From positions 62,001 through 126,000 of the forward strand of contig JAFTYU010000005.1 of the NCBI GenBank assembly GCA_017461235.1: a stretch of 64,000 nucleotides of DNA, in the 5' to 3' direction. The DNA is from Clostridia bacterium. GTDB taxonomy: Bacteria > Bacillota > Clostridia > Oscillospirales > Acutalibacteraceae. Shown here piece by piece: positions 1 to 64,000 of this stretch. The notes below the pieces were generated by a model. It was not told the DNA's origin, searched no databases, and saw only the letters and a program-made list of their open reading frames with translations. How positions within the stretch are numbered: position 1 is the stretch's first letter; each line of letters starts with the position of its first letter. The translations under genes were made by a program, and so were the position numbers.

Positions 1-574
1 TATGATTCTGTTTATCGCTTTCAAAACCCGCAACACTCGTATCATCGAGCCCGTGTGCATTTGCAAAATATGTATCTTTGCAACCTAATTCCTTAACATA
101 AGCATTCATATCGGCAACAAAAGCAGCTTCATCACCATTACCGAAATACTCTGCCAAAACCTGAGCAGCATCGTTACCGCTGACAAGGAAAAGACAATAA
201 AGAAGCATTTCAACAGTGACTTTCTCCCCTGCTTTGAGCCCTGCAATAGAACTGCCCGTACCCAGCAAGCTGTCAATCGCCTTTTCGGAACAGGTTATAA
301 CAGTCTGCATATCATCACATTTTGAAAGGGCAACAAGAGCAGTAGTTATTTTGGCAAGCGATGCGGGTGCAGTAATAACATCAGCATTTTTACTGTAAAT
401 GACGGTATCGGTATCTGCGTTAACAAGTAATGCGATATCCGTTTCATAATCAGGTGCATCAATATCGTAATAACCATTGGCGGTTTTGACTGCATTTTCT
501 TCAGTAGCGGAGCCTATAACCGAAAACGGAAGTGTAAACAATAAACAAAATATTAAAATCAGTAATTTTTTCAT
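1..574 (-). CDS. D-alanyl-D-alanine carboxypeptidase (S11), C-terminal part missing
   Basis: Secreted penicillin-binding protein that trims the terminal D-Ala from peptidoglycan stem peptides. The gene starts at the ATG at 574 and runs off the left edge, so about the first 191 residues are visible. A signal peptide (MKKLLILIFCLLFTLPFS) is followed by the catalytic SxxK motif, seen as ASLAK at about residues 70-74, and by the SGN motif in VSSGND. The KTG box lies outside the window. It is divergent from the metallophosphoesterase at 685. A second, complete S11 enzyme sits at 15287-16432; the two are clearly different in sequence. The family call is secure; the exact paralogue (DacA, DacB or DacF type) cannot be decided. 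Confidence 0.9.
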   Translation of the reverse strand, partial: MKKLLILIFCLLFTLPFSVIGSATEENAVKTANGYYDIDAPDYETDIALLVNADTDTVIYSKNADVITAPASLAKITTALVALSKCDDMQTVITCSEKAIDSLLGTGSSIAGLKAGEKVTVEMLLYCLFLVSGNDAAQVLAEYFGNGDEAAFVADMNAYVKELGCKDTYFANAHGLDDTSVAGFESDKQNH

Positions 575-684
575 AGACAATCACCGTTAAATGTTATAAA
601 ATAGAATAAATAATAATTTTCTACATTATATCATTTCTTTCGACAGAATAAAATAGTATATTAAAAAAAAAGGAGAATAAAATT
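575..684. promoter_or_regulatory. divergent promoter region
   Basis: AT-rich spacer between two divergent genes. On the minus strand a good -10 (TATAAT, plus-strand 625-630) faces the carboxypeptidase, but its -35 is weak. On the plus strand there is a clear AGGAG ribosome binding site just before the ATG at 685. Confidence 0.45.
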
Positions 685-1380
685 ATGGTTTTTGTAACAG
701 GTGATACTCACGGCGATCCTAAAAGGTTGTCTAAAAGCGTTTTAAAGAACCTTAACGAAGGTGATACGCTTATTGTATGCGGTGATTTCGGCTTCATCTG
801 GGACAGATCAAAAGCAGAACAAAAAATTCTTAAATCACTCTCGAAGAGAAAATATAATATATGCTTTATAGACGGTACGCACGAGAACTTTGAGCTTTTA
901 AATGCTTATCCAACCACCAACTGGAACGGCGGCAAGGTTCACCAGATATCTGATAACATATATCACCTTATGCGTGGTCAGATTTTCACTATTGACGGGT
1001 TGAAAATCTTTACAATGGGCGGCGGCGAAAGTCCTGATTTGGAATCACGTATTGAAGACAACCCTTGGTTAAAATATGAAATTCCTTCAAAAGAAGATTT
1101 GCTTGAAGGTGCTGCCAATCTCGAAAAACACGATTGCAAAATTGACGTCATTATAACTCACGAGCCATCCTCCACAATCAAAGGTTTCCTGAAACTCGGT
1201 GAAAGTGATGCAGTTCGTGTGACAACCCTTAACGCGTACTTTGATGAACTCTCAAAATGCAGCGAATTCGGCCGTTGGTTCTTTGGCAGCCTTCACCTTG
1301 ACAAATACATCTCAAACACCTATATCGGTGTTCACAAGGCTATTGTAAATGCACACACGGGTGAAAGGGTTTACTTTTAA
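685..1380 (+). CDS. calcineurin-like metallophosphoesterase
   Basis: Small cytoplasmic phosphoesterase of the calcineurin fold. The metal-binding motifs are in family order: GDTHGD at residues 6-11, GDFGFIWD at about 33-40, GTHEN at about 65-69 (the usual GNHE/D with Thr for Asn), and THEP at about 154. A histidine near the C-terminus (GVHK) may complete the site. No signal peptide or membrane segment. The substrate cannot be told. A strong AGGAG site lies 10-11 bases before the ATG. The gene stands alone, divergent from the carboxypeptidase and convergent with spoVM, with a shared terminator between. Confidence 0.85.
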   Translation: MVFVTGDTHGDPKRLSKSVLKNLNEGDTLIVCGDFGFIWDRSKAEQKILKSLSKRKYNICFIDGTHENFELLNAYPTTNWNGGKVHQISDNIYHLMRGQIFTIDGLKIFTMGGGESPDLESRIEDNPWLKYEIPSKEDLLEGAANLEKHDCKIDVIITHEPSSTIKGFLKLGESDAVRVTTLNAYFDELSKCSEFGRWFFGSLHLDKYISNTYIGVHKAIVNAHTGERVYF

Positions 1381-1387
1381 TAATATA

Positions 1388-1430
1388 AAAATGTGTATTG
1401 AGAAATTACTCTCAATACACATTTTCTTTT
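1388..1430. terminator. bidirectional intrinsic terminator
   Basis: Perfect 15-bp stem (AAAATGTGTATTGAG at 1388-1402, complement at 1411-1425) with an 8-base loop. It is followed by CTTTT on the plus strand and by a T-rich run on the minus strand. It separates the convergent metallophosphoesterase and spoVM operon. Confidence 0.9.
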
Positions 1431-1503
1431 AATCCTTTATCCCGAACATAAACTTCAATACACCCCGTAAAAATTTGGGACTCTGGTAAACTACAACTTT
1501 CAT
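1429..1503 (-). CDS. spoVM: SpoVM, stage V sporulation protein M (24 aa)
   Basis: A 24-codon ORF preceded by an ideal ribosome binding site (AAAGGAGTGG, 5 bases before the ATG at 1503). The peptide begins MKVVVYQSPKFLRGVLKF and ends MFGIKD. This matches the SpoVM family pattern: a short N-terminal stretch, the PKFL-G core, an amphipathic helix and a basic-acidic tail. SpoVM is known to insert shallowly into the convex forespore membrane, mark curvature, anchor SpoIVA for coat assembly and inhibit FtsH. Its place just downstream of prpC-prkC-rsgA matches the Bacillus order, where spoVM also lies close to rsgA. Too short for normal gene callers. Confidence 0.9.
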   Translation of the reverse strand: MKVVVYQSPKFLRGVLKFMFGIKD

Positions 1504-1555
1504 AAATCACCACTCCTTTTCGTTTACTACATAATATGAGTGGTTAGAAAAAGTG

Positions 1556-2443
1556 TTACAGTTGCCAATCCTTTAAATCTTTTACATCATTGTACATTGA
1601 AACGTAGCTTTCGTGACGGTTTTTATCAATATCTCCGTTTTTTAACGCATCAAGAATCAAACAACCCTTCTCAACTGTATGAGAACATGATGTGAATTTG
1701 CATTTTCCTAAATACTCCTGAAACTCGGGGAAACAAAACGGTAGATTTTCTTTAACTATAACGTCGCTTGTCTGTTCAATATCAAGTGAAGAAAATCCCG
1801 GTGTATCTGCCACAAGCCCGTTACCGATATGATAAAGTGTCACTTCACGGGTGGTATGCCTTCCCCTGCCCAATTTATCACTTATCTCTCCTGTGGCGAG
1901 AGAAAACCTTTCATCAATGCAATTGAGAAGTGATGATTTACCAACGCCGGTGTTGCCTGTGAAAACTGTAATTCCTTCACCTATCATCGACCTTACTTTT
2001 TCAATACCTTCACCTGTTTTGCAACAAACTGATGCAACATCTATTCCTGCTTTGCGATAAACTGACTCGTAAGCGTCAGTATCCCCCAAATCACTTTTAG
2101 AAAAAACAACGCAGGGCTTGATACCTTTATCAACTGCTATGGCAGTCATTTTATCAATAACCAGAAGGCTCGGAACGGGTTCCTTAATTGATGAAACAAT
2201 AATCAACGTGTCAATATTGGCAACAGGAGGCCTTAACAGAAAGTTCTTTCTTTCACGAATTTCATCAATTGTATTTTCTTTATCAGCCCTTACTGTTATA
2301 GTGACATTATCACCTGCAAGGGGTGTTATTTTTTTCTTTCTGAATGCACCACGGGCTTTACATTCATAAACTTCGCCGGCGGCTTCTACATAATAGAAGC
2401 CGCCGATACCTTTAATAATAACGCCGTTTAAAACATTTTCCAT
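1556..2443 (-). CDS. rsgA: ribosome small subunit-dependent GTPase A
   Basis: Circularly permuted GTPase that acts late in 30S subunit assembly. The order of motifs is the permuted one: an OB-fold at the N-terminus, a G4-like SKSD at 115-118 (usual NKxD, here with Ser), the P-loop GNTGVGKS at 163-170, and DTPGF at 213-217. A C-terminal zinc knuckle is formed by C248, C253, H255 and C261. Length 295 is normal. It follows prkC with 2 bases between them, as in many Firmicutes where RsgA is a PrkC substrate (family knowledge). spoVM lies 52 bases downstream in the same direction. Confidence 0.96.
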   Translation of the reverse strand: MENVLNGVIIKGIGGFYYVEAAGEVYECKARGAFRKKKITPLAGDNVTITVRADKENTIDEIRERKNFLLRPPVANIDTLIIVSSIKEPVPSLLVIDKMTAIAVDKGIKPCVVFSKSDLGDTDAYESVYRKAGIDVASVCCKTGEGIEKVRSMIGEGITVFTGNTGVGKSSLLNCIDERFSLATGEISDKLGRGRHTTREVTLYHIGNGLVADTPGFSSLDIEQTSDVIVKENLPFCFPEFQEYLGKCKFTSCSHTVEKGCLILDALKNGDIDKNRHESYVSMYNDVKDLKDWQL

Positions 2444-2445
2444 AC

Positions 2446-4710
2446 TTACTGTACCTGTATATTATCTGTATTCTCCTGAGTATCAGGCTGCTGTGTAGAT
2501 TCCTGCGAAGCCGCGATGTACAAGGTAATTGCGGATGTTTTGTCAAGATTTGGGGATGTTGATGTTGACGGAGTCTGTGCAACAACAGTTCCTGCCGGCT
2601 CCGAGCCGGGGATTTCAATAAATGAAATATTGTTATACCCTGCTTTATTAAGTTCAGCACGGGCAGTTTCTTTATCAAGACCAACAACATCAACGTAGAA
2701 CGAAATTGTATAATAACGTTCTCTTGTAACAGAAACAGGTTCCTTGGTGAAATTAGCAGTTGACTCGTAATAGAGTTTATCGTTAATATACAATTTTATT
2801 GATGCTGCGGCAGAATCTCCGGAAGTTTCAATAGTATATTTACTTAAAACATCCGTATCAACATTATTATCAGCTATCATTTTATCATCAACGTAAAGCT
2901 TCACGTTAACTTTACCGACTTTTGTGGGTAGGTCAATATTCTTTTTAAGGAATACCTGCCCCGAACTGACTGTAAGAATAACGCTGTCGCCTTCCTGAAC
3001 AGGCGAGCCCTCCGCAGGCGACTGCATAACTACCCTGTCCTTCTCAACGCTTGAATCAACAACTTCGGTTTTACTGAGATTCAATCCGCTCTTTTGAAGA
3101 ATCTTTTTAGCTTCACTCAAAGTTTTACCTGAAACATCAGGCATTTTGAAAAGCTTACCCGAACTCTCATCGGCAGAATAATAAACTGTAACGTCACTGC
3201 CTTCAAAAACACTTGAACCTGCCGCAGGTTTCGTTTTAATAACCTTACCTATCGGCACATTCTCATCTTCAACAGGCTCGGCAATAACTACAAAACCCAT
3301 TGACTCAAGGGTGTTTATGGCTTCTTGATAATTGTCGCCCTCTAAATCGGGTAAAATCTGCCCTTCACCGGATTTTGCAACATAGAGTCTTATGGTATAA
3401 CCCTTGGGAACCTCTGTTCCTGCCTCGGGGTCCTGTTTAAATACACAACCTGCTTTGCCGTCACTGAAAGGCTCATAAGAAATTTCAAAATTAAAACGTT
3501 CTTTGTAATCCTCGTTATCTTTAATCTCATCCAGATAATTCATACCTATGAAATTATCTACTTCGATTTTTTTGCCCGTGAAAAGAGTAGGCACGTCAAC
3601 CCCGTCCTTAAGAACAGAGAAAAGAAGAATACCTATAAATATAATAACGGCAACCGCTATACCTGCAACAACCCCGACAACTTTTGTATTGGTGTGTTTT
3701 GCAGGTCTGATATCCTGGACTGCATCAACGGTTTTAACGTTGACTTCATCAAGCTTCATACGGGCATCTGCAGAAGGCGGAACAGTTTTAATAACCTGAG
3801 TACTTTCATCAGAAGGTACTTTATTAACAAAGCGCGTAGGCTCACTGTCGACGAAATATGTTCCGTAATCAAATTTCATATTAGGATTACGGCGCAAATC
3901 TTCAATATCAAGCAAAAATTCTGCGGCGGAGCAATATCTGTCGCGCGGATTTTTTTGCATTGCTCTCATTGTTATCTGCTCAAAACCCACAGGAATGTTA
4001 GGATTCAAGGTTCTTGGCGGAGTAGGCTCTTTATTGACCTGCATAAGCGCAACGGAGACGGCACTGTCCGCCTGAAAAGGCAGTTTTCCCGTCAACATTT
4101 CATAAAGAAGAACACCCACCGAGTAGATATCGGCTTTTTCGTCAGTAATTTCACCCTTAGCCTGTTCGGGGCTTATATAGTGAACGGAGCCTATTGCTTT
4201 TTCTGTCATAGTTTTTGTTTCACTGTGACTGAAACGGGCAATACCGAAATCAGCAACCTTGATAGTACCGTTTTCGAGCAGCATTATATTCTGAGGTTTG
4301 ATGTCCCTGTGAACAATGCCTTTATCGTGTGCGTGTTGAAGTGCCTTAAGAATCTGATTCATAAAGAATAAGGCTTCTTTCCACTCAATAACACCGCGTT
4401 CTTCTATATATTCTTTAAGAGTGATACCTTCGATATGTTCCATTACAATGTACTGCAATCTGTCACCGAAGCTAACGTCAAAAACTTTGACAATATTCGG
4501 ATGAGAAAGCACCGCAATGGCTTTAGATTCATTTTTGAAACGACGGCGGAACTCCTCGTTGGCAAGATATTCATCTTTAAGAACTTTAACCGCGACAATT
4601 CTGTCATCAATGTTATCGTAGGCCTTGTAAACAACTGCCATACCGCCTACACCGATAACGTCGTGTATCTCGTACCTTCCGTCAAGTCTTTTACCTACAT
4701 AATTTTCCAT
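2446..4710 (-). CDS. prkC: PASTA-domain Ser/Thr protein kinase PrkC
   Basis: Membrane kinase that senses muropeptides or lipid II and phosphorylates cell-wall, division and translation proteins. Residues 12-275 form a Hanks-type kinase with the glycine loop GVGGMAVVYKA, K42, the catalytic HRDIKPQN with D136, and DFG at 154-156. A single transmembrane helix lies at about 345-367. Outside are three clear PASTA repeats (about 370-570), a beta-rich insert, and a fourth PASTA-like repeat near 665-730. The tail is rich in Ser, Thr and Gln. It lies 2 bases after prpC, the standard kinase-phosphatase pair. Confidence 0.96.
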   Translation of the reverse strand: MENYVGKRLDGRYEIHDVIGVGGMAVVYKAYDNIDDRIVAVKVLKDEYLANEEFRRRFKNESKAIAVLSHPNIVKVFDVSFGDRLQYIVMEHIEGITLKEYIEERGVIEWKEALFFMNQILKALQHAHDKGIVHRDIKPQNIMLLENGTIKVADFGIARFSHSETKTMTEKAIGSVHYISPEQAKGEITDEKADIYSVGVLLYEMLTGKLPFQADSAVSVALMQVNKEPTPPRTLNPNIPVGFEQITMRAMQKNPRDRYCSAAEFLLDIEDLRRNPNMKFDYGTYFVDSEPTRFVNKVPSDESTQVIKTVPPSADARMKLDEVNVKTVDAVQDIRPAKHTNTKVVGVVAGIAVAVIIFIGILLFSVLKDGVDVPTLFTGKKIEVDNFIGMNYLDEIKDNEDYKERFNFEISYEPFSDGKAGCVFKQDPEAGTEVPKGYTIRLYVAKSGEGQILPDLEGDNYQEAINTLESMGFVVIAEPVEDENVPIGKVIKTKPAAGSSVFEGSDVTVYYSADESSGKLFKMPDVSGKTLSEAKKILQKSGLNLSKTEVVDSSVEKDRVVMQSPAEGSPVQEGDSVILTVSSGQVFLKKNIDLPTKVGKVNVKLYVDDKMIADNNVDTDVLSKYTIETSGDSAAASIKLYINDKLYYESTANFTKEPVSVTRERYYTISFYVDVVGLDKETARAELNKAGYNNISFIEIPGSEPAGTVVAQTPSTSTSPNLDKTSAITLYIAASQESTQQPDTQENTDNIQVQ

Positions 4711-4712
4711 AC

Positions 4713-5450
4713 TTACTCTCCTTGGCTGTCAGCAACCATCAGAACAACAGTAATATTATCACGACTGCCTGCATTGATTGCCATTTCAACAAGTTTTTCG
4801 GTTGAAGAATCACCGTATTCTTTAATAATATTCAACATCTCGTTGTCACTCAACGAGCCACATAAACCATCTGTACATATAAGAATATTTTTATTATCAT
4901 CAAGTTCAATCAAATCAAAATCCACATCAACAAAACTCAATATACCGACAGCGCGTGTAATGATATTTCTGTCAGGGTGAACTTTTGCTTCTTCTTCTGT
5001 AATTTTACCGGTATCCATAAGATACTGTACAAGAGAATGGTCCTTGGTAATAAGTCCTATATTATCATCATAAATATAGGCGCGACTGTCACCCACGTGG
5101 GCAATAACCGCAAAACCCTTTACAACCATAACCGCGACCACGGTTGTACCCATACCGCTAAATTCACGGTTCTTTTGACCTTCAGAGAAAACTGCGGCAT
5201 TGGCAGCACATATTGCAGAATTAAGCAAATTCTGTGCAGTTTTTACTGTCATATTTTCGCGATAACCGCGTTTTATGGCTTCGGAAACTCTTTCAACACA
5301 GATTTTACTTGCAACCTGACCGCCTGAAACACCGCCCATACCGTCACACACAACTGCCCAGGCATCTCCTGTTTCAAAAACGCCAGCTCTGTAATCATCC
5401 TGATTAGATTCCCTGAAGGCGCCAATATCTGTTTTTGCTAAAATTTTCAC
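4713..5450 (-). CDS. prpC: PP2C-type Ser/Thr phosphatase (PrpC/Stp)
   Basis: Metal-dependent phosphatase that reverses PrkC phosphorylation. The PPM signature residues are present: RESNQDDY near 14-20, DGMGG at 36-40, GDSRAY near 117, TDGL near 194 and the final RDNITVVL metal ligand motif. No membrane segment. Length 245 is typical of the bacterial stand-alone enzyme. The start is an ATG with a GAGGTG-type site. It is the gene directly before prkC in the operon. Confidence 0.95.
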   Translation of the reverse strand: MKILAKTDIGAFRESNQDDYRAGVFETGDAWAVVCDGMGGVSGGQVASKICVERVSEAIKRGYRENMTVKTAQNLLNSAICAANAAVFSEGQKNREFSGMGTTVVAVMVVKGFAVIAHVGDSRAYIYDDNIGLITKDHSLVQYLMDTGKITEEEAKVHPDRNIITRAVGILSFVDVDFDLIELDDNKNILICTDGLCGSLSDNEMLNIIKEYGDSSTEKLVEMAINAGSRDNITVVLMVADSQGE

Positions 5451-5474
5451 GGTGTTTCACCTCGCTTCTCATAA

Positions 5475-6518
5475 TTACTTTTTATTTTCTTTAATCTTCT
5501 CACGGCGTAACTGACCGCAAGATGCATTTATATCAGAACCTAAAGTACGCCTTACAGTAACGGCGTGACCTTCTTTTTCAAGAATTGACTTAAAAAGCAC
5601 GATGCTTGAATCGGAACTGCGTTCGTGACCTTTTTCAGGCACTTCGTTTGCAGGAATAAGGTTTATATGACAAAGTATTCCCTTAAGACGTTTCGCCAGT
5701 TCTCTTGCACACTCAGGCGTATCGTTAACACCCTTCATCATAGCGTATTCAAAAGATATGCGCCTTGACGTAGTTTCAGCGTACACACGACAAGCTTCAA
5801 GAAGCTCTTCAATATCCCAACTCTTGTTAACAGGCATAATTCTTGAACGAATTTCATTATTGGGTGCATGCAATGAAACTGAAAGAGTCAGCTGTAAGCG
5901 TTCTTTTAATAAGTCATAGATACGCGGAACAATACCGCTTGTTGACAAAGATATATGTCGCATACCGATATTCAGACCGCGTTCATCGCTGACAAGAGAA
6001 AGGAACTTCATTACGTTGTCATAATTATCAAGCGGCTCACCCATACCCATAAGCACTATACGTGAAATGCGAAGCTCAAGATCCCTTTGAGCGGTATAAA
6101 TCTGACTTAAAATTTCAGATGGTGTCAGCTGTCTTTTAAAGCCACCAATACCCGATGCGCAAAAAGCACACCCCATTTTACATCCTACCTGTGTGGAAAC
6201 ACAGATTGTGTGGCCGTACTTATAATCCATAACCACACACTCAAGATATTCACCATCAGGCAAAGAAAACAGGTATTTTACAGTATTATCATACCGCGAA
6301 ACAAGTTTTTTTTCAATAGTGCAGGAAAATATTACAAAATTGTCATCTAATTTTTTAATAAGCTCCTTTGAAATATTGGTCATTTCGCCGAATGACGTCA
6401 CACATTTTTTATGTAACCAATCATACACCTGCGTTGCTCTGAATTTAGGAAGACCCATTTCCTTGAATTCCGCCGACAATTCATCAAAGCTCATTGAAAC
6501 TATATCTTTTTTGCTCAT
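5475..6518 (-). CDS. rlmN: 23S rRNA (adenine2503-C2)/tRNA methyltransferase RlmN
   Basis: Radical SAM enzyme that methylates C2 of A2503 in 23S rRNA and A37 in some tRNAs. The [4Fe-4S] cluster motif CKMGCAFC gives C113, C117 and C120 after the N-terminal RNA-binding domain. GMGEPLDNYDNV and SGIVP stretches are typical. A conserved Cys near the C-terminus (INASCGQLR) is the methyl-carrying residue of the family. Length 347 is normal. It is 5 bases after rsmB, in a cluster of RNA modification genes. Confidence 0.96.
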   Translation of the reverse strand: MSKKDIVSMSFDELSAEFKEMGLPKFRATQVYDWLHKKCVTSFGEMTNISKELIKKLDDNFVIFSCTIEKKLVSRYDNTVKYLFSLPDGEYLECVVMDYKYGHTICVSTQVGCKMGCAFCASGIGGFKRQLTPSEILSQIYTAQRDLELRISRIVLMGMGEPLDNYDNVMKFLSLVSDERGLNIGMRHISLSTSGIVPRIYDLLKERLQLTLSVSLHAPNNEIRSRIMPVNKSWDIEELLEACRVYAETTSRRISFEYAMMKGVNDTPECARELAKRLKGILCHINLIPANEVPEKGHERSSDSSIVLFKSILEKEGHAVTVRRTLGSDINASCGQLRREKIKENKK

Positions 6519-6523
6519 AAATC

Positions 6524-7840
6524 TTACTTTCTTTCAAAAACGGCAATAAAAAAACCGTCACAGTTATTTGTATGCATCATAAGGGTCAGATAATCCCCTT
6601 CATCAACTGTACGTTCAACGCACGGCAAAGCCTTCACCGAAACAAAATCCGTATGTTCCTTTAAAAAGGCATCACAGATTTTCCTGTTTTCATTAGGATT
6701 AACTGAACAGGTTGAATAAACAAGTCTCCCGCCTTTTTTTACGTATTGTGAAGTTGTATCAAGAATTGTGCGTTGAATGGGCAAAAGCTCTTTTATATCG
6801 TCCAGTTTTTTATATTTTATCTCAGGCTTTTTTCCGATTATGCCCATTCCTGAACAAGGCACGTCACAGAGAACGTAATCCGCTTCGGGAAAATCAGAAT
6901 TATATTTACAGGCATCATTAACCCGTGTTTTAACACACGTAAGCCCGAGTCTTTCAGCTCCGTCCTTTATGAGTTTAGTGCGTGATTCATAAATATCACA
7001 AGAAAATAACTCTCCTGTGTTATCCATATATTGTGCCAAGGTAAATGTTTTGCCTCCCGGTGCGGCACAAACATCAATAACCGTACTGTTTTTAGTGGGT
7101 GACAAAGCTTCGACACATAATTGAGATGATATATCCTCAACATGAAACAAGCCTTTTTTATAACCTTCGAGTCCGTAAACAGCTTTATTTAATTCAATTT
7201 CAAAAGCATTGGGTAAACCGACGCTTTTAACCACTACCCCATCATTTTCCAAAACAACCTTCAATTCATCGGGAGTAGTTTTAACGGTATTAACTCTTAT
7301 AAAAATCTTTTTGGGCTCCAGTGATGCTTTTAAAAAGCCTTCCGCATTATCCTTGCCGTAATGGTAAGTGAGAAACTTAATAAGTTCTTCGGGTGCAGAG
7401 TAAAGAACACTCATTCTCTTAACATCGTCAAAAGCTTCAGGTATAACAAAACCTTTATCGGCAACTTTTCTCAGCACAGCGTTAACAAGACCGGATGCGT
7501 AGGCGCTTTTATTGTTTTTAGCAAGCTTCACACTCTCATTCACTGCGGCAGAAGCCGGTATTTTATCAGAAAACAACAACTGATAAACACCCAGCCGCAA
7601 AATTACAAGCACATCTTTTTTCAACCTTTTCACAGGTTGTTGTAAATTGTTGCCGATTATGTAATCTAAAGTAATTTTGCGCTCGGTTACGCCGTAAACA
7701 AGGCGTGAAATAAAAGCACAATCAGTGCTGTCGGGGCAATAAGCCTTAACAGCACTGTCAACAGCAAGGTTAGAGAAAGCCTTATCCTTTTCAATTTTCA
7801 AAAGAATTTCAAAGGCAATCTGCCGAGCGGATTTAGTCAT
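6524..7840 (-). CDS. rsmB: 16S rRNA (cytosine967-C5)-methyltransferase RsmB
   Basis: SAM-dependent methyltransferase for C967 of 16S rRNA. Residues 1-135 form a NusB-like RNA-binding domain; the rest is the Rossmann methyltransferase with the SAM loop CAAPGGKT (258-265). The two catalytic cysteines are C329 (DVPCSGMG) and C378 (STCSVNPNEN). Length 438 is normal. The ATG abuts the stop codon of the zinc protease gene, which suggests translational coupling. Confidence 0.95.
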   Translation of the reverse strand: MTKSARQIAFEILLKIEKDKAFSNLAVDSAVKAYCPDSTDCAFISRLVYGVTERKITLDYIIGNNLQQPVKRLKKDVLVILRLGVYQLLFSDKIPASAAVNESVKLAKNNKSAYASGLVNAVLRKVADKGFVIPEAFDDVKRMSVLYSAPEELIKFLTYHYGKDNAEGFLKASLEPKKIFIRVNTVKTTPDELKVVLENDGVVVKSVGLPNAFEIELNKAVYGLEGYKKGLFHVEDISSQLCVEALSPTKNSTVIDVCAAPGGKTFTLAQYMDNTGELFSCDIYESRTKLIKDGAERLGLTCVKTRVNDACKYNSDFPEADYVLCDVPCSGMGIIGKKPEIKYKKLDDIKELLPIQRTILDTTSQYVKKGGRLVYSTCSVNPNENRKICDAFLKEHTDFVSVKALPCVERTVDEGDYLTLMMHTNNCDGFFIAVFERK

Positions 7841-8539
7841 TTAACGTCTTCTCCCCGTAAATCTGAGTATGAGTCGCAACAGTTGTGCAAGACTGACCGC
7901 AAGTGCCGCAACATAAGTCATTGCCGCCATTTTCAAAACCTTCTGTGCCCCTGCTTTTTCTTCAAAAGTCAACAAATTGTTTGACTGTATAACGTTGATT
8001 GCGCGTCTGCTTGCATTAAATTCAACAGGAAGTGTTGCAAGCTGAAAAACAGCGGTAAAGGCAAAGAAGCCGATACCAATCCATACAAGGGGTTCAAAGC
8101 TGAAAATAACGCCGGCAATTAACAAGGGTATTGATAAAGCAGAGCCGATATTGCAAACCGGCAAAATTAAATTTCTGAATTTTATGGGTGCGTAATTTTC
8201 CGCGTGCTGAGCGGCGTGACCCGCCTCATGGCAAGCAATACCCACTGCGGCAACAGACGAGCCGTTAAACACATCCTCGGAAAGTTTAATCACCTTTTGC
8301 GTAGGGTCATAACAATCGCTAAGATTGCCGCCGATACGCATTATATTAACGTCAGTAATGCCGTAATACTGCAGAACCATATAAGCCGCCTGCGCACCTG
8401 TTATGCGACGGGCATTACCTATTTTTGAGTATTTGGCATAGGTAGATTTAAGTCTGAATTGGATAATTAAGGATGCAATTATTACAGGCAAAACCAAAAC
8501 AATGTAATAATAATCAAATAAATTATATACAAATGGCAT
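7841..8539 (-). CDS. zinc metallopeptidase, YugP family (Zn_peptidase_2)
   Basis: Membrane metalloprotease of the neutral zinc peptidase family known from B. subtilis YugP. The start chosen is the ATG at 8539 because GGAGTG lies 5 bases upstream; the reading frame stays open further but without a site. A first transmembrane helix lies at about 10-27. The zinc site is HEAGHAAQHAE, near residue 111. Two hydrophobic segments follow, and a further one sits near the C-terminus before the basic end (FTGRRR). Substrate unknown. It commonly sits next to fmt and rsmB in Firmicutes, as here. Confidence 0.88.
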   Translation of the reverse strand: MPFVYNLFDYYYIVLVLPVIIASLIIQFRLKSTYAKYSKIGNARRITGAQAAYMVLQYYGITDVNIMRIGGNLSDCYDPTQKVIKLSEDVFNGSSVAAVGIACHEAGHAAQHAENYAPIKFRNLILPVCNIGSALSIPLLIAGVIFSFEPLVWIGIGFFAFTAVFQLATLPVEFNASRRAINVIQSNNLLTFEEKAGAQKVLKMAAMTYVAALAVSLAQLLRLILRFTGRRR

Positions 8540-8624
8540 AATAACACTCCATTTTATGTTTTTTAATATTTTACACCGCAATACTAAAAAAAATAACAAC
8601 AGTTTATTAACAATATTTTAATTT

Positions 8625-9554
8625 TTAACCAAGAATTGTGCCATCTTTAACCGGATGACCCCTGAAAAAATCAGCCGCTGACATTCTTTTTTTGCCTTCA
8701 TATTGAACTTCTTTAATAAAAACGGGATTTCCGTCACCACAGAACACAATAAGACCTTTTTTAGTAACCTTCATTTCGCCTGACGAACCCTTACCCGCAT
8801 CACGAATAAGCTCTGAACGGAAAAGCTTAAGGTTCTTACCCTCAAGTATGGTTTGAGCAACAGGCCAAGGGTCTAAACCGCGAATCTGATTGTGAACCTC
8901 ACGGGCAGTTTTTGTAAAATCAACAGGTGACATTGTTTTATCAAGCATTGATGCATACGAGCTGTTCGCATCATCCTGTTTTTCAGGCTTGAGCTCGCCT
9001 TTCTTCAAGGCGTCAAGGGTTTTTATAAGTAAATCGGCACCCATAACCGCAAGTCTGTCAAAAAGCTCGCCCGAAGTTTCATTTTCACCGATTTTTGTCA
9101 CTTCTTTAAGCAACATATCACCTGTATCAAGACCTTCATCCATTTGCATAGATGTAACACCTGCAAACTCTTCACCGTCAAGAACACATCTTTGAATAGG
9201 TGCTGCCCCGCGATATTTGGGCAAAAGAGAGCCGTGAATGTTAATGCAACCGTATTCAGGATACTCGAGAAAATCCTTTGGTAAAATCTTGCCGTAGGCA
9301 ACAACTATAACAGCATCGGGTTTTAATTCTTCAAGAATTTTAGTACCTTCACCGTTTTTCAGGGTCACAGGTTGAAAAACAGGGATACCTGCATCAATTG
9401 CAACTGTTTTTACGGGCGGCGGTGTTAAAACCGCTTTTCTGCCGACGGGTTTATCGGGTTGTGTAAACACACCCACAACATCGTAGTTATTATCTATAAG
9501 CGCTTTTAAAGGTAACACCGCAAAATCAGGTGTACCCATATAAACTATTCTCAT
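8625..9554 (-). CDS. fmt: methionyl-tRNA formyltransferase
   Basis: Formylates initiator Met-tRNA using 10-formyl-tetrahydrofolate. The ATG at 9554 (MRIVYMGTPDFAV) is the start, with GGAG 7 bases upstream; upstream in-frame codons have no site. The formyl-transfer core shows HGSLLPKYRGAAPIQ with the catalytic Asn-His-Asp set (NIHGS, and GD in LDTGDML). A C-terminal OB-like tRNA-binding domain follows from about residue 205. Length 309 is usual. It is paired with def, 16 bases after it, as in most bacteria. Confidence 0.95.
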   Translation of the reverse strand: MRIVYMGTPDFAVLPLKALIDNNYDVVGVFTQPDKPVGRKAVLTPPPVKTVAIDAGIPVFQPVTLKNGEGTKILEELKPDAVIVVAYGKILPKDFLEYPEYGCINIHGSLLPKYRGAAPIQRCVLDGEEFAGVTSMQMDEGLDTGDMLLKEVTKIGENETSGELFDRLAVMGADLLIKTLDALKKGELKPEKQDDANSSYASMLDKTMSPVDFTKTAREVHNQIRGLDPWPVAQTILEGKNLKLFRSELIRDAGKGSSGEMKVTKKGLIVFCGDGNPVFIKEVQYEGKKRMSAADFFRGHPVKDGTILG

Positions 9555-9570
9555 ATTTTTCTCCGAAAAA

Positions 9571-10050
9571 TTATTCTGCATCTGTTCTGTAAAGGCACTC
9601 GCCTTCGTCAAGTTTATCTTTATATAAAATGCCGTCAAGATGATCAAGCTCATGACAGAAGCAACGTGCCTTCAAGCCTTCACCCTTATAAAGGCACCAT
9701 TTGCCTTCTCTGTTTTGCGCTTTTACTTTAACAACCATGGGTCTTGTTACAGTTCCGCAAAGACCCGGAAGTGAAAGACAACCCTCCGAACCTGTCTGAG
9801 AACCTTCAATACTTGTTATTTCAGGGTTTATAAGTTCAATGTAGTCGCTTCTGTCTTCACTGACGTCCATAACAACAACACGTCTTAAAACACCTACCTG
9901 GGGCGCTCCAAGACCTACGCCGCCTGATTTATACAAAGTATCCTTCATATCATCAAGCAGGTCAAAAAGTCTTTCATTGAAATCTGTGACAGGTCTTGAA
10001 GTTTTTCTGAGAATAGGGTCGTCGTCAACCCTTATATTTCTGATAGCCAT
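9571..10050 (-). CDS. def: peptide deformylase
   Basis: Removes the formyl group from the N-terminal Met of new proteins. The three family motifs are seen: GVGLGAPQVG (about 43-52), EGCLSLP (about 88-94) with the metal-binding Cys, and HELDHLDG (about 132-139) with two metal His and the catalytic Glu. Motif 1 has Gly where many enzymes have Ala (GLGAPQ rather than GLAAPQ). Length 159 is normal. It lies 9 bases after priA. Confidence 0.96.
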   Translation of the reverse strand: MAIRNIRVDDDPILRKTSRPVTDFNERLFDLLDDMKDTLYKSGGVGLGAPQVGVLRRVVVMDVSEDRSDYIELINPEITSIEGSQTGSEGCLSLPGLCGTVTRPMVVKVKAQNREGKWCLYKGEGLKARCFCHELDHLDGILYKDKLDEGECLYRTDAE

Positions 10051-10059
10051 ATATGCCTC

Positions 10060-12507
10060 CTATGGATTAATGTCAACAACTGCAGTAACTCCGCTATTCT
10101 GGGTAGCGCGCATATACTGCACAAGCAAATCCGACATCATCTGACGGAAACGCTTATTATTTTTGCACTTTATTGTAATTATATTCCTGTATTTATTACT
10201 GATTTTATTTATTCTGGGTTGTATTGGCCCGAGAACGTTGATTTTAACATCGCTGTAATCACCCGTCACAGCATCTTTTAACATTTCAAAAAATGCGTTA
10301 GCACCGCTGATTGATTTATTGTACTGTTCACTGGTAAAAGTAATGGTACAAATATCGCAATAAGGCGGATAAACCATACTTTTACGGATGATGCTTTCCG
10401 TTTTATAAAAGGACTCATAATCCTGCGCGGCAGAAAGCTCAATTATATCGTTATCGGGTAAAACTGTCTGTATATATGCCTTTCCTTCAAAATCACCACG
10501 ACCTGATCTTCCGATAACCTGTGTCAGCAAATCAAAGGCTTTTTCGCTGCTTCTGAAATCGTCATTATATAATTGTTGGTCGATTGAAATTATGCCGACA
10601 AGTGTTACACGCGGAAAGTCAAGGCCTTTGGCAACCATCTGTGTGCCGAGAAGTATATCGTAATCACCGTTTGCAAAAGCTGTTAACTTTTCCTGATATG
10701 AATATCTGGCCATTGTTGTATCTGCATCCATACGCAGAATACGGGCATTAGGGAAAATATCAGCTAATTCATCTTCAATCTTCTGTGTACCGAAACCGGA
10801 ATAAGTGACCGCTTTTTCACCACACTCAGGGCAAACATCAGTATAACTCTGCGAATGACCGCAATAATGACACATAAGACGTCTGTTAGCACTATGATAT
10901 GTGAGAGATATACTGCAATTCGGACAGGTCAGAACGGTCTTACACGCCGTACAGGATGCAAAAGTATTGAAACCGCGCCTGTTCATAAGTAAAATTGCCT
11001 GTTGCTTTTTATCAAGACATTCTTCAAGGGCATTGTAAAGCTCATTACTTACAGCGCCTTTTGTATTTGAAATATCAACAGTAATAACCTCAGGTAAAAC
11101 CGCTTTACCATAGCGTTTATCAAGCTTAACAAAGCCATATCTTCCGTTTACTGCATTTGTATATGTTTCAATGGAAGGTGTTGCAGAAGCGAGAACCAAC
11201 AAAGCGTTATGATAAGCGCACCTGAATTTCGCTATATCACGGGCGTGATATCTTGGTGTCATTTCAGATTTATATGTGTGCTCCTGCTCTTCGTCCATAA
11301 CGATAAGACCGAGATTGTCAAAAGGTGCAAAAACTGCGGAACGAGTGCCGATTGCAATTTTAGCATCGCCGTTTTTAACACGTTTCCACTCGTCGATACG
11401 TTCACCTGCAGAAAGAGCACTGTGAAACACCGCTACCGAGTCACCAAAATGAGAATAGAATATGCCTAAAGTCTGCGGTGTAAGGGCAATTTCGGGCACC
11501 ATAACAATAACACCCTTGCCATCGGCAACAACCTGTTCTATAAGCTTTAAAAAAACCTGTGTTTTACCGCTACCGGTAACGCCGAAAAGCAACGATGCTG
11601 AACCTTTACCGCTTTTATATGAATTTAAAAGTCGTGTAAAAGCTTTATTCTGAACATCAGTCAGCTCGGGTGAGTCCGCCCTTTTACCCTTTGTATCGTA
11701 TTTGGGTTTTCTGTATATCTCGCTGTCAAAAAGTTCAACGAGACCTTTTTTCAGAAGCGTTGTAATAACCGCCTGAGTTACACCCGTAAAATAACAAACT
11801 TCCTTCACGGATGCACCGCCGATATCACGTAATAAGGTCATAACGCTTTTTTGCTTCGCAGTGAGTGATGACAAAATATCATCAACATCACTTTCACCAA
11901 TTGCAAGGCGCACATTTTTAACGGTTAAATCGCCCGTTTTTCGCTTGGCATCAACGTTTGTAATGAGAATGCCTTTTTTGACGAGCTTATCCAATACCGC
12001 AGAGCCGTCTTTCAAATCCAGATCTGAAATAATCTTTTCCTGTTTTATGAACTTACAGGAATTTTCAAGGTAATCGTAAACTCTTTTTTCGTCGTTACTA
12101 CATCGTGCCAATACAGAAGAATCAGCTTTCTGCGCCATATAGGAAATAACGTAGTTGAGACCTATACCGGCAGGAAGCATTGCCTTTGCCGCTTCAAAAA
12201 GCGTACAAAAGGTACTCTCTTTGAGCCGGGTAACAAGTTCAAGCATTTCGTCATTCAGCAAGGGTTTATCATCAATAACCGATGAAATTGACTTAAGCTT
12301 AAAACTGTTATCTGCCTCAAAAAGCGGCTTCACGGACAGTATAAGTCCCTGTTTTTTGCGATTACCGTTACCAAACGGCACCATTACCCTACAGCCGGGC
12401 AAAGCGTACGGCTCCAGCTCGAAGGGGATTTTGTAAGAGTACGGTGCATCAAAATGATACACCAACCCTTCAACTGCCACTAAAGCAAAATAAGCGTCAG
12501 CACCCAT
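10060..12507 (-). CDS. priA: primosomal protein N' (replication restart helicase PriA)
   Basis: Superfamily 2 DNA helicase that restarts stalled replication forks. An N-terminal 3'-DNA-binding domain is followed by a winged-helix region, Walker A GVTGSGKT near residue 311, and a DEEQ box where DEEH is usual. Paired zinc-binding cysteines come next (CTACKTVLTCPNC and CHYCGH...CPECG), then helicase motifs V and VI (GTQMVAKGLDFP, IGRSGRG). Length 815 is within family range. It starts 2 bases after rpoZ. Confidence 0.95.
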   Translation of the reverse strand: MGADAYFALVAVEGLVYHFDAPYSYKIPFELEPYALPGCRVMVPFGNGNRKKQGLILSVKPLFEADNSFKLKSISSVIDDKPLLNDEMLELVTRLKESTFCTLFEAAKAMLPAGIGLNYVISYMAQKADSSVLARCSNDEKRVYDYLENSCKFIKQEKIISDLDLKDGSAVLDKLVKKGILITNVDAKRKTGDLTVKNVRLAIGESDVDDILSSLTAKQKSVMTLLRDIGGASVKEVCYFTGVTQAVITTLLKKGLVELFDSEIYRKPKYDTKGKRADSPELTDVQNKAFTRLLNSYKSGKGSASLLFGVTGSGKTQVFLKLIEQVVADGKGVIVMVPEIALTPQTLGIFYSHFGDSVAVFHSALSAGERIDEWKRVKNGDAKIAIGTRSAVFAPFDNLGLIVMDEEQEHTYKSEMTPRYHARDIAKFRCAYHNALLVLASATPSIETYTNAVNGRYGFVKLDKRYGKAVLPEVITVDISNTKGAVSNELYNALEECLDKKQQAILLMNRRGFNTFASCTACKTVLTCPNCSISLTYHSANRRLMCHYCGHSQSYTDVCPECGEKAVTYSGFGTQKIEDELADIFPNARILRMDADTTMARYSYQEKLTAFANGDYDILLGTQMVAKGLDFPRVTLVGIISIDQQLYNDDFRSSEKAFDLLTQVIGRSGRGDFEGKAYIQTVLPDNDIIELSAAQDYESFYKTESIIRKSMVYPPYCDICTITFTSEQYNKSISGANAFFEMLKDAVTGDYSDVKINVLGPIQPRINKISNKYRNIITIKCKNNKRFRQMMSDLLVQYMRATQNSGVTAVVDINP

Positions 12508-12509
12508 AA

Positions 12510-12719
12510 TCAGATGTTTGCGATTTCTTCAGGTTCAACAATTCTGTATTTATCTTCAAGTAAATCGTTGAGAGCAAGGCTAACAGCCTTCTCTGTTGTA
12601 ACAACCTTATCTTCAAGATTTTTATTGGAAATATCACGTGCACGTTTTGCAGTAGCGGTTACAAGTGAGTAACGGCTGATATTTCCTGAGAGTACTTTAC
12701 TAAGATCCTGGTTAAGCAT
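12510..12719 (-). CDS. rpoZ: RNA polymerase omega subunit
   Basis: Small subunit that helps fold and hold the beta-prime subunit. The 69 residues show the family core: an N-terminal segment, RYSLVTATAKRARDI near 17-31, then the helix KAVSLALNDLLEDKYRI. It lies between gmk and priA, the standard gmk-rpoZ-priA order in Firmicutes. Confidence 0.93.
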   Translation of the reverse strand: MLNQDLSKVLSGNISRYSLVTATAKRARDISNKNLEDKVVTTEKAVSLALNDLLEDKYRIVEPEEIANI

Positions 12720-12743
12720 AATTATTATCCTTTCGATTAAAAA

Positions 12744-13352
12744 TCATTTCATATTATCTACAAGTGCTTTCATTCTTGTGTATTTAAAAGTTTCCGCTTC
12801 AATAACGGCACAAACTCTGTCTGCACAAGCACTGACACTGTCATTAACAACTATGTAATCGTATTCACAAGCTCGTTTAAGCTCTTCCTTTGCGATATCG
12901 AGACGATTTCTAAAGCTTTCTTCCGTTTCTGTTCCCCTGCCCTTGAGGCGTTTTTCAAGTTCTTCCATTGATGGCGGAATTATAAATACGGAAACAGCAT
13001 CGGGGAAAACCCTGCGTACATTACCTGCACCTTCAACCTCGATTTTTAAAACGACATTAGAGCCACCGTCAATAAGCTCTTCAATTCGCTTTTTAGGTGT
13101 GCCGTAATAGTTCGAGCCATACTTTACATATTCAAGAAAATACCCTTCTTCAATATTCTTTTCAAAGGTCTGAACATCTGTAAAGTAATAATCAACACCA
13201 TCAACTTCACCGTCGCGTATATCACGTGTGGTAACAGAAACAGACTGCTTCATATTGATATCACGCTTTTTAAGCTCCCCGAGAACGGTATCCTTTCCGC
13301 TACCCGAAGGACCTGAAAAAACTATCAAAAGACCTTTATTCTTCAAAGCCAA
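12744..13352 (-). CDS. gmk: guanylate kinase
   Basis: Phosphorylates GMP to GDP. The P-loop [10 protein letters not shown] lies at the N-terminus; [12 protein letters not shown] and the GMP-binding region ([12 protein letters not shown]) follow, then the lid ([17 protein letters not shown]). The start is uncertain: the frame is open into remA. A TTG at 13352 sits 8 bases after AGGCGG and gives a protein of normal length with a short overlap of remA. A GTG at 13358 and an ATG at 13376 are alternatives. Confidence 0.93.
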
Positions 13353-13602
13353 ATTCACGACCGCCTTTCTGATCATTGAAACGCACAAGAAGCTGCTCGG
13401 CACTTAAAAACGAAAGAACAACATTATCGCTGTCTGTTATAATAACACCTTTTGTTTTTCTGCCGTGTGTTGCATCTATCAACTGTGCTCTTTCACGACA
13501 CTCCTGTATCATTCTCTTTGCAGGTGCAGAGTCGGGGCTGACGACGGCTACCACTCTGTCGGCATTAATAAGGTTGCCGAAACCAATATTAACAAGTTTC
13601 AT
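13336..13602 (-). CDS. remA: RemA family DNA-binding regulator (DUF370)
   Basis: Small DNA-binding protein; in B. subtilis RemA activates biofilm matrix and osmoprotection operons by forming a ring-like oligomer that wraps DNA. The 88 residues match closely: [10 protein letters not shown], then [15 protein letters not shown], and [16 protein letters not shown]. It sits between yicC and gmk, the conserved Firmicutes order. Whether it regulates matrix genes here is unknown. The gene end overlaps gmk. Confidence 0.92.
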
Positions 13603-13608
13603 AATTAT

Positions 13609-14487
13609 TTACTCAATATTCTGTATCTGCTCTCTGATTTTTTCAACTTCTGCTTTAATATCAATTACACGTCGTGCAATATCAACATCCTGTGCCTTCG
13701 AACCGATAGTATTAGCTTCACGATTGATTTCCTGAACAAGGAAGTCCAGTTTTCTGCCGATGGCCTCGTTTGAAGCAAGCATTACACGAAGTTGGTCAAT
13801 GTGACTTCTGAGTCTGACTGTTTCTTCCGCCACGGCAACCTTGTCCGCATAAATAGCAGCTTCAGTAAGAATTCTTGCTTCGTCAATCTGAGTATCACCG
13901 AGAACGGTTTTCATTCTCTCAAGAAGCTTTCCGGAATACTGTTTAACAGTTTCGGGTGAACGTTCTTCAATATATGAAACGTTATCGAGAATAGTCTGCG
14001 CCCTTGAAAGAACATCTGCAGAAAGTTTTTCGCCTTCAGTTTCGCGCATCGCTACAAAACCATTTAACGCTTCCGCAACAACGGGTTCGACTTTCGCCCA
14101 AAGCTCATCTTCATCAACAGGTGCCTTTGTAATTGACAGAACATCCGAAAAACGTGCAACTGAGAGAGCTGTTAAGTCATTTGCAAGGTTAAAAGTAGCG
14201 GCAATATTACCAATAGCATCAACGTAACCCTTTGCAAGGGGTTCGTTAACCGTAACAACAACGCTTTCATCCGCAGTTGCTTCAATCTGAAGGGAGCATT
14301 CAACCTTGCCGCGTGATATACCGCCGGAAAGAGTTGATTTAACCTTTTCTTCAAGGAATGAATAAGTACGGGGTATTTTAGCGTAAAACTCAAAATAGCG
14401 GTGGTTTACACTACGGATTTCAACAGTTATATTATAACCTTCAACAGAAGCCTGGGCTCTGCCGAAGCCTGTCATACTTCTTATCAT
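13609..14487 (-). CDS. yicC: YicC/YloC family endoribonuclease
   Basis: Stress-linked endoribonuclease family. The protein begins MIRSMTGFGRAQ, the family signature, has EIRSVNHRYFEFY near 27-39, and ends in the conserved C-terminal block LDFLVQEINREANTIGSKA. Length 292 is typical. It is the first gene of the long operon ending at spoVM, read from the promoter at 14520-14548, with GAGGCG before the ATG. Confidence 0.94.
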   Translation of the reverse strand: MIRSMTGFGRAQASVEGYNITVEIRSVNHRYFEFYAKIPRTYSFLEEKVKSTLSGGISRGKVECSLQIEATADESVVVTVNEPLAKGYVDAIGNIAATFNLANDLTALSVARFSDVLSITKAPVDEDELWAKVEPVVAEALNGFVAMRETEGEKLSADVLSRAQTILDNVSYIEERSPETVKQYSGKLLERMKTVLGDTQIDEARILTEAAIYADKVAVAEETVRLRSHIDQLRVMLASNEAIGRKLDFLVQEINREANTIGSKAQDVDIARRVIDIKAEVEKIREQIQNIE

Positions 14488-14519
14488 TTAAAACGCCTCT
14501 TATAAAAATATTATCCTAT

Positions 14520-14548
14520 ATTATACTAAATAGACTACTCGTTGTCAA
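14520..14548 (-). promoter_or_regulatory. consensus sigma-A promoter of the yicC-to-spoVM operon
   Basis: Perfect TTGACA (plus-strand 14543-14548) and TATAAT (14520-14525) with a 17-bp spacer, 33 bases before yicC. It likely drives yicC, remA, gmk, rpoZ, priA, def, fmt, the zinc protease, rsmB, rlmN, prpC, prkC, rsgA and spoVM, since no strong terminator is seen inside. Confidence 0.85.
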
Positions 14549-14551
14549 TTT

Positions 14552-15271
14552 TTATTGGGATTGCAGACGGTGCACCTCATCTTCAGTAAGTTCGCGCCAT
14601 TTTCCGACCTTCAGCATACCTAATTTAACAGAACCCACAGAATTTCTCTTAAGCCTTATAACTTCAAGACTTACTTTTTCACACATCTTTCTTATCTGTC
14701 TGTTTCTTCCTTCAAAAATAGTGATTTCGATAACACTTCTTGCCGCACTCTTTTCAACAACTCTTACATTAGCAGGAAGCGTCTGCCTTCCATCATCATC
14801 AATATCAATGCCGTTTTCCAATTTTTCAATCTGTGCATCATTTATATTGGAACGAACCGTTACACGGTATGTTTTGGGAACCTGTTTTCTCGGGTGCATA
14901 ACGGCGTTTGCAAACTCACCGTCATTCGTAAGTAACAAAAGGCCTTCGGAATCTCTGTCAAGTCTACCCACAGGGTAAACCGCCGCACCGACATCCGTTA
15001 CAAGCTCAGCAACGCATTTTCTGCCAAGTTCATCACTCATAGTTGTAACGTAACCACGGGGTTTATTAAGCATAATGTAATATTTCTGCTTAACGGCAAC
15101 AACCTTTTTACCGTTAACCGTTACAGTATCTTTTTTAGGGTCAACCTTGTCGCCGATCTGTGCAACTTTGCCGTTAACCTTAACCTTTCCTTCTTTAATT
15201 AGTTCTTCCGCTTTTCTTCTGGAGGCAACGGAACACTCCGATAAATATTTTTGTAATCTTTCCTGTGCCAT
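14552..15271 (-). CDS. rluB: pseudouridine synthase RluB/RsuA family
   Basis: Makes pseudouridine in rRNA (RluB acts on 23S U2605, RsuA on 16S). An N-terminal S4 RNA-binding domain (LQKYLSECSVASRRKAEELI) is followed by the catalytic GRLDRDSEGLLLLTNDG near residues 101-117, whose first Asp is the nucleophile. NRQIRKMCE near the C-terminus is typical. The Firmicutes context next to scpAB and dacB favours RluB. It is the last gene of the operon starting at the M50 protease. Confidence 0.92.
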   Translation of the reverse strand: MAQERLQKYLSECSVASRRKAEELIKEGKVKVNGKVAQIGDKVDPKKDTVTVNGKKVVAVKQKYYIMLNKPRGYVTTMSDELGRKCVAELVTDVGAAVYPVGRLDRDSEGLLLLTNDGEFANAVMHPRKQVPKTYRVTVRSNINDAQIEKLENGIDIDDDGRQTLPANVRVVEKSAARSVIEITIFEGRNRQIRKMCEKVSLEVIRLKRNSVGSVKLGMLKVGKWRELTEDEVHRLQSQ

Positions 15272-15286
15272 AATTCACGTCTGTCT

Positions 15287-16432
15287 CTACGACAGTCCTT
15301 CTTTAAATTTATTTATTATTTGTTCTAAAAAATTTTGTTTTTCTCTTTCATCAATAAGAATTTCAGGAGCATCTTCCAGGGATGTGATAAATGACGATGA
15401 AATCACTTTTCCCTTATTATTAAGTAAATCGACCCTACCTATGCAATCACCTTTTTTTATACCTGCATATAAAAATTGCGGAAGATAAATCTCCGTTTTA
15501 TAATCATCTGTTTCTTTTACAGAATGATATTCCAAAGGCGTGGCAAGGGTGACTTTTATGCTATCCTTTTCCGAGCCGACAACATGGACACTAATATTCT
15601 TCAAATCACATTGCGCGTAATGAACACCGGTGTTTTCAAAAGCAAAATCCATCATTTTTATATGGTCGTTCCAATCATCGGGGGCATTAAGCGTAACGGC
15701 GACAAAGGTCACACCGTTCCTTTGGGCGGCTGTGACAAGACAACGCCCTGCCGCCTTTGTAAAGCCTGTTTTTATGCCTAAAGCACCGTCATAACGGTTA
15801 AGAAACTTGTTATGGTTATAAAAAGTGCGTTGAACTTCAGGCAAGCCATAGGACACCGTAAAACTTCGTGCAGAACAAATCTCCCGGAAGGTGTCATTTT
15901 CAATAGCCGCGCAACTCAAAAGAGCCATATCATAAGCGGTGGAATAATGTTTCTCTTCAGTAAGTCCTGACGGATTAACAAAATTCGTGGAATACATCCC
16001 CAACTCGCGCGCCTTTTCGTTCATAAGTTCGGCAAATTTCTCCTTATTTCCTGCTATGGCAGTTGCGGTTACGTTTGCAGCATCGTTACCGCTTTCCAGC
16101 AGCATACCCTTAACCAACGCGCCAACGGTTATTTTATCCCCCGCTTTAAGGTATATAGACGTTCCTTCAACACCTACATCCCCCTTTTTTGCGGCAACAA
16201 CCTTGTTAAAATCTGCTTTTTCAATAGCAAGAAGTGCAGTCATAATTTTTGTTGTACTGGCAATCCCGCGCTTTTCATAAGGATTTTTGGAAAAGACAAT
16301 CTCACCCGTACTTACATTCATTATTATTGCTGATTTTGCTGAAACGGATAGCCCTTCAGCCTTTACACAAAGGGTAGCAAAAGGCAAAAAAACGCAAAAA
16401 CATATAAACAAGCAAAAAACTTTTTTTAGCAA
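15287..16432 (-). CDS. dacB: D-alanyl-D-alanine carboxypeptidase (DacB/DacF type)
   Basis: Complete S11 carboxypeptidase of about 381 residues. A signal peptide precedes the catalytic domain with STTK (SxxK) near 60, SGND near 120 and KTG (GIKTGFTKAAG) near 220. A C-terminal PBP5-like beta domain and an amphipathic end follow. In spore formers, paralogues in this scpAB/ytfJ setting are sporulation enzymes that shape cortex cross-linking (family knowledge). The TTG at 16432 is preferred because AGGTGG is 5 bases upstream; that site lies in the 3' arm of a 10-bp hairpin. Confidence 0.92.
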   Translation of the reverse strand: MLKKVFCLFICFCVFLPFATLCVKAEGLSVSAKSAIIMNVSTGEIVFSKNPYEKRGIASTTKIMTALLAIEKADFNKVVAAKKGDVGVEGTSIYLKAGDKITVGALVKGMLLESGNDAANVTATAIAGNKEKFAELMNEKARELGMYSTNFVNPSGLTEEKHYSTAYDMALLSCAAIENDTFREICSARSFTVSYGLPEVQRTFYNHNKFLNRYDGALGIKTGFTKAAGRCLVTAAQRNGVTFVAVTLNAPDDWNDHIKMMDFAFENTGVHYAQCDLKNISVHVVGSEKDSIKVTLATPLEYHSVKETDDYKTEIYLPQFLYAGIKKGDCIGRVDLLNNKGKVISSSFITSLEDAPEILIDEREKQNFLEQIINKFKEGLS

Positions 16433-16435
16433 AAC

Positions 16436-16471
16436 AACCACCTGCTTTCAAAAAATAATATGCAGGTGGTT
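16436..16471 (-). promoter_or_regulatory. hairpin covering the dacB ribosome binding site
   Basis: Ten perfect base pairs (AACCACCTGC with GCAGGTGGTT) around a 16-base loop lie between ytfJ and dacB. The downstream arm contains the AGGTGG Shine-Dalgarno sequence of dacB and is followed by GTTTTG. It may act as a weak terminator, a translational block, or both. Confidence 0.6.
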
Positions 16472-16488
16472 ATATTGTAATGAGAAAT

Positions 16489-16893
16489 TTATTCTGCAGT
16501 TTCTTCTGCGGACTGGTCCTTATCCTTTTTAATTTTATCTGCAAGGTTAACAACCTTATCAAACATTTCAGGAATCATTGTAACAGCTCTTTCAGCCGCA
16601 TTGTCATTTGATACGATATGTCTGATTGAAACATCGCCGTCTTTAATTACAAGGAATGCAACGGGGTTAATAGTGATACCTGCGCCGCCTGCACCACCGA
16701 AAAGCTCAACGTTATTCTTTGAAGGGAAATCCGAACCGCCTGATGCGAAGCCATAAGTAACCTTTGAAATAGGGATAATTGTGATACCTTCGGGAAGATT
16801 CATAGGTTCACCGATGATTGTGCTGACATCCACAAGGTCTCTTACTTTTTCAATGGTTGTTGAAAGGATTCCGTTTGCTGATTTTTCATTCAT
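16489..16893 (-). CDS. ytfJ: GerW family sporulation protein (YtfJ)
   Basis: Spore protein of the YtfJ/GerW family, needed in Bacillus for normal germination of some spores. The 134 residues show the family core: GITIIPISKVTYGFASGGSD in the middle and the glycine-rich GGAGGAGITINPVAFLVI. No signal peptide. It lies between the DUF2953 gene and dacB; ytfI (DUF2953)-ytfJ-dacB is the conserved sporulation cluster. Function by family and context only. Confidence 0.92.
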   Translation of the reverse strand: MNEKSANGILSTTIEKVRDLVDVSTIIGEPMNLPEGITIIPISKVTYGFASGGSDFPSKNNVELFGGAGGAGITINPVAFLVIKDGDVSIRHIVSNDNAAERAVTMIPEMFDKVVNLADKIKKDKDQSAEETAE

Positions 16894-17666
16894 TTGGAAG
16901 CACCGTCCTTATTTATATTTCTTTTATTTTTTGTATTTATAACCTCTGCATCAGAGTTCTCTATGACTTCTTTTGCAGCGGATTTTACCGATTTGCTTTT
17001 ATCACTTTTCTGTTTTGAGAATATAACCTTTATAAGCACCTTAAACACGAGTCTTATTGCTAACAGAAGAACTGCGTTAATTACAACAAGTGGCGTAACG
17101 TGAACTCTTGCGTAAACGTACGCTTCGGACTTCGTTGCAAGAAAGTCGGGAGTAATATCCACATCGTATTCTTTAACTTTGCAGGTAGAAACGAATTTAC
17201 CTAACACAGGGAAAAGCCATGAGCAGAGCTTGCCGTGTTTAATTGCAGTATCTGCAGCATCTGCGCCTGCGGTAATCATGGTTATGTATAGCTCATCAAC
17301 CACAAGGTTTTTATATAAGCTACCGAAGAAACTACCCAGAGAATTCCCCAACGCTCTGAACATCTTTTCGATACCGTCATACCCTTGGTCAAGATACAAC
17401 TGCTTAATCAAACCGTTACCTTTTTTCTTTTCCTTTGGTTGCTCACCTTCCGAAGCTTCATCTGATTCAGGTTCTTCCCCGGATTTTTTCTTCTTTTTCT
17501 TTTTTGGTTTTTTGGGCTTTGAGGTGTCAACCAACGTAAACTTAAGAAAAAGATATTTTAAGGTGACAACCGTTATATCGGAATAGTCAATTATAAATGA
17601 CAAATTAACAGAAAGAAGGATGAAAACAATGACAACTATCGCTATCAATGCATACACAAACGGCAT
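16890..17666 (-). CDS. DUF2953 membrane protein (YtfI-like)
   Basis: Predicted membrane protein with an N-terminal helix (about 1-22), a very lysine-rich stretch near 52-65, a Glu/Lys-rich linker and a second hydrophobic segment near 195-215. The tail is basic. This layout and its place directly before ytfJ (4-base overlap) match the DUF2953/YtfI family, which has no proven biochemical role. It may act with YtfJ in sporulation. Confidence 0.8.
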   Translation of the reverse strand: MPFVYALIAIVVIVFILLSVNLSFIIDYSDITVVTLKYLFLKFTLVDTSKPKKPKKKKKKKSGEEPESDEASEGEQPKEKKKGNGLIKQLYLDQGYDGIEKMFRALGNSLGSFFGSLYKNLVVDELYITMITAGADAADTAIKHGKLCSWLFPVLGKFVSTCKVKEYDVDITPDFLATKSEAYVYARVHVTPLVVINAVLLLAIRLVFKVLIKVIFSKQKSDKSKSVKSAAKEVIENSDAEVINTKNKRNINKDGASK

Positions 17667-17701
17667 TATATCACCCCTTTTATAACTTCATATATTTTTT
17701 A

Positions 17702-18298
17702 TTATTCTTCGTCTTTATTATCTTCCGAAGAACCATCAAACAGCGACAACTGACCGTTATCAACATCGGACATCAGAATTTCCTTATCGTCTTTCGGGAG
17801 CTCAGGAAGATCTGAAAGACTGCTAAGTGAAAAGCATCTTAAAAAGTCAGATGTTGTACCGTATAAAACAGGTCTTCCGGGAACATCAAGCCTACCCTTT
17901 TCTTCAACAAGACCACGTTGGCAAAGAGTATTTACAACACCTGAACAATCAACGCCCCTTATTTGTTCTATGTAAGGTTTTGTAATAGGCTGGTTGTAAG
18001 CGATTATAGCAAGAACCTCAAACGCCGCCTGTGATAAAGGTGCGTTACGTTTAAGGTCAAGCACGTTACGAACCGCCTCGATATATTCCTTCTTACTGCA
18101 AAGTTGATATTTTGCATCAAGCTGCAATAGACAGATGCCACTATCATCAACACCGTATTTATCGTTGAGAGCATCAATACACAAAAGAATCTGCTCATCA
18201 TCCATACCTAATGCCGCGGCAATTTTAGTATATTCAATCGGTTCTGCAGCCGCAAAAAGAACTGCTTCAACCGATGCAATCTGCTTTTTGTTTATCAA
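17702..18298 (-). CDS. scpB: segregation and condensation protein B
   Basis: Subunit of the SMC-ScpAB chromosome condensin. Two winged-helix domains are evident: the N-terminal EAVLFAAAEPIEYTKIAAAL and the second with PLSQAAFEVLAIIAYNQPITKPYIEQIRG near 90-118. The acidic C-terminal tail is usual. It overlaps the end of scpA by 4 bases, so the two are probably translationally coupled. Confidence 0.95.
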   Translation of the reverse strand: MINKKQIASVEAVLFAAAEPIEYTKIAAALGMDDEQILLCIDALNDKYGVDDSGICLLQLDAKYQLCSKKEYIEAVRNVLDLKRNAPLSQAAFEVLAIIAYNQPITKPYIEQIRGVDCSGVVNTLCQRGLVEEKGRLDVPGRPVLYGTTSDFLRCFSLSSLSDLPELPKDDKEILMSDVDNGQLSLFDGSSEDNKDEE

Positions 18299-19020
18299 AG
18301 ATTCTCATTTCCTTCCAGAAGCTCAATCTGAACATCATCACCATCACCTGAAACGTAGATTGTTTTGTTTTTGGCAAGTTCGAGAACCGCAAGGAAAGCG
18401 GCAATCAAATCAGACCTTGACTCAGCTTCTCTGTATAAATCAATAAGTTTTGTTTTACGTCTTGTTTTAAGAGATTTAACGATAGACTCAATCTTGGAAC
18501 CGACGGAAACAATCTTACGCGTAACAATTGCTTTGAACGTCTCAATGGGTGGCGGTAAACGACGCAGCTTTTTGCCTGCCGCAAGAGAGTACGCACTCAA
18601 AAGTTCAGTAGGTTCGTGCAAACGCTTGTAGGAGTTATCGGGAGAAATATTTTCGGGATAAGTTCTGACAGAATAATTGAAACCGTCAGTCATCTGCGAA
18701 AGCTTAGCCGCAAGTATTTTACAATCGCGGTATTCGAGAAGCTCATCTCTCAACTCATTTTTCAGCTCTTCTGCTTCGTCGTAAACAGGAAGAAGTGAAA
18801 CTGTTTTTATATAAACGAGTCTTGCCGCCATTTCAAGAAATTCGCTGGCGACATCCATATTCTCCTCCTGCATCTCGCGCACGTAAGAAACATACTGTTC
18901 AACAAGCTCAAGAATCGGAATATCGTAAATATCGAGTTTATGTTTTGTTATAAGGTGCAAGAGCAAGTCCATTGGACCTTCAAACACCTCAAGTTTATAT
19001 GATAACTTTTCCATACTCAA
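18295..19020 (-). CDS. scpA: segregation and condensation protein A
   Basis: Kleisin that bridges the SMC heads. The N-terminal FEGPMDLLLHLITKHKLDIYDIPI is the family signature that contacts the SMC neck; the middle is charged and the C-terminal winged helix (SRSDLIAAFLAVLELAKN) binds the SMC head. Length 241 is normal. The start codon overlaps the stop of the M50 protease gene by 4 bases. Confidence 0.95.
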   Translation of the reverse strand: MSMEKLSYKLEVFEGPMDLLLHLITKHKLDIYDIPILELVEQYVSYVREMQEENMDVASEFLEMAARLVYIKTVSLLPVYDEAEELKNELRDELLEYRDCKILAAKLSQMTDGFNYSVRTYPENISPDNSYKRLHEPTELLSAYSLAAGKKLRRLPPPIETFKAIVTRKIVSVGSKIESIVKSLKTRRKTKLIDLYREAESRSDLIAAFLAVLELAKNKTIYVSGDGDDVQIELLEGNENL

Positions 19021-19709
19021 CCTATAATAAAATTCATGGGTAATAAAAACATTAATTTAATCAAACCGAAAATCATATCTGAAACAAATGCAAGCGGTCT
19101 CGAAAGCACTCCGGTAAACAACAACAGCATAAGACCAATTGTAATATATCTTTCATACTGCATTATTTTATAATAAGCTTTTGACGGCAACAACGCCGTA
19201 AGAAGTCTTGAACCGTCAAGGGGCGGTACCGGTATAAGATTAAACAAACCGAGCTGGATGTTAATAATAGCCGCAAACTCAAAGAAAGTAACAATATAAG
19301 AAATTGCTTCTATTCCGCTGAAAACCTGTGCATTCGTCAATGCAGAAGATACAGATGTATAAACAACGGCTTGTAAAAAGTTGCAGACGGGACCCGCAAG
19401 AGCAACGATAGCCATATCTCTTTTAGGCTTTTTGAAATTCCGCATTCTGATCTCTACAGGTCTTGCATAGCCGAAACCAAAAAGGAAAATCATTATTAAG
19501 CCGATAGGATGGATGTGCGCCATTGGGTTAATTGTTAATCTGCCGCGCAGTCTCGGTGTATCGTCACCTAATTTAACCGCAACAAAAGCGTGAGCAAACT
19601 CGTGTAAAGGAGCAGTGCAAAAAACAACGTAAGAGATTGATAAAATATAAATTATCAGCCTTAAGGCGTCAATTTCGCCCCTGAAAAAATCAATAAAATA
19701 ACTTAACAT
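19017..19709 (-). CDS. site-2 protease family (M50) membrane metalloprotease
   Basis: Intramembrane zinc protease. Hydrophobic segments alternate with the zinc motif HEFAH at 36-40 (HExxH) and the third-ligand region LIPVPPLDGSRLL near 160. NPMAHIHPIG after the first motif is typical of the small YwhC-like subgroup without a PDZ domain. It precedes scpA in many Firmicutes, as here. It is the first gene of the operon ending at rluB. Substrate unknown. Confidence 0.9.
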   Translation of the reverse strand: MLSYFIDFFRGEIDALRLIIYILSISYVVFCTAPLHEFAHAFVAVKLGDDTPRLRGRLTINPMAHIHPIGLIMIFLFGFGYARPVEIRMRNFKKPKRDMAIVALAGPVCNFLQAVVYTSVSSALTNAQVFSGIEAISYIVTFFEFAAIINIQLGLFNLIPVPPLDGSRLLTALLPSKAYYKIMQYERYITIGLMLLLFTGVLSRPLAFVSDMIFGLIKLMFLLPMNFIIG

Positions 19710-19734
19710 AAGCTTAAACCATCCAATTTACATA

Positions 19735-19763
19735 ATTTTACTATAAATGAATAAAAAGGTCAA
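19735..19763 (-). promoter_or_regulatory. promoter of the M50-scpAB-ytfJ-dacB-rluB operon
   Basis: TTGACC (plus-strand 19758-19763) and TAAAAT (19735-19740) with a 17-bp spacer, 25 bases before the M50 protease gene. Confidence 0.75.
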
Positions 19764-19775
19764 TAACAAAACTAC

Positions 19776-19939
19776 AATAGCCGAGGGGAATCGAACCCCG
19801 TACGCCGAAAAATTTAAATCTTTCGGCACATCAAGGCGTTTTTCGTCTTGATATACTGCCGTATTTCAAGAGTTTTGACGCAGTTAGTGCGGAAATTTGC
19901 CTGCCAAAACCGTACGGGGTTCGACTCCCCGCGGCTATT
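19776..19939. repeat. T-arm-ended palindromic element (possible structured RNA or miniature mobile repeat)
   Basis: The two ends are inverted copies of a 29-nt sequence (19776-19804 and 19911-19939, 27 of 29 matching). Each reads like a tRNA T-arm plus acceptor strand, for example CGGGGTTCGACTCCCCG at the right end. The middle holds a perfect 7-bp hairpin (GCCGAAA/TTTCGGC) and a 9-bp hairpin (ATCAAGGCG/CGTCTTGAT) with a G-U pair only if read on the plus strand. ACTGC/GCAGT encloses a further small stem. No D-arm or anticodon arm fits, so it is not a normal tRNA. It lies directly against the prmC stop codon. Confidence 0.65.
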
Positions 19940-20784
19940 CATCGGGCTATAACAACCACTCTGTCCAGCCCTGCGGCATCTTTTACAATTTTACCTTTCT
20001 CGGCTTTATCAACAAACAACGAAAAAATGTCTTTTGCCTGATCTTCGCCACATTCCATGGCAATATATCCGCCCCTGTTAATAAAGGGGTACCAGATTTC
20101 CGACAATGCCCTGTAAAAAACAAGTCCGTCTTCACCACCGTCAAGGGCGAGCGCGGGTTCGTATGCTATTTCGGGCTGTAAAGTCTTAATATCCGATGTA
20201 CGGATATACGGCGGATTTGAGATAATAATATCAGGTCGCGGAAGACTGTAAAAGCCTGAGCTTTCAAGAACATCTGTTTTAACAACCGTAACATTATCCG
20301 CATTAAGCAAATCTTTATTCAACCTTGTATATTCAAGAGCTTTATCGGAAATATCAATACAATAAACTTTAGTTTTAGGGCAGAGCTTAGCAATACTCAG
20401 ACCGATACAACCGCTGCCGCAACACAAATCTAACACAACGGAGCAACCGTTTTTCTGAATTTTATCTACTGCAAACTCAACCAGAATCTCCGTTTCGGGG
20501 CGCGGTATCAGAACCCCTTCCCCTACTTTAAAGGAAAACTTGTGAAAATCCCACATACCGATTATGTACTGCAGCGGTTCGTGTTGAGAACGTCTTTTTA
20601 CACAATCATCAAAATGAATGAGCTTAACTTCATCAACCGCAGAACCCGAATTCATCAGCAACTGCGTTTTATTATATCCAAAACAAAATGAAATCAACTG
20701 TTGAGCATCAAACTCCGGACTGTCACACCCTGCTTCGGTCAATGTTTTTATGGCTTCACGGTAAACCGAATATAACGTTTTCAA
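19939..20784 (-). CDS. prmC: peptide chain release factor N5-glutamine methyltransferase
   Basis: Methylates the GGQ glutamine of RF1 and RF2. The N-terminal helical domain precedes the Rossmann core with VLDLCCGSGCIGLSIA near 117-132 and the catalytic NPPY (ISNPPYIRTSD) near 188. Length 281 is normal. It overlaps the DUF1385 gene by 4 bases; the DUF1385-prmC-prfA order is common in Firmicutes, but prfA does not follow here. Confidence 0.95.
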   Translation of the reverse strand: MKTLYSVYREAIKTLTEAGCDSPEFDAQQLISFCFGYNKTQLLMNSGSAVDEVKLIHFDDCVKRRSQHEPLQYIIGMWDFHKFSFKVGEGVLIPRPETEILVEFAVDKIQKNGCSVVLDLCCGSGCIGLSIAKLCPKTKVYCIDISDKALEYTRLNKDLLNADNVTVVKTDVLESSGFYSLPRPDIIISNPPYIRTSDIKTLQPEIAYEPALALDGGEDGLVFYRALSEIWYPFINRGGYIAMECGEDQAKDIFSLFVDKAEKGKIVKDAAGLDRVVVIAR

Positions 20785-21806
20785 TTATCGATTTCCTCCG
20801 ATACATCTGCATTATCGCCATGGTCTTCGGGTTCGTCAACGTCTGTAAGAACTGATTTTAACGAAGCAATACCGACTTCGATAATATCGTCAGTAGGTTC
20901 GCTTGTAGTAAGACGCTGCATCCAGAGTCCGGGTGCCGCAAGAATTTTAACAAGGAAATTATCGTGCTTGCCTGCATATCTTATGAATTCATAACCGATA
21001 CCAACAGTCAAAGGAATAATTAATATTTTTATAGCCATCCACAAAATTCTGTTTTCATCCGCCGAAAGTTCGGGAAATGCAACAACTAATGCAGATGAAA
21101 TCAAAATACTGATTATAAGAATTACAAATATAAAGCTTGTACCGCAACGGGGATGAAAACGTTTTTGTTTCTTTACGTTTTCAACAGTAAGCGGCAGACC
21201 GCTTTCATAACAAAAAATTGATTTATGTTCCGCACCGTGGTACATAAACACCCTTTTGATATCGGGAATTTTAGACACAACCCAGATATATGCAACAAAA
21301 ATCACCATTCTCATTATGCCTTCAAAAAGCGGATGAAGCGTACTGAAATCAGGTTTTATGAGATATTTATCAACAATATCGACTAAAAAAGTGGGAAGAT
21401 AGAAGAACAAACCGAATGCGAGAGCAACGCCGAGAACAAGCGATATACCGGTAACAACTGCCATCATTTTAGGGCCGAAATGGTCGGATATCCACTTATC
21501 AAGCTTTGACATTTTTTCAGGGTCTGTATCATCATCGAGACCGATTTTCTCCGCCGATTTTTCCATACACTTGAAGCCGAAAAGCAAGCTTTCTACCATA
21601 TTGAATATACCGCGGATTAAAGGCCAGCCGGCAGGCTTGAATTTGTCGCGTACATGCTTTACTTCAAGCTCTTCAGTTTCTATTGAACCGTCGGGCAAGC
21701 GTACGGACATAGCAGCGCCTTTCGGCCCCTGCATCATAATGCCTTCAATAAGCGCTTGGCCGCCCACGGAAATTTTCTCTGTTTTCTTATCGTTTTTATT
21801 GCTCAT
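20781..21806 (-). CDS. DUF1385 membrane protein (YqhQ-like)
   Basis: Integral membrane protein of unknown function, family DUF1385. It begins with the family block SVGGQALIEGIMMQGPKG, has LIRGIFNMVESLLFGFKCM, and two pairs of transmembrane helices (about 113-137, 163-185, 221-243, 250-275). FMYHGAEHKSIFCYE and HPRCGTSFIF are invariant-looking His/Cys motifs that could bind metal (inference). The acidic tail is typical. Known context with prmC is kept. Confidence 0.9.
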   Translation of the reverse strand: MSNKNDKKTEKISVGGQALIEGIMMQGPKGAAMSVRLPDGSIETEELEVKHVRDKFKPAGWPLIRGIFNMVESLLFGFKCMEKSAEKIGLDDDTDPEKMSKLDKWISDHFGPKMMAVVTGISLVLGVALAFGLFFYLPTFLVDIVDKYLIKPDFSTLHPLFEGIMRMVIFVAYIWVVSKIPDIKRVFMYHGAEHKSIFCYESGLPLTVENVKKQKRFHPRCGTSFIFVILIISILISSALVVAFPELSADENRILWMAIKILIIPLTVGIGYEFIRYAGKHDNFLVKILAAPGLWMQRLTTSEPTDDIIEVGIASLKSVLTDVDEPEDHGDNADVSEEIDN

Positions 21807-23424
21807 TTTCGTTCACCATCATTTCTTCTATAAGCGATGTAACAGGCTCAATCTCAACCTTTTCAATGGGGAAAACAATTGTAACTGTAGTACCCACATC
21901 AAGCTCACTTGCAATTTCAAAAACACCGTTGTGAAGTTTAACAATCTCGTCAACAACAGCAAGACCGATACCGGAGCCCCTCACCTGAATATTCGCTTTA
22001 TAAAATTTCTTTTTAACATTCGGTAAATCTTCAGCCGCTATACCGCAACCTGTGTCAGACACATTTATAGTCAATGTACCGCCATCAACAATTGCCTCAA
22101 CATCAACAAGACCACCATGCTTGTTATATTTAAATGCATTATCAAGAACGTTAACAAAGACCTGTTTAATTCTGTTGGGGTCACCCATCATAGGTGCGGG
22201 AATATCAGGTGCATTATAGCTTATCTCAATACCATCGCGTTTTGAGCGTTCTTTGAAAACGAACACGGCTTCATCCAGTTCTGCAAGAACGTCAATTTTT
22301 TCGAGACGCAAGGTCATATTACCGTTCTGCATTCTGGAGAAGTCAAGAAGCTCTTCAACCAACTGCGAAAGTCGGTCAGCTTCGTTAATTATAACCTCCG
22401 TTCCCCTGCGTGAAATCTCTCTGTCTTCACCGTCGAGTTCTTTGAGCATTTCTCCCCAACCTTTAATAGCGGTCAAAGGTGTACGCAACTCGTGAGAAAC
22501 TGTAGAAATAAAGTCATTTTTAAGCTTGTCCGAAACTGCAATCTCGGATATCATCGTGTTTATGGAATCGGCAAGCTCGGTGATCTCGTCATTTTCTTTA
22601 CCCGTTGATTCAATTCTTACGTCATAATTACCTTCAGCAATAAGCTTGGCAGTATCATTGATTTTACGAACAGGCGTAACAATAGTCTGAATAAAGAACA
22701 CACCCGACAACGCCACAAAGAACAAGGCTATGATGTAAACAATCAGGAGAAGTAAAATAAAGCCGAATATCTGCCCGTCTATACCACGCATTGATGTTAT
22801 AAATCGCACCGCACCTGAAAATTCACCATCAGAATTCACAGGCAAGACCATAGCAACCGAAACAATATGCTCGCCGTTGCCGTTGAAACCGAACCACTTA
22901 CATATACCCGTTGCAGATTCGGTAGCTTCAATGACATCTTCCATATCGTCAAGCCTTTCATTAACTGCAAAACCCGATGAAGATACCGCAACCTTGCCGT
23001 GTCGGTCAACAACCTGAACTTCTATTTTGCTTTCATCCGCAAAGCTGTCGATATATTCCTTTGCTTTCTGGTTAAAAACATCATCGCTGGCATCAAGATA
23101 CGGCGTAAAGAACGTTGTTACACTTTCGTTGGCATAACCCGAAACGTAGGTCACAACGTAGTTTCTGTAGTATTGGACTATAAAAAGCGTACACGCCGCA
23201 ACAATAACAAGCAAAATCAGCGCGGTAACAAGCAATGTGTTAGTCGCCCAACGTTTTGTAATACCCGTTATGCCCTTACGCTCAGGACGGGATAATATTT
23301 TTTTGCGCAGCTCATTTTTCTGATGATTTTCATCACTCGAAAAGTGCTTATGCTGCATCTTGTCAGACATACTTCTTTTTCCTGTTTTTTCTTTTATTTC
23401 GCCATTATGTTTTAACTTTCTCAC
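21796..23424 (-). CDS. sensor histidine kinase
   Basis: Membrane sensor kinase of 542 residues. Transmembrane helices lie at about 52-75 and 218-242, with an extracellular sensor region of about 140 residues between. HAMP follows, then HisKA with STVSHELRTPLTAIKGW (phosphorylated His near 310) and HATPase with DNAFKYNKHGG and GSGIGLAVV. The start is a GTG at 23424, 7 bases after GGGGGTG. Its partner is the response regulator just upstream. It is transcribed with cdaA and cdaR, so an envelope or turgor signal is plausible but not shown. Confidence 0.92.
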   Translation of the reverse strand: MRKLKHNGEIKEKTGKRSMSDKMQHKHFSSDENHQKNELRKKILSRPERKGITGITKRWATNTLLVTALILLVIVAACTLFIVQYYRNYVVTYVSGYANESVTTFFTPYLDASDDVFNQKAKEYIDSFADESKIEVQVVDRHGKVAVSSSGFAVNERLDDMEDVIEATESATGICKWFGFNGNGEHIVSVAMVLPVNSDGEFSGAVRFITSMRGIDGQIFGFILLLLIVYIIALFFVALSGVFFIQTIVTPVRKINDTAKLIAEGNYDVRIESTGKENDEITELADSINTMISEIAVSDKLKNDFISTVSHELRTPLTAIKGWGEMLKELDGEDREISRRGTEVIINEADRLSQLVEELLDFSRMQNGNMTLRLEKIDVLAELDEAVFVFKERSKRDGIEISYNAPDIPAPMMGDPNRIKQVFVNVLDNAFKYNKHGGLVDVEAIVDGGTLTINVSDTGCGIAAEDLPNVKKKFYKANIQVRGSGIGLAVVDEIVKLHNGVFEIASELDVGTTVTIVFPIEKVEIEPVTSLIEEMMVNENEQ

Positions 23425-23461
23425 TGCTTGTCACCCCCTTTTAAAAATTCAATCAGTCATA

Positions 23462-24163
23462 TTAAATCCACTTATAACCCATACCCCATACTGTAACAAG
23501 ATGTTTCGGTACGGAAGGAGCTTCTTCAACCTTCATTCTCAATCTGCGGATATTAACGTCAACAACTTTTTCATCACCGTAATATGACTCGCCCCACACT
23601 TCTTTGAGAATATCGTTACGGCTTAAAGCCTTACCGGGATTTGAAAAGAAATATTCTATTATCTGGAACTCAACCTGTGTCAATTCAATAAGAACGTTGT
23701 TCTTGTAGAGTGTTCTGTTGCGCAGATTAAGCTCAAATGGTTCAATTGTAATTTTATCTGCACGTACAGGCACTGCAGGAGCCTGTGTATTCATTGCAAC
23801 ACGGCGATAAACGCTGTCAACCCGCGCCATAAGCTCCGAAGGTGAAAAGGGTTTGGTTATGTAGTCATCCGCGCCCATAAGAAGGCCTGAAACCTTGTCC
23901 ATTTCCTGTGTTTTGGCAGTGAGCATAATAATACCCACCGTACCGCTTATGTTTCTGAGACGTTTACAAACTTCAAGACCATCAACATTCGGCATCATAA
24001 TATCAAGAAGAACTACGTCAAAATCACCGTTCATCTGATTATAAATATCAAGAGCCTGTTGACCGTCACAGGCTTCGGTTACATCATAACCCGAACGCCT
24101 TAAAGTAATGGCTATTATCTCGCGGATGGCTGCTTCATCTTCCGCAATAAGTACTTTTTTCAT
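23462..24163 (-). CDS. OmpR-family response regulator
   Basis: DNA-binding regulator of 233 residues. The receiver domain has the acidic pair EDE at 8-10, the phosphorylated Asp in LLDIMMPNVDG near 54, and K105 in TKPFSP. The C-terminal winged helix has VVDVNIRRLRMKVE and ends VWGMGYKW. It precedes its kinase in the operon. Target genes unknown. Confidence 0.94.
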   Translation of the reverse strand: MKKVLIAEDEAAIREIIAITLRRSGYDVTEACDGQQALDIYNQMNGDFDVVLLDIMMPNVDGLEVCKRLRNISGTVGIIMLTAKTQEMDKVSGLLMGADDYITKPFSPSELMARVDSVYRRVAMNTQAPAVPVRADKITIEPFELNLRNRTLYKNNVLIELTQVEFQIIEYFFSNPGKALSRNDILKEVWGESYYGDEKVVDVNIRRLRMKVEEAPSVPKHLVTVWGMGYKWI

Positions 24164-24179
24164 AACATTGCCACCTTCA

Positions 24180-25523
24180 CTACATTTTTATAAAATACGA
24201 AATCAAATCTTCGTCTGTTATCCCGTAATCGCGACCGTTGTCGGTGATTTCATAATAATACATTCCGTCATCACTTTCATAAAGCAATTCACCGTAAGGT
24301 ATCTCATCCTTCGACGGTCTGTACGCTATGGAGAATAGCTCGTCGCCGTACTCCTTATCATGCTCGCTCCATCTGCAGAACAAAAGTGCATCCTGAGCAG
24401 AGTCATAACGAACGGAAATCCTGCCGTTCCAACTGAATCTCAACAAATAATTATCAAGGGGATTGTAAAGAGTATGAACATTATCGTCGTTATAATCACC
24501 TTTTGCATCAAGCCAGCTTATCAAAGTAAACGTATAAACATTGTCGTAATCCGTAACGGAAATTTGTTTAGGATCACCCGCAAGGGTTGTAACAACAGGA
24601 ATTTCAAGATTGCCGTCCGAATCAATATCGCGACAAAGTATTTTTGAATTTCTTGATGATGCTGAATAGGGTTCGGTAAATTCCCTTACAGGCTTTGAAT
24701 GTTCCGTATCCCAATAAACCAACTCTGTAAACATCATCTTTTCGTTCTTCAGGCAATCAAGGAAGACACGTGAATAAGAAGCATCCCCCGCCTTTATAAT
24801 ATCACTCTGGATTGATTCAACCGATGTTATTGAGTTGTCAAGGTTAATCTCAGAATACTTGACCAATTGCCTTTCGGGTGATAATGAAAAGAAGCGTAAA
24901 ACGGATTTCTGAATTTCAGCTGTATCGTCGATGTAAACGACAACCAAGTCATTTTTTAAATCACCGTTAAAATCCACAAAGTATTTTGTGTTGCAATATT
25001 CATTACCGATGGACTCAAGCGTAAACAAACCTTCACTCGTCATAGCAGGTTCATACACGCTTACGATTCTTGTAATTTTACTATCAAAGAGTGACCAGCT
25101 GACAAAAATCTCGCTCGTACCGTCACCATCAAGGTCGTTAAAGCAGATATCAAAAACACCGCTTCCCGCACCTTTTAGATCTGCGGAAATAATCCATTCG
25201 TCGTCAACACATTCAAGCAGCGCCATACGCACCGTCGCCTCAACAGATGTATCCGAATAAAAAACGAATGCTTCGTCAATACCGTCGCCATTAATATCAT
25301 AAAGCACGAATGCGGTCTGATAATCACCCGATACAGGCGTTTTCAGCTGAACCTTTACATCTCTCATTAATGTGTTGAAGGCTTTCTGAACTTCGCCGTT
25401 TTTGCCGGATTGAACAGGCGGCGACAAAAGGCTTTCCACTGAAAAGAAGTTAAGAGAGCAACCTGAACACGTCAATAAAAGAGTCACTGCCGCAACCAAT
25501 GCCATTATTCTTTTGAATTTCAT
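24180..25523 (-). CDS. VCBS/FG-GAP-like lipoprotein
   Basis: Secreted lipoprotein: a signal peptide ending in the lipobox TCSGC (Cys near 22) at the membrane face. The body holds several D-x-[DN]-x-D-G calcium-binding loops typical of VCBS/FG-GAP propeller blades (YDINGDGIDE, NDLDGDGTSE, VDFNGDLKND, RDIDSDGNLE). It sits between cdaR and the two-component system in one operon, so it may sense or present a signal to the kinase (inference). No enzyme motif seen. Confidence 0.8.
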   Translation of the reverse strand: MKFKRIMALVAAVTLLLTCSGCSLNFFSVESLLSPPVQSGKNGEVQKAFNTLMRDVKVQLKTPVSGDYQTAFVLYDINGDGIDEAFVFYSDTSVEATVRMALLECVDDEWIISADLKGAGSGVFDICFNDLDGDGTSEIFVSWSLFDSKITRIVSVYEPAMTSEGLFTLESIGNEYCNTKYFVDFNGDLKNDLVVVYIDDTAEIQKSVLRFFSLSPERQLVKYSEINLDNSITSVESIQSDIIKAGDASYSRVFLDCLKNEKMMFTELVYWDTEHSKPVREFTEPYSASSRNSKILCRDIDSDGNLEIPVVTTLAGDPKQISVTDYDNVYTFTLISWLDAKGDYNDDNVHTLYNPLDNYLLRFSWNGRISVRYDSAQDALLFCRWSEHDKEYGDELFSIAYRPSKDEIPYGELLYESDDGMYYYEITDNGRDYGITDEDLISYFIKM

Positions 25524-25541
25524 ATTGCCCTCCTTTTATTT

Positions 25542-26792
25542 TTATAACGTAACCTGAACTTCGTATGTTCCGTAAATCCAACAGGTGTCACTATTCACCT
25601 TTACAATAGCAGGAACAGTCACGGTTTCACCTTCCTGAATATCAACCTGTGAAAGGTCAATCTCAACAGAAACTGCATCTTTAGTCAATGCTTTAATATC
25701 AGTCTCGGGACCAACAACGATAACTGAATTTTTAAAATCCGAAACCTTATAATCCACTTTATCCGGATTGTTAATTTTAATTTTATCGGAAGATACCGCC
25801 ATAAATTCCTGTGAGAAGTTGCTCATATCAACAAGGACAACAAATTCTTTCGCCCCGCCTTCGGCAACAGCAAGATTTTCCGTATCGAAGACAAATCTGT
25901 TATTGGTTGGAGAAAGTGCTTTGAAATCAATAGTTCCTACTGTATAATCTGTGGTTTTCTCATAATCATCAACAAAGATGTTGAAAGACTCTTTTGCCGG
26001 AGATATGGTATAGCCTAAGGGCTTTGATACATAGGCATTCGGTGCATTTTTAAACGTAACCGCAGTATCAACCGTCTTAACTCTGAGAACGGGTACGGCA
26101 AGAACTGTTTTTTCAACACTCATTGTCAGGTAATCAAAATCACTTTTATTTTTATCATCAAGGGGTATTATCTGTGTTTCCGCCGACATATTGGAATCAA
26201 GAGACTTTTCAAGAGAATACCTTGCAACAACTTTTTCAATCCTGTTGACCTGAGTAGAAGGACCTGATATAACTACCGATGCTTCGGAAAGCGTAATCTG
26301 ACCGCAGGTAAAACCATCTTTAACTATTGGGAAACCGTCGGTAATAATTTCGGGTTCTACCGGGAACTGAACACTTTTCGCAGTGTCAAAATACACATCA
26401 ACCGTTTTTGCAGAAACTCCCGAAATTGTGTATGAAGCATTTTCGGAAACAGGTTCTGCTCTTAATTGCAAGGTTCTGAAGCCGGGCGAATCAACATTTG
26501 TGGTAACTGCCGTTACAACAATATCTTCAGCAGAAAGTGTACCACTTGAAATCTGATATTTTTTACCCTTAACCGTAACATCGACCAAAAATTCAGACTC
26601 GCCGAAAACTTCAAGGCCGAACTGTGAAGGCACGGTATCATCAATAGTAACTTTTACATCCTTAATGACTCTCGTTGTCTGGGGGCTGACGTTAATCACA
26701 ACCAGCAACCATATAACAACGGAAATAAACAGCGAAAGAATAAAGACAAATAAATTGTTCTGAAAAAGAGAATTGAGTTTTTTAATCTTCAT
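25542..26792 (-). CDS. cdaR: CdaR/YbbR-domain regulator of c-di-AMP synthesis
   Basis: Membrane-anchored protein with an N-terminal transmembrane helix (about 15-37) and several extracytoplasmic YbbR repeats, beta-rich units of about 80 residues each. In Firmicutes CdaR binds and modulates the CdaA cyclase. The start is the ATG at 26792 (MKIKKLNSLF), which overlaps the 3' end of cdaA by 11 bases; longer in-frame starts lie wholly inside cdaA. Gene order cdaA-cdaR is standard; glmM, the usual third gene, is absent here. Confidence 0.9.
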   Translation of the reverse strand: MKIKKLNSLFQNNLFVFILSLFISVVIWLLVVINVSPQTTRVIKDVKVTIDDTVPSQFGLEVFGESEFLVDVTVKGKKYQISSGTLSAEDIVVTAVTTNVDSPGFRTLQLRAEPVSENASYTISGVSAKTVDVYFDTAKSVQFPVEPEIITDGFPIVKDGFTCGQITLSEASVVISGPSTQVNRIEKVVARYSLEKSLDSNMSAETQIIPLDDKNKSDFDYLTMSVEKTVLAVPVLRVKTVDTAVTFKNAPNAYVSKPLGYTISPAKESFNIFVDDYEKTTDYTVGTIDFKALSPTNNRFVFDTENLAVAEGGAKEFVVLVDMSNFSQEFMAVSSDKIKINNPDKVDYKVSDFKNSVIVVGPETDIKALTKDAVSVEIDLSQVDIQEGETVTVPAIVKVNSDTCWIYGTYEVQVTL

Positions 26793-27678
26793 TCTTATCA
26801 CCGCCTTTTTTGTTCCGTGATTTTTTCTTAAGCTTGCGATTTTCCGACAAACCGCTTTTTTCGTTATTGTTAAGAAGCTCACCGAGCAGTATTTCACGAA
26901 GCTCGCCGTGAGCAACATCTCTTTTTAACTGACCGTTTCTGGCAACGGAAATCTTGCCTGTTTCTTCAGAAACTACAACTACAACCGCATCCCCCTGTTC
27001 ACTCATACCGATTGCCGCCCTGTGGCGTGTACCGAGTTCGGAGGCGAGAGTATTGTTCTGTGTAAGCGGAAGAATGCAACCTGCGGCAAGAATCCTGCCT
27101 TCTCTGACAATCACCGCGCCGTCATGTAAGGCGGAGTTTTTAAAGAACAGACCATTGAAAAGCTCCGCGGACGATTTTGCGTCAATGATAGTGCCTGTTT
27201 CGGCTATTTCCTGCAAGGAATTGGATTTCTCAAAAACTACAAGAGCTCCTGTTTTTGTTTCGCTCATATCTGCGGAGGCTTTACAAAAATCGTTAACAGT
27301 ATTGTTAATTGTCTTCTCGTAATCAATACCGTTTTTGAAATTAAAAATTGAAATATCTTTTATGGATTGTCTGCCGAACTTTTCGAGAAACTTCCTGAAT
27401 TCGGGAGCAAAAAGAACAACAAGAATAATAAGACCGTTCTCAAAAAGAACCGATAGCAGATATTCGCTTGCTTCCATCTGGCAGACTTTAACGAGTAAGT
27501 AAATAACAGCAAGGAATGCAATGCCTTTAATCAACTGAAATGTGCGTGAACCGCGAAGAAGTTTTATGCCTTCATAAATAACAACCGCAACAAGTAAAAT
27601 ATCAAGAAGGTCAGATAAAAAATTAAAACTCATTATCGCGCCTGCGAGTTTATCAAAATAACCCGAAATAACTTCCAT
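26782..27678 (-). CDS. cdaA: diadenylate cyclase CdaA
   Basis: Makes cyclic di-AMP from two ATP; c-di-AMP controls potassium, osmolytes and wall stress. Three hydrophobic segments at the N-terminus (about 20-90) are followed by the DAC domain with the hallmark DGAVIV near 190 and RHRAAIG near 222. The basic C-terminal tail is typical. It is the first gene of the operon cdaA-cdaR-lipoprotein-regulator-kinase-DUF1385-prmC. Confidence 0.95.
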   Translation of the reverse strand: MEVISGYFDKLAGAIMSFNFLSDLLDILLVAVVIYEGIKLLRGSRTFQLIKGIAFLAVIYLLVKVCQMEASEYLLSVLFENGLIILVVLFAPEFRKFLEKFGRQSIKDISIFNFKNGIDYEKTINNTVNDFCKASADMSETKTGALVVFEKSNSLQEIAETGTIIDAKSSAELFNGLFFKNSALHDGAVIVREGRILAAGCILPLTQNNTLASELGTRHRAAIGMSEQGDAVVVVVSEETGKISVARNGQLKRDVAHGELREILLGELLNNNEKSGLSENRKLKKKSRNKKGGDKNED

Positions 27679-27744
27679 AAATTTACGCTCCCTTGCCGTA
27701 ACATATTATAATTAGCTGATTTTATCAAATATATTGTAATTATA

Positions 27745-28893
27745 TCATATAAAATCATTAATTGCAATTTTTCTAACTAAATTTAACAGAATATTTATAT
27801 CTTTTTTCGACGTTTTGAAAGACGGTGAAATACGCACAGTTCCCGTATTCCGTGTACCCATTGAAATATGTGCAAGCGGAGCGCAATGGTAACCGCCTCT
27901 TACCGCTACACCTTTTTTATCAAGAAGTGAAGCCACACGCTCACTGTGAAGACCGTCAATATTAAAACTCAACACGGGAGCATACAGATTTTCGTCACGG
28001 TTTGATTCATATAACTTAACACCATTTATACTTTTCAAGCCATAATAAATCTCATTGCAAATACCGTTTTCCGCTTTTCTTATATTCTCTACGCCTAATA
28101 AATTAACAACTCTTATCCCCTGTTTTAATCCGCAAATCCCCGGTACATTAAGCGTGCCGCTTTCAAGTCTGTCGGGATATTCATCAGGCTGCAGCAGTTC
28201 AAATGAACGAGAACCTGTACCGCCTTCTGTCAAGGGCGTTATATCAAGACCGTTGTGTAAAAGTGCCCCCGTCCCCATAGGACCGAGAAGGCCCTTATGG
28301 CCGGGCACACAAAGACAATCAAGCTTCATATCTCTCATACTTATGGGTATAACACCTGCCCCTTGGGCACCGTCAACAAAAAACAATACTCCAGCATCGT
28401 GGGCAATCTGCGACATTTGCCGCAAAGGTAAAATCCTGCCGAAAACGTTGGAAACAGCTGTAACAACACATAATTTAGTATTACTTTCAAGGACTTTTCT
28501 GAAATTTTCCAGAGTTTCTTCATCTGTTTCTGCTACGTCAAAAACAGAGTAATTTATAATACCCTTTTCTTTGAGAAAATGAACAGGTCTTACAACAGAA
28601 TTGTGTTCAAGTGAAGAAATAACCACGTGGTCTCCCTGACTTAAAACACCTTTAATCGCGGTATTCAGAGCCGAAGTACAGTTTGAAGTAAACGCCACAT
28701 TTTCTGCTCCGTATCCATCAAAAAACTCATCAAGAATTGCCCTTGTTTCATAAACAGACTGCGCAGTTTTAACGGAAAAAGTGTGACCGCTTCTTCCGGG
28801 ATTTGCACCGTACATTGTCATAGCATCTTTTACTGCATTTATAACAGAGACAGGTTTCGGATAACTTGTGGCGGCGTTGTCAAGATAAATCAT
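27745..28893 (-). CDS. cysteine desulfurase-like class V aminotransferase
   Basis: PLP enzyme of 382 residues. It begins MIYLDNAATSYPKP, and the PLP-binding lysine is in CVPGHKGLLGPMGTG near 205. The C-terminal part has GVAVRGGYHCAPLAH, with the cysteine of the desulfurase loop. The sequence resembles the stand-alone desulfurase subfamily often paired with a DUF3343 protein, as here, rather than classic IscS or SufS. Sulfur or selenium delivery is likely; the acceptor is not known. It overlaps the DUF3343 gene by 4 bases. Confidence 0.88.
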   Translation of the reverse strand: MIYLDNAATSYPKPVSVINAVKDAMTMYGANPGRSGHTFSVKTAQSVYETRAILDEFFDGYGAENVAFTSNCTSALNTAIKGVLSQGDHVVISSLEHNSVVRPVHFLKEKGIINYSVFDVAETDEETLENFRKVLESNTKLCVVTAVSNVFGRILPLRQMSQIAHDAGVLFFVDGAQGAGVIPISMRDMKLDCLCVPGHKGLLGPMGTGALLHNGLDITPLTEGGTGSRSFELLQPDEYPDRLESGTLNVPGICGLKQGIRVVNLLGVENIRKAENGICNEIYYGLKSINGVKLYESNRDENLYAPVLSFNIDGLHSERVASLLDKKGVAVRGGYHCAPLAHISMGTRNTGTVRISPSFKTSKKDINILLNLVRKIAINDFI

Positions 28894-29120
28894 AAAACAT
28901 CCCCCAAATCCACCGTCCCGTTGATTTTTATGCCGTTGCGTCTGAGAATTTCAAGACACTTTTTATCAATATTGTTCACATAAATAACATAACCGCATCC
29001 CTCATCGGCTTCGGGATGAGGATTGCGGGTCAGATAAGCTTTATATCCGTTTTTTTGCAAAAGCTCACGCCCCTTCATCGCTATGGTGACGGAGCTGACC
29101 TTTATGCCTTTTTTGCTCAT
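28890..29120 (-). CDS. DUF3343 putative Se/S carrier-like protein
   Basis: A 76-residue protein of the DUF3343 family. It has the pattern GRELLQKNGYKAYLTRNPH and then GCGYVIYV near 42-49, with one conserved Cys that could carry sulfur or selenium. It is translationally coupled to the desulfurase-like gene that follows. Its own ribosome binding site (GGAGGG, 8 bases upstream) lies in the 3' arm of a strong hairpin. The carrier role is inferred from family naming and the gene pair. Confidence 0.82.
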   Translation of the reverse strand: MSKKGIKVSSVTIAMKGRELLQKNGYKAYLTRNPHPEADEGCGYVIYVNNIDKKCLEILRRNGIKINGTVDLGDVL

Positions 29121-29191
29121 AAAAAAGACCCTCCCATATTATGAAGCACCCCCGAAAACGAGAGTCCTTGTACATAATATGCAAGGGTTTT
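29121..29191 (-). promoter_or_regulatory. long hairpin enclosing the DUF3343 ribosome binding site
   Basis: On the minus strand CATATTATG (plus 29173-29181) pairs with CATAATATG (29135-29143), extended by CCCT with AGGG and by an outer A-run with T-run. An inner hairpin (ACTCTCG-TTTT-CGGGGGT) tops the stem. The 3' arm holds the GGAGGG ribosome binding site and is followed by TCTTTTTT just before the ATG. It can work as an intrinsic terminator after ispF and as a translation block. Confidence 0.65.
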
Positions 29192-29208
29192 TGAAAGTTT
29201 ACAGTAGT

Positions 29209-29682
29209 TTATTTTTCAATAAGGCACACACAGTGGGCAGAGATACCTTCTTTACGCCCTGTAAAACCGAGTTTTTCTTCAGTAGTCGCTTTAACGTTAA
29301 CAAAGTCAATATCAACCTTTAAAGCATCGGCGATATTGGCACGCATTTTATCAATATGGGGCGCCATTTTCGGCATCTGCGCAATAACCGTTGCGTCAAT
29401 ATTAACAACCTTATAGCCGAGAGCTTCTATCAGTCCGTACACGTGCTTCAATAAAACAAGACTGTCCGCACCCTTATATTTCTCATCATTATCAGGAAAA
29501 TGCTTCCCGATATCACCTAAAGCGGCGGCACCCAGAAGGCTATCGGATATTGCGTGCAAAAGCACATCTGCATCGGAGTGACCAAGCAAACCTTTTTCAC
29601 AGGGTATATCAACACCGCCGATAATGCATTTACGGTTTTCGGCAAATGCATGCACATCATATCCGTGACCGATTCTTAACAT
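29209..29682 (-). CDS. ispF: 2-C-methyl-D-erythritol 2,4-cyclodiphosphate synthase
   Basis: Fifth enzyme of the MEP isoprenoid pathway; converts the CDP-methylerythritol phosphate to the cyclic diphosphate. The zinc ligands are D8 and H10 in GHGYDVHAF and H42 in the conserved [11 protein letters not shown] motif near 34-44. DIGKHFPD and [17 protein letters not shown] are family blocks. Length 157 is exact for the family. It lies 9 bases after the aminotransferase gene. Confidence 0.95.
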
Positions 29683-29691
29683 AAAATCACC

Positions 29692-30960
29692 TTATTTACA
29701 AAGATTTTCAAGACAGGCAAGTTTCACGGAAACCGTAAGAACCTTAACGGCTTTCGAGAGAACCTCCGGTGTGGGGAAGGTAGGTGCAATACGGATATTA
29801 CTGTCTGTCGGGTCCTTACCGTAGGGGAAAGTTGCGCCGACATTAGTAAGCGTTACACCCGCTTCTTTACAAAGAACACCGACTCTTGAAGCACTGCCAC
29901 CGGTAACATCAAGACTGATGAAATAACCGCCGTTGGGCTCGTTCCACTCAGCAATGCCGAGCCCTGCAAGGTCTGAATTCAAGGTTTTGATAACCGCATC
30001 GAATTTAGGTTTAAGTATTTTTGCATGAAGCTGCATATGCGCCTTAATACCGTCAACATTCTTAAAGAATTTTACATGGCGGAGCATATTGACTTTATCG
30101 TAACTGATAGACTGAATAGTAAGTCTTTTAAGTATTTCTTTGATATTGTCAACGGATGAAACAAGACAGGACACACCTGCACCCGGATATGAAATTTTTG
30201 ATGTTGAAGCAACTTCAATTACCATATTCTTGTTTTTCTCGGGAAGAATATCAAAAATATTTACAAGCTCATCACTTTCTTCTGTAAGATCGTGAACAAT
30301 ATAAGCATTATCCCAAATAATCCTGAAATCATCAGCGGCGGTATCAAGATTTGCGATTCGCCTAACAGTTTCGGCAGAATACGTTATACCCTGAGGATTG
30401 GAATATTTAGGCACACAGAACATACCCTTAACACTGCTGTCCTTAACAGCTTCTTCAATAGCATCCATATCGGGACCTTCGGCTGTCATAGGAATATTAA
30501 TCATTTCAATACCGAAGAATTCACATATTGCGAAATGCCTGTCATAACCGGGACAGGGACAAAGGAATTTAACCTTCCCCTGTTGTGCCCAGGGTGTAAA
30601 ACCTGCGCCCTGATACATACACTGTGAAACGTAATCAAACATTAATGAAAGGCTTGAGTTACCGCCGACTATAACATTCTCAGGCTTAACCCCGAGAAGC
30701 TCCGCAAAGAGCCTTTTACACTCAGGAATACCGTCGAGAATACCGTAGTTACGCACATCAAGACCTGATTCGCATTTGAAATTGCCGTCATCAAGGACTT
30801 TAAGCATACCGTCGGAAATATCAAGCTGGTCTGCACCCGGCTTACCTCTTGACATATCAATGGAAAGCCCTTGAGCCTTTATTTCTTCATACTCTTTTTT
30901 TACTGATTCAAGTTCCGCCTGCAGCTCTGCGGCAGACATTGAAAGATAAGATTTTGCCAT
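29692..30960 (-). CDS. class I aminotransferase, Asp_aminotransf (PF12897-like) family
   Basis: PLP-dependent aminotransferase of 422 residues. The N-terminal block SIDMSRGKPGADQLDIS is characteristic of the PF12897 group. The substrate-binding NPQGITYS lies near 188 and the PLP lysine in STSKISYPGAGVS near 254. Such enzymes are usually called aspartate or aromatic aminotransferases, but the substrate of this one is not known. AGGAGA precedes the ATG. Neighbours give no clear hint. Confidence 0.85.
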   Translation of the reverse strand: MAKSYLSMSAAELQAELESVKKEYEEIKAQGLSIDMSRGKPGADQLDISDGMLKVLDDGNFKCESGLDVRNYGILDGIPECKRLFAELLGVKPENVIVGGNSSLSLMFDYVSQCMYQGAGFTPWAQQGKVKFLCPCPGYDRHFAICEFFGIEMINIPMTAEGPDMDAIEEAVKDSSVKGMFCVPKYSNPQGITYSAETVRRIANLDTAADDFRIIWDNAYIVHDLTEESDELVNIFDILPEKNKNMVIEVASTSKISYPGAGVSCLVSSVDNIKEILKRLTIQSISYDKVNMLRHVKFFKNVDGIKAHMQLHAKILKPKFDAVIKTLNSDLAGLGIAEWNEPNGGYFISLDVTGGSASRVGVLCKEAGVTLTNVGATFPYGKDPTDSNIRIAPTFPTPEVLSKAVKVLTVSVKLACLENLCK

Positions 30961-31012
30961 AAACTATCTCCTGTATCTGGTATTATTTTGAAAATCGCAC
31001 TTATGCGAAAAT

Positions 31013-32407
31013 TTAAAATTCAGCTGTACCTGTTGTTCTCGGGAAAGGAAGAACATCACGTATATTGGAAATGCCCGTCATATACATAATGAGACGCTCA
31101 AAGCCCAGTCCGAAGCCTGCATGATGGGTACCTCCGTAACGCCGAAGATCAAGATACCACCAATAATCCTCTTCCTTAAGACCTGATTCTTTAATTCTGT
31201 CCAGAAGCACATCAAGACGTTCTTCACGTTGGCTGCCACCGATAATTTCACCTATACCCATAACAAGAAGGTCAGCGGCAGCAACTGTTTTGCCGTCATC
31301 GTTAAGGCGCATATAAAAAGCCTTGATTTCTTTGGGGTAATCCGTAACAAAAACAGGTTTTTTATATACCGTTTCGGTAAGATATCTTTCGTGCTCCGTC
31401 TGAAGGTCACAACCCCAATGGGCTTTGAACTGGAAGTTGTCGTTATTCTTTTCAAGCTCCCTTATTGCATCCGTATATGTCACACGTGCAAAGTCGGAAT
31501 TTGCAACAGCAGTAAGACGCTCAATAAGACCTTTATCAATAAATTTATTACAGAATTCAAGCTCCTGCGTACAATTTTCAAGAACATATTTAATAACGAA
31601 TTTAATCATATCTTCCGCCAGATCCATATCGTCATCAAGGTCTGCGAAAGCAATTTCGGGTTCAATCATCCAGAACTCTGCTGCGTGACGCTGTGTGTAT
31701 GAACGTTCAGCTCTGAACGTTGGCCCGAATGTATAAATCTTGCCGAAAGACTGAGCCATAATCTCGCCTTCAAGCTGACCAGAAACGGTAAGGTAAGCAG
31801 GTTTACCGAAGAAATCCTTAGAATAATCAACAAAACCTTCATCGTCAACCGGAACACTATCAAGCTCAAAAGAAGTTACGCGGAACATCTCCCCTGCACC
31901 TTCGCAATCACTGCAGGAAATAAGCGGTGTATGAGCATACATAAAGCCACGTTCCTGAAAGAATTTATGGATTGCATAAGCGGCAACGGAACGGACTCTG
32001 AATGCCGCTGAATATGTGTTAGCTCTTGGTCTAAGATGACCGACTGTACGAAGATACTCGAGAGTGTGACGTTTTTTCTGAAGCGGATATTCCGGCGTTG
32101 ACTCCCCTTCAATCGCAATCTCGCAGGCATTAATTTCAAAGGGTTGAGCCGCATCAGGAGTAAGGATAAGATCACCTTTAACTATAACCGCTGCACCTAC
32201 ATTAATTTTAGAAATCTCTTTGAAATTATTGATTTTGGCATCTTCAAAAACCACCTGCAAGCCCTTGAAGCAGCTACCGTCGTTAATCTCGAGAAAGCCG
32301 ATAGATTTAGATGTGCGTTGTGTTTTAACCCATCCGCAAACTACAATCCCGCCATTTGTGAATTGCTCCGCACTTTTATAAAGTTTCGCGATTTCAACAC
32401 GTTTCAT
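31013..32407 (-). CDS. asnS: asparaginyl-tRNA synthetase
   Basis: Charges tRNA-Asn. An N-terminal OB-fold anticodon domain ([16 protein letters not shown]) is followed by the class II core with [21 protein letters not shown] (motif 2) and [15 protein letters not shown] (motif 3), ending [10 protein letters not shown]. The Asn-type end and lack of a GAD insert favour AsnRS over AspRS. The start is the ATG at 32407, 7 bases after GAAGG. Upstream codons in frame lie past the promoter's likely start point or lack a site. Confidence 0.95.
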
Positions 32408-32494
32408 ACTTATACCTTCAAAAACTTCTGCCAAAAAGCATATTAATATTATTAAAGTAACACTTTTGTGCTTCAAAATACACATATAGATGAA

Positions 32495-32523
32495 AGTATA
32501 ACAAATTTCCGTTTATTTGTAAA
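32495..32523 (-). promoter_or_regulatory. promoter of asnS
   Basis: TTTACA (plus-strand 32518-32523) and TATACT (32495-32500) with a 17-bp spacer. The leader of about 80 bases has no T-box features (no AGTA bulge or TGGNACCGCG). Confidence 0.7.
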
Positions 32524-32583
32524 CTCTTTTTACATCATATCGTAATTTTTTTATCACTTTTAAAATGTTAAGCGGGTAAAGTA

Positions 32584-32612
32584 TTGTATATTTTCGGAAA
32601 ATGCGATATAAT
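32584..32612 (+). promoter_or_regulatory. promoter of the two flavoprotein genes
   Basis: TTGTAT (32584-32589) and TATAAT (32607-32612) with a 17-bp spacer. Transcription would start near 32619, which rules out the ATG at 32601 as a start. Confidence 0.72.
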
Positions 32613-32648
32613 GTTTGTTTGAAACAACAGGAAAGGCGGTTGATTTTT

Positions 32649-33866
32649 TTGAGCACTAAAAAACTTGCTGTTATAGGCGGCGGTGCTTCGGGTATTTGCT
32701 CCGCAATTGAAGCAAAATACCGTGATAACACAATTGATGTAACCGTCTTTGAACGATTGCCTAAAGTCGCCAAAAAAATACTTGCAACAGGCAACGGCAG
32801 ATGTAATTTCACTAACGAAAATCTCTCCCCTGTGCATTTCCACGGTGACACATTTTTTTTGAGAAAGGTTTTAACCTCATCTTATGCAGATACGGAAAAT
32901 TATTTCCGCTCCTTAGGATTAATCTCATACTCCGAAGACGGCAGAATTTATCCGCGTTCGCAACAGGCTGCATCCCTTCGTGATATACTCATCCAAAAGC
33001 TGAACGAAAGTGACGTCACGGTGAAAACCGAAACGCCCGTAACAGATATACAAACCGTCAAAAGCGGCTTTAAGGTAAACGGCGAATATTTCGATGCGGT
33101 TATTGTATCGGGTGGCGGTAATGCCGCGGCTGTGCACGGTTCTGACGGTTCTTGTTACAAGTTACTTGAAAAACTCGGTCACACTAAAACACCCCTTTAC
33201 CCGGCTCTTTGCGGTCTTACGGTAAGTGACAAAAATCTCAACATACTCAAAGGTGTGCGCGCGGAAGCTAAAGCATCTTTATACTGCGGTAATGAACTGT
33301 TGGGCGAAGAAAGCGGAGAAATTCAATTTACGGATAAAGCGATATCGGGTATCCCCGTTATGAATCTTTCGCATCTTTGCAAAAACAACAAGGATTTATC
33401 TCTTTCAATTGATTTGTGCGAAGAAATTTCACAAAATGAACTTCGGGAACATTTTAAAATTATCAAAAATTCTGCTCCCGAAAGAGATATTGAAACCGTT
33501 TTAAGCGGTGTTGTAAACACAAAAATCGGATTTGCCGCTATGAACAAATCGGGTATTAAGCCACACACAAAAATCGGCAAATTGTCCCCTGCCCTTGCAG
33601 AGATGCTTTGCAACGTGCTGAAAAATTTCACCTTCACGGTTACGGGTACTAAAGGTTTTGACAACGCGCAGATTACCTGTGGCGGTATAAAAACAACGGA
33701 AATATCACCCGACACTATGATGTCAAATATTATCAGCGGACTTTTTATCTGCGGTGAAATTGTTGATATTCACGGTGATTGCGGCGGATACAACCTTCAT
33801 CTTGCGTGGACAACGGGTCGTATAGCAGGCAACGCTGCCGCAGAATATATAATTAACAAGGGATAA
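32649..33866 (+). CDS. HI0933-like FAD-dependent oxidoreductase
   Basis: Flavoprotein of the HI0933/YhiN family, about 405 residues. The N-terminal dinucleotide fold reads KLAVIGGGASGICSAIEA, followed by the family block KKILATGNGRCNFTN near 50. The C-terminal part has GGIKTTEI and the FAD-closing GEIVDIHGDCGGYNLHLAW with GRIAGNAAA. The start is probably the TTG at 32649, downstream of AGGAAAGGCGG; the ATG at 32601 overlaps the promoter. Reaction unknown in the family. Confidence 0.88.
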   Translation: MSTKKLAVIGGGASGICSAIEAKYRDNTIDVTVFERLPKVAKKILATGNGRCNFTNENLSPVHFHGDTFFLRKVLTSSYADTENYFRSLGLISYSEDGRIYPRSQQAASLRDILIQKLNESDVTVKTETPVTDIQTVKSGFKVNGEYFDAVIVSGGGNAAAVHGSDGSCYKLLEKLGHTKTPLYPALCGLTVSDKNLNILKGVRAEAKASLYCGNELLGEESGEIQFTDKAISGIPVMNLSHLCKNNKDLSLSIDLCEEISQNELREHFKIIKNSAPERDIETVLSGVVNTKIGFAAMNKSGIKPHTKIGKLSPALAEMLCNVLKNFTFTVTGTKGFDNAQITCGGIKTTEISPDTMMSNIISGLFICGEIVDIHGDCGGYNLHLAWTTGRIAGNAAAEYIINKG

Positions 33867-33868
33867 AT

Positions 33869-35467
33869 ATGATAAGATTAAACGAACTGAAAATGCCTTT
33901 AGGTGCAACTGAACAGGAAGTTAAAATTGCCGCCGCAAAGGCGCTTAAAATAAAGGAAACCGATATTAAAGAGTTTACTCTTGCAAGACGCTCGATAGAC
34001 TCACGTAAAAAGGATAACATCATCCTTGTTTATTCTGTTGAAATTGAAACAGATCTCAACGAAGAAAGTGTTATTGCGGGCTTTGCCCACAACAAGGCGT
34101 TACTCACAAAAAAATACAATTACGAGGTACCGCAACCGAAAAGAAGCTTTCCGTTAAGACCTGTTGTTGCAGGCTTCGGCCCGGCAGGTATGTTCGCAGC
34201 TCTCACCTTGGCTAAAGCCGGTCTTCGCCCCATTATTTTAGAGCGCGGTGCAGATGTTGACGAAAGAACACGTGACGTGAATATTTTCTGGACAAAGCGA
34301 AAACTCAACACCGAATCAAACGTTCAATTCGGTGAAGGTGGTGCAGGCACTTTCTCCGACGGAAAGCTTACAACAGGCATAAAGGACCCACGTTGCAGAG
34401 AAGTCTTTTTAAGATTTGCCCAATTTGGTGCTCCAGGTGAAATCCTATATTCCGCTACACCCCACATAGGTACTGATAAGCTTAAAACAGTTGTCAAAAA
34501 TCTTCGTAACGAAGTTATAAGACTCGGCGGTGAGGTAAAATTCAACACAAAACTCGTTGATATAATAACAGCTAACGGTTTTGTGCAAGGTGTCAGTTAT
34601 GAAAACCCCGACGGTAGTGTAAGTGACATTGAAACCGATGCACTTATTCTTGCCATCGGGCATTCTGCGAGAGACACGTTTGAGCTAATACACAAAAAAG
34701 GTCTTGAAATCACCCAGAAGCCTTTTTCTGTTGGCACAAGAATTGAACATCCGCAGGAGCATATTAACAAAGCACAGTACGGCAGTTTATGGAACTCACC
34801 CTTGCTCCCTGCGGCGGACTACAAACTCGCATGTCACCCACCCCACGGCAGAGGGCTTTATACATTCTGCATGTGTCCCGGCGGTACTGTTGTAGCCGCA
34901 TCATCCGAAAACGGCGGTATGGTTGTTAACGGTATGAGCGAATATGCGCGTGACAAAGAAAATGCGAACTGTGCACTGCTTGTAGGTATTGAGCCGCCTT
35001 TCGACACCGACCATCCGTTGGCAGGTATGTATTTACAAAGAGAAATCGAACAGAAGGCCTTCAAGCTCGGCGGCGGTGATTATACCGCACCCGCACAGCT
35101 TTTAGGCGATTTTATGAAAAACCAGGCATCTGCCAAGCTCGGTGCAGTTACCCCATCCTGCCCCACAGGCGTAACAATGACCGATATCCGTCAAGTGTTA
35201 CCGAAAAAAGTTACTGACACCATTGCAGGTGCAATATATGATTTCGACAAAAAGCTTAACGGTTTTAACCTTTATGATGCGGTTCTGACTGCACCTGAAT
35301 CAAGAAGCTCATCACCCATACGAATATGCCGTGATGAATTTTTTCAGGCAACAAGACTCCGCGGTCTTTATCCGTCAGGCGAAGGCGCCGGCTATGCAGG
35401 CGGTATTGTTTCTGCGGCGGTTGACGGCATACGTTGTGCCGAAGCTGTTTTAAGCGGTGAGTTTTAA
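33869..35467 (+). CDS. FAD-dependent dehydrogenase-like protein
   Basis: Protein of 532 residues of the 'NAD-utilizing dehydrogenase' family that pairs with HI0933 proteins. After an N-terminal alpha/beta domain of about 85 residues comes the FAD-binding fold (VVAGFGPAGMFAALTLAKAG near 93). The block NVQFGEGGAGTFSDGKLTTG follows, and a C-terminal FAD motif (GLYPSGEGAGYAGGIVSAAVDG). It starts 2 bases after the HI0933 gene, so the two share one transcript. Biochemical role unknown. Confidence 0.88.
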   Translation: MIRLNELKMPLGATEQEVKIAAAKALKIKETDIKEFTLARRSIDSRKKDNIILVYSVEIETDLNEESVIAGFAHNKALLTKKYNYEVPQPKRSFPLRPVVAGFGPAGMFAALTLAKAGLRPIILERGADVDERTRDVNIFWTKRKLNTESNVQFGEGGAGTFSDGKLTTGIKDPRCREVFLRFAQFGAPGEILYSATPHIGTDKLKTVVKNLRNEVIRLGGEVKFNTKLVDIITANGFVQGVSYENPDGSVSDIETDALILAIGHSARDTFELIHKKGLEITQKPFSVGTRIEHPQEHINKAQYGSLWNSPLLPAADYKLACHPPHGRGLYTFCMCPGGTVVAASSENGGMVVNGMSEYARDKENANCALLVGIEPPFDTDHPLAGMYLQREIEQKAFKLGGGDYTAPAQLLGDFMKNQASAKLGAVTPSCPTGVTMTDIRQVLPKKVTDTIAGAIYDFDKKLNGFNLYDAVLTAPESRSSSPIRICRDEFFQATRLRGLYPSGEGAGYAGGIVSAAVDGIRCAEAVLSGEF

Positions 35468-35492
35468 AATAAAATATCAGTATATTCAATCG

Positions 35493-35513
35493 CTCCAAGG
35501 AATATATTTCCTT
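35493..35513 (+). terminator. hairpin before pdaB
   Basis: CCAAGGAA pairs with TTCCTTGG around a 5-base loop; GGTGATTTTTTG follows. It may end the flavoprotein transcript or shape the pdaB leader, whose GGGGTG ribosome binding site touches the 3' arm. Confidence 0.5.
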
Positions 35514-35524
35514 GGGGTGATTTT

Positions 35525-36286
35525 TTGAAATTCAAAGTTTTTTCATTCAACGGCACGGTGTTTTTTATGGCTGTTATGATTGCGCTGGGTTTTTCGGGTG
35601 CTATGACCGTCACCAAATTATGCGTAACCGCTGACAACACTGCAAGAAAACTACCCATATATTCAGTTGAAACCGACGAGAGAAAAATTGCAATAACGTT
35701 TGATGCCGCCTGGAGCGCCGAAGATACCGACGAATTAATCGGGATATTAGAAAAACACAATGCTAAAGCAACTGTTTTTGCCGTTGGTGACTGGGTACGC
35801 AAGAATCCCGGTGCGGTAAAAAATTTTTATGATGCAGGGCATGAAATTGGAAATCATTCGGACACCCACGCTTCTTTCAGCAAAGTAGGCAAAGAAAAAA
35901 TAGCCGAAGAAATTGAAAATTGTAATTTTGAAATTGAAAAAATAATCGGTGAAAAGCCGAAAACCATCAGAGCGCCAAGCGGTGACTACGACAACAAAAG
36001 TATTGAATTTACTGAAAACATCGGTATGAAAATGATTCAATGGGACGTTGATTCTCTTGACTGGAAGAAGCTTTCGGTTGACGAGATGTATAGTCGTGTG
36101 GTTAATAAAGTTCAAAACGGCTCGATTGTTTTATTCCATAACGGAGTTAAAAACACACCCGTGGCACTTGATAAAATCCTTACTAAACTAGAAAAAGACG
36201 GCTACGAATTCGTAACCGTCAGTGAGCTTATTTATTGGGATGATTATGAAATTGACCATAAAGGTAAGCAATTCCCCTGTAAGTAG
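35525..36286 (+). CDS. pdaB: polysaccharide deacetylase, PdaB-like
   Basis: Membrane-anchored NodB-domain deacetylase, probably the sporulation type (PdaB/YbaN) that acts on cortex peptidoglycan. It starts at a TTG (35525) after GGGGTG. An N-terminal helix (about 11-32) is followed by the metal motif ITFDAAWS (DD-type, here with Ala), the HS(D)TH motif GNHSDTHASF near 117-126, RAPSGDYD near 155 and LFHNG near 211. The gene's last 25 codons contain the 24-bp near-palindrome that recurs three times downstream and marks the accessory region. Confidence 0.85.
   Translation: MKFKVFSFNGTVFFMAVMIALGFSGAMTVTKLCVTADNTARKLPIYSVETDERKIAITFDAAWSAEDTDELIGILEKHNAKATVFAVGDWVRKNPGAVKNFYDAGHEIGNHSDTHASFSKVGKEKIAEEIENCNFEIEKIIGEKPKTIRAPSGDYDNKSIEFTENIGMKMIQWDVDSLDWKKLSVDEMYSRVVNKVQNGSIVLFHNGVKNTPVALDKILTKLEKDGYEFVTVSELIYWDDYEIDHKGKQFPCK
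36197..36275 (+). repeat. gene-end repeat copy 0 (native pdaB 3' end)
   Basis: Begins with the 24-bp near-palindrome at 36197-36220: GACGGCTAC, central GAATTC, GTAACCGTC, with one mismatched position pair. It encodes DGYEFVTV in pdaB. Copies at 39058, 39525 and 40479 follow. Confidence 0.85.
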
Positions 36287-36298
36287 TTAACCCGTACC

Positions 36299-38683
36299 TT
36301 AAACACTTGGCATAAACGGTGCAATAACATTTGGTGCACCATCATTAAATGACGTTATATCAGTAAGCGATGCTGTATCCCAATCTGAACAATCCAATGT
36401 TAATTGGGCACAATCTTTAAACATTGAGCGCATACTTTTAACCTTTGATGTATTAAAGTTTTCAGGCAAAATAATATTAGATAGTTTACCACAACCTTCA
36501 AAATTCTTGTTCATATTATCGATATCAGAAACATCAAAGCCACTAATATCAAGTGTAACCAATGAACTACAATTCAAAAATGTGGAGTTAAAAGCCAATA
36601 ACTTATTCGATCCAAATTTAACAGAATTTAAAGATGAACAACCACTAAATGCAGATGCAATATTTATACTTTTTCCTGAAAAAACAGCCATATCTATAGT
36701 TTCCATCGAGTTGCAATTATAATACATATTCAAACAATAAATGCTGGTTTTATTTTGGGAGATATCCTTCGGGAAATACACTTTTTCAAGAGAATTACAA
36801 TTATAAAAAATATTTGTATATTTATTTACATCAGTTAAATTCATAAACCGCAAATCCACTGTTTCCAAGTCTTTACATCCTGAAAACACATTCATCATAT
36901 CTGTTGGTTTCACATCTTTAAAATGTGTCAAATCAACAGATTTTAATTTATTGCAATTTTTAAACATTCCGGACATATTTGTTATGTTACCAACATTGAT
37001 ATTTTTAAAGTTTACAATTTCAACCAGATTTGTAAAATTCAAAAACATCTCTGATGAATTGCAGTTTGCAAAAATATTGTTTTCGCCACCTTTTACAAAC
37101 AATTCATTACCAACTCTATAAACAATAATTTGGTTATTGTCGGATATACTTGCATCCCACGACTCATCGTAAAAAGTTGGAGTATAGTTATTATCGAAAG
37201 TAATCTTGGTTATTGTTTTCTTATCAGCGGTGCCACAATACCATGAAACTCCGCTTTTAAGAATGCTTGAATTCTCATTAACAATCGTACCCGTTGAATC
37301 AAAATATGTATTTTCTTCTATATTTTTTAATTCTGTATCTAAGTTGTATGAAGCGATAGGCAAAAATTTACCCGAAACGAAATCTCTCCCCTTTAACACA
37401 ACATTATTCTCATACACATCTACAACATAACCTTGACTTGCATTATAATCGGCAACCAACTCGCCATTTAAAATACCTTTAGGATATGCCAATGACGGCA
37501 CATGAACGCTATGGCAACCAAAAATGTAGTCATAATTATTCATTTTATTTTCCAACTGCAATTCAAACTTTTGATGACTATGACCATGAAAATATATAAC
37601 ATTACTATAATGTGAAAGCAAACTATAAAAAACAGTTCCCTGAGTATTATCCAACATATCCCCTTCGACATCTAAATCGACAGCATCACCACTACCGTCG
37701 CCCGGAAATAAATGCATAAACAAAAAGCAACGTTTATTTCTATTTTTTTCTAAAACTTCATAAAGCCACTGTAACTCACCATCGGCAAATTCACAACCTT
37801 CGTGGACATCATACATGCCCAACATAATGTATACATCATTATCCTTCTCAAAATAATAATACAAATCTTGGCCTGTATATGGTTTCAAACCATCCATTTT
37901 TAAAGGGGCAAACGGTGCGTTTGCATCATGATTTCCTGAAATGGCATAGACTGGCTTGGATGTGTTTTCATCTACAATTTTCTTATAAAGCGAAAGGTTT
38001 GTTTCAGTACCACCTAACGACAAATCGCCGCATACAGTAGTAAATTCAATATCTTTGTCATCTTCAAAGAATTGTAATGCGTTTATAAAATCAGGCTCAG
38101 CCGTTTTAGAACCTATATGTGTATCAGAAATCGCCCCGAAAGAATACTTCAATTCCCCTAAATCCACGGGTTTCAAATCGCTTATACTATAAGTGCCTAC
38201 CTTTTCATTGCTTGAATTATAAACCCCAATAGACGTCGCTTGTATCGGAGCACAATTCACTTTATTAAAACCCTTATAACAGTTCTCATCATCCTCAACA
38301 TTTACCGAACCGATAATATCATAATCTTCTAATACACCATTATCATTTTCATATTTAAGAACATAATTATCGCAAGGAAAGTTTGTTAAAACCAAACTAT
38401 TATCATCTGATATTTTTAGTTCAGGCTCTTCACCCAAAACACCACGAACAAATAATTTGAAATCAAGTGCAGATAATGATCCATCTCTATTAATATCTAT
38501 GAAATCAAGTTCAAATTCAGGTGAATTTCCAAACATTATTTCTCGTTCGGCAATAAAACAGTCCAGAACATCCGCTACTCCATCTTCATTCAGGTCATAC
38601 AATTGTTCCGCACCGGTAGCGCTACTCAAACAGATAGAAAGCATAATAAAGCAAATAATCGATAGAGTTATTTTTTTCTTCAT
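36299..38683 (-). CDS. secreted dockerin-phosphoesterase-BspA repeat protein
   Basis: Large secreted protein of 794 residues with an unusual domain order. A signal peptide (to about 24) is followed by a type I dockerin with two calcium loops (DLNEDGVADVLD and DINRDGSLSALD). Next is a calcineurin-like phosphoesterase with ISDTHIGSK, CGDLSLGG, SGNHDAN and YFHGHSHQKF. The C-terminal part has DUF285/BspA-type repeats of the form M..MF..C..L..VDL. The dockerin predicts docking to a cohesin. The start at 38683 follows GAAGGGTGA. It is divergent from an XRE gene and seems AT-richer than the core genes. Confidence 0.85.
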   Translation of the reverse strand: MKKKITLSIICFIMLSICLSSATGAEQLYDLNEDGVADVLDCFIAEREIMFGNSPEFELDFIDINRDGSLSALDFKLFVRGVLGEEPELKISDDNSLVLTNFPCDNYVLKYENDNGVLEDYDIIGSVNVEDDENCYKGFNKVNCAPIQATSIGVYNSSNEKVGTYSISDLKPVDLGELKYSFGAISDTHIGSKTAEPDFINALQFFEDDKDIEFTTVCGDLSLGGTETNLSLYKKIVDENTSKPVYAISGNHDANAPFAPLKMDGLKPYTGQDLYYYFEKDNDVYIMLGMYDVHEGCEFADGELQWLYEVLEKNRNKRCFLFMHLFPGDGSGDAVDLDVEGDMLDNTQGTVFYSLLSHYSNVIYFHGHSHQKFELQLENKMNNYDYIFGCHSVHVPSLAYPKGILNGELVADYNASQGYVVDVYENNVVLKGRDFVSGKFLPIASYNLDTELKNIEENTYFDSTGTIVNENSSILKSGVSWYCGTADKKTITKITFDNNYTPTFYDESWDASISDNNQIIVYRVGNELFVKGGENNIFANCNSSEMFLNFTNLVEIVNFKNINVGNITNMSGMFKNCNKLKSVDLTHFKDVKPTDMMNVFSGCKDLETVDLRFMNLTDVNKYTNIFYNCNSLEKVYFPKDISQNKTSIYCLNMYYNCNSMETIDMAVFSGKSINIASAFSGCSSLNSVKFGSNKLLAFNSTFLNCSSLVTLDISGFDVSDIDNMNKNFEGCGKLSNIILPENFNTSKVKSMRSMFKDCAQLTLDCSDWDTASLTDITSFNDGAPNVIAPFMPSV

Positions 38684-38724
38684 TAAATCACCCTTCTGAT
38701 ACAAAAAATATAAGCATCAAAAGC

Positions 38725-38778
38725 ATTTTATCTGTATTACAGATAAATGTCAATATCTGTTTTACAGATATGCATAAT
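38725..38778. promoter_or_regulatory. divergent promoters with two palindromic operators
   Basis: Minus promoter: TTGACA (plus 38748-38753), 17-bp spacer, TAAAAT (38725-38730). Two 15-bp palindromes, ATCTGTATTACAGAT (38730-38744) and ATCTGTTTTACAGAT (38755-38769), lie 25 bp centre to centre. The first sits inside the minus spacer; the second sits in the spacer of a weaker plus promoter (-10 CATAAT at 38773-38778). Likely sites for the adjacent XRE protein. Confidence 0.75.
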
Positions 38779-38794
38779 AAAATTGGTGATTGAA

Positions 38795-39016
38795 ATGGTA
38801 TTTAAAAACTTAAGAGCAATCCGCGAAGATCGAGATATTCGACAAAAAGATATGGCAGCGTATCTTAATGTATCACAAAACACTTATTCACAATACGAAA
38901 CCGGAGTAATTGCACTTACCGCTGAAGTTTTAATTAAACTGTCTAACTTTTATGATGTAAGTATTGATTACCTTTTGGATCAAACCGATAATCCTGAACG
39001 ACTAAAAAGGAACTGA
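38795..39016 (+). CDS. XRE-family HTH repressor (73 aa)
   Basis: Compact Cro/CI-type helix-turn-helix protein that is almost all DNA-binding domain: NLRAIREDRDIRQKDMAAYL, then NVSQNTYSQYETG as the recognition helix and VSIDYLLD at the end. The start is the ATG at 38795, reached from the promoter at 38773. It probably represses itself and the divergent dockerin gene through the paired palindromes. A close paralogue is at 48011. Confidence 0.88.
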   Translation: MVFKNLRAIREDRDIRQKDMAAYLNVSQNTYSQYETGVIALTAEVLIKLSNFYDVSIDYLLDQTDNPERLKRN

Positions 39017-39047
39017 AAGCCAAAAACTTTCAGTTCCTTTTTGTTTT
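39011..39047 (+). terminator. intrinsic terminator of the XRE gene
   Basis: Nine-bp stem AACTGAAAG/CTTTCAGTT overlapping the stop codon, followed by CCTTTTTGTTTT. Confidence 0.85.
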
Positions 39048-39048
39048 A

Positions 39049-39150
39049 ACAAAAATTGACGGCTACGGATTCGTAACCGTCAGCGAGCTTATTTATTGGG
39101 AAAATTATGAGATCGACCATACCGGAAGGCAGATTTTTATTCATAATATG
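39049..39150 (+). repeat. gene-end repeat copy 1 (pdaB 3' end remnant)
   Basis: From 39058 it matches the pdaB end at about 64 of 74 positions, including the near-palindrome with central GGATTC (39058-39081). The pdaB reading frame stays open here as DGYGFVTVSELIYWENYEI and runs to a TAA at 39151. Most changes are synonymous, so it looks like the end of a related pdaB allele rather than drift of the local copy. There is no start codon or gene body. Confidence 0.8.
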
Positions 39151-39292
39151 TAATAAAAATCTCTTCAGATTCATTTTGTGCTGTTTTAAGTATTTCAACG
39201 CATTTCTCGTCGGTACATATTTCGTTAACATCAGTGATAGTATTAAAAAGTTTGAGATACATTTTCTTATACATTTCTGCATCATTTTTCAT
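39137..39292 (-). CDS. hypothetical protein (51 aa)
   Basis: Short ORF with a good ribosome binding site (AGGAG, 8 bases before the ATG at 39292). The protein is charged and helical, starts MKNDAEMYKKMYLKLFN and ends ESEEIFITYYE, with two Cys near the middle (ICTDEKC). No family recognised. Its 3' end overlaps gene-end copy 1. A nested inverted repeat lies upstream. It is the only likely coding sequence in the second unit of the accessory region. Confidence 0.5.
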   Translation of the reverse strand: MKNDAEMYKKMYLKLFNTITDVNEICTDEKCVEILKTAQNESEEIFITYYE

Positions 39293-39360
39293 AAGCTTCA
39301 CTCCTAAATAAAAAAGTGCGCAACCGAAGTCACGCACCAAAAACACATAACTCCAATTGT

Positions 39361-39473
39361 TGTCACACAAATTTCCACAATACCACAAGTATGCGAAAGG
39401 AGTATGTATTTTTATCAAGAGATAAAAACACACACTTGTGGTTCTTGGCGGATAATATGAAATTTGTGTGACA
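39361..39473. repeat. nested inverted repeat, 113 bp
   Basis: Outer arms TGTCACACAAATTTC (39361-39375) and its exact complement (39459-39473); middle arms CCACAAGT/ACTTGTGG (39383-39390, 39434-39441); inner TTTTTATC-aaga-GATAAAAA (39409-39428). All three are nested on one axis, so the whole folds into one long hairpin. It lies upstream of the 51-aa ORF. Could be a miniature mobile element or a structured RNA. Confidence 0.7.
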
Positions 39474-39515
39474 CGGTTATTTTATCACACAATGCTCAAA
39501 ATATCAACTAAAACA

Positions 39516-39590
39516 ACAAAAATTGACGGCTACGTATTCGTAACCGTCTGCAAGCTAATTATTTTAAGTGATTATGATATTTACCATTCG
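39516..39590 (+). repeat. gene-end repeat copy 2
   Basis: Degenerate copy; near-palindrome 39525-39548 with central GTATTC. Similarity to copy 1 continues past it (AGCTAATTATTTT, GATTATGATATTTACCAT). The pdaB frame is now broken. It precedes the toxin-antitoxin promoter. Confidence 0.75.
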
Positions 39591-39622
39591 GTATTAAATA
39601 TCAATAACAAGAATACTTCCAC

Positions 39623-39651
39623 TTGATAAATAACTTAATTTATGGTATATT
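39623..39651 (+). promoter_or_regulatory. promoter of the Fic toxin-antitoxin pair
   Basis: TTGATA (39623-39628) and TATATT (39646-39651) with a 17-bp spacer, 27 bases before the antitoxin ATG. Confidence 0.7.
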
Positions 39652-39678
39652 AATTAAAAAGTTTTCGAGGTGATTTAT

Positions 39679-39843
39679 ATGTCTATTGATAAAGCAATAA
39701 ATAATGCAATAGCTTCTGTTGAAATGGAAGGCTTTTCTGTTGATGAACAAAGTAAAGAATGGTGCAGAAAACTTTTAAATAACGAAATATCAATGGAACA
39801 ATATATCTCACTTGTTAAACAATCGGCAGGTGTTACTGTGTAA
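39679..39843 (+). CDS. VbhA-like antitoxin of a Fic system (54 aa)
   Basis: Small protein that likely blocks the Fic protein encoded next. It starts MSIDKAINNAIASVEMEG and carries the inhibitory motif (S/T)xxxE(G/N) as S13-VEM-E17-G18; in known systems this Glu blocks ATP in the Fic active site. The C-terminal half (NNEISMEQYISLVKQ) matches the antitoxin VbhA fold. GAGGTG lies 7 bases before the ATG. Its stop codon overlaps the fic start (TAATG), a coupling seen in class I Fic pairs. Confidence 0.88.
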   Translation: MSIDKAINNAIASVEMEGFSVDEQSKEWCRKLLNNEISMEQYISLVKQSAGVTV

Positions 39844-40439
39844 TGAGTTACAGTATTTCTCACCCGTCAGATGATTGTTACGAAGGTACTGCTTGTCTGT
39901 TAAATAAATTTAATATACAAAACGAAGAACAGCTCGCTAAAGTTGAAGCAAGTATAACATTAGCTAAAACTGCCGAGTTAGAAAGAAAACCCATAAGCAA
40001 CACCTATGACTTTGAACACTATAAGCAGATACACGAATATCTTTTTAAAGATTTATATGTATGGGCAGGACAAATAAGAACTGTTGATATTTCTAAAAAA
40101 GGAACCTATTTCACTTCTGTTGAAGATATTGAAGCTATTGCTGAAGCTTGTTTTAACAGATTGAAATCTTGCAATTATTTCAAAAACCTTGAATTTGATG
40201 AGTTTATTGAAAATATTGTTGATTTTTACTGTACGACCAATATGCTCCACCCTTTCAGAGAAGGAAATGGAAGAACACAAAGAGTCTTCATTGCTCAACT
40301 CATACGTTTTTGCGGTTATGATATAAACTTTTCTGAAATAGATACTGACGAACTTATGGCTGCAACAATACATTCAGCAAATGGTATTACTGATTACCTG
40401 AAATTGATATTTAAAAATCATATAAAGCCCCAAGAGTAA
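39843..40439 (+). CDS. fic: Fic/DOC family protein (likely AMP-transferase toxin)
   Basis: Fic-domain enzyme of 198 residues. The active loop is HPFREGNGRTQR near 138-149, matching HxFx(D/E)GNGRxxR, with the catalytic His and the Arg needed for catalysis. KDLYVWAGQIRTVDISKKGTYF is the flap region that positions the target. Most such proteins AMPylate gyrase, topoisomerase IV or other proteins; the target here is unknown. No N-terminal self-inhibiting helix, consistent with a separate antitoxin. Confidence 0.93.
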   Translation: MSYSISHPSDDCYEGTACLLNKFNIQNEEQLAKVEASITLAKTAELERKPISNTYDFEHYKQIHEYLFKDLYVWAGQIRTVDISKKGTYFTSVEDIEAIAEACFNRLKSCNYFKNLEFDEFIENIVDFYCTTNMLHPFREGNGRTQRVFIAQLIRFCGYDINFSEIDTDELMAATIHSANGITDYLKLIFKNHIKPQE

Positions 40440-40466
40440 CTCTACGTTTTTTGCGTAGAGTTTTTT
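40438..40466 (+). terminator. intrinsic terminator of fic
   Basis: AACTCTACG/CGTAGAGTT stem with a 7-base T-rich loop, followed by TTTT. Confidence 0.85.
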
Positions 40467-40469
40467 AAT

Positions 40470-40502
40470 ATAAAAATTGACGGCTACGGATTCGTAACCG
40501 TC
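40470..40502 (+). repeat. gene-end repeat copy 3
   Basis: Near-palindrome at 40479-40502 with central GGATTC, preceded by AAAATT as in copies 1 and 2; similarity stops soon after. It marks the right end of the accessory region, 8 bases before the stop of the RACo-like gene. Confidence 0.75.
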
Positions 40503-40509
40503 TGAAACT

Positions 40510-41919
40510 CTATTCGTATTTTTGAAATTCCATATTCTCAATAAACAGCTCTGAAAAGCGTTGGTTTAAGGACAAATCAATATACTTAGCGTTTTCAATG
40601 TATTGTTCAAGTTGACTTTGTTCAAAAGAGTATTTTATTGTACCCGAAAGGCTGCTGTTATTAAGAGATACAACTTTATCTTTCAATTCACGAGGTAAAA
40701 GTCCTGTTGCAACAGCATTTTCAACATTGATTTCTGAAGAAAAGCCGCCTGAAATATACATTTTTTCTATCTGCTCAAAAGCAACTCCGTTAAGTTCAAT
40801 AAGTGTCATTATAGCAGAATACACTGCGGATTTCGCAAGCTGATATTGGCGCACATCTTCTTGCAGCAGCCTTACGTTTTCTGCAATTTCAAAACTTCCG
40901 CAATCCATATAGCCCGTTTCATCAATTATCCCGTGTTCAACTAAAACGCAGATTACGTCAACAAGTCCTGTTCCGCACAATCCTTCTGCCTTTTTACCGG
41001 ATATAGTTTTAACGGAAATTTTATTACTCATATCAATATCAAAGGCGTAAACCGCACCATCGGTGGCACTCATACCGCAAGAGATATTCGCACCTTCAAA
41101 ACATGGTCCTGCCGCCGCAGAAGTGCAAAGAGCTTTGTTTTTCGAATAAAGAACTATCTCCGCATTTGTACCCAAGTCAACCAACAGATTATATTTATCA
41201 TCGTAAGGAAAGTCTGTAAAATTGAGTCCTGCAACTAAATCCGCACCCACAAAGGTGCTGATGCACGGCAGACTTTTGACTTGCTTTGCAAATTTTAAAC
41301 CGATATGCGTACCTTGTGTGGTTTTAGTATTTAAAAACTGCGGTGTGTACGGTGCCACACCCATCGAAGACGGGTCTTCACCAAAAAGTATGTGCAGCAT
41401 TGTAGTGTTACCCGAAACATAAAGATTTTCACAAAAAGCACCGCCTAATGACAATGCCATTAAGTTCAATTCCCGAACTAAGGCGAGCTGCGGTTTCCGT
41501 ACGGAATTCTTACTGCAATAGTCGATACGTGAAATCACATCTGCACCAAACACAGCCTGTGGATTGGGACGCGTTACGGTTTTCAGAACATCTTTTTTAT
41601 TAACGTCAACTAAAGCCATAGCCAACGTAGTTGTTCCAAGATCAAGAGCATAGCTCAAATTTCCTTTTATCTCACCTGAAAACTCAATATCCTTTTCAAA
41701 AGCTTGCTGGACATCAGGCAATTCAACAATAATATCATCATCGATTATGTAACGGCAGGATAAAACACTCGCTCCGTTGACTGTAACCTTACATTTACCG
41801 CAGGTCCCCTGTCCGCCACAAGGGTGTGCCGAATAAAAACCGTTATCTGTTAAAAAATCGGATAACAGTCTGCCTTTTTCTGATTTTAATATTTGATTTT
41901 GGATTTTAACATTAACCAT
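40510..41919 (-). CDS. ferredoxin-ASKHA protein (RACo-like, DUF4445)
   Basis: Two-part protein. The N-terminal plant-type [2Fe-2S] ferredoxin has CGGQGTCGKC and a fourth Cys in VLSCR. The rest is an ASKHA-type ATPase with DLGTTTLAMAL, VDLGTNAEIVL, and AAAGPCFEGANISCG. Proteins of this kind reductively reactivate corrinoid proteins in methyl transfer (RACo). No corrinoid protein or methyltransferase gene is in the window. The start is uncertain: ATG at 41919 gives MVNVKIQNQ; an ATG at 41928 is an alternative; neither has a strong site. Confidence 0.87.
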   Translation of the reverse strand: MVNVKIQNQILKSEKGRLLSDFLTDNGFYSAHPCGGQGTCGKCKVTVNGASVLSCRYIIDDDIIVELPDVQQAFEKDIEFSGEIKGNLSYALDLGTTTLAMALVDVNKKDVLKTVTRPNPQAVFGADVISRIDYCSKNSVRKPQLALVRELNLMALSLGGAFCENLYVSGNTTMLHILFGEDPSSMGVAPYTPQFLNTKTTQGTHIGLKFAKQVKSLPCISTFVGADLVAGLNFTDFPYDDKYNLLVDLGTNAEIVLYSKNKALCTSAAAGPCFEGANISCGMSATDGAVYAFDIDMSNKISVKTISGKKAEGLCGTGLVDVICVLVEHGIIDETGYMDCGSFEIAENVRLLQEDVRQYQLAKSAVYSAIMTLIELNGVAFEQIEKMYISGGFSSEINVENAVATGLLPRELKDKVVSLNNSSLSGTIKYSFEQSQLEQYIENAKYIDLSLNQRFSELFIENMEFQKYE

Positions 41920-42011
41920 AAAAACCATTCGCTTTTTAATTATTGGTTTTATTTTATCACAAAAATTCGTTAAATCAACCATTGTTTAACGAACAAAACA
42001 CATCCTGCACC

Positions 42012-42047
42012 AAAAAACGTCCGGCCTTTTTCAGGTCGGACGTTTTT
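42012..42047 (-). terminator. intrinsic terminator of rpoD
   Basis: Stem of AACGTCCG and paired bases around TGAAAAA, followed on the minus strand by six Ts, directly after the rpoD stop codon. Confidence 0.9.
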
Positions 42048-42048
42048 A

Positions 42049-43146
42049 TCAATCAAGGAAGTCGCGGAGTTTTTTGGAACGTGAAGGATGACGAAGCTTT
42101 CTGAGTGCTTTCGCCTCAATCTGACGGATACGCTCTCTTGTAACATTAAACTCTTTACCAACCTCTTCAAGAGTTTTGGGGTTGCCGTCTTCAAGACCAT
42201 AACGAAGACTCAATACTCTTGCTTCTCTGGGGGTAAGGGTTTTAAGCACTTCCGCAAGCTGTTCTCTCATAAGAGCCATGGATGCGGCATCAACGGGTGC
42301 CTGCGCATCATCATCGGGAATAAAGTCACCCAAATGGCTGTCCTCTTCTTCGCCGATAGGAGTTTCAAGTGAAACGGGTTCCTGTGCAACGCGAAGAATT
42401 TCACGGACTTTTTCTACAGGCATATCAAGTTTTTCTGCAATTTCTTCAGCAGTAGGATCTCTTCCGTTTTCATGAAGAAGCTGACTGTTAGTCTTTTTAA
42501 CCTTGTTAATTGTTTCAACCATATGAACAGGGATACGGATAGTACGTGCCTGATCGGCAATAGCACGTGTAATAGCCTGACGAATCCACCATGTGGCGTA
42601 AGTTGAGAATTTGAAGCCCTTAGTGTAATCAAACTTATCAACGGCTTTAATAAGACCAAGGTTACCTTCCTGAATAAGATCAAGGAACTGCATTCCCCTG
42701 CCGACATATCTTTTAGCAATACTTACCACAAGGCGAAGGTTGGCCTCAGAAAGACGGGTTTTTGCTTCCTGATCATTTTCTGAAATTCTGATAGCAAGTT
42801 CAATTTCTTCTTCTGATGTGAGAAGGGGCACTCGACCGATCTCTTTAAGATAAACCTTAACAGGGTCATCGATAGCAATATTTTTTGCATCGGCAGGTGC
42901 ATCTTCCTCGTTGGTTTTTGTAGCTTCAATATCGAATGAAAGCGCATCAAGCATTTCATCACCGATATCATCAATAATCTCTATGTTGCTTGTTTCAATA
43001 AGTTCATAGAGTTTTTCGATATCGTCAACATCAAACCCTTCAATTTCAAGAATAACATTGTCGATATCATGAGTAGCGAGTTTACCGCTCACTTTACCTT
43101 TTTCAATAAGGGCTTTAATTTGCGGTTTTTTCTCCCAACCTTCCAT
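42049..43146 (-). CDS. rpoD: RNA polymerase primary sigma factor (SigA/RpoD)
   Basis: Housekeeping sigma factor of 365 residues. Region 1.2 begins [18 protein letters not shown]. Regions 2.1-2.4 include [20 protein letters not shown] and [20 protein letters not shown] (-10 recognition). Region 3 has [12 protein letters not shown], and region 4.2 ends with [20 protein letters not shown] for the -35. Length and lack of a long non-conserved insert fit the Firmicutes type. It follows dnaG, the classic macromolecular synthesis order. Confidence 0.97.
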
Positions 43147-43197
43147 TTAATCTCACCTTTCTTTTTCACACTTATATTTTAAAAAATTTAAAACTTA

Positions 43198-44964
43198 TTA
43201 ATCTTCCTTTTTCAAGGAATTAAAAAACGCAAGAAAACTATCGTCACTCATTTTTGAAGGGTCACTGATTTCACGCTTTTTCTTTTCTTCTTCAAGAACC
43301 GTTATACAGTCTTCGCATTCCTTTAAGGTGTTTGAGACCATAGACTGTTTTGAAAGAAGCTTGGCAACCGCACCCGTCTGTTCCGAAGTAAGAAACTGAG
43401 AAAGATGCGATATATCAACACTTTCATCATTCTCAAGGCGGCTCATAACAACATTCAGAATCTGTTTATTAACAGGTGTAACAAAAATATCGTTATTCAG
43501 CCTGTCCTTAAGTTTTTTATAGAACGCGGCGTTATTAAAAAGTGAAATAAGCACCGTGTCTTCCGCCTTTGCGGCACGCATATTTTTAACCCTTTGCGGG
43601 TCAACCATTTTTTCCATTTCCTGCGCCTGTTTTTGCGCATTCTGAAATTCCGATTTGGTTTTGCGATAGTATTCTCTTTTGGATGCCTGCTTGATTTGTT
43701 GCAACATAGCATCCTTCGAAACACCCAGTTCATCCGCAAGGCGCATTGCATAAACATCACGTTCAAGGGAATCAGTCGTTGCAAGATAATTTGCTGCCTC
43801 ACGCAGAAAATTAACCTTGCCGTCAGAGCTTTCAACATCATATTTTGAACGGATAACGGAAAGCTTGTATTCCGTATCATTATCGGCATTATTAAGAAGC
43901 TTTGCGAACATTTCCTTGCCGTGGACTCTTATAATCTCATCGGGGTCCTTGCCACCCTGAAGACGTATAACTTTAACCCGCACTCCTGTTTTTGAGAAAA
44001 GGGAAAGTGCCGCGCGGACCGCCTTCTGACCTGCTTCATCGGAATCATAACACAAAGCAACTTCATCGGCATAACGGGAAATGAGGCTCACCTGCTCCGG
44101 GGTCAGAGCCGTACCGAGCCCTGCAACCGCATTTTCAAAGCCTGCACCGTGAAGGGCAATAACATCCATATAACCTTCGCACAGGATAATCTTGCGCTCA
44201 TTGCCGTTTTTAGCAAAATTAAGAGCAAAAAGCTCGTTACTTTTTTTATAAACAAGTGTATCAGATGTGTTGATATACTTGGGTTTACTGTTATCAAGGA
44301 CTCGACCACCAAAGGCAACAACATTACCCCTCAAGTCAATAACAGGATACATAACCTTCGCCCTGAAAGCATCGTAATAATAGCGTTTTCCGTTCTTTTC
44401 ACTGAACCTTAAAAGGTTTGCCGCAACAAGCTCATCACGGTTAAAGCCTTTACTTTTAAGATGGTTTTCAAGAGCGTGCCAATCATCAGGTGCCGCACCA
44501 AGACCGAAATGCTTAATCATTTTCATTGATATGTTTCGGCGTCTTAAATAATCCAGCTGACCTTTACCCGCTTCGGTGAAAAGTGTTTCGTGGAAAAATC
44601 TTGCTGCTTCTCTGTTTGCGGAATATATCCTTCGCCGAAGATTTGACGCAGAATCATCAACTTTGTCATCGGGCATTTTTATACCTGCCCTGTCGGCAAG
44701 AAGTTTAACCGCCTCTATATAATCAAGATTTTCTATATGACGCACAAAATTTATAACGTCACCGCCTGCACCGCAACCGAAACAATAGTATGAAGACGTA
44801 TCGGGATAAACGGTAAAGGACGGGGTTTTTTCATTATGAAAAGGACAAAGACCCGTTAATGTCTTTCCCCTTCTGCGAAGGTCTACATACCCGGCAATAA
44901 CAGACTCAATATCATTACTGTCACGAAGTCTGTCAATAAAATCATCCGTAAAACGCAATGCCAA
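43198..44964 (-). CDS. dnaG: DNA primase
   Basis: Makes RNA primers for replication. CHC2 zinc finger: CPFHNEKTPSFTV with CFGCGAGGD near 40-65. TOPRIM core: LCEGYMDVIAL and YDSDEAGQKA near 260-320. A C-terminal helicase-binding region ends the protein. The start is the TTG at 44964, 6 bases after GGAGGTG; the in-frame GTG at 44973 lies inside that ribosome binding site and is not usable. Length 588. Confidence 0.96.
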   Translation of the reverse strand: MALRFTDDFIDRLRDSNDIESVIAGYVDLRRRGKTLTGLCPFHNEKTPSFTVYPDTSSYYCFGCGAGGDVINFVRHIENLDYIEAVKLLADRAGIKMPDDKVDDSASNLRRRIYSANREAARFFHETLFTEAGKGQLDYLRRRNISMKMIKHFGLGAAPDDWHALENHLKSKGFNRDELVAANLLRFSEKNGKRYYYDAFRAKVMYPVIDLRGNVVAFGGRVLDNSKPKYINTSDTLVYKKSNELFALNFAKNGNERKIILCEGYMDVIALHGAGFENAVAGLGTALTPEQVSLISRYADEVALCYDSDEAGQKAVRAALSLFSKTGVRVKVIRLQGGKDPDEIIRVHGKEMFAKLLNNADNDTEYKLSVIRSKYDVESSDGKVNFLREAANYLATTDSLERDVYAMRLADELGVSKDAMLQQIKQASKREYYRKTKSEFQNAQKQAQEMEKMVDPQRVKNMRAAKAEDTVLISLFNNAAFYKKLKDRLNNDIFVTPVNKQILNVVMSRLENDESVDISHLSQFLTSEQTGAVAKLLSKQSMVSNTLKECEDCITVLEEEKKKREISDPSKMSDDSFLAFFNSLKKED

Positions 44965-44996
44965 GTATTTCACCTCCGTAAAATTAGTTTTTGTTT

Positions 44997-46001
44997 TTAA
45001 TATATCCAGGTTTTCGGAACGAATAAATCGTTAAATATTTTAAGAGAATAGCTGTCTGACATACCCGATATGTAATCGCAGGCAGCCCTTTCAGCCCCTT
45101 CGCGTTTAGCAATCTCAAAATAGAACTCGGGCATCTCGTGGGGATTGCGGGAAAAATAGCGGAAAAGCTCTTTAATCATACTTTCGGCTTTACCCTCTTC
45201 ACTTTTACACACGGGGTTTGTATAAACATATTTGAACATAAAGGAATGAAGTCTGTCGAACGCTTCCTTCACTTCGGGACTCATTCTTATTTCATTACTA
45301 CTGTTTTCGATAACGGACATTATAAGGGAATTGATGCGTTGTGTTTTGGAAAAGCCGAGCAAAAGGCGTATATCCAAAGGAATATCATCTTCACTTAAAA
45401 CACCGCCGCGGCAAGCATCGTCAATGTCGTGGTTGATGTAGGCAATTTTATCACTTAATTTGACAATTCTTCCCTCTAAGGTATCAGCCTCTTTACCACG
45501 TGTGTGGCAAAGAATGCCATCACGTACTTCGTAAGTAAGGTTAAGACCTTCGCCACGATGCTCAAGCAAATCAACTACGCGCAGACTTTGCTCGAAATGA
45601 GTAAAACCGCCTTCGAAAACGGTGGCTAAAGCACGCTCACCGGCATGGCCGAACGGAGTATGACCTAAATCATGACCGAGAGCGATGGCTTCGGTTAAAT
45701 CTTCATTTAAAGATAACGAACGGGCAATAGTGCGTGCAATCTGAGAAACTTCAAGGGTATGGGTAAGACGGGTTCTGTAATGAACATTATCAGGCGCAAG
45801 AAAAACCTGTGTTTTATCCTTAAGGCGACGGAAAGCTGATGAATGTACTATTCTGTCGCGATCCCGTTGATACGCGGTACGTACCGGACACTCATCTTCA
45901 ATCTTTTTTCTTCCTTTGGAGTTTTCGCACAACATAGCGTATTTAGAAAGGGTTTCACGCTCGCGTTGTAACGTCCTTAACCTAATAATATTATCCACCA
46001 T
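44997..46001 (-). CDS. dgt: deoxyguanosinetriphosphate triphosphohydrolase-like HD protein
   Basis: HD-domain hydrolase that splits dNTPs to nucleoside and triphosphate. HSSAFRRLKDKTQVF and RTRLTHTLEVSQIAR precede the HD motif HDLGHTPFGHAGERAL near 106-121; LSDKIAYINHDIDDA holds the last metal Asp. Length 334 fits the shorter Dgt-like group. It lies 32 bases before dnaG, a common clostridial dgt-dnaG-rpoD cluster, which ties dNTP control to replication. Confidence 0.93.
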   Translation of the reverse strand: MVDNIIRLRTLQRERETLSKYAMLCENSKGRKKIEDECPVRTAYQRDRDRIVHSSAFRRLKDKTQVFLAPDNVHYRTRLTHTLEVSQIARTIARSLSLNEDLTEAIALGHDLGHTPFGHAGERALATVFEGGFTHFEQSLRVVDLLEHRGEGLNLTYEVRDGILCHTRGKEADTLEGRIVKLSDKIAYINHDIDDACRGGVLSEDDIPLDIRLLLGFSKTQRINSLIMSVIENSSNEIRMSPEVKEAFDRLHSFMFKYVYTNPVCKSEEGKAESMIKELFRYFSRNPHEMPEFYFEIAKREGAERAACDYISGMSDSYSLKIFNDLFVPKTWIY

Positions 46002-46070
46002 ATCACCCTTTTAATATGCTTTTATATAATAATACTGCAAAAAAGAAAAAAACCCTTCTTTTTTGACAAA

Positions 46071-46691
46071 TTATTTTGCGGCAACAATCTCATCGACAAT
46101 TTCAAAACTCAATTTGCCGTTTGAAATGTCCTGAAGTTTTTTATCAAATGCGTGCTCCGTGCCCTGTTCAATACGGAAATTAAGAGTTACAGTCTCTGCA
46201 AACTCAGTTTCATTTAACACACCGTTAAGCTCACGTACAAGAGTTTCAACCTTGCCGTAAAAAGAATAATCACATTTAATACGGCAGACAGACCATGGAA
46301 CAAGCGTTATAATCTCTGCGGCATCAACACCGATTTTTGCGCTGTGAGAATACGCTCTGACAAGTCCGCCCCCGCCTAAAAGAATACCGCCGAAATAACG
46401 TGTGACAACTACTACGCAATCGGTAATATCCTCTTGGGTAATTACATTAAGAACAGGCATACCGGCAGTCCCCTGAGGCTCACCATCATCAGAAAAACGC
46501 TTAACGCCGCTCTCACGCAATGAATACGCATAAACATTATGGGTAGCATCCCAATGTTTTTTTGAAATTTCCGCTATAAAATCAAGGGCTTCTTTCTCGG
46601 TTTTTACGGGTTTAGCGTAGCCGATGAAGCGTGATTTTTTTACTATGTATTCTTCGGCGGCATAGTGACCGAGTGTTTTGTAAGGTTTCAT
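46071..46691 (-). CDS. YigZ/IMPACT family protein
   Basis: Protein of 206 residues of the UPF0029/IMPACT family, thought to bind translation components. It has VKKSRFIGYAKPV at the start, the family block HNVYAYSLRE near 60, SDDGEPQGTAGMPVL near 77 and RYFGGILLGGGGLVRAYS near 105. A C-terminal DUF1949 ferredoxin-like domain follows. The ATG at 46691 was chosen because GCGGAGATG lies upstream; a longer start at 46730 has no site. Confidence 0.9.
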   Translation of the reverse strand: MKPYKTLGHYAAEEYIVKKSRFIGYAKPVKTEKEALDFIAEISKKHWDATHNVYAYSLRESGVKRFSDDGEPQGTAGMPVLNVITQEDITDCVVVVTRYFGGILLGGGGLVRAYSHSAKIGVDAAEIITLVPWSVCRIKCDYSFYGKVETLVRELNGVLNETEFAETVTLNFRIEQGTEHAFDKKLQDISNGKLSFEIVDEIVAAK

Positions 46692-46728
46692 AAAATAAAC
46701 ATCTCCGCAAACAATATCAGAATAACGC

Positions 46729-46755
46729 AAAAAGCCGGTGATAACTCACCGGCTT
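46729..46755 (-). terminator. intrinsic terminator of rpmE
   Basis: Ten-bp stem AAGCCGGTGA/TCACCGGCTT followed by TTTTT on the minus strand. Confidence 0.85.
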
Positions 46756-46771
46756 ACTAAGCATATACAAC

Positions 46772-46975
46772 TTACTTAGAGAGGTTATATTTTTTATTGA
46801 ATCTGTCAACACGTCCGCCTGTATCAACGAGCTTCTGCTTGCCTGTAAAGAACGGATGGCATTTTGAGCAGATATCAACACGCATACCTTCCTTTGTGGA
46901 AGCTGTTTCGAGCACAGCACCGCATGCACACTTAACCTGAGTTGCGCCGTATTTGGGATGAAGTCCTTCTTTCAT
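46772..46975 (-). CDS. rpmE: 50S ribosomal protein L31, zinc-binding type
   Basis: Ribosomal protein of 67 residues. It has the C+ form cysteines, VKCACGA and CSKCHPF, so it binds zinc. The core [18 protein letters not shown] and [19 protein letters not shown] are family blocks. AGAGGTGA precedes the ATG. It has its own promoter and terminator. Plus-strand frames here are shadows. Confidence 0.96.
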
Positions 46976-47017
46976 TCGTAGTCACCTCTTTATTCTTGAT
47001 AACACAATAGCAGAAGA

Positions 47018-47046
47018 ATATTACCATAACACAGACAAAAAAGCAA
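47018..47046 (-). promoter_or_regulatory. promoter of rpmE
   Basis: TTGCTT (plus-strand 47041-47046) and TAATAT (47018-47023) with a 17-bp spacer. Confidence 0.6.
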
Positions 47047-47073
47047 GTGTTTTTTTGAAATTTTTTTATAAAT

Positions 47074-47886
47074 TTAGTTTATGGCTTCATAAGTTACATT
47101 CAAGCCATTATCAGGATGATATGACCATGTAACACGGATATCTTCAAACTCCTGACTTTGCGTGCCGTCCAATGCTCTGGTTTTACCCATTTTTTCCATA
47201 AGCGATTCCGGCAAACCAAGAGCTTCATTAACGCTGATTATAGTATAATATGCCGTATAATTAGTGTAATCGTCAATATTATCAGGGTTTGTATCAATCG
47301 TTAAATAACTTCCGTCACTTGCAATTTTCGCAAAATCGCTTTCACAATATTCATCATAAATCTTTTGGAAATCAGGTCCGTCTTTAACAATGATATCAAC
47401 AACATCCATTTTATTGCCGACGTGAATTACTACCTGCGCCTTGCCTTCAGCCAAAGCCGTAACGTTACCTTCTTCATCAACGCTGACAACCCCTGTAGGG
47501 ATAACTTCCCATTTAACCTTTTTATTCGCAGCCTTTTCGGGAGTTACTGTATATTTTATGGTATATTCATCATCAACAAAAAGTGTAACCTCATAATCAT
47601 CTGCAACAACCGAATCAACAGAATTAGCATTAATAATCAAAGCAACTGATATTATACCTGCTATCATCACAAATAATGCACCAATCGCGGCAACGGCAGC
47701 AATTATAATTGCTTTTACAGGTTTCTTTTTCTCAACCTGTGGCACTGTTGCTGCTTCGTGTCTCGTAGCTTCAACAACAGAATTCTCGGGTACTGTCTCC
47801 TGAACGTTTTCCGTTGAAGCATTCAATTCTGTTGCAACTTTTTCTGTTTCATTAGTTGAATCCAAAATTATTTTGTTTTCTTCCAT
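47074..47886 (-). CDS. membrane-anchored BIG2 (Ig-like) domain protein
   Basis: Protein of 270 residues with an acidic cytoplasmic head of about 50 residues, one transmembrane helix (about 52-78) and an outside part. The outside part begins with a bacterial Ig-like BIG2 domain: YEVTLFVDDEYTIKYTVTP, WEVIPTGVVSVDEEGNVTAL and GKAQVVIHVG. The C-terminal 90 residues match no family I know. ATG at 47886 follows AGGAG by 8 bases. It is divergent from an XRE repressor whose likely operator overlaps its promoter. Confidence 0.75.
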   Translation of the reverse strand: MEENKIILDSTNETEKVATELNASTENVQETVPENSVVEATRHEAATVPQVEKKKPVKAIIIAAVAAIGALFVMIAGIISVALIINANSVDSVVADDYEVTLFVDDEYTIKYTVTPEKAANKKVKWEVIPTGVVSVDEEGNVTALAEGKAQVVIHVGNKMDVVDIIVKDGPDFQKIYDEYCESDFAKIASDGSYLTIDTNPDNIDDYTNYTAYYTIISVNEALGLPESLMEKMGKTRALDGTQSQEFEDIRVTWSYHPDNGLNVTYEAIN

Positions 47887-47939
47887 AACCAAATCTCCTA
47901 AATATTATTAACCACACCGCATAAGATATAGTTTAGTAC

Positions 47940-47993
47940 ATTATGCCATAAATCCTGCCAAAAGTCAATGGCAGAATTTATGGCACATATAAT
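47940..47993. promoter_or_regulatory. divergent promoters overlapped by a large inverted repeat
   Basis: Minus promoter: TTGACT (plus 47963-47968), 17-bp spacer, CATAAT (47940-47945). Plus -10 TATAAT at 47988-47993 with a weak -35. The inverted repeat TGCCATAAATCCTGCCA (47944-47960) and TGGCAGAATTTATGGCA (47969-47985), 16 of 17 paired, covers both promoters. Likely operator of the adjacent XRE protein. Confidence 0.75.
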
Positions 47994-48010
47994 AAATTTG
48001 GTGATGATTT

Positions 48011-48229
48011 ATGATATATAAACGAATTCGTAATTTGCGCGAAGACAAAGACTGGACACAACAAAAAATTGCAGATATGTTGTTTATCAACAGACGTACT
48101 TATGCTGCTTACGAAAATGGTGTTAATTCAATGACGCCTGAAACTTTAATCAAAATCGCACAGATACACAATGTAAGTGTTGATTATCTTCTTGAGTTGA
48201 CCGACAATCCTGAACCTTACCGCAAATAA
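48011..48229 (+). CDS. XRE-family HTH repressor (72 aa)
   Basis: Cro/CI-like protein similar to the one at 38795: RIRNLREDKDWTQQKIADML, then RRTYAAYENG as recognition helix and VSVDYLLELTDNPEP at the end. The recognition helices differ (NRRTYAAYE against SQNTYSQYE), which fits their different operators. It likely controls the divergent BIG2 membrane protein and itself. Confidence 0.88.
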   Translation: MIYKRIRNLREDKDWTQQKIADMLFINRRTYAAYENGVNSMTPETLIKIAQIHNVSVDYLLELTDNPEPYRK

Positions 48230-48232
48230 AAT

Positions 48233-48265
48233 TGGGGCACCTGTAAAAACGGGTGTCCCAAATTT
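48233..48265 (+). terminator. intrinsic terminator of the XRE gene
   Basis: GGGGCACCTG/CGGGTGTCCC stem (with G-U pairs) then AAATTTTTG; lies between convergent XRE and DAHP synthase genes. Confidence 0.75.
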
Positions 48266-48270
48266 TTGTT

Positions 48271-49299
48271 TTATACCGATTCTGCAATATCGAGAATAAG
48301 TCTTTCTGTTTTTTCCCAGCCAAGGCAAGGGTCGGTAATAGATTTACCGAAAATACCGTCACCGATTTTCTGTGCGCCGTCTTCAAGATAACTTTCAATC
48401 ATAATACCCTTAACAAGATTTTTGATATCGTCGTTATGAGCACGGCTATAAAGAATATCCTTTGTAATACGAATCTGCTCAAGATATTTTTTACCAGAGT
48501 TTGCGTGATTAGCATCAACGATACAAGCAGGATTTTTAAGACCTGATTTTGCGTAGCTGTCGCTGAGATTAAGCAAATCCTCATAGTGATAGTTTGAAAT
48601 ATTGTGACCGTCACGGTCAACAAGTCCGCGCATAATAGCGTGTGCATAAGGGTTGCCTTCGCTCTCTACTTCCCATCCGCGATAAATAAATGTATGGCTG
48701 CTCTGTGCGGCAGTAATAGCATTCATCATAACTGAAAGGTCGCCGCCTGTAGGATTCTTCATACCGACAGGAATACTGATACCGCTTGAAACAAGACGAT
48801 GCTCCTGATTTTCAACAGAACGCGCACCGATTGCAACATAAGAAAGCAAGTCCGAAAGATAACGATAGTTAGCAGGATAAAGCATTTCATCTGCACAGGA
48901 AAAACCATATTCTTTAAGCGCACACATATGAAGCTCTCGGATAGCAACAATACCGTGGAGCATATCGGGCTTCTCGTTGGGGTCAGGTTGATGAAGCATA
49001 CCCTTGTATCCTGAACCTGTTGTTCTGGGTTTATTCGTATAAATTCTGGGAACGATAACAACCTTATCCTTCACCTTTTCACGGATTTCTGCAAGGCGTG
49101 AAATATACTCAAGTACAGGTTCTTTGGAATCTGCGGAACAGGGACCGATTATGAGTAAAAGTTTATCGGATTCACCCGTAAAAACTCTTTTGATTTCCGC
49201 ATCATTTTTTGATTTCTGCTCTGCCATCTGAATGGTAAGAGGATACTGCTCCTTTATATCCATAGGAATAGGGAGTTTTCTTTTAAAATTCATAGCCAT
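48271..49299 (-). CDS. aroF: 3-deoxy-7-phosphoheptulonate synthase (AroG/AroF type)
   Basis: First step of the shikimate pathway: PEP plus erythrose 4-phosphate to DAHP. Type I-alpha enzyme, 342 residues: LLIIGPCSADSKEPVLEY near 50, RIYTNKPRTTGSGYKG with the PEP-binding KPRT, GARSVENQEHR near 157, GMKNPT and VDANHANSGK for metal binding. Last gene of the aro operon, 15 bases after aroA. Feedback inhibitor type cannot be read from sequence. Confidence 0.93.
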   Translation of the reverse strand: MAMNFKRKLPIPMDIKEQYPLTIQMAEQKSKNDAEIKRVFTGESDKLLLIIGPCSADSKEPVLEYISRLAEIREKVKDKVVIVPRIYTNKPRTTGSGYKGMLHQPDPNEKPDMLHGIVAIRELHMCALKEYGFSCADEMLYPANYRYLSDLLSYVAIGARSVENQEHRLVSSGISIPVGMKNPTGGDLSVMMNAITAAQSSHTFIYRGWEVESEGNPYAHAIMRGLVDRDGHNISNYHYEDLLNLSDSYAKSGLKNPACIVDANHANSGKKYLEQIRITKDILYSRAHNDDIKNLVKGIMIESYLEDGAQKIGDGIFGKSITDPCLGWEKTERLILDIAESV

Positions 49300-49314
49300 A
49301 TTATATTTCTCCTG

Positions 49315-50520
49315 TCAGATTGTTTTATATATTATTCCGAGGTTTTTAATATCCGTAAAAAAGTCGGGATAACTCTTATTCACACATTGGGCATCCTGCA
49401 AAGTGCCCCCTGTAACACTGCACAAAACTGCAAATGACATTGCAATTCTATGGTCATTGTGACAACAAATTTCACTATCGGGTTTTTGGGGAATAACATC
49501 GGGAACCTTTATATAATCGTTACCAATTTCAATATTAACACCAAACTTTTTAAGTTCCTGTGCCATTGCCGCTCCCCTGTCACTCTCTTTGATTTTCAGT
49601 CTTTCAGTACCTTTAATCAACGCGCCGTGTTTCAAAACGGCACAGGTTATAAGTATCGGTCCTAAATCAGGACAATCTGAAATATCAAATTCGGGTGTTC
49701 CGTTACTGAGCTTTGCGTAAAATTCACGATAAATTTTGTCACCCTGAAAGCTATCTTCATTTAAACCCGTAACTGTAACACTGCCACCTGCAATGTTAAA
49801 TGCATCAAGAAATGCGGCATTAGACCAGTCACCTTCCGCAGAGAGATTTCTGCTTATGTATTTCTGTTTACCCTTTATAAAATAGCCGTTTTGTGTTTTG
49901 TTTACCGTAACGCCGAACAGCGAAAGAGCGTCAATGGTGATATCAACGTAAGGTGCGCTCTGCAAAGGCGTTGTTAAAACAATTTCACTGTCACCGTCCA
50001 AAAGAGGTAAAGTAAATAACAACCCTGTTATAAACTGACTGCTCACGTCACCGCGTATTTTATATATACCGCTTTTAAGTTTACCGCTTGCGGTAAGTGT
50101 ACCACCCATATTTTCGAGCGTGCAATTTTTCTCCGAAAAAAGCTCTTTATACACATTCTGCGGACGGCTCATAAGCCTGCCGCTACCTGAAAAACAGCAT
50201 TTTTCAGAAAAAACAAGAGTGAGCGGTATTAAAAACCTTAAGGTACTGCCGCTTTCATTACAAAAAAGCTGAATTTCCTGCTTTTTGTCTTGTGTACCGA
50301 TACCCTTCACCGTAGCGGTAGTCCCATTTATATCAACAGCTGCACCCATTGCCTTGAGACAATCAGCCGTTGCCAGGATATCATCATTAGTACCAATATT
50401 TTCAACAACACTCACGCCATCCGACAACGCCGCACAAATAAGAAGTCTGTGAGCACAGCTCTTTGACGAGGGAGCGTTTACTGTTCCGTTTGCAGAAGAC
50501 GGCGAAATAAAAACATTCAT
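49315..50520 (-). CDS. aroA: 3-phosphoshikimate 1-carboxyvinyltransferase (EPSP synthase)
   Basis: Sixth step: shikimate 3-phosphate plus PEP to EPSP. It has GTVNAPSSKSCAHRLLICAAL at the start (SKS, H, R contacts) and FCNESGSTLRFLIPL near 85. GDVSSQFITGLLFTLPLL is near 155, and KESDR and HNDHRIAMSFAVL lie near the end. Length 401 is a little short of the usual 427. It overlaps aroQ by 4 bases. Confidence 0.94.
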   Translation of the reverse strand: MNVFISPSSANGTVNAPSSKSCAHRLLICAALSDGVSVVENIGTNDDILATADCLKAMGAAVDINGTTATVKGIGTQDKKQEIQLFCNESGSTLRFLIPLTLVFSEKCCFSGSGRLMSRPQNVYKELFSEKNCTLENMGGTLTASGKLKSGIYKIRGDVSSQFITGLLFTLPLLDGDSEIVLTTPLQSAPYVDITIDALSLFGVTVNKTQNGYFIKGKQKYISRNLSAEGDWSNAAFLDAFNIAGGSVTVTGLNEDSFQGDKIYREFYAKLSNGTPEFDISDCPDLGPILITCAVLKHGALIKGTERLKIKESDRGAAMAQELKKFGVNIEIGNDYIKVPDVIPQKPDSEICCHNDHRIAMSFAVLCSVTGGTLQDAQCVNKSYPDFFTDIKNLGIIYKTI

Positions 50521-50951
50521 CCGCTCACCTTCTCAATTAAGGCATCAATTGCATGCAAGTATCCGTCGGTACCTTCACCGCAGATGGTTTTAAAGCACGC
50601 GAGACGCACGTAGCTTATCTGTCTGAAATCTTCTCTTGATGACACGTCTGAAATGTGAACTTCTACTGCAGGGATATTAACCGCTTTAAGTGCATCAAGT
50701 ATTGCAACGCTTGTATGAGTGTAAGCGCCGGGATTGATGACAATACCATCAAAGATACCGTACGCAAACTGTATGTTGTCAACCAGGTCACCTTCATGAT
50801 TCGACTGATAGCATTTGACGTATACGTTTTTTTCTTTTGCGTATTTTTCGATTTTTTCAACAAGGGAATTATATGTTTCTCTACCGTAAATATCAGGTTC
50901 CCTTATTCCTAACATATTAAGGTTGGGACCGTTAATTACAAGAATATTCAT
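50517..50951 (-). CDS. aroQ: type II 3-dehydroquinate dehydratase
   Basis: Third step: 3-dehydroquinate to 3-dehydroshikimate. Short type II enzyme, 144 residues: NILVINGPNLNMLGIREPDIYG at the N-terminus with the catalytic Tyr, YQSNHEGDLVD near 60, NPGAYTHTSVAILDAL near 82 and VEVHISD near 105. ATG at 50951 is preferred over 50960. It overlaps aroE-aroK by 20 bases. Confidence 0.94.
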   Translation of the reverse strand: MNILVINGPNLNMLGIREPDIYGRETYNSLVEKIEKYAKEKNVYVKCYQSNHEGDLVDNIQFAYGIFDGIVINPGAYTHTSVAILDALKAVNIPAVEVHISDVSSREDFRQISYVRLACFKTICGEGTDGYLHAIDALIEKVSG

Positions 50952-52182
50952 AATAATCATCCTTTATTCTATCTGCTACCTGCTCAACTGTGCCTGCACC
51001 GTCAATATGAACATCGGCAGATTTCAAATAGAGTTCGTAGCGCTCGTTATATCTTTTTTCAAGGTCTTGTCTGTTACTTGACAAAGGTCTGTCTGATGTT
51101 GTAACAAGCAATTCCAATGGTCTGTCGATAAAATAAATCCTGCCGTTTTCTTTCAAAAAATCCATATTTTCGCTATTGAGTACCGCTCCGCCACCTGTTG
51201 AAATAACAAGTGAGTTTTCCAAGGAAATATCAGCAATAGTCTGTTTTTCGGAATTTCTGAAATAAGGCTCGCCCTTTTGTGAAAATATATCGGGGATTTT
51301 CTGATTTTCTTTTTCAACAATCAAATCATCTGTATCTTTGAATATTTTTGAAACATCTTTCGCCAACAGATTTCCCACGGTTGTTTTTCCGCTGGCTGGC
51401 ATACCAATCAGAACGATATTCATTTTTTGTTTGTACAAATTTTTATAAATTTTTTCAATTTCTTCAGTTTCAACAGGTTTATTAATAAACTTTTCAACTG
51501 CATAAGCCGCCTGTGCAACAAGCATAAAAAGACCGCCCGTGGCTATTATTCCGCGCGCCCTTGCATCACAGATCAGCTTAGATTTCAATGGATTATAAAC
51601 AGCATCAAAAACACCTTCAACCCCGGGTAACGCACTTAATTCCACAGGTGAAACACCTATTTTCGGAAACATTCCGCAGGGAGTTGTATTGATTATAATT
51701 TCGCAATCCGAAAAATCATTATACAACTGTGCATACGTTATATAACCGTCTTTTTCGCTTCTGGAAACTTTTCTTATGGCTTGCGCACCCATAGCTTTTG
51801 CTACCGCAAAGGCGGTGTTTGATGTTCCGCCGCTACCGAGAATTGCAACCTTCTTATCCTTCAAAGAAACGTTTTCGCGTTCAATGAGAGCTTTCAAGCC
51901 GTAAAAATCCGTATTATATCCGTAAAGCTTGCCGTCGCGGTTTACAATTGTATTTACCGCATTTATGGTCTCTGCTTCAGGAGATATCCAATCAAGATAA
52001 GGTATAACATCCTGTTTGTAAGGAATCGTTACATTTATGGCTTTAAAATCTGCATTTTTTAAAAATGCATCTAAATCATTACGCGCTATTTCTTGGATTT
52101 TATAATCATAATCGGCAAGAGCATTGTGAATCTCTTTTGAAAAGCTGTGTGAAAGATGCTCACCGATACATCCGTATTCCAT
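50932..52182 (-). CDS. aroE-aroK: fused shikimate dehydrogenase-shikimate kinase
   Basis: One continuous 416-residue frame with two enzymes. Residues 1 to about 250 are shikimate dehydrogenase: SHSFSKEIHN, NVTIPYKQDV with the catalytic Lys, NTDFYGLKAL, VAILGSGGTSNTA for NADP, and GGLFMLVAQAA. From M254 it is shikimate kinase: NIVLIGMPASGKTTVGNLLA (Walker A), KDTDDLI and ISTGGGAVL. The junction (KQKMNIV) is in frame with no stop between, so this is a gene fusion, not two genes. It performs steps 4 and 5. It lies 2 bases after aroC. Confidence 0.93.
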   Translation of the reverse strand: MEYGCIGEHLSHSFSKEIHNALADYDYKIQEIARNDLDAFLKNADFKAINVTIPYKQDVIPYLDWISPEAETINAVNTIVNRDGKLYGYNTDFYGLKALIERENVSLKDKKVAILGSGGTSNTAFAVAKAMGAQAIRKVSRSEKDGYITYAQLYNDFSDCEIIINTTPCGMFPKIGVSPVELSALPGVEGVFDAVYNPLKSKLICDARARGIIATGGLFMLVAQAAYAVEKFINKPVETEEIEKIYKNLYKQKMNIVLIGMPASGKTTVGNLLAKDVSKIFKDTDDLIVEKENQKIPDIFSQKGEPYFRNSEKQTIADISLENSLVISTGGGAVLNSENMDFLKENGRIYFIDRPLELLVTTSDRPLSSNRQDLEKRYNERYELYLKSADVHIDGAGTVEQVADRIKDDYYEYSCN

Positions 52183-52184
52183 TA

Positions 52185-53276
52185 TTACTCACCAAACCAA
52201 TCGGCTCCGAATTTTTGCGAAAGCAAATCACAGAGAACAAGTGCCGTCACGCTGTCAACAACAACTCTTGCTCTGTGTACTATACAGGGATCGTGCCTGT
52301 CTTTTACGCCAAGCACAGTATTTTCACCTTTGATAAAATCGACGGTTGCCTGTTCTTTTGATATTGAAGGAGTAGGCTTAACGGCACATTTGAACAAAAC
52401 GGGCATACCGTTTGTGATACCGCCGTTGATACCGCCATTGTTGTTAGAAAGAGTTTTAACCGTTTCCTTTTCAAAAACAAAGGAATCGTTCATTTCGCTG
52501 CCGAGCATATCCGCACAGTCAAAGCCTGCGCCGAATTCAACACCTTTGATACCGGGAATCGAAAACAATGCGTGAGACAAAACACTCTCAAAAGAATCAA
52601 ACCACGGCTCGCCTACGCCTGCAGGAACGCCTGAAACAACAGTTTCAAGGACTCCACCTACACTATTGCCTTCCGATGCAGCTTTTTCAATTTGTGAAAT
52701 CATCCGCGCACCCTTTTCATCGTCAAGAACTGCGAAGGCTTTCCGGGAAAGCTTTTCAATATCGCTTACATAGTCCGAAAAATCAACATCATTAACGCCA
52801 GCGCATTTTTTAATATGAGTGCCTATATAAATATTCTTGTTCTTCAACATATCAACAGCTATGGCGCCTGCCGCAACAAGCCCCGCAGTAACGCGTCCGC
52901 TGAAATGTCCGCCGCCACGATAATCTTCATAACCTTTATACTTTATAAATGCAGTATAATCGGCATGACCGGGTCTTGCTTTTCCGTAAGAAGATGAATA
53001 ATCTTTAGATTTAGTGTTTTCGTTAGGGATAACTATACATACGGGAGTTCCTGTGGTTCTGCCGTTAAAAACACCGCTGAGAATTTTAAATGCATCCTTT
53101 TCCTGTCTTGGTGTGGATATTTTACCCACAGGGCGTCTTAAGTCAAGCTGATGTGCAATAAAATCTTCATCAACGCTGATTCCTGCAGGCAGACCATCGA
53201 CAACAGCACCTATGGCTTCGCCGTGACTTTCGCCGAAAAGCGTAACACTCACATTATTACCGAACGTATTTTTCAC
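52185..53276 (-). CDS. aroC: chorismate synthase
   Basis: Last step of the pathway: EPSP to chorismate, FMN-dependent. It has the family blocks GESHGEAIGAVVDGLPAG near 15-32, RRPVGKISTPRQEKD, GHADYTAFIKYKGYEDYRGGGHFSGR near 98-123, and NNGGINGGITNGMPV. Length 363 fits. It overlaps aroB by 4 bases. Confidence 0.96.
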   Translation of the reverse strand: MKNTFGNNVSVTLFGESHGEAIGAVVDGLPAGISVDEDFIAHQLDLRRPVGKISTPRQEKDAFKILSGVFNGRTTGTPVCIVIPNENTKSKDYSSSYGKARPGHADYTAFIKYKGYEDYRGGGHFSGRVTAGLVAAGAIAVDMLKNKNIYIGTHIKKCAGVNDVDFSDYVSDIEKLSRKAFAVLDDEKGARMISQIEKAASEGNSVGGVLETVVSGVPAGVGEPWFDSFESVLSHALFSIPGIKGVEFGAGFDCADMLGSEMNDSFVFEKETVKTLSNNNGGINGGITNGMPVLFKCAVKPTPSISKEQATVDFIKGENTVLGVKDRHDPCIVHRARVVVDSVTALVLCDLLSQKFGADWFGE

Positions 53277-54286
53277 TTGATAAACGCCTCCTTAACGATA
53301 ATGTCAAGCTCGCTGAAATCAAGAAATCTAAACTCAAAACTTCCGATTTCATTAACGAAAACGGTATTAACACCTTTACTGTCCGCTTTTTTATCGTGAC
53401 GCAAGGCCGCTAACAATTCATCTGATTCAAACTTCAAATCAAAGGGAAGATTATATTTACATAAAACCTTTTTCAATCTTTCTCGAACTGACGGTGACGA
53501 GAACGCCAACATACCTATTGCAACGCACTCACCGTGTAGATAATCACCTAAACCCGTTGCGGTTTCAATAGCGTGGGCAGCGGTATGACCGAAGTTAAGA
53601 ACACGTCTCAAGCCAAGCTCTTTTTCATCTTCCTGAACAACTGCTCTTTTGATTTTGAGAGAACGCTCGATAACGGTATCAATTTTTTCAAAAGCATCTT
53701 CATTCTCAATAATATCAAAAAGAACCGCATCAGACGTTGCCGCCATTTTAATACTCTCTGCAAGTCCGTTGTTAAACTGCCTGTCTGAAAGGGTTTTCAA
53801 TACATCCGGGTCAATTATAACGGCTTTAGGCTGATAAAATGCACCAACCGTATTTTTATATCCGCCGAAATCAATAGCGGTCTTGCCGCCGATAGATGAA
53901 TCAACCTGCGAAAGCAACGTTGTAGGTATGTTGTAAAAATCAATACCACGCATATACGTGGAAGCCGTGAACCCTGACAAATCACCTACAACACCACCAC
54001 CCACTGCAACAACACAGTCGGAACGGGAAAATTCATTCTCACTCAAAACCTCAAGCAATTCTCTGTATGTATCAAAGTTCTTGCTTTTCTCCCCCTGCGG
54101 AATTGTTTTTATAATACAGTTTTCAAACTGGGCGCCGACAGTTTCGGCGTACTGTGCAGGAACACCGCTGTCAGTAACAATTAACGCACGTTTTTCGGTA
54201 TTAATACATTCACCAACATTGCTTAACGCTCCGCGTCTCAAGGTAATATCATATGCTCCTGTTGATGTTTTTACCGTTAATATCAT
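53273..54286 (-). CDS. aroB: 3-dehydroquinate synthase
   Basis: Second step: DAHP to 3-dehydroquinate, NAD and zinc dependent. GEKSKNFDTYRELLEVLSEN near 63, VAVGGGVVGDLSGFTASTYMRG near 92-113, PTTLLSQVDSSIGGKTAIDF near 117, and metal ligands in GLAESIKMA, LNFGHTAAHAIE and HGECVAIGM. Length 337. It is 14 bases after pheA. Confidence 0.95.
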   Translation of the reverse strand: MILTVKTSTGAYDITLRRGALSNVGECINTEKRALIVTDSGVPAQYAETVGAQFENCIIKTIPQGEKSKNFDTYRELLEVLSENEFSRSDCVVAVGGGVVGDLSGFTASTYMRGIDFYNIPTTLLSQVDSSIGGKTAIDFGGYKNTVGAFYQPKAVIIDPDVLKTLSDRQFNNGLAESIKMAATSDAVLFDIIENEDAFEKIDTVIERSLKIKRAVVQEDEKELGLRRVLNFGHTAAHAIETATGLGDYLHGECVAIGMLAFSSPSVRERLKKVLCKYNLPFDLKFESDELLAALRHDKKADSKGVNTVFVNEIGSFEFRFLDFSELDIIVKEAFIK

Positions 54287-54300
54287 AGAGCGTCAGCCTC

Positions 54301-55401
54301 CTAAATTATCTGCTCTTTGGGATATCTGCCTAAAAGACGGACATTGGTACAAACCTCCGAAAGTTCAGAAAGCATTTTTTCTTCTGCTTCATGGGTAAGA
54401 TGTCCTTCACCTTCAAGGAAGAAATAATAGTTCCAGATAACGTCTTTAGATGGTCTGCTCTTTAAGGCTTTAAGGTTATAGCCACATTCACCGAAAACAG
54501 AAATTGCTTTACCAAGCGAGCCTGCTTCATCACGAACGGTAAACAAAACAATAAAATTGCATCTGTCGGTTGTGTTATCGCGAGGCACACGCGAATAAAC
54601 TGCAAAACGGGTTGTATTTGTACTGTCTTTGTTTATTTTTCTGTCAATAAGCTTCAAGCCGTATTCGTTGCCGGCTTCAAGACTGCATATAACGCCTAAT
54701 GCGGGGTCATTATTTTCAGCAACAAGTGACGCCGCAACTGCTGTATTGACGGTTTCTTCCTTAATATAACCTTTTTCTTCGATAAAGTCGGCACACTGAC
54801 CCAACGCCTGGGGATGACTTATTACCTTTTTTATGGTTTTGCCGTCGGCATCCTGAGTACCGAAAAGATGCTGCTCAACCGCCATATCGTAAACACCGTT
54901 AATAAACAACGAGCCGAAGTACGTCAGATCCATAACTGGTGCTACATCACCTTCGTAACTGTTCTCAATAGGTAAAACTGCAACTTCGCACTCACCATTT
55001 TCAACGGCTTTGTATGCAGCTTTAAAATTCGGGTACGGTACAGGGACTGCATCGGGGAAAATTCTTTTAACGGCTATTTCAGCGAAAGCACCTTTAACAC
55101 CCGAAAAGGCAACGCGTGTTCCATCAATTATCTTATGTTGATAATCCTTGGAAAGCTTCATTGTATTTTTCAGGAAATTGATGTAGTATGAACGGATTTC
55201 GTCATTTTCAATCAAACTGCTGTTTGCTTCTATAAGTTGGTTTTCGCGGACGAGATCTTCAATGGGTATTCCGTTTGCTTTTTTATATTGCGCAACGTGG
55301 ACTGCCGCCTTCATACGTTTCTCAAAGAGTTTTGCAATTTCTTTGTCAATTTCGCTTATATCAGCCCTTGCCATGCGGAAATTTTTTTCGTAATCATTCA
55401 T
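54301..55401 (-). CDS. pheA: bifunctional chorismate mutase/prephenate dehydratase
   Basis: Turns chorismate into phenylpyruvate for phenylalanine. Residues 1-85: AroQ-type mutase (ISEIDKEIAKLFEKRMKAAVHVAQYK). Residues about 100-275: prephenate dehydratase with GVKGAFAEIAV, LPIENSYEGDV and NTTRFAVYSR. C-terminal ACT domain with DEAGSLGKAISVFGECGYNLKALKSRP, the site of Phe feedback. It overlaps the aminotransferase by 8 bases. Confidence 0.95.
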   Translation of the reverse strand: MNDYEKNFRMARADISEIDKEIAKLFEKRMKAAVHVAQYKKANGIPIEDLVRENQLIEANSSLIENDEIRSYYINFLKNTMKLSKDYQHKIIDGTRVAFSGVKGAFAEIAVKRIFPDAVPVPYPNFKAAYKAVENGECEVAVLPIENSYEGDVAPVMDLTYFGSLFINGVYDMAVEQHLFGTQDADGKTIKKVISHPQALGQCADFIEEKGYIKEETVNTAVAASLVAENNDPALGVICSLEAGNEYGLKLIDRKINKDSTNTTRFAVYSRVPRDNTTDRCNFIVLFTVRDEAGSLGKAISVFGECGYNLKALKSRPSKDVIWNYYFFLEGEGHLTHEAEEKMLSELSEVCTNVRLLGRYPKEQII

Positions 55402-56584
55402 TTTTATAATCCTCGTAAAGTTCTTTGAATGCTGAAAGAGAACGCTTGATTAAATCGGTATCAACGCAATATGCAATTCTCACAAAGCCGGGACAACCGA
55501 AATCATCACTAGGCACAAGAAGAAGCTCAAATTTTTTGGCTCTTTCATAAAATTTATAGGCGCTCTCATCGAGTGATTTTACAAACATATAAAATGCGCC
55601 ATCCGGTTTTATAACGGTATAACCGATATCGGTAAGACCGTCATAAAGAATCCTTCTGTTTTCTTCATAAACTGAAACATCAGCAGTATCATCAAGACAT
55701 TCTGCTACGGTATATTGCATAAGACTCGGAGCGCAAACATAACCTAATGCTCTACCCGAACCGCAAACGGCAGCAAAGACATCCCTGCACTCCTTCATAG
55801 TGGGTGAAACGAAAATATATCCGATTCTTTCACCCGGCAAAGAAAGCGCCTTAGAGTACGAATAACAAACGAAAGAATTGTCGTAGTATGCAGGAATATA
55901 CGCAACCTTTTCACCTGTGAAAACAAGCTCTCTGTACGGTTCGTCGGAAATAAGAAAAATCTCTTTGCCGTATTCATTCTGCTTATCTTCAAGTAATTTC
56001 GCTAACTTTATAATATCGCTTTCGGGAACGATAACGCCCGAAGGATTGTTAGGCGAATTAATAATGACCGCTTTAGTTGAAGGTGTTATGCTCTTTTCAA
56101 GAAGTTCAAAATCAATCTGTAAATCTTCAGTTTTGCAGCTTACAGGCACAAATTTCGCCCCTGCCTGTTCAACGAATACTCTGTATTCCGGAAAGAACGG
56201 CGCGAAAGCGATAACTTCATCACCGGCTTCGGTTATTGCGTTAAGAGTGACGGTAAGTGATGCCGCTGCACCGCAAGTCATATAAATAAGTCCTGCATCG
56301 GCATTAACGTTAAACCTGCTTTTAATATATTCTGCAATAGCAGTTCTGACCTTTATATCGCCGGGACCGGATGTATAACCATGAAGGATCTCCGCAGGTG
56401 TTTCGGCAATAAGTCTGTTCATAACTTCAGTTACCTTCTGCGGTGCAGGTACGCTGGGGTTACCTAAACTGAAATCGAAAACATTTTCGGCTCCGATTTC
56501 CGCCTTACGGACTCTGCCATATTCAAAAATCTCACGGATAACTGAACTTTTTTTACCTAATTCGAGCATTTTTTCTGAAATCAT
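55394..56584 (-). CDS. PLP aminotransferase (aspartate/aromatic type)
   Basis: Class I aminotransferase of 396 residues, first structural gene of the aro operon. It has FSLGNPSVPAPQKV near 38, the substrate-binding NSPNNPSGVIVP near 175 and the PLP lysine in YSYSKALSLPGERIGYIF near 241. Context with pheA suggests it makes phenylalanine (and perhaps tyrosine) from the keto acids; this is inference. The ATG at 56584 follows GGGAG by 8 bases. It is preceded by the attenuator. Confidence 0.9.
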   Translation of the reverse strand: MISEKMLELGKKSSVIREIFEYGRVRKAEIGAENVFDFSLGNPSVPAPQKVTEVMNRLIAETPAEILHGYTSGPGDIKVRTAIAEYIKSRFNVNADAGLIYMTCGAAASLTVTLNAITEAGDEVIAFAPFFPEYRVFVEQAGAKFVPVSCKTEDLQIDFELLEKSITPSTKAVIINSPNNPSGVIVPESDIIKLAKLLEDKQNEYGKEIFLISDEPYRELVFTGEKVAYIPAYYDNSFVCYSYSKALSLPGERIGYIFVSPTMKECRDVFAAVCGSGRALGYVCAPSLMQYTVAECLDDTADVSVYEENRRILYDGLTDIGYTVIKPDGAFYMFVKSLDESAYKFYERAKKFELLLVPSDDFGCPGFVRIAYCVDTDLIKRSLSAFKELYEDYKNE

Positions 56585-56610
56585 AATAATTCTCCCAATA
56601 TATTCAAATG

Positions 56611-56656
56611 AAAAATCCGCAAACCGTTATACTTTTCAAGCATAGCAGAATGCGGA
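56611..56656 (-). terminator. attenuator terminator of the aro operon
   Basis: TCCGCA (minus strand, plus 56651-56656) pairs with TGCGGA (56616-56621); paired inner bases and a TTGAAAA loop complete it; TTTTTC follows. It lies between the leader peptide and the first structural gene, 27 bases before its ATG. CAGTCCG at its 5' edge (56653-56659) can pair instead with TGGATTG in the leader (56709-56715). Confidence 0.85.
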
Positions 56657-56680
56657 CTGGCCATATACAATTCGTTGCAA

Positions 56681-56755
56681 TTACTTGCATGCACGAGCGG
56701 TACACAGACAATCCATAGTATAGTAATAAAATCGTTGGCTAAAACTATAAAGCAT
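56681..56755 (-). CDS. aromatic operon leader peptide (24 aa)
   Basis: A 24-codon ORF with GAGGTG 6 bases before its ATG (56755). The peptide starts MLYSFSQRFYYYTM and ends RACK. Phe is at 5 and 9 and Tyr at 3 and 10-12, so four Tyr and two Phe fall in the first 12 codons. It is followed by a hairpin over its stop codon (TGCAA-GTAA-TTGCA) and then the terminator. This is the layout of ribosome-mediated attenuation that reads charged tRNA-Tyr and tRNA-Phe. Confidence 0.88.
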   Translation of the reverse strand: MLYSFSQRFYYYTMDCLCTARACK

Positions 56756-56787
56756 CTGCTTCACCTCTCAAAAATATGATAGTTGGT

Positions 56788-56816
56788 ATTTTACTCCCAC
56801 TATTATAGTTTGTCAA
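56788..56816 (-). promoter_or_regulatory. promoter of the aro operon
   Basis: TTGACA (plus-strand 56811-56816) and TAAAAT (56788-56793) with a 17-bp spacer, 32 bases before the leader peptide. The spacer contains the palindrome ACTAT-A-ATAGT, a possible operator. Confidence 0.85.
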
Positions 56817-56855
56817 GTAATTATTGTATAAAAATTTAAAATAAATGAATAAAAA

Positions 56856-57215
56856 TTATTTTTCGGCTTTCTCAACAATCTCCGCAAAACCGTAAATAAG
56901 AGCAGAAACAAATCTCGCAAGAACAATCAATATAATCAACAATGTCACAATTGGCAATGCAAGAAGCGAGAGAAGACTAAATCCTACATATACACCAAGA
57001 ACAACAACGCCCACACCTACAAGACTGACCGCAAGGAAAATGTTTATAACAAAAAGAAGAATTGAAAAACGCTTGAGTGATGCAGAGCAGTTTTTGAAAA
57101 ACTTAATCTCATTACTCTTCTTTTCTTCTTTTTGAGACTTTTCCTTAATGTTTTCAACGTTTGTTGTTATTTCTTCCTGTTTTTCAACAGATGAAACAAT
57201 ATTATTTTCGCTCAT
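56856..57215 (-). CDS. small membrane protein of unknown function
   Basis: Protein of 119 residues. The first 45 residues are charged and rich in Glu and Lys (likely cytoplasmic coil). A basic patch (SASLKRFS) precedes two or three hydrophobic segments (about 50-75 and 78-108), and the tail is again charged. No family recognised. It lies 15 bases after the lipoprotein gene and may be cotranscribed. GGAGAGAT precedes the ATG. Confidence 0.7.
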   Translation of the reverse strand: MSENNIVSSVEKQEEITTNVENIKEKSQKEEKKSNEIKFFKNCSASLKRFSILLFVINIFLAVSLVGVGVVVLGVYVGFSLLSLLALPIVTLLIILIVLARFVSALIYGFAEIVEKAEK

Positions 57216-57230
57216 TTTATCTCTCCTTTA

Positions 57231-58022
57231 TCAGAACCAACCATCGTCAATATCACCGGTAGCAATCTGAACACCATTGGTGTGGGGTTCGGTTGTCGTT
57301 GTATCAAGCGGCTTATCATTGACACGGGTTGTTGAAGTTGTACCTTTATCTTCAGATACTGTATTATCTTTATTACCCTGAGTTGTTTTTGTAGCTGCTG
57401 CAGTAGTTTTAGCAGGCTTGGTTACCGTACCGATTGCATTATCCTGTGCCGCCTGCGTAACATCTTCGGGGATAGTATCGTCTTCTGTATCGTAAACTTC
57501 TTTAAAAGTAAGCTGACCGTTTACCCACACGTAACTTGCAATTTTAAACGTATCGCCCTGTTTGATTGATGAATAGATAACCTGATTTTCACTATCAACA
57601 GAGATATTGTTCAATCCGGAAAGCAATACGGCATAATCAAACTTCTGAGTTGTTGCATTGAAAAGCCAGCAATAGTAATAAATGACATCGCCGCTCGTAG
57701 AAACAGCTATATAAAAGTCGGGTTGACCATCGAAGTTCATATCAATGAACTCATAGTGATTTTTTGCATATTCCAAATCAAAGGGATAGCCTGCATTAAC
57801 AGGATACTTCAATGTCTGGTATTCTTCATCATTATTTTTAATAACAGTGCTTTCCGCACCGATTTCAGCAGAGAAAACGAATTCGCCGTTAGTGACGGAA
57901 ACAATGTTTGTTTCACCGGCGTTTGTAGTTTCTTCGTTATCATCCTTACCGCAGGAAACAAACACGGTCAATAACAAAGACACACAAAGAATAAGCGAAC
58001 AAAAAGCAATTATCTTTTTCAT
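57231..58022 (-). CDS. secreted lipoprotein with VCBS-like region
   Basis: Lipoprotein of 263 residues. A signal peptide ends in the lipobox VFVSC (Cys near 24). The middle part has a calcium-type loop (DMNFDGQPDFYIAVS) as in VCBS/FG-GAP repeats. Residues about 195-250 are a Thr/Lys-rich linker, probably exposed at the wall. Similar in style to the lipoprotein at 24180. Function unknown. Confidence 0.78.
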   Translation of the reverse strand: MKKIIAFCSLILCVSLLLTVFVSCGKDDNEETTNAGETNIVSVTNGEFVFSAEIGAESTVIKNNDEEYQTLKYPVNAGYPFDLEYAKNHYEFIDMNFDGQPDFYIAVSTSGDVIYYYCWLFNATTQKFDYAVLLSGLNNISVDSENQVIYSSIKQGDTFKIASYVWVNGQLTFKEVYDTEDDTIPEDVTQAAQDNAIGTVTKPAKTTAAATKTTQGNKDNTVSEDKGTTSTTRVNDKPLDTTTTEPHTNGVQIATGDIDDGWF

Positions 58023-58038
58023 AAAAATCCTCCGATTT

Positions 58039-58644
58039 TTAAAATTCTACGCCATTTTCGCGCAGGGCATTTTCGAGAGCGTTTATATCCTTTTTAAATA
58101 CAAAACCTCTCATACCGTAATCAACAGCACCCTGTATATTTTCAGGCATATCGTCAATAAAGAAACATTCATCCGCCTTAAGAGAAAATTTGTTACAAAA
58201 GGCTTCGTATATTTCACGTTGTGGTTTAAGAAGCTTGTAAAGGGCAGAAATAAAGTAACCATCCATTAACGTGATTGCAGGTATATCAAGATATCTGTCA
58301 AAGAAACGCGGCGTGGCGTTTGAAAGAAGATAGACCTTATACCCTGCCTTTTTGAGTTTTTTGACAAGGCTCTCCATTCCCTCAATGACAGGCATATAAG
58401 GATAAAAGTCCGATATCATGCTTGCTATCGTATCGCGTATTTCAGGCGGAAGTTTAGGTAACACTTCCGGTATTACATCTTCAGAACGTTTTAGTCCACC
58501 GTCCATTTCACGCCAGACGGGATTCCTGAAAACATGTTCATTAACAACAGCATGGTGCTCGGGTAAAAAACACTCATTAAGTGTTCTGTCAAAGTCAAAA
58601 TCAATCAGAACCTTACCCATATCAAAAACAATATTTTTAATCAC
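58039..58644 (-). CDS. HAD-family hydrolase (subfamily IA)
   Basis: Phosphatase-like enzyme of 201 residues. The nucleophile motif is NIVFDMGKVLIDFDF (Asp near 8), motif 2 LLSNATP with Ser-Asn, and motif 4 ECFFIDDMPENI. A helical cap follows motif 1. The start is a GTG at 58644, 7 bases after AAGGTGG; the longer frame lacks a site. Gly in place of the second Asp of DxD suggests a variant phosphatase or dehalogenase-like protein. Substrate unknown. Confidence 0.87.
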   Translation of the reverse strand: MIKNIVFDMGKVLIDFDFDRTLNECFLPEHHAVVNEHVFRNPVWREMDGGLKRSEDVIPEVLPKLPPEIRDTIASMISDFYPYMPVIEGMESLVKKLKKAGYKVYLLSNATPRFFDRYLDIPAITLMDGYFISALYKLLKPQREIYEAFCNKFSLKADECFFIDDMPENIQGAVDYGMRGFVFKKDINALENALRENGVEF

Positions 58645-58753
58645 AATATATCCACCTTGTGTTTGCTTTGCTCTCATTATACCATTAATAAAAATTTTTT
58701 CAATATTTCTAAAAAAATTTTAAAAATTTGCTTTAATTTCTTAATAAATATGT

Positions 58754-58759
58754 TATACT
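58754..58759 (+). promoter_or_regulatory. -10 box of nagB
   Basis: TATACT, 32 bases before the nagB ATG; the matching -35 is weak. No catabolite-type operator is obvious. Confidence 0.4.
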
Positions 58760-58790
58760 GTAATCTCAAATAATAATTGGGGTGATACAA

Positions 58791-59519
58791 ATGAAAATTA
58801 TTGTTTTAAAAACAGCGGAAGAAATCGGTATCGAAGCGGCAAAAATCTTTACCGACGAAGTAAAAAATAATCCTTCCTGCGTGCTTGGTCTTGCAACAGG
58901 TGCTACACCCGTTCCAACCTACAACAAAATCAAAGAAACATTCTCACAAGGCGGAATATCCTTTAAGGACGTTAAAACATACAACCTTGATGAATATTGC
59001 AATTTGCCAAAAAATGACAAAAACAGTTATTACACTTTTATGCACGAACAGTTGTTCAACGGTCTTGATATTCTTGAAGAAAACGTGCATTTCCTTGACG
59101 GTAATGCAACAGACTGTGATGCAGAATGCAAGAGATATGATGATGAAATCAACAATGCCGGCGGCATTGATATCCAGCTTCTCGGTATCGGCAACAACGC
59201 TCACATAGGTTTCAACGAGCCTGCCGACGAGTTCACAAGCGGTTCTTTCAAGGTTAAGCTTACAGAAAGCACCATTAATGCAAATAAAATTTACTTTGAT
59301 GAAAATCCTATGCCCGAATATGCTTTGACAATGGGTATCAGACAGATTATGTCCGCAAAGAAAATCGTTCTTATCGCTACCGGCCCTAAAAAGGCAGAAG
59401 CTGTACGCAATATGATTGAAGGTCCCGTTACAGCTCAGGTTCCCGCTTCTGTTTTACAGGAACACGATGACGTTGTTATCTTCCTTGATGAGGATGCCGC
59501 ATCACTTTTAAAGAAATAA
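58791..59519 (+). CDS. nagB: glucosamine-6-phosphate deaminase
   Basis: Converts glucosamine 6-phosphate to fructose 6-phosphate and ammonia, linking amino-sugar use to glycolysis. It has GLATGATPVPTY near 34, TYNLDEYCNLPKNDKNSYY near 66 with the catalytic Asp, and GIGNNAHIGFNEPADEF near 130 with the catalytic His-Glu pair. Length 242 is normal. ATG at 58791 follows GGGGTGATACAA. It stands alone with its own terminator. Confidence 0.95.
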   Translation: MKIIVLKTAEEIGIEAAKIFTDEVKNNPSCVLGLATGATPVPTYNKIKETFSQGGISFKDVKTYNLDEYCNLPKNDKNSYYTFMHEQLFNGLDILEENVHFLDGNATDCDAECKRYDDEINNAGGIDIQLLGIGNNAHIGFNEPADEFTSGSFKVKLTESTINANKIYFDENPMPEYALTMGIRQIMSAKKIVLIATGPKKAEAVRNMIEGPVTAQVPASVLQEHDDVVIFLDEDAASLLKK

Positions 59520-59532
59520 TTATCCGCTTAAC

Positions 59533-59575
59533 AAAAAGCAATGCACAAACCGTAAGGTCTGCGCATTGCTTTTTT
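59533..59575 (+). terminator. intrinsic terminator of nagB
   Basis: AAGCAATGC/GCATTGCTT stem with a branched loop, followed by TTTTT. It may also serve the convergent lipoprotein gene. Confidence 0.85.
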
Positions 59576-59585
59576 GATGTGTTTT

Positions 59586-60080
59586 TCAGGTAATTACCAG
59601 TGTATATGATGTGTTTTCGTTGTGTTCATAGACTTCAAATCTCACAAAACTATCCCCTACAGAGCGCGAAACATAACAGCATTGTTGCTCTGAATCATAA
59701 TTTTCGGTAACAATCGTTTCATTAAAACCATAAAAAAACTCATAAACCGTAACAGGTAAATAGTTTTCGGGAAGCTCTGAAGTGTTAAAGCTATAATTCA
59801 ATCCCGACATGCTCACTTGACAGGAATCAGGTGTAACTTTAAAATTCATACCGTCAAAAGCGGTCTCATTTGTACCAAAAGTTAAAGTCAACACGCTTCG
59901 GGAAAATTGAAGCTCTGTATCGTATATATTCTGTTTATAAGTCAACTGAAGACGTTTGATTTCATTTAAATTTACTTCCGCATAATCTTGATTTTTAAGA
60001 GAAATAGTACACGATGACAAAAAAGACATGCACAAAACGCATATAAAAATCAATTTCAGGGCAAATTTAATCAGCAACAC
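59586..60080 (-). CDS. putative lipoprotein
   Basis: Secreted protein of about 164 residues. A hydrophobic signal (FALKLIFICVLCMSFLSSC) ends in a lipobox with Cys near 24. The rest is beta-rich with no known domain. The frame is open upstream into nnrD, so the start is uncertain: a GTG at 60080 overlapping AAGGGTG is used here, but nearby TTG or ATT codons are possible. Cotranscribed with nnrD. Confidence 0.65.
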   Translation of the reverse strand: MLLIKFALKLIFICVLCMSFLSSCTISLKNQDYAEVNLNEIKRLQLTYKQNIYDTELQFSRSVLTLTFGTNETAFDGMNFKVTPDSCQVSMSGLNYSFNTSELPENYLPVTVYEFFYGFNETIVTENYDSEQQCCYVSRSVGDSFVRFEVYEHNENTSYTLVIT

Positions 60081-60963
60081 CCTTTTCAATAATTGAATAC
60101 ACCTTTCCGAGAGAAGCTGCACAATCGGAAGGTAATATGGAATATTCTGAACACTCGTTTTTAAGAATATCGGCACTCATACCGTGAACAAAAGCCCCTA
60201 AAACAGCACTTCTGAATAAATCGCCGTTAAAAATCGGTGTAAGTCCGGCAATAATACCCGAAAGCAAATCACCTGCTCCCCCTTTGGAAAGTCCGGTATT
60301 CCCTGTTGTATTAACATAAACTTCAGTAGCATCAAGGTTACAAATAAGAGTGTTATGACCTTTAAGAAGAAGGCTTACATTATACTCTTTGCAAAATTCG
60401 GTTACAGCATTATAACGGTCTTTTTCTATTTCATCAATAGTTTTTGATGTCAGACGTGCCATCTCACCGGGATGGGGTGTAAGTAAAATATTACCTTTTG
60501 CCTTTTTAAGAATTGCAGGGCAAAGCGATAAACAATTAAGCGAGTCGGCATCAATAATAAGCGGTTTATCACAATGTTCAATAAGCGAAGTGGTTATAAG
60601 ACTCGGTGCAAACCCCGTACCAAGACCGCAGCCAACCATAACTGCATCCGCATCATCTGCCGCATCAAGTACGGCCTGAAGTGCAGTATAATCCACAAAA
60701 CCCCTTTCGTCCGTGGGCAATGGTAAAAATAAATTCTCTGTAAGTCTGCTCGTAAGTGAATTGTAAAGAATATCAGGGAAAGCAAGCTTCACAAGACCTG
60801 CGCCGCTGCGCAAAGCGCCCTGTGTTGCAAGAACGCAACATCCTACCATATTTCTGCTGCCGCAAACAAGTAACACCTTGCCGAAAGTGCCTTTATGTCC
60901 GTTTATATCTCTTTTCGGCAACATAGCATTGGCAGAACCTAAATCCAGAGAATTACAAATCAT
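60067..60963 (-). CDS. nnrD: ADP-dependent NAD(P)H-hydrate dehydratase
   Basis: Repairs hydrated NAD(P)H. Ribokinase-like fold of 298 residues with HKGTFGKVLLVCGSRNM near 23, GCGLG near 110, LLTPHPGEMARL near 162 and NTTGNTGLSKGGAGDLLSGIIAG near 217 (catalytic Asp in GAGD). The epimerase half (NnrE) that is often fused is absent. Its promoter overlaps the end of the next upstream gene. Confidence 0.93.
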   Translation of the reverse strand: MICNSLDLGSANAMLPKRDINGHKGTFGKVLLVCGSRNMVGCCVLATQGALRSGAGLVKLAFPDILYNSLTSRLTENLFLPLPTDERGFVDYTALQAVLDAADDADAVMVGCGLGTGFAPSLITTSLIEHCDKPLIIDADSLNCLSLCPAILKKAKGNILLTPHPGEMARLTSKTIDEIEKDRYNAVTEFCKEYNVSLLLKGHNTLICNLDATEVYVNTTGNTGLSKGGAGDLLSGIIAGLTPIFNGDLFRSAVLGAFVHGMSADILKNECSEYSILPSDCAASLGKVYSIIEKGVAD

Positions 60964-60986
60964 AAACTCACCCCTTGTAATTTATG

Positions 60987-61015
60987 ATTATATTATCTTG
61001 AAACTTTTGTGTCAA
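60987..61015 (-). promoter_or_regulatory. consensus promoter of nnrD
   Basis: TTGACA (plus-strand 61010-61015) and TATAAT (60987-60992) with a 17-bp spacer; the -35 overlaps the stop codon of the small membrane protein gene. Confidence 0.85.
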
Positions 61016-61299
61016 GCCACGAGAACATCATCAAGCTTAGAAGCTTTATTAAGACTCGCCAACATCTGCTCATATTCTTCATTATACTGTATTTTCTCAA
61101 TATTAGAAGCTTGTGAAGTAACGGTACTTTTGTTTTTCTTTTCCGTAACAGTCAGATAAAGTGCTTTAAAAAATGCCTTTACATACTTTTTAACTTTTCG
61201 TTCAAATCTTATAAGGTCCTTTTCTCTGAAAATAGCGTAAGAACCTATAAGAACGAGTGTTAACATAAAAACTATTTCTAATAATCCGAGTGTTGTCAT
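61012..61299 (-). CDS. small membrane protein with LVA tail, possibly SOS-controlled
   Basis: Protein of 95 residues with one N-terminal transmembrane helix (about 4-27), a basic stretch (REKDLIRFERKVKKYVK) and a helical tail that ends DDVLVA. The -LVA end resembles known ClpXP degron ends. ATG at 61299 follows GGAGG. Its promoter carries a LexA-like box at the start point. Size, one helix, likely SOS control and a degron are the marks of division inhibitors such as YneA or SidA, but there is no LysM domain and no recognised sequence match. Confidence 0.72.
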   Translation of the reverse strand: MTTLGLLEIVFMLTLVLIGSYAIFREKDLIRFERKVKKYVKAFFKALYLTVTEKKNKSTVTSQASNIEKIQYNEEYEQMLASLNKASKLDDVLVA

Positions 61300-61321
61300 A
61301 AATATACCTCCGAACAAATAA

Positions 61322-61372
61322 CGAACATTTGTTTTAGTGATTTCATTATATCACCTTTTTCTCCAAAGTCAA
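61322..61372 (-). promoter_or_regulatory. promoter with LexA-like box
   Basis: TTGACT (plus-strand 61367-61372) and TATAAT (61345-61350) with a 16-bp spacer. CGAACATTTGTTTT at 61322-61335 matches 12 of 14 positions of the Gram-positive LexA consensus CGAACRNRYGTTYG and sits at the expected start point. CGAACATATCTTCA at 61509-61522 is another 12 of 14 match, nearer obgE. Confidence 0.6.
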
Positions 61373-61386
61373 CACAAATGTTCCGA

Positions 61387-61567
61387 TTTTTTCGTATTTT
61401 CAGTCCCTTTTCAGGTACTTTATAGCGTTTTTTGTCGATTTTTTTGCTTTTTTATATAAAAAACTGAATTTTATATTAAATTTTCAACAAATTAAAATTA
61501 TAGAAAACCGAACATATCTTCACAATAACCGAACAAAAATTTCTTTTTAAAATTTATAAATAAGGTA
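61387..61567. other. AT-rich intergenic spacer
   Basis: Very AT-rich, with T-runs and two CCGAACA motifs (near 61508 and 61529). No ORF with a ribosome binding site and no stable hairpin seen. Confidence 0.5.
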
Positions 61568-61596
61568 TTTATCTTTTACAGTAAATAATGTATAAT
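61568..61596 (+). promoter_or_regulatory. promoter of obgE-mrnC-lepA
   Basis: TTTATC (61568-61573) and TATAAT (61591-61596) with a 17-bp spacer, 41 bases before the obgE ATG. Confidence 0.6.
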
Positions 61597-61637
61597 ATTA
61601 GAGATAATACGCAAATATGACTGTTTGAGGTAAAATT

Positions 61638-62909
61638 ATGTTTGTTGATAAAGCGAAAATACGAATAATTGCAGGTAACGGCGGCAACGGCGCCGTTGCT
61701 TTCCACCGTGAGAAATACATCAATGCCGGCGGTCCTGACGGCGGCGACGGTGGCAGAGGCGGAAATATAGTTTTCCAAGTTGATGACAATCTTTCCACAC
61801 TTTCAGATTTCCGATACAAAAGAAAATACAAAGCTCAGAGTGGTGAAAACGGCAGAGGTTCGCACTGCAACGGTAAAAAAGGAGAAGACCTCATTATAAA
61901 AGTTCCGCGCGGTACTGTTATCAAGGAAGTTGAAACCGGCTTTGTTATGGCTGATATGAGTGTGGAAGAAACTTTTGTAGCTGCTAAAGGCGGTAAAGGC
62001 GGTTGGGGTAATTCCCACTTTAAAACCTCCACAAGGCAGACTCCGCGTTTTGCAAAAGACGGTGCTCCCGGTGAAGACTGGGAAGTTACGCTTGAACTCA
62101 AGCTTCTCGCAGACGTTGGTTTAATCGGCTTCCCTAACGTTGGTAAATCAACACTTATTTCAATCGTCAGTGAGGCAAAGCCGATTATTGCCGATTACCA
62201 TTTCACTACTCTCATACCCGTTCCCGGCGTTGTCAGAATGGGACCTGAAAGCAGTTTCGTTATGGCAGATATCCCGGGTATTATTGAAGGTGCAAGTGAC
62301 GGTGTAGGTCTTGGTCACGAATTTTTAAGACACATCGAGCGTTGCAGATTGCTTGTTCACGTTGTTGATGTTGCAGGTAGTGAGGGCAGAGATCCCATTG
62401 ATGATTTTGAAGCCATCAATAATGAGCTTGCAAAGTATAACAATGAGCTGGTAAATTATCCACAGATCGTTGCAGGAAATAAAATAGACCTTGCAACAGA
62501 CGAGCAAAGAGAAGCCTTCAAAGAATATATACGCAGCAAAGGGCTTGACTATTACGAAATCATCGCCCCGATTGCAGAAGGCACTCAGGAACTCATCAAC
62601 GCCGTTGCCGCACAGTTGCAGAAACTGCCCCCTGTGAAAATTTATGAAAAACAGGAAATCACACCGAAAGAGATTTTCAAATCCGCAAAGCAGGATTACA
62701 AAATCCGCGTAGAAGGTGACGTTTTCATAATTGAAGCGGAGTGGCTTGCCAAAATTCTTATGAAAACAGACCTTAATGACTACGAATCCTTGCAGTATTT
62801 CCAGAATGTATTGCAGACCAGCGGTATTATTCAATCTCTTATAGACCACGGCATTACCGAAGGTGATACAGTAAGTATTTATGACTTGGAGTTCGACTAT
62901 GTTCCCTGA
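61638..62909 (+). CDS. obgE: GTPase ObgE/CgtA
   Basis: Essential GTPase for 50S assembly and stress control. The glycine-rich Obg fold (GNGGNGAVAFHREKYINAGG, GGDGGRGGNI) covers 1-158. The G domain follows with GFPNVGKSTLIS near 165, DIPGIIEGASDGVGLG near 212 and NKID near 283. A C-terminal OCT domain (about 345-423) is the Firmicutes form. It overlaps mrnC by 11 bases. Confidence 0.96.
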   Translation: MFVDKAKIRIIAGNGGNGAVAFHREKYINAGGPDGGDGGRGGNIVFQVDDNLSTLSDFRYKRKYKAQSGENGRGSHCNGKKGEDLIIKVPRGTVIKEVETGFVMADMSVEETFVAAKGGKGGWGNSHFKTSTRQTPRFAKDGAPGEDWEVTLELKLLADVGLIGFPNVGKSTLISIVSEAKPIIADYHFTTLIPVPGVVRMGPESSFVMADIPGIIEGASDGVGLGHEFLRHIERCRLLVHVVDVAGSEGRDPIDDFEAINNELAKYNNELVNYPQIVAGNKIDLATDEQREAFKEYIRSKGLDYYEIIAPIAEGTQELINAVAAQLQKLPPVKIYEKQEITPKEIFKSAKQDYKIRVEGDVFIIEAEWLAKILMKTDLNDYESLQYFQNVLQTSGIIQSLIDHGITEGDTVSIYDLEFDYVP

Positions 62910-63348
62910 TGAAGCAGATTTATTAAATGGCTTATGCTCACCCTTGAGTGAACCGGAAGCAAGAATGTACAGTCCTTTGACTCTTGCGTTTTTAGGTGAT
63001 GCGGTTTACAGCTTGCTTGTACGCAATATGTTGGCTAAAACCGCCAACAAGCCCACTGGCAAGTTACATAAGGAATCTATTATATATGTTAATGCGGCGT
63101 TTCAGGCGCGGATGATAAAAGAGCTGCTCCCCCACCTGTCTGAAAATGAAACTTATATTTTCAAACGCGGAAGGAATGCACACAGTGCGCATTCACCGAA
63201 AAACCAAAGCGATGCGGATTACCGCTACGCAACAGGTCTGGAAACACTCTACGGATATTTATACCTTTGCGGTGAAACACAAAGGCTTATTGATATTTTT
63301 AACCTGAGCACATACAAGAATTATCTTGAAAATCAGGAAAACAAATAA
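62899..63348 (+). CDS. mrnC: Mini-ribonuclease 3
   Basis: RNase III-like enzyme that trims the ends of 23S rRNA precursor; it lacks the RNA-binding domain. It has [20 protein letters not shown] near 26 with the catalytic Asp, [15 protein letters not shown] and [13 protein letters not shown] near 115 with the metal Glu. ATG at 62899 gives 149 residues. It overlaps obgE. Confidence 0.94.
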
Positions 63349-63376
63349 GAGATATTTATTGAAAGGAAAACCGGAA

Positions 63377-64000
63377 ATGTCCCTTGTAAAAAAAGAAGAT
63401 ATACGAAATTTTTCCATAATTGCCCACATAGACCACGGCAAATCAACCCTTGCTGACAGACTTCTTGAGCTTACAGATTCAGTTTCAAAACGTGACATGG
63501 AAGCCCAGATTCTTGATGATATGGATCTGGAAAGAGAGCGCGGTATAACAATCAAAGCACACGCAGTAAAACTTGACTATAAAGCAAAAGACGGCAACAC
63601 ATATCGTCTTAACCTTATAGACACTCCCGGTCACGTTGACTTTAACTATGAGGTTTCGCGTTCTTTAGCGGCTTGCGAAGGCGCAATACTTATAATTGAT
63701 GCATCACAGGGCATTGAAGCCCAGACTCTCGGTAACACATATCTGGCACTTGACCACAATCTTGAGCTTGTGCCGGTCATTAATAAAATTGACCTTCCTT
63801 CCGCGGATCCGGACAGGGTTTCCGCAGAAGTTGAAGAAATCATTGGTTTACCTTGCGATACTGCACCCCGTGTTTCTGCTAAAACGGGACAGAATGTTGA
63901 GCAGGTACTTGAACAGATTGTTGAGCTTGTACCACCGCCCGAAGGAGACGATGATGCACCCTTAAGAGCACTTATTTTTGACTCTGTTTATGATAACTAC
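63377..64000 (+). CDS. lepA: elongation factor 4 (LepA), C-terminal part missing
   Basis: Ribosome-bound GTPase that aids 30S assembly and back-translocation. The window ends after 208 codons. G1 AHIDHGKST is at 16-24, [13 protein letters not shown] at about 48-60 is the LepA form of switch 1, DTPGHVDF is G3 and NKIDLP is G4. AAAGGA lies before the ATG. It follows mrnC by 28 bases. Confidence 0.95.

Follow-up and report, generated by a model that had tools for sequence, protein, structure and literature searches.

The 3′ end of pdaB as the probable attachment site of a recombinase-less cassette array

In a window of 64,000 nucleotides (the whole stretch of clostridial DNA that was analysed), the 3′ end of pdaB is probably the attachment site of an array of small cassettes that lack a recombinase and are moved by site-specific recombination in trans. 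Across the genus, occupancy of the site varies, units are shuffled and shared, their boundaries fall at a 24-bp core, and the arms of this core are constrained. Circular intermediates and a trans-acting enzyme are what we infer to lie behind this, and the best guess for the class of the enzyme is a tyrosine recombinase, on the basis of the 9-6-9 geometry, the fixed arms and the variable centre.

The core, GACGGCTAC-N6-GTAACCGTC, is an imperfect palindrome found four times in the window, always on the + strand and with perfect arms in 4/4 copies, where dinucleotide shuffles of the window give 0.01 expected chance matches at up to three mismatches. The first-pass annotation had placed this near-palindrome of the pdaB end at the same four positions, and the search agrees; its concern that the core might be scattered genome-wide is answered by the rest of the 2.15-Mb assembly, in which only three-mismatch look-alikes were found. 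The features of the array, in window coordinates, are as follows.

35525..36286, + strand: pdaB, polysaccharide deacetylase (Pfam Polysacc_deac_1, 6.8e-33), whose 3′ end makes it the docking gene
36047..36052, + strand: GTTGAT, the start of homology of the "long" downstream copies in relatives (from alignments)
36197..36220, + strand: core site 0, inside pdaB; GACGGCTAC GAATTC GTAACCGTC
36221..36286, + strand: pdaB tail in use, interpreted as part of unit 1
36221..39057, both strands: unit 1, a dockerin/phosphoesterase gene (−) plus an XRE-type regulator (+)
36299..38704, − strand: metallophosphoesterase with DUF285/LRR_5 repeats and dockerin (profile matches)
38783..39016, + strand: XRE-type regulator (HTH_3, 5e-17)
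39058..39081, + strand: core site 1 (pattern search)
39082..39153, + strand: pdaB tail copy with its own stop in frame (reading frame and alignment)
39082..39524, strand not assigned: unit 2, a 51-aa gene (−) with a structured leader
39137..39292, − strand: 51-aa unit-2 ORF, recognisable also in G016 (TTG start), G018 and G017
39293..39476, − strand: structured leader before the 51-aa ORF, ending in a terminator-like hairpin (fold prediction)
39525..39548, + strand: core site 2, with perfect arms and a decayed tail
39549..40478, strand not assigned: unit 3, a VbhA-Fic pair, the same unit also being present in G012, G018 and G020
39679..39843, + strand: VbhA-type antitoxin (Pfam VbhA, 8.7e-6)
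39843..40439, + strand: Fic protein (Pfam Fic, 3.1e-14; PADLOC candidate PDC-S04, 2.6e-71)
40479..40502, + strand: core site 3, the last of the array, without a pdaB tail

Over 79 nt, copy 1 agrees with the pdaB end at 85%, and its reading frame continues as far as a stop of its own at 39153, as expected of the copied pdaB tail it had been taken for; copy 2, described earlier as decayed, stands at 70% with its arms still perfect. Copy 3 had been called short: its core is kept, but a stop codon adjoins it, followed by the RACo gene end, with no pdaB tail. The proposed division into three units stands for the dockerin gene with its XRE regulator and for the VbhA-Fic pair, both supported by Pfam, and needs correction in unit 2, where the 51-aa ORF sits on the other strand. 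Its counterparts in relatives are of the − strand ORF (39292-39137), and the + strand 51-aa ORF (39316-39471) is probably spurious.

Unit 1 shares 91.3% DNA identity with the first unit of G009, and the true start of its metallophosphoesterase/dockerin gene (36299..38704) is probably an internal ATG. Relatives of unit 2 occur in G016, G018, G017 and G009, the G009 fragment of the alignment not extending across the 51-aa ORF. Strong folding is predicted for the ORF plus leader (z = -8.0, computed on 39137-39548), and a consensus fold of the leader from five sequences has 46 pairs, ten of them changed on both sides, with a covariation term of +0.96, a mixed result. A search of Rfam with 36180-40520 returned three weak matches, all well short of a gathering score.

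The host genus comprises uncultured gut bacteria, and all genomes compared are drafts. The core is present in 14 of 22 genus genomes at up to three mismatches, amounting to 29 copies, of which 13 are in pdaB and the other 16 mark unit borders, while a reversed control pattern has one match in the same genomes. Six genomes carry one copy and eight carry two to four; the single-core sites of the former fit the earlier proposal of an insertion hotspot in pdaB, as does the cargo between core copies, which differs among genus genomes. No core was found in G001, G002, G011 or G021, each at least 90% complete, and a close PdaB was not seen in three of these four either (G001, G011 and G021). Three of the eight multi-copy arrays (G009, G016 and G017) are broken by contig ends, and five of the 29 copies, on contigs that lack a complete pdaB, were placed by their RACo/rpoD neighbours. 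Array copies were found via the core itself, a possible bias by which copies with lost cores would be missed; in G018, the core has been lost where the VbhA-Fic unit meets a unit-2 relative. When nine array stretches were rescanned with up to six arm mismatches allowed, just the 22 known sites came up, with seven chance matches for the reversed control.

The same units recur in other orders across the genus genomes, and the arrangement is not a fixed one inherited by all relatives, the alternative that the first-pass annotation had set against its hotspot, as cargo units are found at different positions. Homology between units spans core to core, the Fic2 unit of G009 and G012 being 89% identical over 936 nt and about 50% outside, and some units are 89-91% alike in DNA between species where the neighbouring host gene is 80-82%. 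Unit identity exceeds that of the FAD neighbour gene by more than three points in four of eight unit pairs (91.3 v 82.4; 88.8 v 80.4; 85.3 v 79.5; 83.7 v 80.4), is about equal to it in one (84.8 v 83.9), and falls slightly below it in three, these being the VbhA-Fic pairs of G000 with three other genomes; in 8/8 pairs it exceeds that of the 5′ part of pdaB. In G010, the sole multi-copy genome with close single-core relatives, the last tail and the DNA that follows match those relatives at 76-81% over 854-983 nt, whereas the DNA after the first tail does not, a pattern that fits the suggestion that incoming tails restore the pdaB end.

Alternatively, the units might have spread without a dedicated enzyme, their pdaB tails undergoing homologous recombination and gene conversion once DNA had been taken up or transferred; the core would then be merely the best-conserved stretch. 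This would suit the lack of a recombinase in cis. Conversion within genomes is also indicated: about 110 nt surrounding the core copies of G012 form an identical tract, and G018 and G020 have species-specific tail variants shared within a genome, all of which look like gene conversion. Such identical or near-identical tracts and shared variants are not a product of plain strand exchange, a point against the cassette model. Homologous recombination is nevertheless an unlikely source of the array: in six copies pdaB homology to the right of the core is slight or absent, and yet the core is perfect; left of the core, different short-type units have only an A-rich tract in common; and unrelated cargo joined at the same base is left unaccounted for.

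Those six copies, whose tails are decayed or absent, have arm mismatches of 0/108, compared with 186/306 in the tails and 5/36 in the centres, a decayed tail being defined by at least 12/51 tail mismatches; such copies may never have had one. The remaining ten copies show 3/180 arm mismatches. Within pdaB, the core codons are 0.96 identical among 13 species, against 0.44-0.73 in 17 other pdaB windows (13 genes; G003, with its core decayed, was excluded, and the assembly of G016 lacks a complete pdaB). Judging from these counts, the core is constrained at the DNA level, and the arm-centre-arm form recognised earlier behaves as a conserved unit, its arms kept in tail-less copies and no sites added by the rescan. 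The constraint is also present in single-core genomes, where a selfish site alone does not explain it, a further point against the cassette model.

Constraint in single-core genomes would be expected of a host operator or RNA signal, with the array arising from rare duplications. This reading is quite improbable given that the site is copied at unit boundaries and that other genera are without it: the exact core occurs in six of 398 family genomes, five of this genus and one (1/391 outside the genus) with a palindrome that is not in pdaB. Two members of the genus in the same draw, G018 and G001, have no exact match.

Under the preferred cassette model, a cassette would carry a single gene or a pair, in most cases headed on its left by a pdaB tail, and one 24-bp core would bound it. 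Strands would be exchanged inside the core by a recombinase provided in trans, and insertion at the pdaB core would join the core half and tail of the cassette to pdaB, keeping a working C-terminus and pushing the old tail downstream. Repeated insertion at core copies would yield serial units, and pairs of cores could allow units to leave or be reordered.

A second boundary, beyond what the earlier annotation could see, lies 5′ of the core. In three other genera (G231, G138 and G154), pdaB is split at a fixed point by large serine recombinase elements, and 36047..36052 is the position of this insertion point in the window, where no long copy is present. The G231 recombinase has Pfam Resolvase and Recombinase matches, the profile run covering this protein only, and those of G138 and G154 were assigned through their resemblance to it, at 37% and 42% identity. 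Some arrays of the genus carry an attR-like scar of these elements about 150 nt 5′ of the core, and this boundary inside pdaB is their scar. Sixty family loci came from genomes with matches (at least 172/200), and as eight were picked for showing a partial copy, 8/60 is not a frequency. The serine-recombinase attP pattern had 0 matches in viral contigs.

Both the entry of these elements into pdaB and their scar lend some colour to the view that the units are decayed, CIME-like remains of integrase-bearing elements, now immobile. That the scar is not at the core, that no recombinase-bearing element was found there, and that the same small units turn up in different species and at different positions make this view doubtful. 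The search for such an element at the core covered the 22 genus genomes (three arrays incomplete) and IMG/VR pattern scans, in which the strict core pattern had 0 matches in viral contigs and a looser one had seven, put down to chance, as no match reads like the end of pdaB.

No array in the genus genomes contains a match to the tyrosine (PF00589) or large serine (PF07508) recombinase profile, as the first-pass annotation had stated for this locus. The nearest PF00589 matches on array contigs are tens of kb away, none in or beside an array, and no recombinase candidate common to all array genomes was found, the tyrosine recombinase clustering having taken in only part of 30 loci. In G000, PF07508 has no match and PF00589 has two, of which one lies in a short gene resembling a phage integrase. 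The arrays of G009, G016 and G017 are incomplete, so an enzyme could hide in contig gaps.

In G009 and G016 an Xer-like protein is the sole PF00589 match, which would favour a core that is dif or dif-like, with units moved by host Xer as in the Acinetobacter dif modules; unit size, toxin-antitoxin cargo and the 6-bp centre are similar. However, an 11-6-11 palindrome unlike the core lies at the tyrosine recombinase gene locus in 16/22 genus genomes, with fully complementary arms in 13 of them, and in G007 at the GC skew flip. The predicted dif-like site of the genus is (C/A)TTATACAAAA-N6-TTTTGTATAA(G/T), with variants. GC skew shows no flip at pdaB in G000 or G007, and the four genomes without a detected core (three also without a close PdaB) count further against Xer modules, a disfavoured reading with very little probability. 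The Xer-like enzyme of the genus is an unlikely mover of the units because it adjoins a different dif-like site. The core as dif itself was rejected on GC skew (two genomes) and the separate dif-like site. The canonical Firmicutes dif pattern gave 14 matches in 9/22 genomes, against 22 for its reversed control. Of the original attribution to a site-specific tyrosine recombinase, the hotspot and the site are upheld and the tyrosine class stands as a best guess, with no match in the arrays and the Xer-like protein beside an unrelated site.

Tiny cassettes with toxin-antitoxin-like and accessory genes, and without a mobility gene, pose the puzzle of what moves them. With the site described across 14 related genomes, including its arms, variable centre, and occupied and single-copy forms, the hunt for the enzyme has something definite to go on. 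If an incoming cassette rebuilds the gene end at which it lands, it would be clear how a useful gene could serve as a landing pad and still survive, and pdaB is a target of serine recombinase elements too, in other genera. A tentative possibility is that the array represents a third kind of recombinase-less cassette, with a docking site kept as DNA genus-wide in a protein gene, interspecies exchange, and an unknown dedicated recombinase that may be plasmid- or phage-borne. Draft genomes could miss such plasmids or phages.

Integron arrays consist of small gene cassettes, each carrying a palindromic site of its own, and the pdaB array likewise has small units with one palindromic site each; unlike integrons, it has no integrase beside it and follows pdaB instead of attI, and by the general features of attC the core sites do not look like it. 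In splitting pdaB, the serine recombinase elements of other genera resemble the gene-intervening elements of sporulation genes (skin, SPbeta and gin; PMC5595907, PMC5025042 and PMC4191935), although this likeness concerns the second boundary, not the core. CIMEs and accretion at gene ends (PMC5704250) involve serial recombinase-less units, att-like repeats and a rebuilt gene end, and the pdaB array shares att-flanked, recombinase-less units in tandem at a gene end; its units differ in being only about 0.4-2.9 kb and shared between species, with no known parent element at the core. Acinetobacter dif modules (pdif/Xer; PMC13141974) are small units, often toxin-antitoxin, with short sites, a 6-bp spacer and extensive shuffling. 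The pdaB array is like them in its small units, short bounding sites with a 6-bp centre and lack of its own recombinase, and unlike them in being chromosomal and anchored in a protein gene with a restored end, with all sites in one orientation and a core unrelated to the predicted dif-like site of the genus. The pdaB array works like dif modules or like CIME accretion, a likeness that need not mean membership of either.

Cassettes stored in series downstream of pdaB, a sporulation gene in Bacillus, mark a genus-wide hotspot with a well-defined core site. The four copies of the 24-bp imperfect palindrome GACGGCTAC-N6-GTAACCGTC that the first-pass annotation had placed at 36197, 39058, 39525 and 40479 were confirmed, all on the plus strand, against 0.01 matches expected in shuffled window sequence. 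The first lies within the last part of pdaB and the other three at unit borders; elsewhere in the genome only look-alikes with three mismatches occur, so the core is not scattered. Likeness to the pdaB end over 79 nt is 85% for copy 1 and 70% for copy 2, agreeing with the recognisable and decayed tails first described, and copy 3 is a core without a pdaB tail. The proposed contents of the three units stood by Pfam, except for the ORF of unit 2; the ORF there that has counterparts among relatives is 51 aa long and lies on the minus strand, behind a strongly folded leader, for which no Rfam match near the cut-off was found:

39293-39476, minus strand: structured leader with a terminator-like hairpin, 5' of the 51-aa ORF

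Adjoining the array is RACo (40510-41925), whose protein has only 57-62% identity to its counterparts in G009, G016, G017 and G018 (handles G000-G021 denote the 22 genomes of the genus, G000 being the present assembly); RpoD beside it shows 96-98%.

A search of all 22 genomes, allowing up to three mismatches and using the reversed pattern as a control, found the core in 14, with 29 copies in total and a single control match. Gene mapping of the fetched regions assigned 13 cores to pdaB itself and 16 to unit borders. For five of these border cores (one in G009, two each in G016 and G017) the contig lacks a full pdaB, and RACo or rpoD neighbours gave the placement. Six genomes have a single core (G005, G006, G007, G014, G015 and G019), which does not equate to an empty downstream region, as another gene is found there in G005 and G019; eight have two to four. 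The suspected insertion hotspot is thereby upheld, since both single-core genomes and differing cargo and order are seen among the 14 core-bearing relatives. Public records that carry both the core and a name are MAGs assigned to Oscillospiraceae or Clostridia, and wherever a host is stated it is a ruminant.

Order of units in the pdaB arrays of the genus
G000: dockerin+XRE, 51-aa unit, VbhA-Fic
G009: dockerin+XRE, Fic2, partial 51-aa unit, contig break, 51-aa-type unit end, RACo
G010: zinc-ribbon unit (zinc-ribbon match below the Pfam cut-off)
G012: Fic2, lipoprotein-like (by eye)+XRE, VbhA-Fic
G016: DUF6291 unit, 51-aa unit, dockerin
G017: broken
G018: VbhA-Fic, then 51-aa unit
G020: VbhA-Fic

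The last core of G012 (fetched locus L059, 5370 onward, oriented) is followed not by rpoD but by genes that look to be of spoIIIA type, through either a rearrangement or an assembly error.

Pairwise comparison of arrays showed that unit homology extends from core to core. Outside the Fic2 unit identity drops to about 50%, and at unit 1 it climbs across the core from about 70% to over 90%, with the tail intermediate (about 80-85%). Relative to the neighbouring FAD gene, identity is higher for the dockerin unit of G000 and G009 (91.3 vs 82.4%), the Fic2 unit of G009 and G012 (88.8 vs 80.4%) and two of the VbhA-Fic pairs among G012, G018 and G020 (85.3 vs 79.5 and 83.7 vs 80.4%), about equal for the third of those pairs (84.8 vs 83.9%), and slightly lower for VbhA-Fic of G000 against those three genomes (77.2 vs 80.4, 79.8 vs 82.4 and 76.8 vs 79.4%), a split that supports recent transfer for some pairs only. 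In G010, the last tail and the DNA following it match single-core G006, G014 and G015 (76-81% over 854-983 nt), whereas the DNA after the first tail is unlike them, as insertion at the core would predict. Conversion-like tracts in G012, and variants common to copies in G018 and in G020, suggest that homologous exchange also takes place at the arrays.

When positions encoding the same amino acid were compared among 13 pdaB genes, codon identity reached 96% over the eight codons of the core, against 44-73% in seventeen other 8-codon windows of the gene. Among the array copies, the six whose tails are decayed or missing show mismatches at 0/108 arm positions, 5/36 centre positions and 186/306 tail positions; the remaining ten have 3/180 arm mismatches, two of them also present in G018's own pdaB core. 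Rescanning nine array stretches with up to six arm mismatches added no degenerate cores. The arms are near-fixed and the centre variable, a combination common at tyrosine recombinase sites.

A second boundary lies inside pdaB: four array copies (G010, G012, G016 and G020) begin about 150 nt further upstream, at a common GTTGA that is decayed in G020, and G018 has a decayed fifth. A PdaB C-terminus profile run on 200 family genomes recovered partial pdaB copies of this long type in other genera. In three, G231, G138 and G154, pdaB is split at the same point, the halves lying about 5, 13 and 34 kb apart, respectively, and a large serine recombinase gene adjoins one half (the interval was read in part for G138 and G154); the G231 element also has a tyrosine recombinase match. 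In G129, G214, G165, G105 and G085, a small unit has a complete pdaB on one side and, on the other, a copy of the C-terminal part of that gene with 88-99.6% identity.

Loci with the long boundary in other genera
pdaB-splitting elements: L119 3338-8989; L118 7233-9448 (oriented); L120 with L223 and L232
small units beside complete pdaB: L113, L114, L115, L116, L117

Left of the join, sequence close to ATTACTTTTGTATCTAATG recurs in these genera as well as in G010 and G016. A long-boundary scar closes the VbhA-Fic unit in G018 and G020, and a bare core does so in G000 and G012, which links the two boundary types. In G220 a decayed pdaB-tail-like stretch (75% over 64 nt) lies downstream of pdaB (L144 1382-1445, oriented).

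As first noted for the window, recombinase genes are missing from the arrays: none of them contains a match to a tyrosine or a large serine recombinase, and the enzyme moving the units presumably acts in trans. Whole-genome scans found tyrosine recombinases in 21 of the 22 genus genomes and large serine recombinases in 16, G000 having none of the latter; in G009 and G016 the one tyrosine recombinase match is an Xer-like protein. Xer itself is an unlikely mover, given a separate dif-like site beside the Xer-like gene and no GC-skew flip at pdaB, in the window as in G007. That site, an 11-6-11 palindrome, (C/A)TTATACAAAA-N6-TTTTGTATAA(G/T) or a close variant, is the putative dif of the genus. 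Sought in fetched loci around tyrosine recombinase genes, it occurs in 16/22 genomes, 13 of which have it with fully complementary arms; the loci of G014 and G019 gave no match, and G000, G008, G011 and G013 entered the count without a matched locus. In G007 it adjoins the Xer-like gene near 200 kb, where the GC skew flips, at a distance of 189 kb from pdaB.

Loci of the dif-like palindrome
L242 8887-8914 (G007 C3:200287)
L085-L095, L097, L099, L100, L104, L105, L216-L221

The palindrome is unlike the canonical Firmicutes dif, and its position beside an Xer-like gene resembles the gene-linked XerS/difSL arrangement. The open PMC literature, searched with a limited set of terms, yielded no report of pdaB as an integration site with an integrase, and in three papers on elements intervening in sporulation genes (gerE, the C. 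difficile sigK factor, SPbeta) the term 'polysaccharide deacetylase' was absent. The closest known kinds found in that literature are dif modules and cis-mobilizable elements (CIMEs); the pdaB arrays function like dif modules or CIME accretion, a likeness in working that does not imply membership of either.
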